From contig JAESQF010000065.1 in the NCBI GenBank assembly GCA_016765295.1, forward strand, positions 1 to 43,364: DNA of 43,364 nucleotides, read 5' to 3'. The stretch comes from Oleispira sp. GTDB taxonomy: Bacteria; Pseudomonadota; Gammaproteobacteria; Pseudomonadales; Oceanobacteraceae. Each line of letters opens with the position of its first letter. Position 1 is the stretch's first letter. Shown piece after piece: positions 1 through 43,364 of the stretch. The notes beneath the pieces are model-generated. The model was not told where the DNA came from, ran no database searches, and was given only the letters and a program-made list of their open reading frames with translations. A program made the position numbers and the translations under genes.

Positions 1-1
1 C

Positions 2-157
2 GCCAATGGCCAAGAGGTTGAAGCCAGCAGTAACCTTACTTGGCAGCTGACAAATACCGATCGCGGAGAGCACTCTTTACAGGTAATCGTACGCAACAAA
101 AAGGATAAAGCTGAAAAAATAAGCAGCCAAGCAGTAACGGTTTACATTCAACGTTAG
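2..157 (+). CDS. C-terminal end of a DUF4124-like protein (partial)
   Basis: An open frame runs in from the left edge and stops with TAG at 155-157, giving the last 51 residues of a protein whose start lies outside the window. The visible tail contains a TWQL...DRGEHSLQVIV...VYIQR pattern that looks like a beta-sandwich extension ending in Arg. In Pseudomonas and relatives the gene just upstream of ntrB encodes a DUF4124 protein with a tail of this kind, so position and residues agree. The DUF4124 domain itself is N-terminal and cannot be seen here, so the family name is an inference. Confidence 0.55.
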   Translation, partial: ANGQEVEASSNLTWQLTNTDRGEHSLQVIVRNKKDKAEKISSQAVTVYIQR

Positions 158-200
158 CCCCCTTATGTTGCACTGCAACTAAGCACCACTCGATAATACT

Positions 201-217
201 TGCACCACCAAGGTGCG
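201..217 (+). promoter_or_regulatory. NtrC-binding site upstream of glnL
   Basis: TGCACC-N5-GGTGCG is an inverted repeat matching the known NtrC (NRI) enhancer consensus TGCACY-N5-GGTGCA at all but the last base. It lies about 85 bp upstream of the sigma-54 promoter at 300-315, a normal enhancer distance. It suggests that NtrC controls its own operon. No equally good second box was found nearby. Confidence 0.7.
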
Positions 218-299
218 AATATTTAATTTATGCTCCATATTGACTCATTCATCCGTTATAATAACCTCCCAACGTCTCAGATACGTGCATACTCTACAG

Positions 300-315
300 T
301 GGTTCGCTTCTTGCA
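300..315 (+). promoter_or_regulatory. Sigma-54 (RpoN) promoter for glnL-glnG
   Basis: TGGTTCGCTTCTTGCA carries the invariant GG and GC dinucleotides separated by exactly 10 bases and a perfect TTGCA -12 element. It differs from the TGGCACG-N4-TTGCA consensus only at two -24 positions. Transcription would start near 326, leaving a leader of about 40 nt before the glnL ATG. The NtrC box upstream supports the call. Confidence 0.7.
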
Positions 316-365
316 TTGAGTCAGTTTTAACCATTAAAAGGTTAATCAAAAGGTAAGGTTAAAAC

Positions 366-1442
366 ATGATTGCGTCAGCAGTGCTCAACCAACAGTTACT
401 CGAATATCTGAATACTGGCATATTATTGCTCGATGTTGACTTGTCCGTTATCTACATGAACCCCGCCGCCGAAGTATTATTACAAGTGAGTGGGCGTCGC
501 GGTATTGGTGAACCCTTCTATGACCTTGCCTGGGAGTCTGAAGAAGATCGCGAGGCTTTACAAAACTCAGTGAATACCGGCTATACCTTCACTAAACGTG
601 AAACGGAAATAACTTTACATAATACTCAGAGCATTACTGTCGATTACAGTGTCAGCCCCATCGTTCATCCTGAAAACCATACACCTTGCTTATTAATTGA
701 AATCCAAGGTCGAGATCGCTTAATGCGCATCTCCCGCGAAGAACAAATTCTAGCCAAGCAAGAATCTACTCGTGAACTTATTCGCGGTATGGCGCATGAA
801 ATAAAAAATCCACTAGGGGGCATTCGCGGAGCAGCGCAATTATTATCGCGTGCACTACCCGATCAATCCCTAGATGAATATACCAATATTATTATTGAAG
901 AAGCAGATCGCTTACGTGACCTAGTTGATCGTCTATTAGGCTCGCATCAACTGCCAAAAAATGAAGCTACCAATATTCATGAAGTATTAGAACGTGTTTG
1001 CCAATTGATTGAAGTCGATCAATTGGGCGAGGTTGAAATCATTCGTGACTACGATCCCTCGCTGCCAGAATTTATCAGCGATAAGTCACATTTAATTCAA
1101 GCAACGCTAAATTTATGCCGCAATGCAGTACAGGCGATGATTGAAGCGAATGTTGAAAATCCGACACTAACATTAAGAACCCGAGTAAAAAGCCAGTTTA
1201 CCATTGGCCATCAACGTCATCGCTTAGTTGCACATATCAGCATTAAGGATAATGGCCCGGGAATACCTCAGAATTTAAAAGAGCATTTGTTTTACCCCAT
1301 GGTCAGCGGTCGCGCCGAAGGCACAGGACTTGGGCTATCCATCGCTCAATCCTTGATAAACCAGCACGAAGGCATCATTGAGTACGAAAGCGAAGTTGGC
1401 TGTACTGAATTCTCTATTTATTTACCACTTAAACATTCTTAG
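366..1442 (+). CDS. glnL: Nitrogen regulation sensor histidine kinase NtrB (NRII)
   Basis: This 358-residue protein is the normal length for NtrB. An N-terminal PAS domain (about 10-115) precedes the phosphoacceptor helix, with His144 in GMAHEIKNPLGGIRGAAQLL, a signature of the NtrB family. A HATPase domain follows (N box around NLCRNAVQA, then DNGPGIP and GTGLGLSIAQSL). There is no membrane segment, as expected for a cytoplasmic kinase whose kinase/phosphatase balance is set by the PII protein. It would phosphorylate NtrC when nitrogen is limiting. It is 11 bp upstream of glnG and is preceded by an NtrC box and a sigma-54 promoter. Confidence 0.96.
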   Translation: MIASAVLNQQLLEYLNTGILLLDVDLSVIYMNPAAEVLLQVSGRRGIGEPFYDLAWESEEDREALQNSVNTGYTFTKRETEITLHNTQSITVDYSVSPIVHPENHTPCLLIEIQGRDRLMRISREEQILAKQESTRELIRGMAHEIKNPLGGIRGAAQLLSRALPDQSLDEYTNIIIEEADRLRDLVDRLLGSHQLPKNEATNIHEVLERVCQLIEVDQLGEVEIIRDYDPSLPEFISDKSHLIQATLNLCRNAVQAMIEANVENPTLTLRTRVKSQFTIGHQRHRLVAHISIKDNGPGIPQNLKEHLFYPMVSGRAEGTGLGLSIAQSLINQHEGIIEYESEVGCTEFSIYLPLKHS

Positions 1443-1453
1443 GACTAATCAAT

Positions 1454-2881
1454 ATGAATACTGTTTGGATTATTGATGATGATAAATCAATCCGCTGGGT
1501 ACTGGAGAAGGCGCTAGAGCAAGCCAATATTCCCTGCAGGATATTTGATAGTGCCGAAACTATCATGGGCTTATTAGCCAAAGAAAAACCCTCTGCGATT
1601 ATGACTGATATTCGTATGCCGGGTATTGATGGCCTAACCTTATTAGGACAAATCAACGAAGCCTATCCTGAATTGCCGGTAATCATTATGACCGCGCATT
1701 CTGATCTTGAGAGTGCCGTCAGCTCTTATCAAAGTGGTGCTTTTGAATACTTGCCAAAGCCATTCGATGTCGATGATGCGGTTACCTTAATTCATCGCGC
1801 AATCGCTCACTATGAAGAACAGCAAGCGACCCACACAACGGTAGAAGAATTGCCTAACAATACCGAAATTATCGGTGAAGCACCCGCCATGCAGGAAGTT
1901 TTTCGGGCTATTGGCCGCTTATCACAATCGAATATTACGGTATTAATTAACGGTGAATCCGGTACCGGTAAAGAATTAGTTGCCCATGCATTACATAAGC
2001 ATAGTCCCCGCGCAACTGAGAGTTTTATTGCTCTTAACATGGCGGCAATACCCAAAGATTTAATCGAGTCTGAATTATTCGGCCACGAAAAAGGCTCTTT
2101 CACGGGCGCTGGCGGATTGCGTCGTGGACGCTTTGAGCAAGCAAATAACGGCACTCTATTTCTAGATGAAATTGGTGATATGCCTGCGGACACTCAAACC
2201 CGTTTATTGCGTGTTTTGGCGGATAGTGAATTTTACCGTGTTGGCGGCACTGCACCGGTAAAAGTCGATGTACGTATTATTGCAGCAACCCACCAAAATC
2301 TTGAAAGCTTGGTAAAAGAAGGTCGCTTCCGCGAAGACTTATTTCATCGCTTAAACGTTATTCGTATTCACATCCCGCGCCTTGCCGATCGTCGTGAAGA
2401 CATTCCGCGTTTATTAAAGCACTTTTTAAATTCTGCAGCGGAAGAGCTTGATGTTGAAGTAAAAACATTAAAGCCTGAAACCTCTGATTACCTATCAAAA
2501 CTCGATTGGCCTGGTAACGTACGTCAGCTAGAAAATACCTGTCGTTGGATTACTGTCATGGCATCGGGTCGTGAAGTTCATATTAATGACCTTCCACCAG
2601 AGTTATTAGATCAAGAAGCGGTAGCGCCTACCTCAGGTAACTGGGAACAGGCTTTACAGTTCTGGGCCGATCAACAGCTAACACAGGGAACTCCTGCGCT
2701 ACTGGATGTAGCAGTTCCTATCTTTGAACGCATAATGATTGAGACGGCACTGAAGCATACTGCAGGCCGCCGCCGTGACGCAGCGGTTTTATTAGGTTGG
2801 GGCCGAAATACCCTAACCCGTAAGATCAAAGAATTAAATATGGATGAGCATCAAGACGAAGAAGAAACCGAGACTTCGTAA
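1454..2881 (+). CDS. glnG: Nitrogen regulation response regulator NtrC (NRI), sigma-54 activator
   Basis: The 475 residues have the classic three-part layout: receiver (WIIDDD acidic pocket, phosphoacceptor Asp52 in TDIRMPG), AAA+ sigma-54 interaction domain (Walker A GESGTGKE from residue 167, Walker B LFLDEIGD, arginine-finger region), and a C-terminal Fis-type helix-turn-helix (RRDAAVLLGWGRNTLTRKIKEL). The sigma-54 contact loop reads GSFTGA at about 214 instead of the more usual GAFTGA. It activates nitrogen-scavenging promoters after phosphorylation by NtrB. It converges on mshQ with only 26 bp between the two stop codons. Confidence 0.96.
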   Translation: MNTVWIIDDDKSIRWVLEKALEQANIPCRIFDSAETIMGLLAKEKPSAIMTDIRMPGIDGLTLLGQINEAYPELPVIIMTAHSDLESAVSSYQSGAFEYLPKPFDVDDAVTLIHRAIAHYEEQQATHTTVEELPNNTEIIGEAPAMQEVFRAIGRLSQSNITVLINGESGTGKELVAHALHKHSPRATESFIALNMAAIPKDLIESELFGHEKGSFTGAGGLRRGRFEQANNGTLFLDEIGDMPADTQTRLLRVLADSEFYRVGGTAPVKVDVRIIAATHQNLESLVKEGRFREDLFHRLNVIRIHIPRLADRREDIPRLLKHFLNSAAEELDVEVKTLKPETSDYLSKLDWPGNVRQLENTCRWITVMASGREVHINDLPPELLDQEAVAPTSGNWEQALQFWADQQLTQGTPALLDVAVPIFERIMIETALKHTAGRRRDAAVLLGWGRNTLTRKIKELNMDEHQDEEETETS

Positions 2882-2907
2882 GGATAGAGCAAAGTTAAAT
2901 AATTGGA

Positions 2908-5900
2908 TTAACGCACCACTTCGCGCCAATAAATCATTCGGTCAGTTCCACGGAATTGACCGAATGTGACTTTGCCAAAGGGATTATCGGTATAACTATT
3001 ATCACCGTCATTCTCGGTTTTTAACCAGCTACCAATGTCATACTCAAAGATAACCGAGCCTTCATTACCCAAGCCTGCCGCACTAAACTGAATACCCCCC
3101 AAGCCCAAAGTTATATCTGAAATTAAACTCGGCACTGTTTCTCCCTCATCAAGATTACTGTTAACATCCCAGCTTAACAAAACAGGAGGTGAAGGCGGAT
3201 CTGTCACTACAAAATTCGTGCAGCTATCATCTGTATTTAAAATAAAGCTCGTTCCATCAAAATACTCAGTGCGCACAGCCATATCTAAATCAAAAGTTTC
3301 TGGGCCAAAAACATTACTCAATTTTAATTGGCCAAAACGTACGTCCAAATTATCGATTAGCCAAGCATCACAATCACCGACAATATCACAATCAGCACTG
3401 CTATTAGCTTTCATATCCAATCCTGGCAATACAGATAGATCTCCATCATTATCACTAAATTGAATGCCCAGTTGCAGCAATTGATAAGGCCCATCAATAA
3501 TAATACCACGAGAAAAATAGCCCGAGTCTGAATAAATATACTGACCATTGAGCCATGCGTCATCGGCTAAATTTACTAACCTAGACTGATAACTACCACC
3601 ATCATTATCATTTTCTGCAACCATATTTATGTGGCTACTCGGAGTGGCTTTGGCAAAAGCACCGGTATAGTTTTGTGTTAAACCTCCGCCAGTTTTATGA
3701 GCCTCTAATGTATAACCAATATCAAACTCAATGTCCGTTTGCCCCATGTAACTAAAACTGCCGCAGCTATTGGTTGTGCTAGATGAGGTCATGGAAAACT
3801 GAGCAGGATAAAACCGGCCTATGTTATTGGCCTGGCCAATAATGTTTGCTCCCGATGCAGATAAATAATTATCCAGCCTTAGATTAATATCAATGATACC
3901 TACTTCACTCCAACTCAATGTTTTTGCTGGAGGGCTGACTGAAGCGACAGGTGGTGTAATACCATTAGTAAAATCACTAACACCACCTCCTGCCTTTATC
4001 GTTACAGAAGTTAAAGTTCCAGCTTGCCCCATAGGCAAAGGACCGGGAGAAGGCTGGTCTAATACATGATTTAATATTAACGAGTATTCTGAAGTTTCTT
4101 GACCAAAATTAAGTGTCACAGAGTTATCACTTAAATCAGCAACCACACCACTAATACCATCTATATCAACAAAGCCATCGTTATCACTATCATCCGTCGC
4201 CTGCCAATTAACGGCCCTGGCCTGCATAGGAAAACCTGTTCCTGCGCTGACAAATCTACTGCCATTGGCATCTGCTGCGGTAGAATTAGAATCAAATAAT
4301 AATTCAAAAGCAAACGGTCGCACGACAAATTCATTACTTGCTCCAATTAATGTGAAGGCTGGATTAGGAGGGGTCACTGTCGCGGCGACCGCTAAACTTG
4401 CATGAAAATCTATTAAGCCAGCATCAGGAAAATTGAAATAAAATGGTGCATTGCCTGTCGCATCAAATAACATATCAACAGCGGTGTAATTTAAACTATC
4501 AACATTATTCGTGCCGTTAATTATTTTGCTTTCATCAGCAACAAAGGATAATTGTGCTGCACTACAGGTTGCAGGGTCTTTACAACGATAAGCAATATCA
4601 ACGGTTTGAGTTCCTGTTAAGCCAATCTCACAAGCACCGGTATCGGTATTAGTACGAATAGCACGCAAAGCTAAACCTTGATTAGCCGGAGGAACGCTAG
4701 AATTCTTTCCTGAAATCTGAGTATTAATCGGTGTAATATCGGTATTATTACCATCAGCATAAAAACGAAATGCCGTTTCAACAAATGAAATACGCGGATC
4801 TTCTAAGCTCCCTTCATCATCCGTTTTATTGCCATCGGTTACATCGATATCAATATCGCTTAATAGTGAAGTCTGCTGCAAATAAATACTTGTACTCGAA
4901 GTACCCGCAAATAAAGTAACGGGGGATGTCACGATATTGGTGACCACTGGATTGGTGGTGACGCTAATACTGGTATCGGATACTACAGTGACTTCTAAAT
5001 GACTGGCATCATGAGCGGTAACCGTCACCTCAGAACCCTCACAGGTTAAGCCCGGTGTTGTGTGTGTTATTTCATAATGATCCACTTGGGAAAAAACTTG
5101 AATCGGCTGTGCCGCACAGATCTTTAAATCACCTATTTCGTGAATATTGGTAGATCCACCCGTTGAACCCGTGAATGAGATAACCCAATTAGCAGGTACG
5201 GCATCTTGTAAGGGGTTCTGCGTGAAAATATTAAAGGTTGGTACCAATGAACTATAACCAGAGCCGGTATCGCGCTCAACTGACGCAGTGGCAATACTCC
5301 CCCCAGCAGTATGATCAACAATAATTCTATATCTATGTCCTGGGTTAGGTGAGCTGCCTGAATCATCAATTGCTGGAGATAGAGATGATGTGCCGGCTAG
5401 ATAAGGATAACCACTTGTGCCACTGCCGGAACCACGAAGAGATATACTATCTGTCGTACGGCCTGGCCCACCTTCGCGGCCTTCGCTCGCAGCTGAAAAA
5501 TTTCCATATTCATCAATACCAACCCCTAACCAGCCGCCAGCAAAGCCATCAATTCCTGTTTTTTGTGCATAACCTAACGAGCCACCAAAAGCCCCTGCTG
5601 CAGGAGAGATTGAAGCATCAGAGAAATTAATTGCTATACCATCAGCACTATTTCCGTCATAAGCATAATAATCAAATTCAATCTCAATGCGATTATCAGC
5701 ACCTGGAAATTGATTCAATAACGTTGCGACTGTTGAAACCTGATTACTGCTATCGGTTAAACGTAAGCGCCCATCATCAACAATTCTAGGGTCACCAAAA
5801 GAGCCATTGCTATGCCCGACTGACCAACTAGATGACAGCGAGCCGGGACCAACAAAATTATCGGTTATACAATTTAAATTACATGAAAGCATAAACTCAG

Positions 5901-6888
5901 ACGTTGAATTAGCAGCAATAGCCTCTCCAGTTAAATTTTCTACATTATTAACAGTTAATGTATAGGGGGTTAAATCATTCATTTCCGTCGTTAATGTTAG
6001 GGTCACTGTATCAGTACTAGATAGCAGAGCAGAGACAATTCCTAATGATGAAAGAGCATTATTAGCGAGATCATAATTTAAAATATCTTGCGCAGTCAGA
6101 CTATCCAAATCTTGAGAAAATATAATAATCACTTCTGATAAATCAGAACAGTTAGTCGACAATGATAATATCTCAGGAGCTGCTGATAACGAGTTTAAAA
6201 CAACGGTGTGAGAGACTCCGTCATCGTTATTTCTCGTCGTTCGTCCATTTTTATTCCCAGTATTTCCAGCGCTCGTTAATAGCTGATTAGCAGACATTAC
6301 CGTAAGACCAAGTGAAGTACTTCCCACCTCTACATCATAAATTTCAGTCATAGTATTATGAGCTATGAATGACTGATTACCTGCCTCTAAAGAATAAAAA
6401 GCAATAAGCATTTCATCTGGGTTATTCGCATAGACTGAAACTGCTCGAATATTTCTACCATTCATTCCTTCTCTCGTTCCAGAAGCATCAATAGGGGGGA
6501 GGCTAACGCCACGATAAACTTGCATATTTAAAATGTAATATCGTAAGAAGAACCAATCCCACTCAAAATCTACAGGGTTAGGATTTGCAACATCGGCAGC
6601 GGTTGCAATTTTATAATATACCGACTGTAAAACATCACCGTCTTGCTGCTGACTTTCTACCTCAATCCAGCCTGCTGGAGCAGCAATCGCATTACCAGTG
6701 ATAAAATCACGTATTGTGATCTGGGTAATCAGAACATCACCAATTTGAATGCCTACTGGAGAAGTAATAGTGCCATTTAAACTCAGACCTGATTGTGTAG
6801 ATGATCCCTCAAGGGTAATCACGGCCTGACTTGTTAAGCTAATAAAAAATAACAAGCATGAACATAAAACTAAAGTGAACGTTTTCAT
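2908..6888 (-). CDS. mshQ: MSHA biogenesis protein MshQ, large lectin-containing secreted protein (DUF6701)
   Basis: This is the last and largest gene of the MSHA operon, 1326 residues. A signal peptide (residues 1-22, ending SQA) leads to an N-terminal beta-rich region. An Ig-like segment (about 240-335) follows, then a jelly-roll region resembling bacterial L-type lectins (about 338-593, with DGIAINFSD and GVGIDEYGNF patterns). A long C-terminal region of the DUF6701 type makes up the rest and ends in FGQFRGTDRMIYWRE. MshQ is required for or associated with MSHA pili in Vibrio and Shewanella, but its exact function is not settled. The start overlaps the mshP stop in an ATGA. The lectin-like fold is my reading of motifs, not a search. 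Confidence 0.85.
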   Translation of the reverse strand: MKTFTLVLCSCLLFFISLTSQAVITLEGSSTQSGLSLNGTITSPVGIQIGDVLITQITIRDFITGNAIAAPAGWIEVESQQQDGDVLQSVYYKIATAADVANPNPVDFEWDWFFLRYYILNMQVYRGVSLPPIDASGTREGMNGRNIRAVSVYANNPDEMLIAFYSLEAGNQSFIAHNTMTEIYDVEVGSTSLGLTVMSANQLLTSAGNTGNKNGRTTRNNDDGVSHTVVLNSLSAAPEILSLSTNCSDLSEVIIIFSQDLDSLTAQDILNYDLANNALSSLGIVSALLSSTDTVTLTLTTEMNDLTPYTLTVNNVENLTGEAIAANSTSEFMLSCNLNCITDNFVGPGSLSSSWSVGHSNGSFGDPRIVDDGRLRLTDSSNQVSTVATLLNQFPGADNRIEIEFDYYAYDGNSADGIAINFSDASISPAAGAFGGSLGYAQKTGIDGFAGGWLGVGIDEYGNFSAASEGREGGPGRTTDSISLRGSGSGTSGYPYLAGTSSLSPAIDDSGSSPNPGHRYRIIVDHTAGGSIATASVERDTGSGYSSLVPTFNIFTQNPLQDAVPANWVISFTGSTGGSTNIHEIGDLKICAAQPIQVFSQVDHYEITHTTPGLTCEGSEVTVTAHDASHLEVTVVSDTSISVTTNPVVTNIVTSPVTLFAGTSSTSIYLQQTSLLSDIDIDVTDGNKTDDEGSLEDPRISFVETAFRFYADGNNTDITPINTQISGKNSSVPPANQGLALRAIRTNTDTGACEIGLTGTQTVDIAYRCKDPATCSAAQLSFVADESKIINGTNNVDSLNYTAVDMLFDATGNAPFYFNFPDAGLIDFHASLAVAATVTPPNPAFTLIGASNEFVVRPFAFELLFDSNSTAADANGSRFVSAGTGFPMQARAVNWQATDDSDNDGFVDIDGISGVVADLSDNSVTLNFGQETSEYSLILNHVLDQPSPGPLPMGQAGTLTSVTIKAGGGVSDFTNGITPPVASVSPPAKTLSWSEVGIIDINLRLDNYLSASGANIIGQANNIGRFYPAQFSMTSSSTTNSCGSFSYMGQTDIEFDIGYTLEAHKTGGGLTQNYTGAFAKATPSSHINMVAENDNDGGSYQSRLVNLADDAWLNGQYIYSDSGYFSRGIIIDGPYQLLQLGIQFSDNDGDLSVLPGLDMKANSSADCDIVGDCDAWLIDNLDVRFGQLKLSNVFGPETFDLDMAVRTEYFDGTSFILNTDDSCTNFVVTDPPSPPVLLSWDVNSNLDEGETVPSLISDITLGLGGIQFSAAGLGNEGSVIFEYDIGSWLKTENDGDNSYTDNPFGKVTFGQFRGTDRMIYWREVVR
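2935..2966. terminator. Long hairpin inside the mshQ 3' end, between convergent glnG and mshQ
   Basis: Two 15-base arms (starting CATTCGGTCA and ending TGACCGAATG) form an inverted repeat with one mismatch and a 2-base loop. It lies within the last codons of mshQ, 54 bp past the glnG stop. No clear T-tract follows on either strand, so its role as a terminator is uncertain. It may stop glnG transcripts running into mshQ, or it may be a consequence of the conserved coding sequence. Confidence 0.45.
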
Positions 6889-7319
6889 TTCAACCTCACT
6901 TCAATCGTTCTTTGCGCATTGCTATTATCACAACTGCCAATACTGGTTATCGTACAAAAGGTATCGCTGTTGGCAATAAACTGCTCACAACTAGTACTGG
7001 CATTACATGAATTTAATCCGACGACTGTAAATGAAAAATCAATATTCGCACCACAGTTACACGGCTTAGTCGATAAGACAGTCTGAGCACGTAGTTGCAC
7101 ACCACTTTCGGCAGCATAAAAAGACCGCGTAGAAAGTATATTTTGACTATAACTCTGACTTGAGGCTTCATTCATTCGATTTACCGCAACCGCAATAATG
7201 CTCATAATCGTAATAATAAAAATGGCTACCGGTAAGCTAAGGCCTGATTGTTTTGAGATAGAGGGTATTGAGACCTTCTTAAATGAAGCAGTGTGAAGTA
7301 ATATCGTATTAAGGTACAT
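6885..7319 (-). CDS. mshP: MSHA biogenesis protein MshP
   Basis: This pilus-associated minor component starts with a hydrophobic helix (GLSLPVAIFIITIMSIIAVAVNRM) like a type IV pilin N-terminus. It then has the YAAESGVQLRAQ motif seen in PilX/MshP-type proteins and several cysteines in the C-terminal half. The longest open frame begins at 7379, but the ATG at 7319 is preferred. It follows an AGGAGG 12 bases upstream and overlaps the mshO stop by only 11 bp, giving 144 residues. It lacks the Glu5 of true prepilins, with Pro at that position, as is usual for MshP. It overlaps mshQ by 4 bp. Confidence 0.82.
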   Translation of the reverse strand: MYLNTILLHTASFKKVSIPSISKQSGLSLPVAIFIITIMSIIAVAVNRMNEASSQSYSQNILSTRSFYAAESGVQLRAQTVLSTKPCNCGANIDFSFTVVGLNSCNASTSCEQFIANSDTFCTITSIGSCDNSNAQRTIEVRLK

Positions 7320-8160
7320 TTCGTAATTGAACCTCCTGACTAATATCAACCTGTTCGGTAGATGCCCCTCCCCTCTCAATAATTAGACTCATTCTTACTA
7401 CCGCATTACGCTGCAACTGAGCCGGTAAAATATTAAACTCTAAACTATTGGCCTGCAGTGAATCGGCAATTAAAATTCGGTTGCTGCCGGTGGTCGGAAT
7501 ACCTGTGCCGCCCGTAACTTGAAAATCATAATTTTGATAACGCCATAAGCGACCATTAGTATCATCACAAAAACTAATTGGCTGGCTGACTAAGAAAAAT
7601 CGTTTTCGCGGAGAGTTAGTTGGAAAACGATAATTGGCACCACCATCAAATAGTATTGTCTGAAAATTGGTAAGCGCATCAACCGCGCCTGCGGTTGCAG
7701 TGTCAGTAGAAATCGCTCTCGTAGTCGCGGGGCTAGTTCCATAAACTGAACCTTCACTGCTGGGATAAACAGCTACATAACCTGTTTCCCCACCCAATGC
7801 GCCGACAAACCGAATACTATCAAAACTCGTCTCATCACTTGCTATTGGCACTGAGACATATTCAGAACTGTGTAAAATTGGCACTAACTCTAAGCATTCA
7901 TTACCGCCATCACTAAATTGGCGTACGCTATTGGGTAGGGCACGACGCACTTCACGTAATACTTTTTCTACCGCAATCGTCGCACTACTTGCTAAAGCTT
8001 GGCGCTCGGCAGTATCAACTAATCCTTGGGCAGCGTTTGAGATAAACTTGAGACTCCCCGTTGATAGTATTCCCAAAACAACGATTACCATAACCAGTTC
8101 AACAAGGGTAAATCCATGATTCGTATGGGGCTGAGAATTACAATTAATGACTCCTCTCAT
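7309..8160 (-). CDS. mshO: MSHA pilus minor prepilin MshO
   Basis: A class III/IV prepilin signal, G-FTLVELVMVIVVLGIL, lies 16 residues in. PilD-type peptidase would cleave after that Gly and methylate the Phe; Glu5 is present. The body is 283 residues, longer than the other pilins, as is typical for MshO/PilW-like minor pilins, with a long amphipathic helix (QALASSATIAVEKVLREVRRALPNS is cut by the pilin fold). It is thought to sit in the priming or tip complex. The start codon overlaps the mshD stop by 4 bp, indicating translational coupling. Confidence 0.88.
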   Translation of the reverse strand: MRGVINCNSQPHTNHGFTLVELVMVIVVLGILSTGSLKFISNAAQGLVDTAERQALASSATIAVEKVLREVRRALPNSVRQFSDGGNECLELVPILHSSEYVSVPIASDETSFDSIRFVGALGGETGYVAVYPSSEGSVYGTSPATTRAISTDTATAGAVDALTNFQTILFDGGANYRFPTNSPRKRFFLVSQPISFCDDTNGRLWRYQNYDFQVTGGTGIPTTGSNRILIADSLQANSLEFNILPAQLQRNAVVRMSLIIERGGASTEQVDISQEVQLRNVP

Positions 8161-8675
8161 ATATCAGCCCTTAAAACAGAAAAAACAATGCTTTGATTCG
8201 TCGGTGAGGTAATCGTCACTGCAATTAATTTACTATCATTGACGGAAATATTTGTAGGCCCGACACAGGTCACGACAATACTAACCGTATAACCCGCATA
8301 ATTAGAGCTAGTTGTGGTATCGAGAAAATCAGCCGTTTCGACAAGACCGTTATAATCATCTACATCGTCAAATGAACTGCGATTCCCCACCCCTTCTTCC
8401 GGCCCACCAATAACACAAGTACCAACTATACCGCCTCCTAATAGAGAATCTTCTTGATAACGCATCGATAGAATTTCATCCAAGTAAGCTTGCGAAAGTT
8501 GAGTTGCCTTACTTTGCCAAAGAGGATCGGCATTGCGGCCCACTGCAGAAAATAAACTTGTACTCAAGGCAGATAATGCTATTCCTATCACAACAATGGT
8601 TATGACTAGCTCAATTAAACTAAAACCTTTTGCACAAAAATAATTTTGTGCGCTAGGGTATACAGCTACCTTCAT
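8157..8675 (-). CDS. mshD: MSHA pilus minor prepilin MshD
   Basis: The prepilin leader ends at Gly before FSLIELVITIVVIGIALSALS, with Glu5 present. The MshD-type segment ...SKATQLSQAYLDEILSMRY and a pair of cysteines follow. Two ATGs lie two codons apart (8681 and 8675). The second is better spaced from the upstream AGG and gives 172 residues. Its role is as a minor pilin in initiation of the MSHA fibre, in the inner membrane before assembly. It overlaps mshC by about 23 bp. Confidence 0.85.
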   Translation of the reverse strand: MKVAVYPSAQNYFCAKGFSLIELVITIVVIGIALSALSTSLFSAVGRNADPLWQSKATQLSQAYLDEILSMRYQEDSLLGGGIVGTCVIGGPEEGVGNRSSFDDVDDYNGLVETADFLDTTTSSNYAGYTVSIVVTCVGPTNISVNDSKLIAVTITSPTNQSIVFSVLRADI

Positions 8676-9141
8676 ACGCATATCCTGAGGGGCTAATACA
8701 GAGTTCTAAATCAGTAACAGAATCAACACAGATCCTAAGACTTTGAAAAGGAATTTGATTACCATCACCATCAAAAGTAAGGGTAAAAGGTGCTGCCGTA
8801 AGTGCAGAGCAAGTCGCTGATAAGTTAGTTCCAAAGCGCACCTGCTCTGAACCACGCTCTACCTGTGCACTAAAAGTTATTCCCGAACCACCTTCGACAT
8901 CAAGATGCCACTCACCCGATATTTCAGACACGGTTAACGTAACATTCTCTGCCGATGAGGCACGAGATAATGAGGTTTGCTGAGCTAAACGTGCAGAAGC
9001 CAATAATTGGTTTTTAATAATTGTGGTTGAGTAACTTTGAGAACTGGGGAATCGACTAATAGCAAAGGCTGAAAGGATCCCCAATAAAATAATTACTGTC
9101 ACTAATTCTATTAGGGTGAAGCCTTGCTGATTATTTTGCAT
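8653..9141 (-). CDS. mshC: MSHA pilus minor prepilin MshC
   Basis: The short leader MQNNQQG is followed by FTLIELVTVIILLGILSAFA, a typical prepilin cleavage site with Glu5. The protein is compact, about 162 residues, with paired C-terminal cysteines. An alternative in-frame ATG at 9177 would add 12 residues but would place a stable hairpin (9154-9173) within the coding sequence. The ATG at 9141 is preferred because it lies just past that hairpin and gives a normal leader length. Neither start has a strong ribosome-binding site. Confidence 0.82.
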   Translation of the reverse strand: MQNNQQGFTLIELVTVIILLGILSAFAISRFPSSQSYSTTIIKNQLLASARLAQQTSLSRASSAENVTLTVSEISGEWHLDVEGGSGITFSAQVERGSEQVRFGTNLSATCSALTAAPFTLTFDGDGNQIPFQSLRICVDSVTDLELCISPSGYAYEGSCIP

Positions 9142-9153
9142 AAATAATAATGA

Positions 9154-9173
9154 CAAGAGCCGGTTGGCTCTTG
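9154..9173 (-). terminator. Hairpin between mshA and mshC (attenuator or processing site)
   Basis: CAAGAGCC-AACC-GGCTCTTG is a perfect 8-bp stem with a 4-base loop, 11 bp past the mshA stop in the direction of transcription. It is followed by the T-rich TCATTATTATTTATG. Such a partial terminator would let the major pilin mshA be made in excess over the minor pilins downstream. That role is inferred from position. Confidence 0.6.
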
Positions 9174-9183
9174 CCATTTAACA

Positions 9184-9657
9184 TTAACAGCCGCTGGTGG
9201 TTGCTGGTGCTACTGAAGCGGGTGCCTGTGAAATTGCGGCTGCTGGCGGAGCTGCTGGCGCTGCTGCTACAGCCTCGGTATAAACGACTGAACAATCTGC
9301 CGGAGTTGGAGCATCTGATAAAGATACCGTTCCCCCACTAACTGCATAATCGTCCGTTGAAATTTGTGCGGCAACCATAATACCAACTTCCGAGGGATAT
9401 CCATTTAGCATCACAATTGTAACTCCTTCCAAGACAACTGCATCAGATCCACTATCACCATTAGCAAGCTGTTGAGCATGAGCAATATTCGCAGCAGCTT
9501 TCATAGAACCTGCAGCACCATTTATACTCGCAGACCTAGCATTTCCCCCAAGATCAGCAAATCTTGGTAAGGCGAAGGCCGATAGCACTCCTAAAATAAC
9601 AATTACCATAATTAATTCAATTAAGGTAAAGCCTGCTTGTTTGTTAATTTTTATCAT
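9184..9657 (-). CDS. mshA: Major MSHA pilin subunit MshA
   Basis: The leader MIKINKQAG precedes FTLIELIMVIVILGVLSAFA, a perfect type IV prepilin motif. The following PRFADLGGNARSASINGAAGSMKAAANIAHA is characteristic of MshA. The precursor has 157 residues. Two cysteines, in PADCSVV and the C-terminal SGC, should form the pilin disulfide. The stretch between them is extremely rich in Ala and Pro, which is unusual. An AGAGG site lies 5 bases before the ATG. A hairpin follows the gene, consistent with higher expression than its neighbours. Confidence 0.92.
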   Translation of the reverse strand: MIKINKQAGFTLIELIMVIVILGVLSAFALPRFADLGGNARSASINGAAGSMKAAANIAHAQQLANGDSGSDAVVLEGVTIVMLNGYPSEVGIMVAAQISTDDYAVSGGTVSLSDAPTPADCSVVYTEAVAAAPAAPPAAAISQAPASVAPATTSGC

Positions 9658-9676
9658 AAACGCCTCTAGCTACCAT

Positions 9677-10291
9677 TCAATCATGCTCAAAAAAAGTAAT
9701 CACCTGACCTGTTGCCAGATCATATTCAATACGAAATTCATCTTCACTTAGAAGATATCGAAATCGACATTTCCCTTGGTTAAACTTAGCCAGATAAAAA
9801 TCATCTTTATCGGTTTTGTTTTTAACCTTAGGCGCCGAATCTTTTAATAAGCCATTCCATAGCCTTCGACAAGTTAAGTCATCTATAGTTGTAACAAGAT
9901 TATGCTTACGCCGATCATAACTACTGTCAATCACGACAACATCAACCGGCCAACCACTATTCCCTACTAGTACTCTGCCTCCTCCATAACTTTCAATCAT
10001 CACAACCTCACTTTTCGAACCTTGAGATTGCCATAAGTTATGAATGATATTCACCGCCGAACGCAATGAATTGGCACTCATTTTCACACTGCTTTTATGC
10101 GCATCATGTTGTAAGCTCGAAAACTTCGGTATAAAAACCGATACTAAAATTATCGAGACAAGTAGTACTAGAATGAACTCAAATAAACTAAAACCTGCTT
10201 TATTAATTAACCCTGTACTATTAATACTAGTCAAGTGTACTAATGTTTTCCTATTCAAGTTACGAATGTATACAAAATTATTATTCTGCAT
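9677..10291 (-). CDS. mshB: MshB-type prepilin
   Basis: A prepilin-like protein lies between mshG and mshA, the position of mshB in Vibrio and Shewanella. The cleavage motif is AG-FSLFEFILVLLVSIILVSVFIPKF, with Glu5 kept. The usual LIE triplet is replaced by LFE, and the predicted leader is very long (33 residues) from the only ATG. The rest is hydrophilic, with a Cys pair (LTCRRLW and GKCRFRYL). It is longer than typical MshB. The start overlaps the mshG stop by one base (TAATG), so translation is probably coupled. Confidence 0.75.
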   Translation of the reverse strand: MQNNNFVYIRNLNRKTLVHLTSINSTGLINKAGFSLFEFILVLLVSIILVSVFIPKFSSLQHDAHKSSVKMSANSLRSAVNIIHNLWQSQGSKSEVVMIESYGGGRVLVGNSGWPVDVVVIDSSYDRRKHNLVTTIDDLTCRRLWNGLLKDSAPKVKNKTDKDDFYLAKFNQGKCRFRYLLSEDEFRIEYDLATGQVITFFEHD

Positions 10292-11514
10292 TATTTACTT
10301 CCCATCGCTCCACTAAGATCCCAAATAGGTAAAAAGACCCCTAATGCTAGAACCAAAACTAAACAACCTAGAAAAACTAATAAAATAGGCTCTATAGAGT
10401 CTGCAAGTTGCTTCAATTCATAATCAATTTCTTCCTCATAGAAATCAGCGACATCGTCTAAAAGAGTATCGACTGAGCCTGTTTCCTCTCCTACTGACAT
10501 CATTTGCAATACCAGAGGGGTGAATAAACCTGTTGCTGCTGCAGTGCTAGTTAAACGCTCTCCTCGCTCTACACCTCTATACATGTCACCTATAGCAGCG
10601 CCAATGGATTTATTACCAACACTTTCCGCTACGATCGATAAAGCTTTTAAAATAGGCACACCAGATGCGAGCATCATGGAAAACGTACGAGAGAATCTAG
10701 ATAATGCTATACGTTTAAAGAGTGATCCAAATAAAGGAATACGTAACTTCATTCCATCCCACCAAAGCAGTCCTTCTGGGGTGCTGATATAACGAAACCA
10801 TGCAAAACCACCACCGAATATAATTATAAGTATTAACCACCAATAATTAATGGTGAATTCTGAGCTCGCAATTAAAATACGCGTCGCTAAAGGCAGGTCT
10901 GCCCCTAACTTAGCAAAAACACTGGCGAAATTTGGAATAACCATGATGTTAATAACGATCATCGCCAAGACGATAGCTGAAGTTACAAACAGCGGGTAAC
11001 GTGTTGCAGATTTAATACGTTTTTTAGTTTCTCGTTCCAGTTCTAAATGCGCAGTCAGTTTCTGAAAGGCTAAATCTAAACGCCCGGTATTTTCACCAAC
11101 ATGAATCATGCTGACAAAAATAGGAGTGAAAATTTTTGGAAATTGGCGAAAGGCCGTTGCTAATTCAGATCCTGCGATTAATGAATCTGCCAGCCCATTT
11201 AATACTTCAGCAAGGCTTTCATTATCGGTCGATTCAGCTAAACCATTAAACGCACGAATAATCGGTATACCCGCTTTTGTTAGCGCATACAGTTGCCGTG
11301 TTAAAAGTACGAGGTCATCTAAGGTGACTTTTTTCTTGAAAATGCGAAGATTAATATTTACCTTCGTCTTACTCACTACTTCAAGTTCTAAGCGAGTAAC
11401 TACTATTTTGTCTTGCTGCAACTGACTTACAGCAGCACCATGATTCGCTGCTAAAATACTACCTTCAACCAAACCACCGCGAGTATCACGACCACTATAG
11501 TGAAAACTTGGCAT
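10291..11514 (-). CDS. mshG: MSHA pilus inner-membrane platform protein MshG (type II secretion F family)
   Basis: The 407 residues have two repeated T2SSF domains (about 70-195 and 275-395) and three membrane helices, at about 170-195, 225-245 and 375-400. The sequences LDDLVLLTRQLYALTKAGIPI and MLASGVPILKALSIV mark the domain starts. MshG would form the inner-membrane platform on which MshE drives pilin addition. It begins one base after the mshE stop and touches mshB directly. The small gene mshF, usually between mshG and mshB, is absent. Confidence 0.94.
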   Translation of the reverse strand: MPSFHYSGRDTRGGLVEGSILAANHGAAVSQLQQDKIVVTRLELEVVSKTKVNINLRIFKKKVTLDDLVLLTRQLYALTKAGIPIIRAFNGLAESTDNESLAEVLNGLADSLIAGSELATAFRQFPKIFTPIFVSMIHVGENTGRLDLAFQKLTAHLELERETKKRIKSATRYPLFVTSAIVLAMIVINIMVIPNFASVFAKLGADLPLATRILIASSEFTINYWWLILIIIFGGGFAWFRYISTPEGLLWWDGMKLRIPLFGSLFKRIALSRFSRTFSMMLASGVPILKALSIVAESVGNKSIGAAIGDMYRGVERGERLTSTAAATGLFTPLVLQMMSVGEETGSVDTLLDDVADFYEEEIDYELKQLADSIEPILLVFLGCLVLVLALGVFLPIWDLSGAMGSK

Positions 11515-11515
11515 A

Positions 11516-13222
11516 CTAGCCTCCTTCCCCTAAGCTGGCGCTGATACGAAAAACTTCCTCTAGCGAAGTAACCTTTTTCTTAGCATAATCCAATGCACAT
11601 AAAGCCAGAGGCCTAAAACGAGTATGCGCCATGGCGGCTTTAGAAAAATCATCGGCGGAGTTTTTTCTCATAGCTGAAATCATTTCCTCATTAATTTCTA
11701 ATAATTCATAAATACCAATTCGACCTCGATAGCCGGTATTATTACAATGATGGCAGCCTCGCCCATGACGAAAAACGGACTGACTAATGTCGCTATCCAG
11801 TGATAGTAACCAGGCCTTTTCTTGCTCATCAGGCTGATAATCTTCTTGGCAATGATCACATAAACGCTTCACCAAGCGCTGCGCTATAACTGCCCTCAAA
11901 GAAGAAGCGACTAGATAATTATCCACTCCCATATCTAATAAACGCATCGCCGTTGATATAGCATCGTTGGTATGTAACGTAGATAGCACCATGTGTCCTG
12001 TCATGGCCGCTCGTAATCCAATCTCTGCGGTTTCATGATCTCGCATTTCGCCGACTAAAATAACATCAGGATCTTGACGTAAAGCGGCACGCAATACGGT
12101 TGAAAACTCCAAGCCAACTTTAGGATTAACTTGAACTTGATTAATTCTCGGCAAGCGATATTCGATGGGATCTTCTGCTGTTATTATTTTTCTTTCTTCT
12201 GTATTTAATATATTTAGTGCTGCATAGAGCGTCGTTGTTTTACCACTACCCGTCGGTCCAGTAACCAAAACCATGCCATGAGGTCGCTCAATCAAATAAT
12301 TAAAACGCTGCTGAATATCTTTTGGCATACCTAGGGAGTCTAAATTTAATATACCACCACTTTGATCCAACAAACGCATGACTACAGATTCACCAAACTG
12401 AACTGGCATGGTTGATAAACGCACATCGATACTTTTGTTTTTTACGCGAATATTGAAACGTCCATCTTGAGGTATACGTTTTTCTGAAATATCTAGACCC
12501 GACATGATTTTCAAGCGGGATACTAAGGCAGATGCAATACGGCGCTCTTTCATCACCTGCTCTTGCAGATCACCGTCAATTCTCATGCGGATTCTAAGTT
12601 GAGATTCTTCCGGTTCGATATGAATGTCCGACGCTTTAACCTGCACCGCATCTTCAAAAATACTTTGCAATAAACGAACAACAGGGGCGTCAGCACTATC
12701 ACTTCCGGCTGCCAAATCGCTAATATCAAAATCACTTTCTGATAGTTCACCTTCTAACTCACCGGCAATAGAAGCGATTTCATCTTGGCGACGATAAATA
12801 CTATCAAGGGTTGATAATAAATCACTCTCTGAAACAAATGCAGGAAGAACAGGCCGCTTTAGCTGCCTTTGTAGATCATCAATAACCATGAGATCTGTAG
12901 GATCAGACATTCCAATAAGAAGCCCATCGGGCTGCTCTGCTAAAACAATACATCGAAATCGCCTAGCAGAAACTTCTGGTAATATGCGCACCACATCGGC
13001 ATCAATACGATAGCGATTTAATTCAATATAAGGATAATGAAAATAGTCTGCTAAACAGATCAAAAGTTTTGCTTCAGAGACAAAACTTAGTTCAGTCAAT
13101 ACTCGTCCAATCTTTTGTCCCGTACGCTTTTGCTCAGCCAAAGCTTCCATTAGCTGCGCATTAGTGATCAGTCCTTTTTCAACTAATAAGTCACCGACTC
13201 GAACCTTTCTTTGTGCTTCCAT
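11516..13222 (-). CDS. mshE: MSHA pilus extension ATPase MshE (c-di-GMP-binding)
   Basis: The N-terminal region holds two MshEN repeats: RVGDLLVEKGLITNAQLMEA at residues 8-27, and a second beginning KIGRVLTELSFV. In the Vibrio protein these bind c-di-GMP. The GspE/PilB ATPase core follows: Walker A GPTGSGKT from about residue 322, Asp box, Walker B ILVGEMRD, and His box STLHTNDA. Two CxxC pairs (CDHC and CHHC) would bind zinc. At 568 residues it has the normal length. It powers pilus polymerisation at the cytoplasmic face and couples adhesion to c-di-GMP levels. It lies 2 bp downstream of mshN. Confidence 0.96.
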   Translation of the reverse strand: MEAQRKVRVGDLLVEKGLITNAQLMEALAEQKRTGQKIGRVLTELSFVSEAKLLICLADYFHYPYIELNRYRIDADVVRILPEVSARRFRCIVLAEQPDGLLIGMSDPTDLMVIDDLQRQLKRPVLPAFVSESDLLSTLDSIYRRQDEIASIAGELEGELSESDFDISDLAAGSDSADAPVVRLLQSIFEDAVQVKASDIHIEPEESQLRIRMRIDGDLQEQVMKERRIASALVSRLKIMSGLDISEKRIPQDGRFNIRVKNKSIDVRLSTMPVQFGESVVMRLLDQSGGILNLDSLGMPKDIQQRFNYLIERPHGMVLVTGPTGSGKTTTLYAALNILNTEERKIITAEDPIEYRLPRINQVQVNPKVGLEFSTVLRAALRQDPDVILVGEMRDHETAEIGLRAAMTGHMVLSTLHTNDAISTAMRLLDMGVDNYLVASSLRAVIAQRLVKRLCDHCQEDYQPDEQEKAWLLSLDSDISQSVFRHGRGCHHCNNTGYRGRIGIYELLEINEEMISAMRKNSADDFSKAAMAHTRFRPLALCALDYAKKKVTSLEEVFRISASLGEGG

Positions 13223-13224
13223 GG

Positions 13225-14193
13225 TTACGCCTTAGATAACGTTAAACGTTCTATTTTTCTAATCAACCACTGCTTTTGGCGACTGGATACTTGAGATAAT
13301 TGGGAAAGATCACGGTAAATAGCAATCGCCTTATCCTCTTTTCCTAATCGAAGATGATTTAAAGCAACCGCCAACTGCCAGCGAATCTGCTCAGGCTCGA
13401 TGCTAATTAATGCGTAATAATATTGATTGGATAGATGATAATAAGAGAATAACTGCAAGCCAGGGGCAATAAGTTTATACCAAGCTAAGCTATTATTTTC
13501 GGGATGTGTTTTTACTAAATCATAGAAGCTATTAGCATCTTTTTTCTTTAAAAATATTCTCGCCTGTAAAGATAAATATTCTTCACTACTACTTTCCAAT
13601 AAAACTTGTTTAATAATAGCATTCGATCTTTCTATATTGCCGTTAATAAAGTAACCCAGAGCGCTTTGATATCCTTTCTCACTTTCGCTCTTGTTTTTAG
13701 TTCTCTTAATACTGATTTCTTTAACAATAGAAACATCAGTTTTAGCGGGAATAACATGATCACGAGAAACTTTAGCTTTTGGCTTAGCAGCCTGATCATT
13801 AGAGATCCGAGATTTAGTAACTGGAGCTATAATAACAGGCTCCACATAAGCAACTAACCGTTCTGAAACATGTATAGCTTTTGGCTCCTGAAATAAGTCA
13901 TCACCACTTAAGTTAAGAGTTAAATCAATATAAGCATCGTCAATATCAACTGGCGGAGTAAAATTCGTAACAATAGGGGGGGGAATGACAACATTATTGA
14001 ATAACGGTTTATTCACTACCAGATGAAAAACATAGATAAGTATCAATAAGACACTCGCAACAATAAGCAGCCATCGTGATATATCTCTATTATTTTTTTT
14101 GGGTATTAAAGCAACAGGAAGAAAAGATGATATTTCATCTTTAATTTTATTCCTATTATCTACTTGGCGTAGCACATCATTAATTAAGCTCAT
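13225..14193 (-). CDS. mshN: MSHA biogenesis protein MshN (TPR protein)
   Basis: The protein opens with [16 protein letters not shown], the typical MshN start. A short cytoplasmic part is followed by a single membrane helix (about 42-61, WLLIVASVLLILIYVFHLVV) and a variable linker. The C-terminal part is tetratricopeptide-like (about 170-310, repeated ...ALGYFINGNIERSNAI and ...LNHLRLGKEDKAIAIYRDL). At 322 residues it is somewhat short for the family. It probably scaffolds the pilus machine across the inner membrane. It overlaps mshM by 14 bp. Confidence 0.82.
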   Translation of the reverse strand: MSLINDVLRQVDNRNKIKDEISSFLPVALIPKKNNRDISRWLLIVASVLLILIYVFHLVVNKPLFNNVVIPPPIVTNFTPPVDIDDAYIDLTLNLSGDDLFQEPKAIHVSERLVAYVEPVIIAPVTKSRISNDQAAKPKAKVSRDHVIPAKTDVSIVKEISIKRTKNKSESEKGYQSALGYFINGNIERSNAIIKQVLLESSSEEYLSLQARIFLKKKDANSFYDLVKTHPENNSLAWYKLIAPGLQLFSYYHLSNQYYYALISIEPEQIRWQLAVALNHLRLGKEDKAIAIYRDLSQLSQVSSRQKQWLIRKIERLTLSKA

Positions 14194-15100
14194 TAAGTGC
14201 CACTAAAGAAATCAATAACGTTAATAATAAAATTTCACGCCAATGATATTTATTACGTTTCAATACGGGTATTGCACCCTCGGTATCTTCTGCAGCAGCA
14301 AGAACATGAGAAGCCGAAACTTGTTTTTCTCCACCACCAAAAGCACTAAACATAGCTTTTTGCGCCACAATATTGATTATTCGTGGAATACCCAAGGTCA
14401 CTTTTGCCATTAATCTCAACGCTTTATCATCAAAAATCGGCATACCTCTATACCCTGCAAAAATCATTCGCTGCTGAATGTAATGCTGCAGACTATTATC
14501 ATCCATAGCTTTTAATTCAGCGCTATAGGATATTCTTTGCTTTAGTTGTCTAAATCGATCTGTCGCGAGTAATTCATTTAATTCAGGCTGACCAAATAAT
14601 ACGATTTGAATTAGACTGCGGCTTTCCATTTCCAGATTAGAAATCAAACGCATCGCTTCTAGGCTATCTTCAGGCAAACATTGCGCTTCATCAATGACTA
14701 AAATAACCGATTTGTTATCGACAGCAAGAGCTAATAGTTTTTCTTGAATACGTTCTTGGACTTGGTGAATATCTATATTATTAACATCAATTTCCAGTTC
14801 ATGAGCAATTGCTCGCCACAATGCTTGCGGGTTTAATGAAGGATTGGGGATATAAACTGAAACCTGATCATCGGTTAACGAATTTAGCAAACGTCGACAC
14901 AGTAGCGTCTTACCCGTCCCTACTTCTCCGGTAATTTTAATAAATCCCTCACCGGTTTGCAGGGCGTAATTTAAAACATTAAAGCATTCTTGTTGGCTGC
15001 TTAGCTCTACATAAAACTCAGTATTAGGTGCTAACGAAAATGGCTGCTGATCGAGCCCATAGTATTCTTGAAAACTGCCGATCATGTTGGCAATACTCAT
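14180..15100 (-). CDS. mshM: MSHA biogenesis ATPase MshM (ExeA-like AAA protein)
   Basis: This is an ExeA/GspA-type AAA ATPase of 306 residues. It begins with the [15 protein letters not shown] motif typical of the family, then Walker [12 protein letters not shown] and Walker [12 protein letters not shown], and a sensor region near [10 protein letters not shown]. It ends in one hydrophobic helix ([13 protein letters not shown]) and has no periplasmic peptidoglycan-binding domain, as is usual for MshM. It may assist secretin or pilus assembly at the inner membrane. Its start overlaps the mshL stop by 4 bp. Confidence 0.92.
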
Positions 15101-16728
15101 AGTTTGCCTCCTTGCTTCAATCCTGAAAAGCGTTCATTAATACGATCCATCTCTTCGTGATGAAAATTACTATCCACAACTTTAGGCTGAATAAGTATTA
15201 CTAATTCACTTTGAACAATACTTTCTCTCTGCTGCCCAAAAAACAAACCGATATACGGGAGATCTCGTAGGTATGGAATGCCGGATTCAACAATAATCTT
15301 TTTATTTTGCATCAAGCCACCAATGACGACGACCTGGCCACTTTTGGCTTTAATAATAGAATCCGTTTCCCTTACAGTACTGAATGCTAAAGGAACTACC
15401 AACGCCCCCGAATTCAGCTCAATCGTTTTCTTCTTTTCACTCACCTCTGTAATGGTAGGGTGTACGTGTAAAATGACCTCGTTATTCTCACCAATTTGAG
15501 GGGTTACATCGAGTGCAATACCTGAGAAAAATGGTGTAAAAACAATTTCAGGAAAACTCGTAGTACTACCACTACTGGTCGTAGTAGAGGACTTTAATTC
15601 GGTAACAAAATATTCATCCGTACCTACTTTAATAACCGCTTTTTGATTATTAACCGTTGCTATTCTAGGACTGGATAATACCTTGACATCTCCTTGGGTT
15701 TCTAACATTTCAATGATGCCGCTGAAATTTCCAATATCAAAATTGATATTAAAAACACCACCTATTTCATCACTATTAACCAGTACTTCAGATGCCATGG
15801 AACCTACGACATCTAATTTAGTATCCCCTACCGAACCGTCACGTCCTGCACCAAAAGTATTCCACTCAATACCTGCTTGAAATCCTTTACTTAAAGAGAC
15901 TTCTAATATTTTCGCCTCAATTAATACCTGTCTTCTGACACTAAGCTCCGAGCGCTCAAGAAACGTTTCAATATTTTTTAGCGTTTCAGGCATTCCTCTT
16001 ACAATGACCATTCCTGACTGTGCATCGACAACAATACTGGCATTATCGTTATTGGATATCATCATTTTTAACGTTATTTTTAATTGACCCCAGAAATCGG
16101 CTTCTGAATTAGTATTCACTTGTGTCGAATTAATCGCTTGAGTCGTAGAAGATGTACTTCTTGAGTTATTACTATCTTCTTCACTATCAACTGAAGTAAC
16201 CTGGCCACTACTTATCCGCATACCAGATGAACCAGAACGGTTTACATTGAGGTAATTAATCGGAAAAATTTTAGTTTTAATCCTAGAGGGAGTTACCTGA
16301 ATGCCATAGCTTGATACTTGATATTCATAACCATATATATCGCGAACAGCATCAAGCGTTTCCATAACCGTGACATTTTTTAACTTTAGAGTCACTTCAC
16401 CGTCCACATCATTATGAACGACTAAGTTATATGACGTTCCTTCAACAAGACTCATAAGGAAAGATTTAATATTTATTCCATTAGCAGTGACATCAAAACG
16501 CACATCTAAAATATCGAGTTCAGGCACCGGTGGAATTAATTGCCGTATAAAATAATCTTCCTCCTCAGTATCGCCTTCCTCTTCATCCCAAACCAATAGA
16601 GGCTCTTCCTTTTCTTTGATAGCTTGCTTCTCATCGATAGATTCGTTTTCGCGTACGCCTTGGGCATTCGTCGCACAGGCGGTTAAATACACTAATGATA
16701 TTAAGATTATAAATAGTTTATATTTCAC
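15097..16728 (-). CDS. mshL: MSHA pilus secretin MshL (outer-membrane lipoprotein)
   Basis: The signal peptide ends in the lipobox YLTAC, so Cys18 should be lipidated. An acidic linker, a secretin N-terminal domain (about 70-150) and a Ser/Thr-rich insert (about 175-210) follow. The secretin beta-barrel domain (about 255-525) carries [35 protein letters not shown] and a VVIGGLMQ motif. It would form the outer-membrane channel for the pilus. At 543 residues it has normal length. It overlaps mshK by 11 bp and mshM by 4 bp. Confidence 0.94.
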
Positions 16729-17062
16729 GATTCATTCCCTTTGTAGCAGGCAGTAACTTAATGACAGCATTCACTCCTGCACGCCTAATACGAATCTGAT
16801 TAGCTTCTATTTTAATAATTATCGCACCTGATATTGACTGCCCCTCATGCAGGATTTTGTCATTTACAATTACAATTTTACGATCCTTGGACATAAGTAT
16901 TTGCTGCAATATTATTGGCTCTTTCTTTGTTATTCTACTTTTCGACGGGTTAGAAAAATGAGGCGGACGCATAGGATCCTGACCTGTATAACCTGAAGAA
17001 CTGGCCATGTAACATCCTAAAAAGAGTACAATTTTAATTAACCTATACACCCAGAACCTCAC
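16718..17062 (-). CDS. mshK: MSHA biogenesis protein MshK
   Basis: This small periplasmic protein (114 residues) has an N-terminal signal or anchor (about 5-24). DPMRPP, a motif common to MshK and PilP-like proteins, and a short beta domain (about 50-110) follow. By analogy with PilP it should link the inner-membrane MshJ/MshI2 complex to the secretin MshL, whose gene follows at once. It overlaps mshJ by 20 bp and mshL by 11 bp. Confidence 0.82.
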
Positions 17063-17738
17063 GACTTGTACTTAAAGTATAGATCTTAATTTTTAACTTT
17101 CCGTTCGGGTACTTCTTAGCTTCATAGCGCAAATCTTGCCAAAACACCTTCCATGGCAATTTATCGATTCGTTGTAAGTATTGGACTGTACTATCATAAG
17201 TTGCCTCCATTTCAATTTCGAAAGCATGCTTGTATATAAGTCCCTCATCCGCATCTTCATTTTTATCACCGATAGTTTCAACGTCTTCTATCAAAAATAT
17301 CAAATTCTCCTTTGGTAAGTTATATAACGATATTAATTTCATTCTGCGATCGTCTTTAAGCATATTCTCTAGCAACTTGATCATTTGCTTAGGTGCAACA
17401 AGCGCTTTCGTTAATCGTCCAATATCCTCATCCAGCTGTAAGCTTTTCTCATCCAGCGCATCCAGCTCGGCATTTAATGGTTCGTTTGGATCTTGGTATT
17501 TTTTTGTCAGTGTTCTTTCTAACTGTTTCTTTAATTTTCTATTCGTAGCCACCAGGCCCTCTTGCTCACTACTCACCGCCTGATAGCTGATAAACATCGG
17601 CTCTATGACCACTATGTAAAGCATCAAACTTAAAACACTGACGATACAAACCAATATTATTTTCTGCTCTCTATCAGATGTTTTCTCATAGCTACCAATT
17701 AAATCGGCTATGGGTTTCTTCTGCCACCAAAGCATCAT
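17043..17738 (-). CDS. mshJ: MSHA biogenesis protein MshJ (PilO-like)
   Basis: The 231 residues comprise a short cytoplasmic start, one membrane helix (about 27-48), a periplasmic coiled-coil (about 55-115, rich in Glu, Lys and Leu) and a ferredoxin-like C-terminal domain. This is the layout of PilO/GspM proteins and of MshJ. It would form an inner-membrane alignment complex with MshI2 and MshK. Its start overlaps the mshI2 stop by 4 bp (ATGA). Confidence 0.85.
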   Translation of the reverse strand: MMLWWQKKPIADLIGSYEKTSDREQKIILVCIVSVLSLMLYIVVIEPMFISYQAVSSEQEGLVATNRKLKKQLERTLTKKYQDPNEPLNAELDALDEKSLQLDEDIGRLTKALVAPKQMIKLLENMLKDDRRMKLISLYNLPKENLIFLIEDVETIGDKNEDADEGLIYKHAFEIEMEATYDSTVQYLQRIDKLPWKVFWQDLRYEAKKYPNGKLKIKIYTLSTSREVLGV

Positions 17739-18379
17739 TTCCTCTCCATACTGGTTGGGTTTTCCATAGAGAGAACTGCATCCAGAGTCAGTGTTGAAAT
17801 ATAAAACTCATGCCAGCCACTATCAGATTTATTTATTTTTATCTGTTGGAAATTTCGCCCCTCATAGGAGGATTGGGTGCCTAACATCCCCATATACCTA
17901 GAAACTTGCTTAGGCGTTTTCGCATATCCAAACAGTTGTATATCTTGCCCCTGATTTAAAATTTCAAATCTCTCCAGCCAAATCCCCTTGACTGTTTGCT
18001 GCGCTAACTGATCAACCAAGCCAGTAAAGTTCTCACCCTCATTAATTGTATTTTGATATAAATAAGTAATAACCTTTTGTTTTTTCTTCAGTACCTTCTT
18101 TTCTCTAGCAATACGGTTTATTAAATTTGAATCAGCGGTTACATTAGGGATTTGTGAAATTGCACGGGTTAGAGCCTCATTTAAATCAACCTGGCGCTGC
18201 TTGCTTTTTAATACATCATTTTCTGCAGAAAATCTCATGAATACCAAAACAGCCATCAATACACAAAAAATGCTTACAACCGAAATAATAGAAATAAATA
18301 ATTTTTTAGTTTCACCAGATAACTGCGCCGGTTGAAACCTGGGTAAATAGAGATTAATTCGTTGTTTAACTTCCAGCAT
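17735..18379 (-). CDS. mshI2: MSHA biogenesis protein MshI2 (PilN-like)
   Basis: The sequence begins MLEVKQRINLYLPRFQP, close to the PilN/MshI2 motif that docks onto the PilM-like partner. A membrane helix (about 25-50) and a periplasmic coiled-coil plus small domain follow. The longest frame starts with GTG at 18394, but the ATG at 18379 has a GGTGGGG purine run upstream and fits the family start, giving 214 residues. It overlaps mshI by 14 bp and mshJ by 4 bp. Confidence 0.82.
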   Translation of the reverse strand: MLEVKQRINLYLPRFQPAQLSGETKKLFISIISVVSIFCVLMAVLVFMRFSAENDVLKSKQRQVDLNEALTRAISQIPNVTADSNLINRIAREKKVLKKKQKVITYLYQNTINEGENFTGLVDQLAQQTVKGIWLERFEILNQGQDIQLFGYAKTPKQVSRYMGMLGTQSSYEGRNFQQIKINKSDSGWHEFYISTLTLDAVLSMENPTSMERK

Positions 18380-19484
18380 ATGCAAGCGCCCCACCTATCG
18401 CCATGGTCGCGCTATTTAAATTTTCATGACCACCAGCAATATGAAAATTTATTTCTTCCAGCATTTTGGTTATATCTGGCTGTTCAACGTTTGCCGATAA
18501 TTGATCGCCCATAGCGATCACCAACTCGGTTAAATCTTCATTTCCCGACATCAGCCATAAACGATTGATTTGCCCCATACCTAATTGGCTTTCGTAATAA
18601 TCTAAGGATCTTTGAATCTCTAATGTTAAGTTTTGCAATTGCTGTGAATTTACATTTTCCTTCGCAGCAAACGATACATATTCGTCCACAACAAAGTCAT
18701 TCTCTTCCTCAAGGTCAACTTCAGGGCCAACTTCAAGATCAATCTCTTCGCTCAGCTCTATATTTGCCTCCTCTTCATTCAAAGAATCCTCAAGCTCTAA
18801 TATAGGTGCCTCACTATCTTCAATATCTGCTTCACCTTCGTTATTGCTGCTTTCTGTCACCAACTCAAGTGCATCAAGACCCACTTCAACCTGACGGGTT
18901 AAATACAGTGCGCCCCCTTGATAAAGTCGCAAACAACCTTGCTTAGGCCCTAGCTCCAATAAGCCAATCCCTTGCTCTACCTCGAATAAAGCCAATAAAT
19001 TGAGCAGACATAACTCAGGGACTGTAATCAACGAAATTTTTAGCTTTAACTCTTCAGCCCATGTCACCCAACCCTTTATTGTGTCATTACTTGCAGCAAT
19101 AACATGAGCCATCGACATACGCCCACGATAAGCGTCTTCGGGTAAGCGAATTGTTTGAATCGCCGTTTCGGCAACACCTAGAGGCAGCAAATCAGCAATA
19201 CGGAATTCCATCGCGGCATTCAGTTCGTCGTCAGGGACGTCAGGTGCTTCAGTTAACAGCAACTCATAATCTTTATCCCCTAATACTAAAACCGCAGGCA
19301 TACCGTCTGTAGCGTGCTCCTTTAGCCATAAGGCTAATGCTTCCAATCCCTCTTCCGCACTAAAGCTTCTGGCAGCCGAAACCTCACCCGCACAATAAAT
19401 CACCGCGCTCGGGTTTAACTCAGATAAATTGATTCCAAGCCAATGCTGATAAGATAGTTTTTTAAACGGCCAGCGAATCTTCAC
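18366..19484 (-). CDS. mshI: MSHA biogenesis protein MshI (PilM-like)
   Basis: This is the first gene of the MSHA operon, 372 residues. It is a cytoplasmic actin-fold PilM/MshI-like protein: GINLSELNPSAVIYC near the N-terminus forms the phosphate-1 region, and GGHENLNSATMAIGGALAY at the C-terminus is typical. A strongly acidic low-complexity insert (about 220-270, Glu/Asp-rich) interrupts the middle. It starts with GTG, preceded by AGGAG six bases upstream. It should bind the N-terminal tail of MshI2 beneath the inner membrane. Confidence 0.86.
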   Translation of the reverse strand: MKIRWPFKKLSYQHWLGINLSELNPSAVIYCAGEVSAARSFSAEEGLEALALWLKEHATDGMPAVLVLGDKDYELLLTEAPDVPDDELNAAMEFRIADLLPLGVAETAIQTIRLPEDAYRGRMSMAHVIAASNDTIKGWVTWAEELKLKISLITVPELCLLNLLALFEVEQGIGLLELGPKQGCLRLYQGGALYLTRQVEVGLDALELVTESSNNEGEADIEDSEAPILELEDSLNEEEANIELSEEIDLEVGPEVDLEEENDFVVDEYVSFAAKENVNSQQLQNLTLEIQRSLDYYESQLGMGQINRLWLMSGNEDLTELVIAMGDQLSANVEQPDITKMLEEINFHIAGGHENLNSATMAIGGALAYAGS

Positions 19485-19559
19485 CTACTACTCCTTTGAA
19501 TGCTTTTAACGGCTGTCTTAGAAGTTTAGTAGAGAAATAACAAAATGCGCTGATAGAGT

Positions 19560-19589
19560 GTTTATTCATAACCTATAGGTATAATAAAC
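19560..19589. promoter_or_regulatory. Palindromic operator-like site between mshI and trmL
   Basis: A 30-bp inverted repeat in the divergent intergenic region has outer arms GTTTATT/AATAAAC, inner ATA/TAT, and a central self-complementary CCTATAGG, with one or two bulged bases. On the minus strand a weak promoter (TTGAAC, 16-bp spacer, TATAGG) overlaps its centre, so a bound regulator could control the msh operon. No terminator-like T-tract is present. The function is inferred. Confidence 0.4.
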
Positions 19590-19632
19590 AGTCGTTCAAT
19601 ATAAGGCGGGAGATTGGCGAAAGAGAGTTATG

Positions 19633-19661
19633 CTTTCATTTATATAAGATCTTTCTATAAT
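19633..19661 (+). promoter_or_regulatory. Possible sigma-70 promoter of trmL
   Basis: A perfect TATAAT lies at 19656-19661 and is 24 bp before the trmL ATG, with a weak CTTTCA -35 at 17-bp spacing. A strong AAGGAG ribosome-binding site follows at 19674-19679. Only the -10 is convincing. Confidence 0.4.
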
Positions 19662-19684
19662 CAGCGTCTAGCTAAGGAGCCTGT

Positions 19685-20149
19685 ATGTTTAACATCGTTT
19701 TATTTGAACCTGAAATACCCCCGAATACCGGCAATATTATTCGCCTATGCGCCAATACAGGCTGTCAGCTGCACTTAATCAAACCCTTAGGTTTTGATAT
19801 GGAAGAGAAAGCATTGCGTCGCGCAGGCTTGGATTATCACGAGTGGGCAAGAGTGCGTATTCATGAAAACTACGCTGACTTCCTAGAAAAAGAACAACCT
19901 AAAACGATTTATGCCCTCACGACTAAAGGTAAGCAGACTCACTCTGAAGCACAGTTTAAGGAAGGGGATTTTCTGATGTTTGGCCCTGAGACTCGTGGAC
20001 TACCTGAAGACGTACGCGAAAGCATTCCATTTGAGCAATGGTTACGTCTGCCGATGATGGAAAGTAGTCGTAGTATGAACTTGTCCAATACTGTGGCGGT
20101 AATGATTTTTGAGGCTTGGCGTCAGAATGATTATGCCGGTGGCAGTTAG
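19685..20149 (+). CDS. trmL: tRNA (cytidine(34)-2'-O)-methyltransferase TrmL
   Basis: A 154-residue SPOUT-class methyltransferase of the TrmL (YibK) family. It opens with [20 protein letters not shown] and has the knot motifs FGPETRGLP (about 99-107) and [19 protein letters not shown], which form the trefoil-knot SAM pocket. It methylates the wobble 2'-OH of tRNA-Leu isoacceptors in the cytoplasm. It stands alone, divergent from the msh operon and convergent with secB, with a shared terminator between. Confidence 0.96.
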
Positions 20150-20175
20150 ATAATAAGCCCTAAATTTCAGATACT

Positions 20176-20224
20176 AAAAAGCCGAACTAGATTTCCTTTA
20201 AAGAGAAACCTCATTCGGCTTTTT
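20176..20224. terminator. Bidirectional terminator between trmL and secB
   Basis: AAAAAGCCGAA and TTCGGCTTTTT form an 11-bp stem with A/T tracts on both sides, so it would work for both convergent genes. The 27-base loop contains a second, weaker stem (TTTC/GAAA), extending the hairpin. Confidence 0.8.
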
Positions 20225-20254
20225 ACGTTCTGCGATACTTATAAAGTAAAAGCT

Positions 20255-20752
20255 TTACTGAACAGTCTCTTCCGCAGCAGGAGCTTGTGCTTGCTGAGTT
20301 TGAGCTTGCTGGTACAAGGCTTCGAAGTTAATCGGCGCAAGCATCAAGGCAGGGAAACTACCTTTCGTTACCAACTGGTCGATTGTTTCACGAACATATG
20401 GGAACAAGATATTAGGGCAGAAAGCACCTAGCATGTGCTTAAGCTGCTCGCCTTCAATCCCTTTAATATGGAAGATGCCACCAAGAACAACTTCAACCAA
20501 GAAAGCCGTATCGCCATCATTTTCTGCCGTTGCCGTTACTTTAACGTCAACTTCAAAAGTATCGTCGGAAAGCTTACGCGAGCGGCTGTTCAAATCCAGC
20601 TTAACTTCTGGCTTCCACTGCTTCTGGAAAGACTCTGGAGCATTTGGAGATTCAAACGATGAATCTTTAACGTAGAAACGCTGTAATGAAAATTGACCTT
20701 GGTCTTGTGCTTGCCCTTTTACTTGCTCTTTTGCTTGTTCTTGTTCAGCCAT
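20255..20752 (-). CDS. secB: Protein-export chaperone SecB
   Basis: 165 residues, standard SecB length. Family motifs are FSLQRFYVKDSSFESPNAP, VDVKVTATAENDGDTAFLVEV and GAFCPNILFPYVRE. The Gln/Ala-rich N- and C-terminal tails are low complexity. The tetramer holds preproteins unfolded and hands them to SecA. Here it lies 93 bp downstream of a rhodanese gene on the same strand. A glutaredoxin gene (grxC), which commonly sits between them in Gammaproteobacteria, is absent. Confidence 0.97.
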   Translation of the reverse strand: MAEQEQAKEQVKGQAQDQGQFSLQRFYVKDSSFESPNAPESFQKQWKPEVKLDLNSRSRKLSDDTFEVDVKVTATAENDGDTAFLVEVVLGGIFHIKGIEGEQLKHMLGAFCPNILFPYVRETIDQLVTKGSFPALMLAPINFEALYQQAQTQQAQAPAAEETVQ

Positions 20753-20845
20753 GATAATTCCTTAATTTCTATTTATTCTTCAGTACGCCCTGCTTGGTCG
20801 TACTGTTTCAATTTATTGAATAACTATTTATTTGCTATTTAGATG

Positions 20846-21259
20846 CTACTTAGTAACAACAGGAAGGTTTTGATTGCTCCATTCCAACATACCACCGCTT
20901 AAGCGGAATACTTGGAAGCCCTTCTGCTTCAAGGTCTTGCCCGCCATTCCAACACTCTGGCCAGACTTGCATACTAATACAATGGGGCGTTCTTTCGAAG
21001 ATTCAAGCTCTGACAGTCGTTCAGCTAACGTTGAATAAGGAATATTCATCGCATTGGCTAGGTGGCCCGCATCAAAATCCTTCTTATCACGAATATCGAC
21101 CACAACGGCATCTTGCTTGTTGATCATCTGTGTTGCTTGCGCTGTGCTAATGCTAGCACCGCTACGTTGGTTGTTATCCCACAGAAAGGCGGCTAAAAAC
21201 ACACCCCATACGCTGACTAACATCCAATTATTATTTATAAATTCAAAAGCTTGTTCCAT
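20846..21259 (-). CDS. Membrane-anchored rhodanese-like protein (YibN type)
   Basis: 137 residues. An N-terminal membrane helix (about 11-27) is followed by a single rhodanese domain (about 38-135) with VVDIRDKKDFDAGHL and the active-site loop VLVCKSGQSVGMAG (Cys97 as catalytic cysteine). Such proteins carry sulfur as a persulfide; the physiological substrate of YibN is not firmly known. The position upstream of secB matches the yibN-secB arrangement of enteric and related genomes. Confidence 0.9.
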   Translation of the reverse strand: MEQAFEFINNNWMLVSVWGVFLAAFLWDNNQRSGASISTAQATQMINKQDAVVVDIRDKKDFDAGHLANAMNIPYSTLAERLSELESSKERPIVLVCKSGQSVGMAGKTLKQKGFQVFRLSGGMLEWSNQNLPVVTK

Positions 21260-21424
21260 GACCTAATTACTGCCTATTTGGTTGACTGATAGTGGATCAA
21301 AGGCCGCAGTATACCCCAGCCAAGGTAGGAAAAAGAATAGAAAATGACGCACGCCCCCAGATTCGCTAGAATAGGCACAATATATTTTGTCTACTCACTT
21401 TAAATTATCAGAGTTATTTCTATT

Positions 21425-22975
21425 ATGAGCCAGACCCGCACACCGACTGCACTAATTATTCTTGATGGCTGGGGCCACGGCGAACCATCCGAACACAACG
21501 CCATCGCCAATGCGAATACTCCAACCTGGGATGCTTTATTAGAAACCTATCCTAATGCACTCATTCAAACGTCGGGTAATGCGGTAGGTCTGCCTGAAGG
21601 CCAAATGGGTAACTCTGAAGTAGGCCACATGAATTTAGGTGCGGGCCGCATCGTATATCAAAATTTCACTCGTATTAATAAAGACGTTGCTGATGGTGGA
21701 TTCTTCGATAATGACGTTCTTTGTAATGCCATCGATAAAGCCAAAGCAACGGGCGGCGCAGTCCACCTTGCCGGTTTATTATCTCCTGGGGGTGTACATA
21801 GTCACGAACAGCAAATTTTTGCCGCTTGTGAAATGGCCGTTAAACGTGGCATAACTAAACTATACGTACACGGCATCCTCGATGGACGTGACGTCCCCCC
21901 CCGCAGCGCAGAGCCTTCGATTAAAGCTCTGCAAGCCAAATTAGATGAATTAGGCACTGGCTCAATCGCCACGTTAACCGGTCGTTATTATACCATGGAC
22001 CGTGATAATCGCTGGGAGCGAGTAGAGCCTGCCTATGTTGCGATGACAGAAGCAAAAGCGACAAACCATGCAGAAACCGGCATCGCAGCTTTAGAAGCCG
22101 CCTATGCTCGCGGCGAAGACGATGAATTTGTTAGCGCTACCGTCATTGGCTCTTATGGTAAAGATGGGGGCGGCATGGTTGAAGATGGTGATAGCATCAT
22201 CTTTATGAACTTCCGCCCAGACCGTGCCCGTGAAATTACCCGTGCCTTTGTGGACCCTGATTTTTCGGGTTTCAAGCGTAATAAAATACCTAAACTAGCC
22301 GATTACGTGATGCTAACCGAATACGCCGCAGATATTCCAGCCAGCTGCGCCTATCCACCAGCCACCATAGTAAACGGCATTGGTGAATACGTATCCAATC
22401 TTGGCTTAAGCCAGCTGCGTATTGCAGAAACTGAAAAATACGCCCACGTTACCTTCTTCTTTTCGGGTGGCCGTGAAGACTTATACCCAGGAGAAGAACG
22501 CATCCTGGTACCGTCACCTGATGTCGCGACTTACGACCTCCAGCCTGAAATGAATGCCCCTGAATTAACCGATAAGTTAGTCGCGGCTATTAAAAGTGGT
22601 AAGCACGACCTAATCGTTTGTAACTACGCCAACGGCGATATGGTTGGTCATACCGGTGTTTATTCTGCTGCAGTAAAAGCCGCTGAATGTATTGATAAAT
22701 GCTTAAAGCGCATTACCGCGGCTATTTTAGAAGTGAATGGTGAATGCCTAATCACCGCAGACCATGGTAATGCCGAGCAGATGATGAATCCTGAAACGGG
22801 TGGTCCATTAACGTCCCATACCACCGGCCCTGTTGACCTCGTGTATGTGCATAGCAACAATGATGGTCGCACGATAAACCCCGGTAGCTTATGTGATATT
22901 TCACCGACGCTATTGAATATCATGAATCTAGAACAGCCGACAGAAATGTCAGGTACTAGCTTGATCAATAAATAA
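21425..22975 (+). CDS. gpmI: 2,3-bisphosphoglycerate-independent phosphoglycerate mutase
   Basis: 516 residues, the usual size. The alkaline-phosphatase-like metal centre is visible: LIILDGWG (first Asp), nucleophile Ser64 in GQMGNSEVGHMNLGAG, DGRDVPPRSA, and the C-terminal NYANGDMVGHTG and ITADHGNAEQM motifs for the two Mn ions. It interconverts 3- and 2-phosphoglycerate in glycolysis and gluconeogenesis. It leads a run of genes with envC 15 bp downstream, an order conserved in many Gammaproteobacteria. Confidence 0.98.
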   Translation: MSQTRTPTALIILDGWGHGEPSEHNAIANANTPTWDALLETYPNALIQTSGNAVGLPEGQMGNSEVGHMNLGAGRIVYQNFTRINKDVADGGFFDNDVLCNAIDKAKATGGAVHLAGLLSPGGVHSHEQQIFAACEMAVKRGITKLYVHGILDGRDVPPRSAEPSIKALQAKLDELGTGSIATLTGRYYTMDRDNRWERVEPAYVAMTEAKATNHAETGIAALEAAYARGEDDEFVSATVIGSYGKDGGGMVEDGDSIIFMNFRPDRAREITRAFVDPDFSGFKRNKIPKLADYVMLTEYAADIPASCAYPPATIVNGIGEYVSNLGLSQLRIAETEKYAHVTFFFSGGREDLYPGEERILVPSPDVATYDLQPEMNAPELTDKLVAAIKSGKHDLIVCNYANGDMVGHTGVYSAAVKAAECIDKCLKRITAAILEVNGECLITADHGNAEQMMNPETGGPLTSHTTGPVDLVYVHSNNDGRTINPGSLCDISPTLLNIMNLEQPTEMSGTSLINK

Positions 22976-22990
22976 GATAGAGTCGATATA

Positions 22991-24118
22991 ATGTTAAGGA
23001 TCATCTTTCTTTTTTCTTTTGTCTTCTGCCAGCTCACCCAAGTGAGCTGGGCAGACGAGCAAGCTGATCTCGAGAAACTGCAACAAGAAATTAATAAGTT
23101 GCAGTTGTGGTTAAAAAATACCGAATCGGAACACGATAAGCTCAATCAACAACTGCGTCTTTCCGATGAGAGAATTGGCGCTCTGGCTAAAAAAATTGAT
23201 GATACTCGCAATCAGCTAAATGAGGAGCGCGCCCGCTTAAAAAAGCTGCAAGCGGAGCAAAGCCAGCTCCGCGTCCTTAAGTCCGAACAAAAGCAACAAC
23301 TAGCTAAACAACTCATTGGCGCACAAAAAATCGGTAATCAAGGCTCGATTAAGGTGCTATTAAACCAAGACGACCCGCAGCAAGTCAGCCGCATGTTAAA
23401 ATACTACGAGTATTTTAATCAAGCGCGCATGGAAAGTATTCAAACCCTCATTATCAATCTAAAACGCTTGAATAATATCGAGAATGAAATCCTGACTCAG
23501 CAGAATAAACTGATCAAAACTGAGAACAGCCTATTAAAGAAAAACAAGCAGCTTAATAATGACAAGCGCCAGCATAAAAAACTGTTAGCCAGCCTAGAAA
23601 AACGCCGTCAGCAAAAAAGCAGCGACCTAAGCCAAAAACAAAAAGACCAAAAACGCTTACAGCAATTGATTACGGAAGTAGCCACCCTGCTGGTTAATAG
23701 CGTGCGCAAGCAAGATGCTCGCCCTATTCGCTCTCTAAAAGGAAAATTGCCAAGGCCAACAAAGGGCCGTATTGTCAAAGCGTTTGGTAACTACAACGCT
23801 CAGGCACGCAGTAAGTGGCAGGGCTGGTTAATAAAAGGCTACGAAGGTTCGCCAATCACCTCTATACATCACGGTCGTATTGTCTTCAGTGACTGGTTGC
23901 GCGGTTTTGGACTATTATTAATAGTCGATCATGGCGATGGCTATTTAAGCCTGTATGCACGTAATCAAAGTTTATTAAAATCTGTTGGCGATTGGGTTTA
24001 CCAAGGTGAAAATATTGCCACCTTAGGTAGCTCGGGTGGCTTTAAGGAACCTCGCCTGTATTTTGAAATCAGATACAAAGGTAAGCCACAAGATCCTGCC
24101 TCTTGGCTAAGTCGCTAA
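22991..24118 (+). CDS. envC: Murein hydrolase activator EnvC
   Basis: A 375-residue periplasmic protein: signal peptide (ending SWA at about 21), a long coiled-coil (about 25-235, Gln/Lys/Leu-rich) and a C-terminal LytM/M23 domain (about 255-375). The metal-binding histidines of active M23 enzymes are missing: the HxH position reads LYFEIR and the upstream one LYARN. This is the degenerate form expected of EnvC, which activates AmiA/AmiB amidases at the division septum. The next gene overlaps or follows at once. Confidence 0.93.
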   Translation: MLRIIFLFSFVFCQLTQVSWADEQADLEKLQQEINKLQLWLKNTESEHDKLNQQLRLSDERIGALAKKIDDTRNQLNEERARLKKLQAEQSQLRVLKSEQKQQLAKQLIGAQKIGNQGSIKVLLNQDDPQQVSRMLKYYEYFNQARMESIQTLIINLKRLNNIENEILTQQNKLIKTENSLLKKNKQLNNDKRQHKKLLASLEKRRQQKSSDLSQKQKDQKRLQQLITEVATLLVNSVRKQDARPIRSLKGKLPRPTKGRIVKAFGNYNAQARSKWQGWLIKGYEGSPITSIHHGRIVFSDWLRGFGLLLIVDHGDGYLSLYARNQSLLKSVGDWVYQGENIATLGSSGGFKEPRLYFEIRYKGKPQDPASWLSR

Positions 24119-24165
24119 TGCAGACCAAAGACACAGTTCGAGATACAGAAGGGAAAACTAAATAC

Positions 24166-25572
24166 ATGGGATATAGAATGTTCAAATACGTCGCCTTCAG
24201 CACACTATTTATTAGCAGCCAATTATTAAGTGCTCAAACTTTTGCTGCTACAGAACAGCAAGCCACAGACGTTTCTCCCGTGCAAGAAAGCCAGTTACCC
24301 TTAAAGGAACTGCGCAATTTCACTGAGATTTTCGATCGTATTCGCAGCTCTTACGTAGAGCCCGTAGACGATAAAACTTTATTGCAATACGCTATCGATG
24401 GCATGCTAAGTAACCTAGATCCCCACTCTGATTATTTATTACCGGAAGATTTTAGTGAGCTGCAAGAACATACCACAGGTAAGTTTGGTGGCTTAGGCAT
24501 TGAAGTCGGTATAGAAGAAGGTCTGATTAAAGTTGTTAGCCCTATCGATGATACTCCCGCTGAAAAAGCCGGCATCAAAGCAGGCGACTTCATCGTTTCC
24601 CTAGATGGCAAGCCAGTTCGTGAAATGTCATTGACCGATGCTATTGATCAAATGCGGGGCGAACCCGGAACAGATATTGAACTCAGCATTCGCCGTAAAG
24701 GGGAAAAAGAGCTAATAGAATTTGTGTTAACCCGTGCCGTAATCAAAGTAGCCAGCGTACGCGGTGAAACCTTAGGTGATGGCATTGGTTATGTGCGTAT
24801 AACTCAGTTTCAAGATAAAAGCGGCCCAGAGCTTATTGCAGCGATCACCAAATTGCAGAAAAAAGCCCAAGATAATAAAGAACAACTCAACGGCTTAGTG
24901 TTAGATTTACGCAACAATCCAGGCGGCGTATTAGACGCAGCGGTTGAAGTATCTGACGCGTTTTTAAACTCAGGATTAATCGTTTATACCGAGGGTCGTA
25001 TTAGTGATTCTGACTTCCGCTACTCAGCCACAGAGAATACCATCGCTGAAGACATTCCATTGATTGTATTGATTAACGGCGGCTCAGCCTCGGCCTCTGA
25101 AATTGTTGCAGGAGCTTTGCAAGATCATAAGCGTGCCGTCATTGTGGGTACTCAATCGTTCGGTAAAGGCTCGGTACAAAGCGTATTACCCATCGCTGGC
25201 AATAGAGCAATTAAACTGACGACCGCGCGTTACTTCACCCCCAATGGTCGCTCTATTCAAGCCCAAGGAATTTACCCTGACGTTTATGTAGAACAAAGTG
25301 AAGTGACTACGTATAAGGAAAGCTACTACAAGGAAAGCGATCTACCTGGTCACCTCTCTAACGGTAATGACGAAAAAGAAGGTTCTGAGAATGCTAACAA
25401 AGATGATCATCAAGTATCGGATGATTTATTAAGCAAGGACTTCCAGTTATATCAAGCTTATACCTTGCTAAAAGGTTGGAGTGTTTTTCAGCATCACGCC
25501 AAGCCTCCGAAAGCGAATTCTGATAAATCAGAAGCGCTGCCAGAGCCCATCAAGACTAGCAATGATTCATAA
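24166..25572 (+). CDS. ctpA: Carboxy-terminal processing peptidase CtpA (S41 family)
   Basis: The open frame extends up to 24103, but the ATG at 24166 is preferred because it follows AGAAGGGA and begins the signal peptide directly; another ATG lies at 24178. The preferred start gives 468 residues. A PDZ domain (about 105-182, GGLGIEVG...) is followed by the S41 catalytic domain, with the Ser in GGSASASE (about 307-312) and Lys334 in SFGKGSVQ. It degrades periplasmic proteins such as cell-wall hydrolases. The C-terminal tail is long, charged and low complexity. Neighbours envC and the yibQ homologue share the cell-wall theme. Confidence 0.94.
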   Translation: MGYRMFKYVAFSTLFISSQLLSAQTFAATEQQATDVSPVQESQLPLKELRNFTEIFDRIRSSYVEPVDDKTLLQYAIDGMLSNLDPHSDYLLPEDFSELQEHTTGKFGGLGIEVGIEEGLIKVVSPIDDTPAEKAGIKAGDFIVSLDGKPVREMSLTDAIDQMRGEPGTDIELSIRRKGEKELIEFVLTRAVIKVASVRGETLGDGIGYVRITQFQDKSGPELIAAITKLQKKAQDNKEQLNGLVLDLRNNPGGVLDAAVEVSDAFLNSGLIVYTEGRISDSDFRYSATENTIAEDIPLIVLINGGSASASEIVAGALQDHKRAVIVGTQSFGKGSVQSVLPIAGNRAIKLTTARYFTPNGRSIQAQGIYPDVYVEQSEVTTYKESYYKESDLPGHLSNGNDEKEGSENANKDDHQVSDDLLSKDFQLYQAYTLLKGWSVFQHHAKPPKANSDKSEALPEPIKTSNDS

Positions 25573-26437
25573 ATTTTATCAATTAGTACTGTCTGCTGTG
25601 GTATTGAGCTTCATTACGTTAACTCAAGCCCACAGCGCTCAGCTGGTTATTATTATCGATGATATTGGTAATAATTATGCTCAAGGTAATGCCATGGTTG
25701 AGCTAGCAGGTCCTTTAACCCTCGCTTTTTTACCGCATACGCCCTACGCAAAAAGACTCGCCAATAAAGCTCATTTGCAGCAAAAAGAAATAATACTCCA
25801 CGCGCCGATGGGGAATACCGGTAAGGCAGCACTTGGACCTGGCGCACTGACGCAAGAACTAACAGAGATCGAGTTTAAGCAAACGTTAAAAAAAGCCATC
25901 GCCTCAATCCCCCATATTCAAGGTATCAATAACCATATGGGCAGTGCCCTCACCCAAGATAAACAAGCAATGCAGTGGGTAATGGAAACCTTACAGGACG
26001 AACAGCTATACTTTATCGATAGTCTGACATCGCCAAACTCCGTCGCTTACCAACAAGCACTCGCACATCAGCTTCCCGCACTTAGACGACATATTTTTTT
26101 AGATAATGATAAAAGCGAAGCTGCGCTAACACGGCAGTGGAATAAAGCCCTCAGAATTGCGCATAAAACCGGTCGTGCTATTTTAATTGCTCACCCTTAT
26201 GGCGAGTCTCATGCCTTTCTCAGCCAGCAACTACCTAAGCTGGCCAGCGCTGACATTGAACTAGTCCCAGCCTCTCTGCTATTTTTACAATACGCTTGGC
26301 AAGGGTTTGAACTGAATGAGCCGTTAACGGCTATCCCTCAAAATCGCTATCAACTATTAAAGCAGCACGCAGTACCGCTAAATAAACAGATCGCATCATC
26401 GCAAGGCTCTCATCAGCTAGGTCAACCACTCGAATGA
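25562..26437 (+). CDS. Divergent polysaccharide deacetylase family protein (YibQ)
   Basis: The frame opens earlier, but the ATG at 25562, overlapping the ctpA stop by 11 bp, starts a clean signal peptide (about 1-23, ending AHS-A). The protein is 291 residues. The mature part begins QLVIIIDDIGNNYAQG and has HAPMGNTG, INNHMGSALT and FIDSLTSP, the NodB-like fold of the divergent polysaccharide deacetylase family (DUF610/YibQ). It is probably periplasmic and acts on an unknown glycan or peptidoglycan-linked substrate. It ends the gpmI-envC-ctpA operon. Confidence 0.9.
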   Translation: MIHKFYQLVLSAVVLSFITLTQAHSAQLVIIIDDIGNNYAQGNAMVELAGPLTLAFLPHTPYAKRLANKAHLQQKEIILHAPMGNTGKAALGPGALTQELTEIEFKQTLKKAIASIPHIQGINNHMGSALTQDKQAMQWVMETLQDEQLYFIDSLTSPNSVAYQQALAHQLPALRRHIFLDNDKSEAALTRQWNKALRIAHKTGRAILIAHPYGESHAFLSQQLPKLASADIELVPASLLFLQYAWQGFELNEPLTAIPQNRYQLLKQHAVPLNKQIASSQGSHQLGQPLE

Positions 26438-26542
26438 TCGGATATTTCCTGCCTAATAGAACTTTCCAACCTGCGAGTTAACATTATTGACCACTCGTCA
26501 CGGTATGATTAAGTAACTATCAATTTAAAGTGGAGGAGCTGT

Positions 26543-27343
26543 ATGACTTCCATCAATACCAGCAATAGCTTTATCGATACTGGCAACAGGTTAAATAAAA
26601 CCTTCGAGCAAATAAGCAGTGGCAAGCGTATCAATAGTGCCGCCGATGATCCCGCAGGATTAGCCATAGCAACACGTTTCTCCAGCCAAGTTTCCGGTGT
26701 TCAACAAGCTCAACGTAACGGCCTAGATGCTAAATCTTTAATCGAAACTGAAGATGGTGCCCTTGAGCAAATATCTAACGGCATTCAGCGCTTACAAGAG
26801 CTTGCCGTACAACAAGGCAATGGCATATTGAACGATTCAGATCGTGCCGCACTTAATAAAGAAGCCAGCCAAATTAGCGATCACATCAACCAAGTGATCG
26901 AACAAAGTTCATTCAATGGTAAAGATCTATTTCAACAAGATAACAACGCCCAGGATTTGAATTTCCAACTCGGAGACAAAGCCGGTGATGTGATTAGTCT
27001 GGCCGCGAATACAACAGCACAACCGATTCAACAAGGCTTAGATCAACTCGATTTTTCCAGCCCAGATGCAGCGAATAATTTAACCACGTTAGAGAGTATT
27101 CAGCAGCAGGTTACTGAGCGACGCTCGGAATTAGGCGCCGTGAGTAATCGTATTGATGGCAGTATTGATCAGCTCAAGAACGAAGAAATACAAACCCAAT
27201 CAGCTCGTAGTCGAATTGAAGATGCCGATATTGCTGAGCTCGTCAGCCAGATGACGATAGAGCTAGTAAAACAACAAGCCCAACTTGCCGTTCGTAGCCA
27301 AGCGAATGCCAGCGCGGAAGATACCCTGCGCCTACTGTCTTAA
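26543..27343 (+). CDS. Short flagellin-like protein, isolated gene
   Basis: 266 residues with both conserved flagellin ends. The N-terminal D0/D1 region contains NRLNKTFEQISSGKRINSAADDPAGLAIATRF. The C-terminal D1/D0 region contains SRIEDADIAELVSQM and QQAQLAVRSQANASAEDTL. The middle is very short, so there is no variable D2/D3 domain and the protein would form a thin, smooth filament. A strong GGAGGA ribosome-binding site precedes the ATG. No fliD, fliS or other flagellar gene is near. It may be a minor flagellin of a flagellum encoded elsewhere, or a secreted relative. Confidence 0.9.
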   Translation: MTSINTSNSFIDTGNRLNKTFEQISSGKRINSAADDPAGLAIATRFSSQVSGVQQAQRNGLDAKSLIETEDGALEQISNGIQRLQELAVQQGNGILNDSDRAALNKEASQISDHINQVIEQSSFNGKDLFQQDNNAQDLNFQLGDKAGDVISLAANTTAQPIQQGLDQLDFSSPDAANNLTTLESIQQQVTERRSELGAVSNRIDGSIDQLKNEEIQTQSARSRIEDADIAELVSQMTIELVKQQAQLAVRSQANASAEDTLRLLS

Positions 27344-27397
27344 AGTAATTCAGCATTTAGAAAATAGCGCTGCAAACATGCCCACTCTCAACACTAT

Positions 27398-27427
27398 GTA
27401 TAGACACGAAAATTTTCATGTCTATAC
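27398..27427. terminator. 30-bp near-perfect palindrome after the flagellin gene
   Basis: GTATAGACA and TGTCTATAC flank a central GAAAATTTTC, with one mismatched pair (c/a), giving a 30-bp inverted repeat 54 bp past the flagellin stop. There is no long T-tract after it, so it may be a terminator hairpin or a dyad operator for the kinase gene that starts 90 bp downstream. The symmetry is too good to be chance; the role is open. Confidence 0.55.
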
Positions 27428-27517
27428 TTATGGAATATTATTACTTAAAGACCATGAAATTGAGAAGTACCTTATATATTCATCATGATCTTAAAAGCAT
27501 ATAAGTAAGGAAACTTC

Positions 27518-29296
27518 ATGCTTCAGAAATACCTTCGTGAAATAACAGCCGTCATCATCGTACTTTTAACCAACTTCAATTCGAAATTTCCTTTCTCGCA
27601 AGAGCAAGACTATCAATCATCATTAAAAGAAGAAAAGATAAAAGCGGGTTTAATCACAACGACAATCACCGCTCTGGTATATATGGTTTTTTTCATTGTC
27701 GACACATGGGCATTACCCTCACAGCTTTACACTGCTGGATTGGTTCGTTGCAGCTTCTTTTTATTATCAATTTATATCTTGCATTTGATTGTGAAAAAAG
27801 AGGATTTATTTGTTAATTTTTATCAGGTCATTATTGCCAGTTATTTTTTAATTGCTGGCCTCGGGATAATTTTTCTTTTAATGATCGCTAACCAGTCGGA
27901 AATTGCGACAGACTTTTACTTTTCAGGAATCATGCTTGTTATTTTCACAGCACACGGCACGACCTACCTACAACCAAACATTGCCTTAATTGTAAGTTCG
28001 TCTCTAACCGTTATAACAATAATCGCACTTCTGATAGCTCGTTCACTTGACCAGATCAATACTTTCTATCAAATTTCCATAAATGCCTTCATGCTAATAT
28101 CGTCAGTGATTGCAGGGGTTCTTTGTATGGATATCAGGAATCGATTTTCGAGAAAAAACTTTGTACTACAAGCTAACTCGGAGCGCCTTAATACAGAAAA
28201 ATCTCAATTCTTCGCTGCAGCAAGCCATGATATTCGCCAGCCCCTGCAAGCGATTAGTTTTTTAGTAAGTGCACTTAGATCAGGAAATACCAAACCAAAA
28301 GACGATAATCTATTTGAGCGCTTAGAAAATAGTATCGAAAGCATGTCTGATTTACTTAACAGCTTACTTGATGTTTCTAAATTGGATGCACATGTCATTA
28401 TACCCAAGCCACAGCACCTTTCCTTAATGCCGTTACTAGAAAGATTACAAGGTGAGGTAACCCCCTTTGCGAAGGCTAAAAATATTAATATAGTTATTGA
28501 ATGTGGCAACGACACTGTCTTCGCTGATGCCATTCTATTGGAACAAGTACTAAATAACTTATTATCAAATGCTATTCGCTATACAAATTCTGGAACTATT
28601 ACATTATCTGCACAGAGTGGCTCAAAGCACATAAATATAAGTGTAAAAGATACTGGAATGGGCATCGACCGTAATGATCAGGAAGCTATTTTCAATGAAT
28701 TTCATCAAATACATAATCCGGAACGAGATCAAAACAAAGGTCTAGGCTTAGGTTTATCGATTGTTAAGCGTCTGTGTGCATTACAAGATTGGCCATTATC
28801 CCTTGATTCTGAATTGGGTGTTGGCAGTTGCTTTAGCTTTAAAGTAGCGAAGGGTAGTAGTGATCTCATTCAATCGCCTGACAAGACTGATATGAATAAT
28901 AACCTAGGCGCTATTGATGTAATCCTTATAGACGACAATGAATCTATTCGTTTTAGTCTGTCTAATATATTAAGCAAGTGGGGCTGTAAGATCCGTTCAT
29001 TTGAATCAACTGATGACGCTTGTGAAGCGATCGAGCAATTACCAAGTTGGAAACCTAATTTATTAATATCAGATTATCGTTTACGTAATAACGTAACAGG
29101 TATAGAGGCTATTGATAAAGTAAAAGAATCACTGAATTACCCGATTACTGCAATGGTAATTACGGGTGATACCGCACCAGAGGAAATAGCGAAGATAGAG
29201 AAAAGCGGTTTAGCTATATTACATAAGCCCATCAAACCTGCACAACTCAGACTAATGATATCCAATAAAATGAGGTCTTTTATTGAATCTAAATAA
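27518..29296 (+). CDS. Membrane hybrid histidine kinase with C-terminal receiver (HK1)
   Basis: 592 residues. About six membrane helices fill residues 45-205, with little periplasmic loop. A HisKA domain (His237 in AAASHDIRQPLQAI), HATPase (NNLLSNAIRY, DTGMGI, GLGLGLSIVKRL) and a receiver (about 470-590, acidic LIDDNE, Asp519 in LLISDYRLR, Lys in LHKPIKP) follow. The HDIRQPL H-box is typical of a hybrid-kinase group often paired with NarL-type regulators. The signal is unknown. An AAGGA site lies 6 bases before the ATG. It is clearly paralogous to the kinase at 35228. There is no regulator gene immediately next to it. Confidence 0.92.
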   Translation: MLQKYLREITAVIIVLLTNFNSKFPFSQEQDYQSSLKEEKIKAGLITTTITALVYMVFFIVDTWALPSQLYTAGLVRCSFFLLSIYILHLIVKKEDLFVNFYQVIIASYFLIAGLGIIFLLMIANQSEIATDFYFSGIMLVIFTAHGTTYLQPNIALIVSSSLTVITIIALLIARSLDQINTFYQISINAFMLISSVIAGVLCMDIRNRFSRKNFVLQANSERLNTEKSQFFAAASHDIRQPLQAISFLVSALRSGNTKPKDDNLFERLENSIESMSDLLNSLLDVSKLDAHVIIPKPQHLSLMPLLERLQGEVTPFAKAKNINIVIECGNDTVFADAILLEQVLNNLLSNAIRYTNSGTITLSAQSGSKHINISVKDTGMGIDRNDQEAIFNEFHQIHNPERDQNKGLGLGLSIVKRLCALQDWPLSLDSELGVGSCFSFKVAKGSSDLIQSPDKTDMNNNLGAIDVILIDDNESIRFSLSNILSKWGCKIRSFESTDDACEAIEQLPSWKPNLLISDYRLRNNVTGIEAIDKVKESLNYPITAMVITGDTAPEEIAKIEKSGLAILHKPIKPAQLRLMISNKMRSFIESK

Positions 29297-29342
29297 GTAC
29301 TCATTATTTTTCATAACAAAATCCCTCACTCTAAAACACAAT

Positions 29343-29357
29343 CACCCCCAGGGGTGA
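29343..29357 (+). terminator. GC-rich hairpin between HK1 and the delta-60 gene
   Basis: TCACCCC-C-AGGGGTGA region: arms TCACCC and GGGTGA with a short loop, 46 bp past the HK1 stop. No T-tract follows. It shares the pattern CAATCACC-N6-GGTGA with the hairpin at 32320-32345 on the other side of the next gene. Confidence 0.4.
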
Positions 29358-29417
29358 CCGACATTACTTGGGCCCGCGATTTAATACATAAGAATTTTTA
29401 ATACCACGGAAATTATT

Positions 29418-32285
29418 ATGTATTTACCAACTCCAAAAATACTCGCGGCTGCGATCACTCTTGCCTGTGCAAGCACGACTTACGCTGCTCCCATTGATCT
29501 GGATACGTCATTTAGTTCAGATGGGAAGCACCAACAGAACTACGGTATCACCACAGGAGCCCCCGTACTCAAATCATATTTCACCGATGTTGCGGTAACT
29601 CCTGATGATAAAATCATTGCGGTAGGCCATGCCCTACGCAATAGCTCTCAGTTTGAGGGCATTATTGTTAAGTATTTGAGTGACGGCTCTCTCGATACCA
29701 GTTTTGATACTGACGGCATTGCCCGCCACCATACGTTAAGTGATACACGCCTTAACGCCGTTGCCATACAAGCAGATGGCAAAATTCTGATTGCAGGTAA
29801 TAGCCGTGCCCATGCTGATTGGCAGCTGACCGTTATGCGCTTAAATACCGATGGCTCGCTGGATACCGGCTTTGCAGACAACGGCATCTATACTGTTCGC
29901 TATTCTAACCCTGCTTCCAGCCCGAGCTCTCGCCCTACTTACGGCCATTTATACGGCCGTGATATCGCCATCAACTCCCAGGGTGAAATTTTTATCAGCG
30001 CCAGCCAATATACGGGGCAAACGCTAAGCCTAAATCGATACCTTGGTCATGTTATTAAGCTGGATAGCCAGGGTGTATTGGATACAGGGTTTGGCTATAA
30101 CGGTAATAATGCCAATAATGGTGATACTCGCCTTGTATACAGTGATTACAATAACTATTCAGTAGACATCACCAAACTGACCTTTGATGCTAACGATAAT
30201 ATGTATGTGGGTGGAAGCTGGGCATACATGTCGACGGGCGGTCCCAATACTATGTTTCTGCAGCGGATCGCTGCTGATGGCAAGGCCGTCAATCAAGCTA
30301 ACCCGTTCTCTCATATTGCCTACAACCGTTGGTCATTAGATTCAGACCCTAGATATAGTGGTAATAGCGATAAGCAAGTTTTAAACAGCGCAGTGGTATT
30401 ACCCGGTGGCGATATTATCAGCGCTGGATGTGATAGAAGCCTACCCGCTAACCCTACACGGTTGCAAAGACACACCCCGACAGGAAGCTTTGTCTCAGGC
30501 TTTGGCACCAACGGTGTTGTAACAGAGGGCATCGACGACATGAATGATTGTTATAGGGATATGAATTACCACCCAACGGTAGGCATGATCGCTGTGGGTA
30601 TTGCAGGCACAGCCCCATTTATCTCTTATACCGATAAAGATACGGGCAATGCTATTGACTCAAATATACTGCCAGAAACCGGTTATTTTGACGGGGTGGC
30701 GACATTAAGTACTGGGCAAGTTGTTGTTGTTGGCAACGCTGAAAATACAGTTTCCGGATCGAGAGAGTCCTTTATCAGCGTCTTTGAAGGCAATGCGCTA
30801 ACAACCGGAGCAACACCGACCGCTACGAGCTTTACCTCGTCTTCCCATGCGAACGTGCCATTAAATACGCCACGTCTATCCAACTCAGCCCACAGCATCA
30901 CTATTACCCCAACAGGCTCTTTAAGCGCTAATGTTATCGATGGCGAAGTCGTGATTAATTCTGCCGCGGCTCAAGCAGGCGCCGTAACGATTACCGATGC
31001 TGACAATGTAAGACTTAGAAACCCGGGAAGCAGCGAACCAGAAATCGAAACGGTCACTAAACTCGTTATCGATCGAGGCACAGGTTTTAGCCACAATAAC
31101 AAATCCTGGAAGCCTACCGATAGCATCAGTACATTTAAAACAACAACACTTGCAGCGGATAGAACACCCGATGCATTTTCTTTTCCAAATACAGGCAGCG
31201 CCTCAGCGGTTAACTCCGTAAGCATTTCTGATACCGTTACGATTGCAGGTATTAACGCCACTGTAGACGTTACTATTTCATCAGGCGCAGCCTATTCTAT
31301 TAAACGTGCTGGCCAAGCGAATGCAGAAAGCTATACCCAGCAAGCTGGCACTATTCGAGTGGGTGACGAAATAACGGTTCGCCATACCAATAGCAGTGCT
31401 TATGCCACCGCAACCACATCAACACTCACCGTCGGCGGCGTTAGTGCAACTTATACGACGACAACTGAAGCCATGGACACTGTGCCAGATGCTTTTAGTC
31501 TCGGTACAGTCGCTAATACTCTTGGCACCAATGTATTAGCGCAAGCAACTGGAATCATTTACGTCAGCGGTATTAATGCCCCTACGCCAATTTCCATTAC
31601 AAATGGTATATACAGCATTAATAGTGCTGCTTACACATCCGCACAAGGGACTATAAATGATGGAGACCGGGTTATAGTTCGATTTACTACCAGCAGCCTG
31701 CCTTCTACAGCAAAAACCATCACCCTAGACATTGGTGGTGTGACGGATAGCGTTACCCATACCACGATTGCAACTGACACAACCCCGGATGCATTTAGCT
31801 TTCCTGTCCAGACTGGCGTTGCCTTAAGTAGCACAATTATCTCGGCACCGATTACGGTTTCTGGCATCAGTGCAGGCACACAGGCTTCTATTACCAACGG
31901 TGAAATGAGCTGGAACGGTGGCGCCTATAGCTCTAGTAGTATCACCGTACAGGATGGCGATACCATTCGCGTTCGCCATACCAGTTCAGCACAAAATAGC
32001 ACCACGACAACGTCTGAAGTCAATATTGGAGGTGTCACTAGCCGCTTCGAAAGCACGACTGTAGCCGCAAGCACAACCCCCACCCCAACACCTGAACCTA
32101 CTCCAGAGCCAACTCCAGAACCAACTCCAGAACCAACTCCAGAACCAACACCTAAACCTACTCCAGAGCCAACTCCTACTCCTGAAGAGCCAGTTGCAAG
32201 TTCGGGAGGATCAGGTGGTGGCTCTATGAACTTCCTGTACTTATTAGCAGCAGGCTTGTTATTCGTTCGTAAGCGTAAGTCATAA
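29418..32285 (+). CDS. Delta-60 repeat secreted protein with GlyGly-CTERM tail
   Basis: 955 residues. A signal peptide (about 1-23, ending TYA) is followed by about five delta-60 type repeats (GSLDTSFDTDG, GSLDTGFADNG, GVLDTGFGYNG) in a predicted beta-propeller (about 25-460). Next come three Ig-like tandem repeats of roughly 100 residues (about 584-895), each starting near PDAF and ending near IGGV. A Pro-Thr-Glu linker leads to the tail SSGGSGGGSMNFLYLLAAGLLFVRKRKS, a GlyGly-CTERM sorting signal (Gly/Ser run, hydrophobic helix, basic end). In that pathway a rhombosortase cleaves after type II secretion. Its ligand or function is unknown. Confidence 0.85.
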   Translation: MYLPTPKILAAAITLACASTTYAAPIDLDTSFSSDGKHQQNYGITTGAPVLKSYFTDVAVTPDDKIIAVGHALRNSSQFEGIIVKYLSDGSLDTSFDTDGIARHHTLSDTRLNAVAIQADGKILIAGNSRAHADWQLTVMRLNTDGSLDTGFADNGIYTVRYSNPASSPSSRPTYGHLYGRDIAINSQGEIFISASQYTGQTLSLNRYLGHVIKLDSQGVLDTGFGYNGNNANNGDTRLVYSDYNNYSVDITKLTFDANDNMYVGGSWAYMSTGGPNTMFLQRIAADGKAVNQANPFSHIAYNRWSLDSDPRYSGNSDKQVLNSAVVLPGGDIISAGCDRSLPANPTRLQRHTPTGSFVSGFGTNGVVTEGIDDMNDCYRDMNYHPTVGMIAVGIAGTAPFISYTDKDTGNAIDSNILPETGYFDGVATLSTGQVVVVGNAENTVSGSRESFISVFEGNALTTGATPTATSFTSSSHANVPLNTPRLSNSAHSITITPTGSLSANVIDGEVVINSAAAQAGAVTITDADNVRLRNPGSSEPEIETVTKLVIDRGTGFSHNNKSWKPTDSISTFKTTTLAADRTPDAFSFPNTGSASAVNSVSISDTVTIAGINATVDVTISSGAAYSIKRAGQANAESYTQQAGTIRVGDEITVRHTNSSAYATATTSTLTVGGVSATYTTTTEAMDTVPDAFSLGTVANTLGTNVLAQATGIIYVSGINAPTPISITNGIYSINSAAYTSAQGTINDGDRVIVRFTTSSLPSTAKTITLDIGGVTDSVTHTTIATDTTPDAFSFPVQTGVALSSTIISAPITVSGISAGTQASITNGEMSWNGGAYSSSSITVQDGDTIRVRHTSSAQNSTTTTSEVNIGGVTSRFESTTVAASTTPTPTPEPTPEPTPEPTPEPTPEPTPKPTPEPTPTPEEPVASSGGSGGGSMNFLYLLAAGLLFVRKRKS
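32074..32188 (+). repeat. Pro-Thr-Glu coding minisatellite
   Basis: Tandem 12-bp units close to CCAACTCCAGAA encode a repeating P-T-P-E linker just before the GlyGly-CTERM tail. Several central units are identical, a pattern prone to copy-number change. It probably forms an extended stalk through the cell envelope. Confidence 0.85.
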
Positions 32286-32319
32286 ACACTGTTTACTTAA
32301 CGTCTCAATCACAACAAAA

Positions 32320-32345
32320 CTCAATCACCTTCTAGGGTGATTGAG
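32320..32345 (+). terminator. Hairpin after the delta-60 gene
   Basis: CTCAATCACC and GGTGATTGAG form a perfect 10-bp stem with a 6-base loop, 34 bp past the stop codon. The downstream sequence is not T-rich, so it may act as an RNA stability or processing element rather than a classic terminator. Confidence 0.55.
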
Positions 32346-32415
32346 ATCTCAATTACTTCAGTAAACTGGCTCTACATTAACGTTGTTTCTTAGCCAAACA
32401 ATAAAGGATTTCATT

Positions 32416-33927
32416 ATGTTAAAAAAATCACTACTCTCACAAGCACTACTCTCAGCTACTCTAATTTTAACAGGCTGCGGCGGCGGATCTGGTGGTGGAC
32501 CAACCCCACCGGAAACTACACCTCCAGCAACTACGCCACCGGTAACGACCCCGCCCGTAACTACGCCACCAGTAACGACTGTACCCGTTATCGAACAAGC
32601 ACTTTTTGCGGCAAACAGCGATATTAATACGGGCACCGAGTTATGGATCACAGACGGCACCGAAGCGGGCACAAAATTCGTAAAAGATATTAATGCCAGC
32701 GGTAATAGTAATCCATTTAACTTCACTAAAGTTGGCAGTAAATGGTTCTTCAATGCAGATAATGGCATTAATGGCATAGAGCTTTGGGTCACTGATGGTA
32801 CTGAATCAGGCACATCAATGGTTAAGGACATCAGATCTGGGGGTTCCGACAGCTACCCTGACAATTTAATCGCTTATAATGACAAACTTATTTTTTCAGC
32901 CACTGATGGTCTCGGCGATACCGAGCTATGGATCTCTGATGGCACAGAAGCGGGCACTAACCTAGTTAAAGACATACATCCTAATACCAGCTCTCGTATC
33001 GGTAATACTGTCTTATTTAATGATGAAGTCTATTTCACCGCTAAAGATGAAAATTACGCACGACAAGAATTATGGAGAACCGATGGCACAGAAGCTGGCA
33101 CTCGATTAGCGGCCCAAATCAATCCAAATCCTTCTAACCTTGGTGATGGTAGTTTCATTGGCAGCACACCTGGGCTGCTTACACCTTTTGGCAATGCGTT
33201 ATTCATGGTAGCTGATAACACATTTTCACAACCTGACCCGACTATCGAATTAGAACTTTTCTCTTACATACTGGATGGGTCGACACATAAGTATGATGTC
33301 CTTGCGGGCAAGGCCAGCAGCAAGCCAAATGAATTGACAGTCATTGATGATAGCCTTTACTTTGTTGCAAAAGATAACTCGGGCTACAACATATGGGCCC
33401 ATAGAGGTGGTCAATTACACCCAATGACAAGCTTTACCGGTGCAAGTGCAGGTTCAGCCCCTAAGTTTCTTACCGCTGTGGGTGACAAACTTTATTTTGT
33501 AGCGAATGAGCCTATACAAGGATCTGAATTATGGGTTACTGATGGGACTCCATCGGGCGCTAGACCGGTGAAAGATATCAATGCAGGTAATTTGGGTTCT
33601 GCCATTCGTGATCTACACAGTGTTGACGGTAAACTATTATTTGTGGCCCGTGGCAATATACATACCGAAGAAGATGCCTTATGGGTAAGCGATGGTACAG
33701 AAGCTGGCACCGTAGAAGTTAGTAAAATTACAGCAACAGGATCTAATCCACTCTTAGAACAATTCATGGTACTCAATGACAAGCTACTGTTCTCTGCCGA
33801 TGATTCTGTTCATGGCGCCGAGCTTTGGTCAAGCGATGGTACGTCTGCAAATACCAGCTTGGTGAAAGACATTAATCCTGATGCATTAGACAGTTATCCT
33901 GCATTTATTGAAGTACAACACCACTAA
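32416..33927 (+). CDS. ELWxxDGT-repeat lipoprotein
   Basis: The frame opens at 32383, but the ATG at 32416 follows AAAGGA and gives 503 residues. The signal peptide ends in the lipobox LILTGC, followed by a Gly-rich stretch and a Pro-Thr-Val linker (about 35-60). Seven repeats of the ELWxxDGTxxGT type follow (for example ELWITDGTEAGT, ELWVTDGTESGT, ELWSSDGTSANT), likely the blades of a beta-propeller. The family is widespread on bacterial surfaces, but its function is not known. It lies between the delta-60 gene and a decayed receiver domain, flanked by hairpins. Confidence 0.88.
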   Translation: MLKKSLLSQALLSATLILTGCGGGSGGGPTPPETTPPATTPPVTTPPVTTPPVTTVPVIEQALFAANSDINTGTELWITDGTEAGTKFVKDINASGNSNPFNFTKVGSKWFFNADNGINGIELWVTDGTESGTSMVKDIRSGGSDSYPDNLIAYNDKLIFSATDGLGDTELWISDGTEAGTNLVKDIHPNTSSRIGNTVLFNDEVYFTAKDENYARQELWRTDGTEAGTRLAAQINPNPSNLGDGSFIGSTPGLLTPFGNALFMVADNTFSQPDPTIELELFSYILDGSTHKYDVLAGKASSKPNELTVIDDSLYFVAKDNSGYNIWAHRGGQLHPMTSFTGASAGSAPKFLTAVGDKLYFVANEPIQGSELWVTDGTPSGARPVKDINAGNLGSAIRDLHSVDGKLLFVARGNIHTEEDALWVSDGTEAGTVEVSKITATGSNPLLEQFMVLNDKLLFSADDSVHGAELWSSDGTSANTSLVKDINPDALDSYPAFIEVQHH

Positions 33928-33956
33928 GAAAATACCAGTAAAGAACTTACTGAACA

Positions 33957-33987
33957 TAAATAGATGCTACCCGTTAGCATCTATTTA
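33957..33987 (+). terminator. Terminator after the ELWxxDGT lipoprotein gene
   Basis: TAAATAGATGCTA and TAGCATCTATTTA form a perfect 13-bp stem with the 5-base loop CCCGT, 29 bp past the stop. The following sequence is A/T-rich but lacks a pure T run. Confidence 0.7.
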
Positions 33988-34157
33988 TATCCCTCATTAA
34001 AAATAAAAAAACAATACAATATCATTTACTCTAATAGCGACAACGGGAGTCAGGGATTAGCAGCATGCCAAAAACACATTCAACTCCACCGATAAACAAC
34101 ACCGCTATTAAGCATAAAAATAGTACCAACAAACTTTTTGGATTCAAGTAAAGTAAA

Positions 34158-34478
34158 GTTATTATCATTGAACGTAATGACAGAATTCGTAAAAAAACAT
34201 GGAAGCCCAGATTAATAATTTTTGATTTTAATTTAGACGATAATAAATTCGGTGCTGACAATATCAAATCCATTCAAGAGTTTTATACTTGTGATATTCC
34301 TATAATCGCCTTCATCGTCGATACAGAACTGATTAGAACTCAGTTTGTAAAAGATAGCCGTTTTACAATCCCATATAAGCCAATCAATGCCGCTCAATTA
34401 AGGTTCGTAATGAACAAGAAAATATTAAGACATTCACTGCAACAGGCCTCACAATCTTTTACATTTGACATAAAATAA
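34158..34478 (+). pseudogene. Relic receiver domain of a third hybrid histidine kinase
   Basis: This 629-bp gap between genes holds a decayed reading frame. From 34158 it translates to VIIIERNDRIRK..TWKPRLIIFDFNLDD...FGADNI, and later PYKPINAAQLRFVMNKK. It lines up with the receivers of HK1 (VILIDDNESIRF, SWKPNLLISDY, LHKPIKPAQLRLMISNK) and HK2. About 30 residues between the first strand and TWKP are missing, the acidic DD is now ER, the conserved Thr/Ser is lost, and an in-frame TAA sits just upstream at 34149. There is no usable start. The putative phosphoacceptor Asp and Lys survive. It looks like the stump of a deleted kinase gene. Confidence 0.78.
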
Positions 34479-34556
34479 ACTTTGCTAATAACCTTGTGTT
34501 AATAGATGATGATTGGTTCGATCAATCTTAACCATCGATAGTAGGATGAATTTCTC

Positions 34557-35201
34557 GTGAAAATACTGCATCTTGATGATCACACTATGTTTGCTGAAGG
34601 TTTAAATGTCGTTGTTTCCTTGCACGCTGATGATTTATCTATTGTCGGAGCCAGCAGTGTCGAAGGTGCCTGGCAAGTATTAGAGCAGCAGCCTGACATT
34701 GAGTTAATACTGATCGATTTGAACATTCCTGGCTTAAATGGTCTCGATTTTATCGAAAGCTTATTCGAGCGAAATTTTTATATTCCCTTTATTGTGTTAT
34801 CAGCATCCAGCGATCTTTTTCAGATCCGCAGCGCCTTAAATAATGGTGCTTCGGGTTTTATCCCTAAGACCTACTCCATTACTCAGATTTTACAGGTTAT
34901 CGAGCAAGTGCTGGCGGGTGATATTGTTGTGCCAAAGGATATTGAACAAGCGATAGCCTATTTGCCAGAACATGAGCCCTCGCAGAATCACTATAAAACC
35001 ATGACCAATTATAACTTGGGACAACGACAAATGGACGTGCTGAAATTGATGCAGGAAGGCCATTCTAATAATGAAATCGCTGAACGGTTAAACTTGAGTA
35101 AAAACACCATAAAAACTCATGTAAAAACGTTATTTTCAGCGTTCCAGGTCAGTAATCGTATAGAGTGCGTGCGTTATGCTGAGCGAATAGAGTTAATTTA
35201 G
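34557..35201 (+). CDS. NarL/LuxR-type response regulator (RR1)
   Basis: 214 residues, starting with GTG preceded by AGGA. The receiver domain (about 1-120) has LDDH, phosphoacceptor Asp54 in LIDLNIPGLNG and Lys in GFIPKT. The LuxR-type helix-turn-helix (about 150-214) carries LGQRQMDVLKLMQEGHSNNEIAERLNLSKNTIKTHVKTL. It should bind DNA after phosphotransfer. It lies 26 bp upstream of HK2 on the same strand, so HK2 is one likely partner. The relic kinase upstream may have been another. It is a paralogue of the regulator at 37034. Confidence 0.93.
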   Translation: MKILHLDDHTMFAEGLNVVVSLHADDLSIVGASSVEGAWQVLEQQPDIELILIDLNIPGLNGLDFIESLFERNFYIPFIVLSASSDLFQIRSALNNGASGFIPKTYSITQILQVIEQVLAGDIVVPKDIEQAIAYLPEHEPSQNHYKTMTNYNLGQRQMDVLKLMQEGHSNNEIAERLNLSKNTIKTHVKTLFSAFQVSNRIECVRYAERIELI

Positions 35202-35227
35202 AGTCAAACTTTAAAGGAATAGTAGTT

Positions 35228-36943
35228 ATGTCATTAGATTCTAAAAAAATATCAAAGATAGAATTTGAAGAGCTGCGGCTCAATAATTTTATGAAGGAGT
35301 CATTGCCTCACTATTTAGGTGCGATATTTGTTGCTGCTCCCTTTTATGCGTTTATTCTTCATAAATCAGCCATTGAACATGCTTATTTAATCTGGTTTTC
35401 TTTAGATTTGTTATTCTTAATAGCCACCCTTGGGGTGTACTATATTTACTATCGAAAAAAAGAAATGCTAAATTTAACGATAGCTGCCATTCCTATTGTA
35501 GGTTTTTCTTTGTTTATTACTACATCACCTTGGTTGTTTTTAAAGACAGATCAAAGTATTTATTATTTTACGATGATGGTGATGTTATTTTCTTTAGTCG
35601 CTAATTCAGCTTACGCATTTTCCTACTATTTGAAATTAATAGCCGTGCTATTAATTACGCCGTTAGCCTCTTTATTATTTAAAATTTCTTACAGTAATAT
35701 AGAGGATGGATTGATTTTACAGGTGGCTATTGTTCTAACAGTGGCTTCTGCTCTGGTTTTTTACCGATATATAAGCAATAGGTCTCTACAAACAATTGAA
35801 CTGCAGCTAGAAAATGTACAAGCTCGGATTGAGGCAGAGCAAGCAAACCATGCAAAATCTAAATTCTTAGCAGCGGCCAGTCATGATATTCGTCAGCCTT
35901 TACAAGCGGTGGTTTTCTTTCTAGAAACCTTAAAGAATCGTAATAGAGATCCCGATGATGAAATTATTTATGGACGCTTAGAGTCAAGTGTTGAGAGTAT
36001 GTCTGGGTTGCTTAATGATTTACTGGATATATCAAAGCTGGATGCTGATTCAGTACATAGTAAGTCAGAACACTTTAGTCTGACAGAGCTTGGCGATAGA
36101 TTAATAAATGATGTTCATCCATCGGCTGAAAAGAAGTCGTTAAGTATTGATAAGGATTCATCGGATCTTTATGTGTTTGCAGATACAATTTTATTAGATC
36201 GGGTGCTTAAAAATTTATTGTCGAATGCCGTTCAATATACCGACCAAGGAAGCATTAGCCTCTCTTCTCAGCAGCAAGCAGAGACTGTATTAATACAAGT
36301 TAAAGATACGGGTATTGGTATTCCTGCGAGTGAGCAGCAGAGTATTTTTGATGAATTTCATCAGTTACAGAACCCTGAGCGAGACAGTAATAATGGACTA
36401 GGTTTAGGCTTAGCGATTGTTAAACGCCTATGCGATCATCAAAATTGGCCGCTAACGTTAGTATCAGACTCATCAGGTAGCTGTTTCTCTGTTGAGGTAC
36501 CTTTGGGTGATCGAAATAAAGTAGTGGAGGTGACTCAGCCGAAGATTTCGGGAGAGCTAGGATCTATTCGAGTGCTAGTCATTGATGATGATGAGGCTAT
36601 TTGCCATAGCTTAGTCGCTTTATTTAAGAGCTGGGGAAGTGAGGTTGAAGCATTTGAAAGTGCGCAAGCAGCGGAAGATTTCTTATTAGCTAACCTTGAG
36701 TGGCGACCTAATTTATTAATATCGGACTACCGATTAAGAGAAAATAAAACAGGTGCAGAGGCTATTCAACAAATACATGGAGTACTAGACGAGGAAATTC
36801 CAGCGCTTATTATTACGGGAGATACGGATCCTCTTAGGATTCAAGAAGCAGAAGCGAGTGGTTTTGCTATTGTCCATAAGCCGATTAAAGCTGTGAAGAT
36901 CCGAACGTTTATACTGCAGCGCTGTAAACCCTTAATCAGCTGA
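35228..36943 (+). CDS. Membrane hybrid histidine kinase with C-terminal receiver (HK2)
   Basis: 571 residues, about six membrane helices (about 30-190), a short coiled linker, HisKA (His219 in AAASHDIRQPLQAV), HATPase (KNLLSNAVQY, DTGIGIP, GLGLGLAIVKRL) and a receiver (about 445-570, LVIDDDE, Asp500 in LLISDYRLRE, Lys in VHKPIKA). Domain order and long stretches match HK1. An AAAGGA site lies before the ATG. It sits between two NarL-type regulators, giving the order RR1-HK2-RR2. The signal is unknown. Confidence 0.93.
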   Translation: MSLDSKKISKIEFEELRLNNFMKESLPHYLGAIFVAAPFYAFILHKSAIEHAYLIWFSLDLLFLIATLGVYYIYYRKKEMLNLTIAAIPIVGFSLFITTSPWLFLKTDQSIYYFTMMVMLFSLVANSAYAFSYYLKLIAVLLITPLASLLFKISYSNIEDGLILQVAIVLTVASALVFYRYISNRSLQTIELQLENVQARIEAEQANHAKSKFLAAASHDIRQPLQAVVFFLETLKNRNRDPDDEIIYGRLESSVESMSGLLNDLLDISKLDADSVHSKSEHFSLTELGDRLINDVHPSAEKKSLSIDKDSSDLYVFADTILLDRVLKNLLSNAVQYTDQGSISLSSQQQAETVLIQVKDTGIGIPASEQQSIFDEFHQLQNPERDSNNGLGLGLAIVKRLCDHQNWPLTLVSDSSGSCFSVEVPLGDRNKVVEVTQPKISGELGSIRVLVIDDDEAICHSLVALFKSWGSEVEAFESAQAAEDFLLANLEWRPNLLISDYRLRENKTGAEAIQQIHGVLDEEIPALIITGDTDPLRIQEAEASGFAIVHKPIKAVKIRTFILQRCKPLIS

Positions 36944-36989
36944 CATTAGGTTCACCCTCAGGGATTAGCTGAATATCTTCTTGTCTTAT

Positions 36990-36995
36990 TATAAT
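36990..36995 (+). promoter_or_regulatory. Possible -10 element upstream of RR2
   Basis: A perfect TATAAT lies 38 bp before the ATG at 37034 in the 90-bp gap after HK2. No good -35 was found at normal spacing, so an activator might be needed, or the match may be chance. Confidence 0.3.
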
Positions 36996-37033
36996 GTACT
37001 GATGTTACAACTTATACCGAGCTTCCGTTACAA

Positions 37034-37684
37034 ATGAAAATATTACACCTAGAAGATCATACTTTATTTGCTGAAAGCTTCAGTGCCTTATTAACAAGTT
37101 TGCGCAGTGATTTTCAAATTATTAGTGCCTCGACAACCAGAGCCGCTCTGGAAATACTGTCTGAACACGAAGATATCGATTTAATTATCATTGATTTGAA
37201 TGTGCCAGGACTTCACGGGCTGACATTTATTGATGGTTTAAATCAACGTAACTTGTACATTCCGTTTATTCTTTTATCTGCATCAGACGACTTGAAAAAA
37301 ATTCGCTTGGCATTACGTAATGGTGCGTCGGGTTTTATACCAAAAACTAATTCAGCCAAGCAAATATTAGCGGCTATCGATCAGGTCATGGGAGGCAGTG
37401 TTGTCATTTCTGCAGAGCTCAAAAAACAGCTAAAGATACTTGATGAAAAGGAACCAGTAGGGAGTGTTTCTTCTGAAATTGCACGGCGCTATCAATTATC
37501 TGAACGCCAGCTTGATGTATTAAATCTTATTCAGAAAGGTTGTAGTAATCAAGAGGTAGCACAGGTACTCAATATAAGTGTTAATACCGTTAAAGTTCAT
37601 ATGCGAGTACTGTGCGAAGCATTTGAAGCAAAAAATCGTAACGACTGCGTTTCTTATGCAGAAAAAATAGGTCTGCTTATTTAA
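37034..37684 (+). CDS. NarL/LuxR-type response regulator (RR2)
   Basis: 216 residues. The receiver has LEDH, Asp54 in IIDLNVPGLHG and Lys in GFIPKT. The C-terminal helix-turn-helix has LSERQLDVLNLIQKGCSNQEVAQVLNISVNTVKVHMRVL. It closely resembles RR1 over its full length, with differences mainly in the linker and recognition helix. The ribosome-binding site is weak. A hairpin with a short T run follows the gene, separating it from the lipoprotein gene downstream. Confidence 0.92.
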   Translation: MKILHLEDHTLFAESFSALLTSLRSDFQIISASTTRAALEILSEHEDIDLIIIDLNVPGLHGLTFIDGLNQRNLYIPFILLSASDDLKKIRLALRNGASGFIPKTNSAKQILAAIDQVMGGSVVISAELKKQLKILDEKEPVGSVSSEIARRYQLSERQLDVLNLIQKGCSNQEVAQVLNISVNTVKVHMRVLCEAFEAKNRNDCVSYAEKIGLLI

Positions 37685-37732
37685 CCTGTAAAACGCCCCT
37701 ATATTTCCTCTTCTGAATACTCTGTTCACCCT

Positions 37733-37755
37733 GAAGTATTATTCAATACTTCTTT
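37733..37755 (+). terminator. Terminator after RR2
   Basis: GAAGTATT-ATTC-AATACTTC is a perfect 8-bp stem with a 4-base loop followed by TTT, 49 bp past the RR2 stop. Confidence 0.65.
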
Positions 37756-37870
37756 AATCATTATTTAATAGCAACTACTAAAACAAAGAGCCTTTAAATT
37801 AACACCACATCAAACAAGTGGTTTGATTTACAGGCTCAATTCAACGTGTTGCTATTGAGTGAGAAAGAAT

Positions 37871-39568
37871 ATGAATAACATGAATAAGAACGTATTGGCC
37901 TTGGCCGTTTGTTCGTTATTAACTGCTTGTGGTGGCTCAGGCGGGGGTTCTGGTGGCGGTGCAGCAGGTGGCGAAACAGGTGGCGAAACAGGTGGCGAAA
38001 CGGGTGGTGCAGGTACTGGCCCCAAAGATTATACTCTCAGTGGTAGCGTATCAGGCCTTACCGGTACACTTGATTTAATTAATACCAGCAACCAAGAAAC
38101 TGTTTCTATTGCAGGTAATAGCTTTGCCTTTTCGCAAAAGCTAGCTAATCAAGCACAATATGATATTAATCTAGCTTCCGCTGCTGATGGTCAGCAGCTG
38201 TGTGAAGTAATCGATGGCTCTGGCGTAGTAGCAGCGGCCAGTGTTACTGATATCGAAATAGTATGCCGTGACTGGGCCGCAATTGCCACTATCCTAAACA
38301 GCGGTACTGCAGAAGCTCGATATCCAAAAATTGCCCGCGTCGATGATGCATTGGAAGTGGTTTGGTTTGACCGTCAGATTGGCGCGTGGCTTTTTAAACG
38401 TGCTTATGATGCTGCTAACGGTTGGGGTGATGCATCGTTTTATGCAAGTGTTGACGGTTATCGAGCCAATGGCCATAAGGTCGTTGCTAATAGCCAGGGG
38501 GAGAGCATGGTGGTTTATAAGTCAACTCGTCCTCATTATGGCGGTGAATTTATCTATGCCAGCAACAGTCTTGATATATCAACCAGCAATTTTACTGAGC
38601 ATGGCCGTTCTTACGACTATGATATCGATATTGATGACCAAGGCCATGTGTTATTGGTGTGGGTTAAGTCTGATAACTTAGTATCAACGGAGAAGTCTGT
38701 ATATTACAAATATTTTGATGGCAGCTGGGGCTCTGAAGTCAAGTTAGAAACCAATACCACAGGTGATGCTAAGCACCCAGTGGTGAAGTTTACCGGAAAT
38801 GGCACGGCCGTTGTGGCATGGGCATTTGCTACACATCCGGGTCCTGGCCCTAGTGCTGGTCCTATATATGATGGCGTACAAGTAGCTTCTTTTGATGCAA
38901 GTAAAGCTAGCAATAAATGGACGGCAGACAGTTCTATTGATACCGCTAACGGTGGTTGTGCGCAGGTCGTCGATAGATCAATTGATATCGATGTTACCGA
39001 AAATGGCACGCCGACAGTTGCCTGGATGCAAGGTAATGGTCAGTGTGGTGGTGCTTATAAACAACCACTGCAGATAAGTAAGTTAGAGCAATCAACTTGG
39101 TCTGCTCCGATTAATATTTCAGGTGTTGATACCTCATCGAGTAGTGCAAAAATATTAGCTCTTACAGGCAATAAGATATTAGCAGTCTTCAATGACAGTA
39201 TTAAAACTTTTGCTAAAACCTGTGATATGACCACGGACACTTGTACCGGTGCTACGGAATTGGCAGCAGAGTTTAGAGAAATTCAATCACTGGCAAAAGA
39301 TAACAATAATAATGTCATGGCTGCTTGGATTGGCGGCGATAATGCTTATGTGAATCGTTATGATGCGGTTAATGATAGCTGGAGTGTTATGAGTAAGATA
39401 AATAATGATACTGTAGGAAATGCTGAGATTGCAGCACTTGATGGTGATTTTGTTGTGACCTGGTCTGAGTATAGAGATTTGTCTCCATCATCTTCATTAA
39501 AAATAGTGCCACTTTCTGTTGCCACTAATCGCTGGACTGTATTTGCTAAGGAATTTAAAACACAATAA
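37871..39568 (+). CDS. Lipoprotein with Gly-rich linker and beta-propeller-like repeats
   Basis: The frame opens with GTG at 37859; the ATG at 37871, after GAGAAAG, is the better start and gives 565 residues. The signal peptide ends in the lipobox LLTAC, followed by a Gly-rich linker with GGET repeats. A short beta domain (about 50-130) and a long region of repeated beta-strand motifs of the kind DDQGHVLLVWVK, GTAVVAWAFA, NGTPTVAWMQG and NNNVMAAWIGG follow, resembling sialidase-like propeller blades. I do not recognise a named family. It is probably a surface-exposed lipoprotein. The gene follows RR2 and is a plausible target of the regulators, by position only. Confidence 0.75.
   Translation: MNNMNKNVLALAVCSLLTACGGSGGGSGGGAAGGETGGETGGETGGAGTGPKDYTLSGSVSGLTGTLDLINTSNQETVSIAGNSFAFSQKLANQAQYDINLASAADGQQLCEVIDGSGVVAAASVTDIEIVCRDWAAIATILNSGTAEARYPKIARVDDALEVVWFDRQIGAWLFKRAYDAANGWGDASFYASVDGYRANGHKVVANSQGESMVVYKSTRPHYGGEFIYASNSLDISTSNFTEHGRSYDYDIDIDDQGHVLLVWVKSDNLVSTEKSVYYKYFDGSWGSEVKLETNTTGDAKHPVVKFTGNGTAVVAWAFATHPGPGPSAGPIYDGVQVASFDASKASNKWTADSSIDTANGGCAQVVDRSIDIDVTENGTPTVAWMQGNGQCGGAYKQPLQISKLEQSTWSAPINISGVDTSSSSAKILALTGNKILAVFNDSIKTFAKTCDMTTDTCTGATELAAEFREIQSLAKDNNNNVMAAWIGGDNAYVNRYDAVNDSWSVMSKINNDTVGNAEIAALDGDFVVTWSEYRDLSPSSSLKIVPLSVATNRWTVFAKEFKTQ
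37967..38002 (+). repeat. 12-bp tandem repeat encoding GGET linker
   Basis: Three copies of GGTGGCGAAACA (the third ends in G) in frame within the lipoprotein gene, directly after the lipidation site. Copy number may vary between strains. Confidence 0.85.
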
Positions 39569-39667
39569 AAGATACGATAATATTTAATGAAATACGTATA
39601 ACTTAGAAGAGTAAAAAAATGATTAAGTTATAGGAAAAAGTTTAATTTCTACCCTAGCAAGTAAGAC

Positions 39668-39699
39668 AAAAGCCAATCTAAAGGAATAGATTGGCTTTT
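39668..39699. terminator. Bidirectional terminator between the lipoprotein gene and hisF
   Basis: AAAAGCCAATCTA and TAGATTGGCTTTT form a perfect 13-bp stem with a 6-base loop and A/T tracts on both sides. It serves the two convergent genes. Confidence 0.88.
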
Positions 39700-39733
39700 T
39701 ATTTTCTTCGGAATTTTAAAATTCAGTCGGCGT

Positions 39734-40522
39734 TTAGTCTAAGCGCATCTCAATTCCTGCATCGCTCATGTGCTGCTTCGCTTCTTGCACGGTATATTCA
39801 CCAAAGTGAAAAATACTCGCCGCTAAAACTGCATCCGCATGACCTAAGGTTACACCTTCAGCCAAGTGCTCTAAATTACCAACACCACCCGAAGCGATCA
39901 CCGGAATATTCACAGCATCACTAACCGCGCGCGTAACACCCAAATCAAAACCTGTTTTAACGCCATCACGATCCATACTGGTTAACAGTATTTCACCGGC
40001 GCCGTAATCAGCCATCTTAATCGCCCACTCAACGGCATCAATGCCAGTGGCTTTACGGCCACCGTGGGTAAAGATCTCCCACTTGTTATCCACATCGCCA
40101 AGCTCACCAGAACCTGCAACACGCTTTGCATCAATCGCAACAACGATGCATTGAGCGCCAAACTTCTCGGAAGCTTCACGCACAAAGTCAGGGTTAGTAA
40201 CAGCTGCTGAGTTGATTGATACTTTATCTGCGCCGGCATTTAACATGCGGCGAATATCTTCAATTTCACGAATACCACCACCAACAGTCAGTGGAATAAA
40301 AACGTGTTCAGCAATCGCTTCGACCATTTTCACGGTAGTGCCACGAGCCTCGACAGTCGCGGTGATATCAAGAAAGGTTATTTCGTCTGCGCCTTGCTCG
40401 TCATAACGTTTGGCAACCTCAACCGGGTCACCGGCATCACGAATACCGACAAAGTTAACGCCCTTCACGACACGACCTTGATCGACATCGAGACAAGGGA
40501 TAATACGTTTTGCTAATGCCAT
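39734..40522 (-). CDS. hisF: Imidazole glycerol phosphate synthase subunit HisF
   Basis: 262 residues, TIM-barrel cyclase subunit. Family motifs are [24 protein letters not shown] (catalytic Asp11-type), [18 protein letters not shown], and the second phosphate site at ASGGVG. With HisH it turns PRFAR and glutamine-derived ammonia into imidazole glycerol phosphate and AICAR. The gene is last in the minus-strand his group; hisA, often directly upstream, is absent. Confidence 0.97.
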
Positions 40523-40547
40523 AACTATTTACCGAATTAATTGATTC

Positions 40548-40679
40548 GCAAGCTAAGAAAACAGCATGATTGAGTATTTATTCCACGCAACGCCGTGAAT
40601 ACGGTCCCTGTAGGCTTGGGCTCGGCTCCTGCCTCACACATGCGCTACACAAACACTCAATAATACTGCATTAGCTTGC
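40548..40679. repeat. Palindromic intergenic element between hisH and hisF
   Basis: The 170-bp gap contains long nested inverted repeats: outer GCAAGCTAA (40548-40556) and TTAGCTTGC (40671-40679), inner ATTGAGT (40569-40575) and ACTCAAT (40655-40661), then a GC-rich centre with TGTAGGC/GCCT-C-ACA. The centre differs sharply in base composition from the flanks. It looks like a dispersed intergenic repeat of the REP/MITE kind, but no second copy exists in this window. Confidence 0.55.
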
Positions 40680-40692
40680 TAGCATTATTTGT

Positions 40693-41364
40693 TTAAGCCT
40701 GACCATCCCAGCTTAAAAAGTTCTGCAATAACTGCAGGCCGTTCTTGTGACTCTTCTCTGGGTGGAATTGCACCGCAAAGATATTGTCTTGCCCCATGGC
40801 TGCCGCGAACGGCTTACCATAATGACCACGGCCTTTAACTTGGCTCTGATCATCAGCGCTAACAAAATAAGAATGCACAAAATAGAAACGACTGTGATCT
40901 TTAATATCTTGCCATAACGGGTGAGCAACCTGCTCAACCTGATTCCAACCCATGTGCGGTACTTTTAAGCGGCCGCAGGTGCCGTCTAATTGCTCATCAC
41001 CTAATAGCTTGTCACCAAAATACTGCACCTGGCCCTGGAACATGTTCATGCAATCAATGCCGCCGTTCTCTTCAGAACGGGTCATCATCGCTTGCAAGCC
41101 CACACAAATACCTAATAGCGGTTTTGTTTTAGCCACCTCAGCAACAACCTGATCAATCTCACGGGCACGAATTTCACCCATGCAATCACGAATGGCGCCA
41201 ACACCTGGCAGCACTACGTGATCAGCGGCTAATATCACCGCCGGATCTGAGGTCACTAGAATATTGCAATTAGGCGCAACCTTTTGCAGCGCTCCATGAG
41301 CGCTGTGCAAATTACCCATGCCGTAATCGATGACCGCACAGGTTTTACTGATTACTTTGCTCAT
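40693..41364 (-). CDS. hisH: Imidazole glycerol phosphate synthase glutamine amidotransferase subunit HisH
   Basis: 223 residues, class I glutamine amidotransferase. It has [11 protein letters not shown] at the start, the nucleophile Cys in LLGICVGLQ, and the His-Glu pair in [16 protein letters not shown]. It supplies ammonia to HisF. It lies 3 bp downstream of hisB on the minus strand, so the two are co-transcribed. Confidence 0.96.
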
Positions 41365-41367
41365 GGA

Positions 41368-41967
41368 CTATAGAACACCCTTAGTCGATGGCATTTTTCC
41401 TGCCATACGCGGGTCATGCTCTAGCGCCATACGTAAAGCACGGCCAAAGGCTTTAAAGATAGTTTCCGCTTGGTGATGAGCATTGAAACCCTTTAGGTTA
41501 TCAATGTGCATGCTTACGCCCGCGTGATTCACAAAGCCATGGAAAAATTCCCAAAATAGCTGAGTATCAAAGCGGCCGATATTGCCGCGGGTAAAATCAC
41601 ACTTAAAATCTAAGCTTGGACGACCGGAAAAATCGATCACAACACGCGATAAGGCTTCGTCTAATGGTACATAAGAATGTCCATAACGCACGATACCGCG
41701 CTTATCACCAACGGCCTGAGCAAAGGCCTGACCTAAGGTAATGCCGATATCTTCAACAGTATGGTGATCATCAATGTGAGTATCGCCATCACAAAAAATA
41801 TCTAAATCAATCATGCCATGACGGGCGATTTGATCCATCATGTGCTCTAGAAATGGCACACCCGTATCGAATTTTCCTTCACCAGTACCATCTAAATTGA
41901 TACTGACTTTAATTTTTGTTTCTGAGGTATTACGCTCTACAACTGCCTTGCGGCTGGCATCTGCCAT
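41368..41967 (-). CDS. hisB: Imidazoleglycerol-phosphate dehydratase HisB
   Basis: The frame is open to 42009, but the ATG at 41967 follows GGAG seven bases upstream and starts at the usual family position, giving 199 residues. It is the monofunctional form without the phosphatase domain. Manganese-binding motifs are [14 protein letters not shown] and [14 protein letters not shown]. It catalyses the sixth step of histidine synthesis. It is divergent from the PanZ-like gene, with 81 bp between the starts. Confidence 0.96.
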
Positions 41968-42048
41968 GTGAAACTCCAAAAAGATCTCGCCAAACGGGAA
42001 AAAAGTCATTATAAAGCAAAGCTAAGCGACTACCAAATAGAGAACCTT

Positions 42049-42465
42049 ATGCCAGTACATCTAGAACACATTAGCCAACCGAGCGAACAAGACTGGATTG
42101 ACCTAGGTAAAATATATGCCGATGCGCCACCGCAATGGCTTAGCGATAATAACGATATCAAAGCTTCTCTGCAGGCCTTATTAGATCAAGATGTATGGTT
42201 TATCAGTGGCCGCTTTAACGCTCGATTATTAGGGGCTATGCAGGCGAGAAAAAATGGCAACAATATAACGCTATCTCACTTCTGCGTCCGTAATATCACG
42301 GTTAAGCGTGGCGTAGCCCATCAAATGCTGCACCATATAAATGCTTGGGCAGATGCGAATGGCTATACCCTTATCGCCAAAGGCGTTCCTGAAGAGCTCG
42401 CTAAACCGTTGATTAAGCGTGATTTTATTGTGAATAATAATGATTTCATTCGCAATCCAAAGTAG
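42049..42465 (+). CDS. PanZ-like acetyl-CoA-binding GNAT-fold protein
   Basis: The frame opens at 41968, overlapping hisB, but MPVHLEHISQPSEQDWIDLG at 42049 fits the family start, giving 138 residues. The motifs DWIDLGKIYADAP, ISGRFNARLLGAM and VRNITVKRGVAHQML match the PanZ/PanM family, in which a GNAT-fold protein senses acetyl-CoA and promotes maturation and feedback control of aspartate decarboxylase PanD. Whether it does so here is inferred. A hairpin follows at 42472. Confidence 0.78.
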   Translation: MPVHLEHISQPSEQDWIDLGKIYADAPPQWLSDNNDIKASLQALLDQDVWFISGRFNARLLGAMQARKNGNNITLSHFCVRNITVKRGVAHQMLHHINAWADANGYTLIAKGVPEELAKPLIKRDFIVNNNDFIRNPK

Positions 42466-42471
42466 CTTCTC

Positions 42472-42499
42472 TTGATTGTTCATCTAATGGAACAATCAA
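42472..42499 (+). terminator. Hairpin after the PanZ-like gene
   Basis: TTGATTGTTC and GAACAATCAA form a perfect 10-bp stem with an 8-base loop, 6 bp past the stop codon. The T run after it is broken (TTCGCTTTC). Confidence 0.6.
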
Positions 42500-42547
42500 T
42501 TCGCTTTCTGACCTCTAACCAATGACTAATTCTTCAGCCATAATCAG

Positions 42548-42576
42548 CTTTCAAGTTTAGCAAGCAGTGCTATTAT
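42548..42576 (+). promoter_or_regulatory. Possible sigma-70 promoter of the mlaC-like gene
   Basis: TATTAT at 42571-42576 with CTTTCA at 42548-42553, spacer 17 bp, lies 23 bp before the ATG at 42600. The -35 is weak. The same CTTTCA hexamer at the same spacing is found before trmL. Confidence 0.35.
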
Positions 42577-42599
42577 TAATTCAGATAGAGGACTTTAGC

Positions 42600-43202
42600 A
42601 TGAAGCGTTTAGCAATCACCATTTCCTTAGTGTTGGCCTTTTTCACCGGCACCGCCAGTGCTACGGGTCCAACAGAAACCGTTAAATATGCAACCTCTAG
42701 CATTATTAACGAGTTGTCTCAGCTAGAAGGCGAACAACGCAGCCAACACGAAATTCAGCGGTTAGTAGAAACCTATATATTACCGGCTATCGATCAAGAA
42801 AAAATTGCCAAATTAGCACTCGGTAAGCACTGGAAAAAGGCGACTGCCGAGCAACGTGCCGCCTTTATTGATACCTTCAGGGATCTGCAGATTCGAACCT
42901 ATACCGGTGCTTTTACCGCCTTTAATGGCCAAGAATTTAATTTCAAAAAACCTAGATTTAACAAAACAGGCAGCAAAGCGATTGTTAAAGGTGAAATGGT
43001 ACAGCCCAATGGACAAAAGATTCCGGTGGACTTCAAGCTGTATGTTAACAAGCAGCAGCAATGGAAAATCTACGACGCCGTCATTGCTGGCCTAGGCATG
43101 GTTAAAACCTACCGCCAACAACTAAATCAACAGTTAAGAAATAACAGCCTCGATGACATTATTAATAGTATGCGCACTGATCTACAAACAGCTCAACGCT
43201 AG
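42600..43202 (+). CDS. MlaC/Ttg2D-type periplasmic phospholipid-binding protein
   Basis: The frame opens at 42567; the ATG at 42600 follows GAGGA and starts a clean signal peptide (about 1-21, ending ASA), giving 200 residues. The mature part has the MlaC-family pattern LVETYILPAIDQEKIAKLALGKHWKKA, FRDLQIRTYTGAF, PVDFKL and WKIYDAVIAGLGMVKTYRQQL. The family ferries phospholipids between the outer-membrane MlaA complex and the inner-membrane MlaFEDB transporter. No other mla gene is adjacent, so it is an orphan or a divergent paralogue. Confidence 0.88.
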   Translation: MKRLAITISLVLAFFTGTASATGPTETVKYATSSIINELSQLEGEQRSQHEIQRLVETYILPAIDQEKIAKLALGKHWKKATAEQRAAFIDTFRDLQIRTYTGAFTAFNGQEFNFKKPRFNKTGSKAIVKGEMVQPNGQKIPVDFKLYVNKQQQWKIYDAVIAGLGMVKTYRQQLNQQLRNNSLDDIINSMRTDLQTAQR

Positions 43203-43235
43203 TATTAATATTTTCATCCCCTAGGTTGTTAACCT

Positions 43236-43272
43236 GAGTCTCAGACCACCACCTGAGACTCTCTTCTTATTT
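43236..43272 (+). terminator. Terminator after the mlaC-like gene
   Basis: GAGTCTCAG and CTGAGACTC form a perfect 9-bp stem with an 8-base loop, followed by the T-rich TCTTCTTATTT. Confidence 0.82.
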
Positions 43273-43346
43273 ATTCTAAGCCCCTCCTGTTACGCAAAAA
43301 AACGTCTAGACTCTAACTAGTGACCTTTTATGAAAAATAAAGCCCT

Positions 43347-43352
43347 AAGGAG
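43347..43352 (+). promoter_or_regulatory. Possible ribosome-binding site for a gene beyond the right edge
   Basis: AAGGAG stands 12 bases before the window end. A start codon would fall at or just past the edge. Alternatively an ATG at 43330 opens a frame to the edge, but without a ribosome-binding site. Confidence 0.3.
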
Positions 43353-43364
43353 TTGTTACCATAG

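Follow-up and report, generated by a model that had tools for sequence, protein, structure and literature searches.

A hybrid kinase, NarL-type regulator and surface-protein locus with a candidate operator in Oleispira sp.

In Oleispira sp., a block of approximately 12 kb contains two kinase/regulator pairs adjoining surface-protein genes. It is probably an acquired islet whose membrane hybrid kinases and NarL-type regulators govern the exchangeable surface proteins encoded next to them, and the link between regulators and surface genes is supported by a common candidate operator recognized in the DNA sequence. The block lies in the window, the 43,364-nt stretch of contig JAESQF010000065.1 that was analyzed, and coordinates count from the window start (Table 1). 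The assembly containing the window is 3.6 Mb in size and 72% complete.

Gene content and the empty site in congeners

An ORF check confirmed the eight-feature gene list of the initial annotation, with its order and places, all on the + strand. HK1 and HK2 carry HisKA, HATPase, and REC domains in one chain and thus are hybrid histidine kinases. As proposed, they form a paralogous pair (42% identity, 462 columns), as do RR1 and RR2, which are both REC-GerE proteins (50% identity). The regulators belong to the NarL/FixJ response regulators, with Response_reg and GerE above cut-off and the phosphoacceptor Asp retained. HK1 has five hydrophobic segments and no large periplasmic loop; neither kinase has a periplasmic sensor domain, as a simple hydropathy scan gives gaps of at most 37 residues between hydrophobic segments. 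The receiver relic is the tail of the receiver domain of a third kinase (36% identity to HK2, 74 columns). HK2 is 69-71% identical to the kinases of G205 and G097, and RR1 shares 55% identity with the G015-locus regulator and 52% with that of the G010 locus. An Rfam scan of the window gave no matches.

Table 1. Features of the block in window coordinates.
Feature	Position	Strand	Remarks
Span absent from five congeners	27344..39733		Flagellin/hisF adjacency; approximate junctions
HK1, membrane hybrid histidine kinase, HDIRQP H-box, C-terminal receiver	27518..29296	+	Domains
Candidate operator TCACCCCCAGGGGTGA (7-2-7 palindrome)	29342..29357		60 bp upstream of delta-60 start codon
Delta-60 exported protein, DUF5122 propeller	29418..32285	+	TIGR02608, Pfam DUF5122
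Candidate operator TCACCTTCTAGGGTGA	32325..32340		75 bp upstream of ELWxxDGT start codon
ELWxxDGT lipoprotein, lipobox LTGC, Pro/Thr linker, predicted beta-propeller	32416..33927	+	TIGR04534
Receiver relic, third kinase of same kind as HK1/HK2	34152..34478	+	NF041832 E 1.6e-6
RR1, NarL-type regulator	34557..35201	+	Domains
HK2, hybrid kinase	35228..36943	+	Domains
Weak operator-like site TCACCCTCAGGGATTA, 2 mismatches	36952..36967		66 bp upstream of RR2; singly not above chance
RR2, NarL-type regulator	37034..37684	+	Domains
Weak operator half-site TTCACCC	37725..37731	+	Upstream of Gly-linker lipoprotein gene
Gly-linker lipoprotein	37859..39568	+	Lipobox, linker, body

Two of the exported proteins belong to described families, since the delta-60 protein scores 126.2 bits against TIGR02608 (cut-off 76.5) and the ELWxxDGT protein scores 362 bits against TIGR04534 (cut-off 65) over 7 stretches. 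The ORF of the latter was listed from TTG 32383, though ATG 32416 is the likely start. All three proteins had been annotated as having propeller-like bodies. For ELWxxDGT, a propeller fold is supported by a predicted model of the body (pLDDT 74.8, pTM 0.80) that matches the designed protein Cake10 (VIA Z 22.4, rmsd 3.5, 326 aligned), and for delta-60 a predicted propeller is supported by Pfam DUF5122; the Gly-linker protein gains no such support from its single-sequence model (pLDDT 36). A PDB sequence search with the ELWxxDGT profile gave 0 matches at 0.01, and one with the profile of the WCHD lipoproteins found beside related kinases gave one weak match (E 0.12, first 40 positions). No relatives of the Gly-linker protein were found in viral contigs. 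The common plan of signal, linker, and body that had also been suggested describes the ELWxxDGT and Gly-linker proteins, both with lipobox, linker, and body, but not delta-60, in which the propeller comes first and is followed by three 'PDAF' repeats, which look Ig-like by eye, then by a Pro/Thr linker, and finally by a Gly-rich tail containing a TM segment. The signal peptide and Gly-rich/TM/basic tail of delta-60 were seen by eye, as was its GlyGly-CTERM label, with no such model among the profile matches at E ≤ 0.01.

In five of five congeners, flagellin is located 26-140 bp from hisF. Because the two genes adjoin, the block is absent there, and it appears to have been gained rather than lost in the five congeners. 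Absence of the whole block from all five, together with the differing partners beside related kinases, supports the earlier proposal of a modular locus that gains and loses units.

A 7-2-7 palindrome ahead of surface-protein genes

The candidate operator is the 7-2-7 palindrome TCACCYN-NN-NRGGTGA, found ahead of the delta-60 and ELWxxDGT genes. These two exact core sites, both upstream of surface genes, are the only ones in the window, and 100 shuffles yielded none; no operator site was found before HK1 or HK2 in the window. At two mismatches, the window count is weakly above chance (7 against a mean of 2.87, with 3 of 100 shuffles reaching 7). The palindrome suggests a new element that would tie kinase, regulator, and surface genes together. 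Outside the window, the assembly contains one exact core site, which lies 91 bp before a non-surface gene, an apparent flavoprotein dehydrogenase named by eye. One-mismatch core sites number 34 in the assembly, compared with 9 for a backward control. Of the 30 outside the window, 12 were inspected and all 12 lie inside ORFs, thus no wider regulon is claimed.

The motif was first recognized by eye in the window together with six ELWxxDGT/kinase regions; 36 related-kinase regions that had played no part in this step served as the test set. Within one mismatch, the 18-bp form occurs at 15 sites in this set, 14 of which are upstream of genes (13 WCHD lipoprotein, 1 kinase) in 7 of the 36 regions. 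On the same regions, 200 permuted half-sites averaged 0.40, with a maximum of 10 that came from near-identical permutations. No one-mismatch site was found in 40 control-kinase regions or, among the matches listed, in 34 ELWxxDGT regions without an adjacent related kinase. In 29 of the 36 regions no such operator lies upstream of any gene, and at L205 and L206, where ELWxxDGT is beside a kinase, neither regulator nor operator was found. The 36 regions leave out G112:C232 (contig end, 452 bits); L184, which has no kinase by the rule used, was kept in the operator count and removed from the neighbor count (39 of 40 controls); and L197, among the 34 ELWxxDGT-only regions, has a core-only kinase one gene away.

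Exact 18-bp sites occur at 35 places in 31 of the genomes searched, compared with 9 for the backward control. In the seven genomes with an exact site at a kinase/surface locus, 10 of 10 exact sites fall at that locus, while the 24 other genomes have 25 elsewhere, again against 9 for the control. Two of these 24, G205 and G189, possess a kinase of the operator clade with no exact 18-bp site beside it. At L125, one kinase has four paralogous lipoprotein genes next to it, and three of these carry their own site. Operator rows fall into one 26-row kinase clade (21 of 22; a quick tree, SH-aLRT 85 only). This tree omits L116 and L118, in which the H-box pattern used is absent, and tree and labels take in a few kinases from elsewhere in their regions. 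S-x-N-T is present in the recognition helix of 20 of 21 operator-locus regulators versus 3 of 32 other aligned rows, the rows being related. A variant operator of the same layout, ATCATAC-TNNA-GTATGAT, precedes three of three exported genes in G626. The sole match of a literature search for the motif concerns Streptomyces regulators.

It is improbable that the palindromes instead terminate transcription or bind an unrelated regulator, the neighborhood being only loosely functional. Both window palindromes do appear on the - strand in a scan for terminators (10 found, 11.1 expected), but no block gene is on that strand and no T-run lies 3′ of the palindromes on the + strand. Nearly identical palindrome letters also recur, beyond pairing alone, in six divergent kinase/ELWxxDGT regions. 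This explanation is further countered by the complete lack of one-mismatch sites in the control-kinase and ELWxxDGT-only regions and by the recognition helix, which co-varies with operator presence among these related rows.

Co-occurrence and exchange of partners

The repeated co-occurrence anticipated by the initial annotation was found, as ELWxxDGT genes lie beside an HDxRQP hybrid kinase and a NarL-type regulator in at least 8 of the 24 genomes of the order that carry ELWxxDGT. It extends over different genera and families and into at least one further order, represented by G626, where the locus order is ELWxxDGT, Gly-linker homologue, kinase, regulator, ELWxxDGT. The variant operator precedes this homologue (L207; 24% identity, 490 columns). 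The class-wide ELWxxDGT set comprises, among the matches listed, 20 regions from 19 of 27 other genomes.

Exported proteins of at least 300 aa occur within two genes of 22 of 36 related and 13 of 39 control kinases (Fisher p 0.021), and lipoprotein-like neighbors beside 16 of 36 and 3 of 39 (p 0.0004), counts that depend on a rough signal-peptide rule and on loci that are not independent. A chance neighborhood, in which such kinases and exported repeat proteins, each of them common, frequently end up side by side, would account for the frequent exported proteins near control kinases, but it is very hard to credit given the lipoprotein-like neighbors, the operator linkage, and a frequency of kinase-ELWxxDGT adjacency expected by chance of <1% (a rough estimate, at ~7 such kinases per 4,000 genes) against the at least 8 of 24 carriers observed.

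Related kinases are flanked by differing partner families, including ELWxxDGT, WCHD lipoproteins (WSAG ... WCHD), delta-60-type, and other exported proteins, although the kinase N-terminus stays alignable. FG-GAP, tectonin, GLUG, lactonase-propeller, TSP3, autotransporter, and Calx-beta proteins are also among the neighbors of such kinases. We abandoned the notion of a universal propeller partner for such kinases, as neighbors include enzymes too and many lack an operator. A contig search with HK2 alone gave one distant match.

Known systems and the proposed circuit

In Bacteroidetes, hybrid two-component systems with Reg_prop propellers hold propeller, kinase, and HTH in one chain. The block likewise combines propeller, hybrid kinase, and DNA-binding output, but divides them among three separate genes, and its propeller is lipid-anchored or exported. 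Against NF041832 (NahK/ErcS), HK1 and HK2 score 314.8 and 320 bits, below the cut-off of 400; the block kinases may work like NahK/ErcS hybrid kinases, although they are not filed as members. In Pseudomonas, NahK/ErcS kinases occur with AgmR/ErbR-type LuxR regulators, and these systems share with the block the HisKA-HATPase-REC core, a LuxR/NarL-type regulator nearby, and an adjacently encoded modulator protein; there, NosP modulates NahK and a YiaY-PP_2683 pairing is proposed (PMC12997753). Unlike these, the block kinases have a multi-helix membrane N-terminus, exported propeller/lipoprotein partners, and a local candidate operator. The NarL dimer of Escherichia coli binds inverted heptamers 2 bp apart (PMC4549865), and the block has a NarL-type regulator and a candidate 7-2-7 site of this kind. 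It differs from E. coli NarL in its hybrid kinase, its heptamer (TCACCYN), and its candidate targets beside the regulator. EupR/Csal869 of Chromohalobacter also pairs a NarL/FixJ regulator with a nearby hybrid kinase, but was set aside as the same system. Csal869 has a PutP/SSF-like membrane sensor with PAS and is linked to ectoine uptake, and the term 'lipoprotein' is absent from the text (PMC2964678).

We consider it unlikely, though clearly more plausible than terminators or chance, that the exported protein is mainly a sensory partner, with a propeller lipoprotein detecting an outside ligand and modulating the membrane kinase, as with NosP/NahK. Consistent with this are the kinases' lack of a periplasmic sensor domain and the Bacteroidetes systems with propellers in the same chain. 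The kinase core is also nearest the NahK/ErcS family, where a neighbor-encoded sensing protein modulates the kinase (PMC12997753). However, the partner family varies while the kinase N-terminus remains alignable, and a fixed protein interface is therefore hard to reconcile with the data. The candidate operator, including the separate sites at L125, would mark the partner gene as the regulator's target. A sensory role could nonetheless be compatible with a gained islet, as feedback.

If the block is a gained islet under local control, it would represent two diverged copies of one module. The multi-helix membrane kinase, to judge from its domains, would govern how both its own receiver and the NarL-type regulator are phosphorylated, presumably in response to a signal. 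A regulator dimer may then bind the palindrome 60-75 bp ahead of the surface-gene start codons and switch the neighboring genes, on or off, for proteins with a presumed surface location. The surface-protein slot would be exchangeable, with related kinases retaining the operator while the partner family changes. The earlier interpretation is supported, but its phrase 'sensory and surface-display system' exceeds the evidence as to what is sensed and displayed.

A wider reading, put forward tentatively and with slightly less than even confidence, is that of a widespread mobile Gammaproteobacteria cassette, consisting of a membrane hybrid kinase and NarL-type regulator, a private 7-2-7 operator, an exchangeable surface-protein slot, and possible feedback to the kinase. 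This slot would hold ELWxxDGT propellers, WCHD lipoproteins, or delta-60 proteins, and perhaps FG-GAP or tectonin types. As the displayed protein would be exchanged under a control system that is kept, a lineage could alter its surface without rewiring of sensing.

To our knowledge, no function is known for ELWxxDGT and delta-60 proteins, and a search of open-licence papers for 'ELWxxDGT' and 'delta-60 repeat' found nothing. These proteins now gain a candidate regulator, a candidate operator, and a testable context. If the proposed circuit is true, the operator would be a sequence marker assigning surface proteins of unknown function to a sensing circuit, and the empty site and partner exchange would together exemplify the swapping of surface proteins while their control stays fixed.

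Content of the 12-kb block and its absence from congeners

Contig C68, from an assembly of 3.6 Mb that is 72% complete, makes up the window, which carries HK1, delta-60, ELWxxDGT, receiver relic, RR1, HK2, RR2, and Gly-linker lipoprotein, in this order and all on the + strand, between a flagellin gene and hisF. The domains, the paralogy of the hybrid kinases (HK1, HK2) and of the NarL-type regulators (RR1, RR2), and the repeat families assigned in the initial annotation were borne out by domain and family models and by pairwise identity. A simple hydropathy scan places five hydrophobic segments, with no large loop, ahead of the H-box of HK1 and HK2, a part in which the Pfam search gave no domain. 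The model nearest to their core is NahK/ErcS, with a score under that model's cut-off. By family model and alignment, the receiver relic derives from a third such kinase, being the tail of its receiver. GC content is 35-40% in 1-kb bins over the kinase and regulator genes and mostly 42-47% in the flanks and surface genes.

The block is missing in all five congeners examined, where flagellin and hisF lie 26-140 bp apart and HisF is 95-98% identical to that of the window (n = 5); in four of the five, a polysaccharide deacetylase gene also adjoins flagellin within the stretches compared. Searches of the five congeners gave no HK2-like protein at 1e-60 and no RR2-like protein at 1e-35. Loss in the five congeners is the alternative reading, and the block is taken as a gain in the lineage of the window. 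No transposase was seen by eye among the window's translated ORFs, and no repeat common to both block ends was among the matches listed.

Coordinates of individual features in the window and at other kinase loci (L numbers)
Feature	Location	Observation
Flagellin gene	window 26543-27343	Kept, adjoining hisF, in five of five congeners
Further palindrome, TAGACACGAAAATTTTCATGTCTA	window 27401-27428	Upstream of HK1; differs from the operator
Bidirectional terminator-like hairpin	window 39668-39699	In the gap from the Gly-linker gene to hisF
Substrate-binding-like lipoprotein (by eye)	L050:3960-5192	Flanked by two kinases; possibly a sensory partner
WCHD-family lipoprotein (example)	L120:11001-12161	
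Tectonin-domain protein and secretin-domain lipoprotein-like protein	L128:5385-8606	Directly 3′ of a kinase of this kind
Neighbouring ORF	L146:13953-16493	Start reads X (masked or unknown bases)

Recurrence of the kinase beside exported proteins

ELWxxDGT was found in 24 of the 390 genomes of the window's order, and the repeated co-occurrence looked for after the initial annotation was found, as ELWxxDGT adjoins an HDxRQP hybrid kinase and a NarL-type regulator in eight of these 24 (G000, G010, G105, G187, G199, G249, G285, and G334). One layout recurs in six genomes of three families (f20, f24, and f43), with regulator and kinase convergent and kinase and ELWxxDGT divergent. G015, from a separate draw of genomes, has the order kinase, ELWxxDGT, kinase, regulator. 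Class-wide, ELWxxDGT was found at E ≤ 1e-8 in 28 of 369 genomes. Among the 19 of these from which regions were fetched, the kinase adjoins it in three (G494, G722, and G626), and in G726 a core-only kinase lies one gene away. The regulator is also present only in G626 among the kinase-bearing loci of this set. The G626 locus reads ELWxxDGT, 1091-aa lipoprotein, kinase, regulator, ELWxxDGT, its lipoprotein matching the window's Gly-linker protein at 24% over 490 columns, and a large part of what makes up the window's block thus recurs in a genome of a different taxonomic order. ELWxxDGT-related stretches also occur on viral-classed contigs (L215-L221; IMG/VR).

A profile built from 17 such kinases was run on 194 genomes, with seven candidates scored per genome. 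Among the matches listed, at least 49 were top matches (417 bits or more), and 47 of the 49 extend into the N-terminal membrane part (starting before model position 50); those listed under 417 bits mostly cover the kinase core alone, and a few extend further. Set A comprised 36 regions of top matches, with ten known loci and one contig-end match excluded, and control B comprised 40 regions of core-only matches. By a rough signal-peptide rule, and with loci that are related rather than independent, an exported non-membrane protein of at least 300 aa lay within two genes at 22/36 set-A versus 13/39 control-B loci (p 0.021), and a lipoprotein-like protein of that size at 16/36 versus 3/39 (p 0.0004).

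Seven set-A loci (L112, L113, L114, L115, L120, L123, and L125) carry one or more lipoproteins of a family that has no name, termed WCHD here, which are 340-450 aa long with a WSAG ... WCHD or WCND motif, conserved cysteines, and up to four paralogues per locus. None of five such proteins matched Pfam at 0.001, and the PDB gave no fold for the family. At L051, one protein with the WSAG ... WCHD motif has, in addition, repeats resembling those termed PDAF in the delta-60 protein of the window. Other kinase neighbours are FG-GAP (L048), tectonin (L128), GLUG (L121, L133), lactonase-propeller (L142), and TSP3 (L132) proteins, and some of the kinases have no exported neighbour of these kinds. L122 and L124 hold tandem kinases of this kind; the ORF beside them, 130-136 aa long, looks by eye like a small receiver.

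A candidate operator and the regulator helix

The candidate operator motif was read by comparing sequences 5′ of genes in the window and in six divergent kinase/ELWxxDGT regions; they have in common the palindrome TTCACCC-N4-GGGTGAA, with two mismatches in the three f24 regions. The exact core (TCACCYN-NN-NRGGTGA) occurs twice in the window, 60 bp 5′ of delta-60 and 75 bp 5′ of ELWxxDGT, and not once in 100 shuffles; the window's own assembly holds one additional exact site, 91 bp 5′ of an apparent flavoprotein dehydrogenase gene. Set A, an independent test of the motif, contains 15 sites within one mismatch in eight regions, of which 14, in seven regions, are upstream (13 before WCHD lipoprotein genes and one before a kinase) and one is within an ORF; permuted half-sites gave a mean of 0.40. 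Sites within one mismatch number zero both in control B (776 kb) and in 34 ELWxxDGT regions without an adjoining kinase of this kind (582 kb). At exactly two mismatches, these two controls hold 9 and 10 sites, most within ORFs and a few near a gene start. Of 194 genomes searched in full, 31 carry the exact 18-bp site, at 35 places in all (backward control, 9). Seven of the 31 (G006, G008, G013, G017, G090, G151, and G199) have it at a kinase locus of this kind, and all ten exact sites of these seven genomes are there.

At G626, a variant that shares the operator's layout, ATCATAC-TNNA-GTATGAT, lies 5′ of each of the three exported genes. At L058, close to a relative of HK1 (56% identity), a copy with one mismatch lies ahead of a 229-aa protein that seems to have a signal peptide. 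NarL dimers are described as binding an inverted 7-2-7 layout (PMC4549865), which the operator and the G626 variant both have. The recognition helix reads S-x-N-T in 20 of 21 regulators of operator loci versus 3 of 32 other rows, some of them non-NarL-type.

Probable partner exchange and a proposed regulatory module

A quick tree was made for 59 kinases, and one clade of 26 rows (SH-aLRT 85) takes in 21 of the 22 rows with the operator. Its five other rows, among which L207 and L058 have the variant, are without this operator; the operator row outside the clade is L059, on a long branch. When partners are given four states of our own labelling (ELWxxDGT, WCHD, delta-60, and the G097/G205 secreted pair), three changes are needed, the minimum for four states. 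The modular exchange guessed at initially fits this tree and its partner changes, and the sequence pattern is consistent with a putative operator, absent from the initial annotation, as the fixed element amid the exchange. The window itself is consistent with two modules side by side, HK1/delta-60/ELWxxDGT/lost kinase/RR1 and HK2/RR2/Gly-linker. The first is like G015 both in the sequence of its genes and in the identity of RR1. There is less support for the second, whose sites are just a weak one and a half-site.

For the ELWxxDGT body, structure prediction gives a propeller with 36 strands and about nine blades. The best structural matches of the model are two designed proteins, Cake10 and Cake9, followed by others such as BamB, and Foldseek also gives LRP6, sortilin, and prolyl oligopeptidase.

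In the proposed mechanism, the membrane part of the kinase would sense an envelope or outside cue. Judging from the domains, the kinase would autophosphorylate, and its own receiver and the NarL-type regulator would then receive the phosphate. A regulator dimer would next bind the operator, as suggested by the operator's layout and conservation and by the co-variation of the helix, and the surface gene would come under its control. The component parts are known families, and a linked module with its own operator was not found in the open-licence literature searched. The linked genes and operator are classed as a two-component regulatory module.
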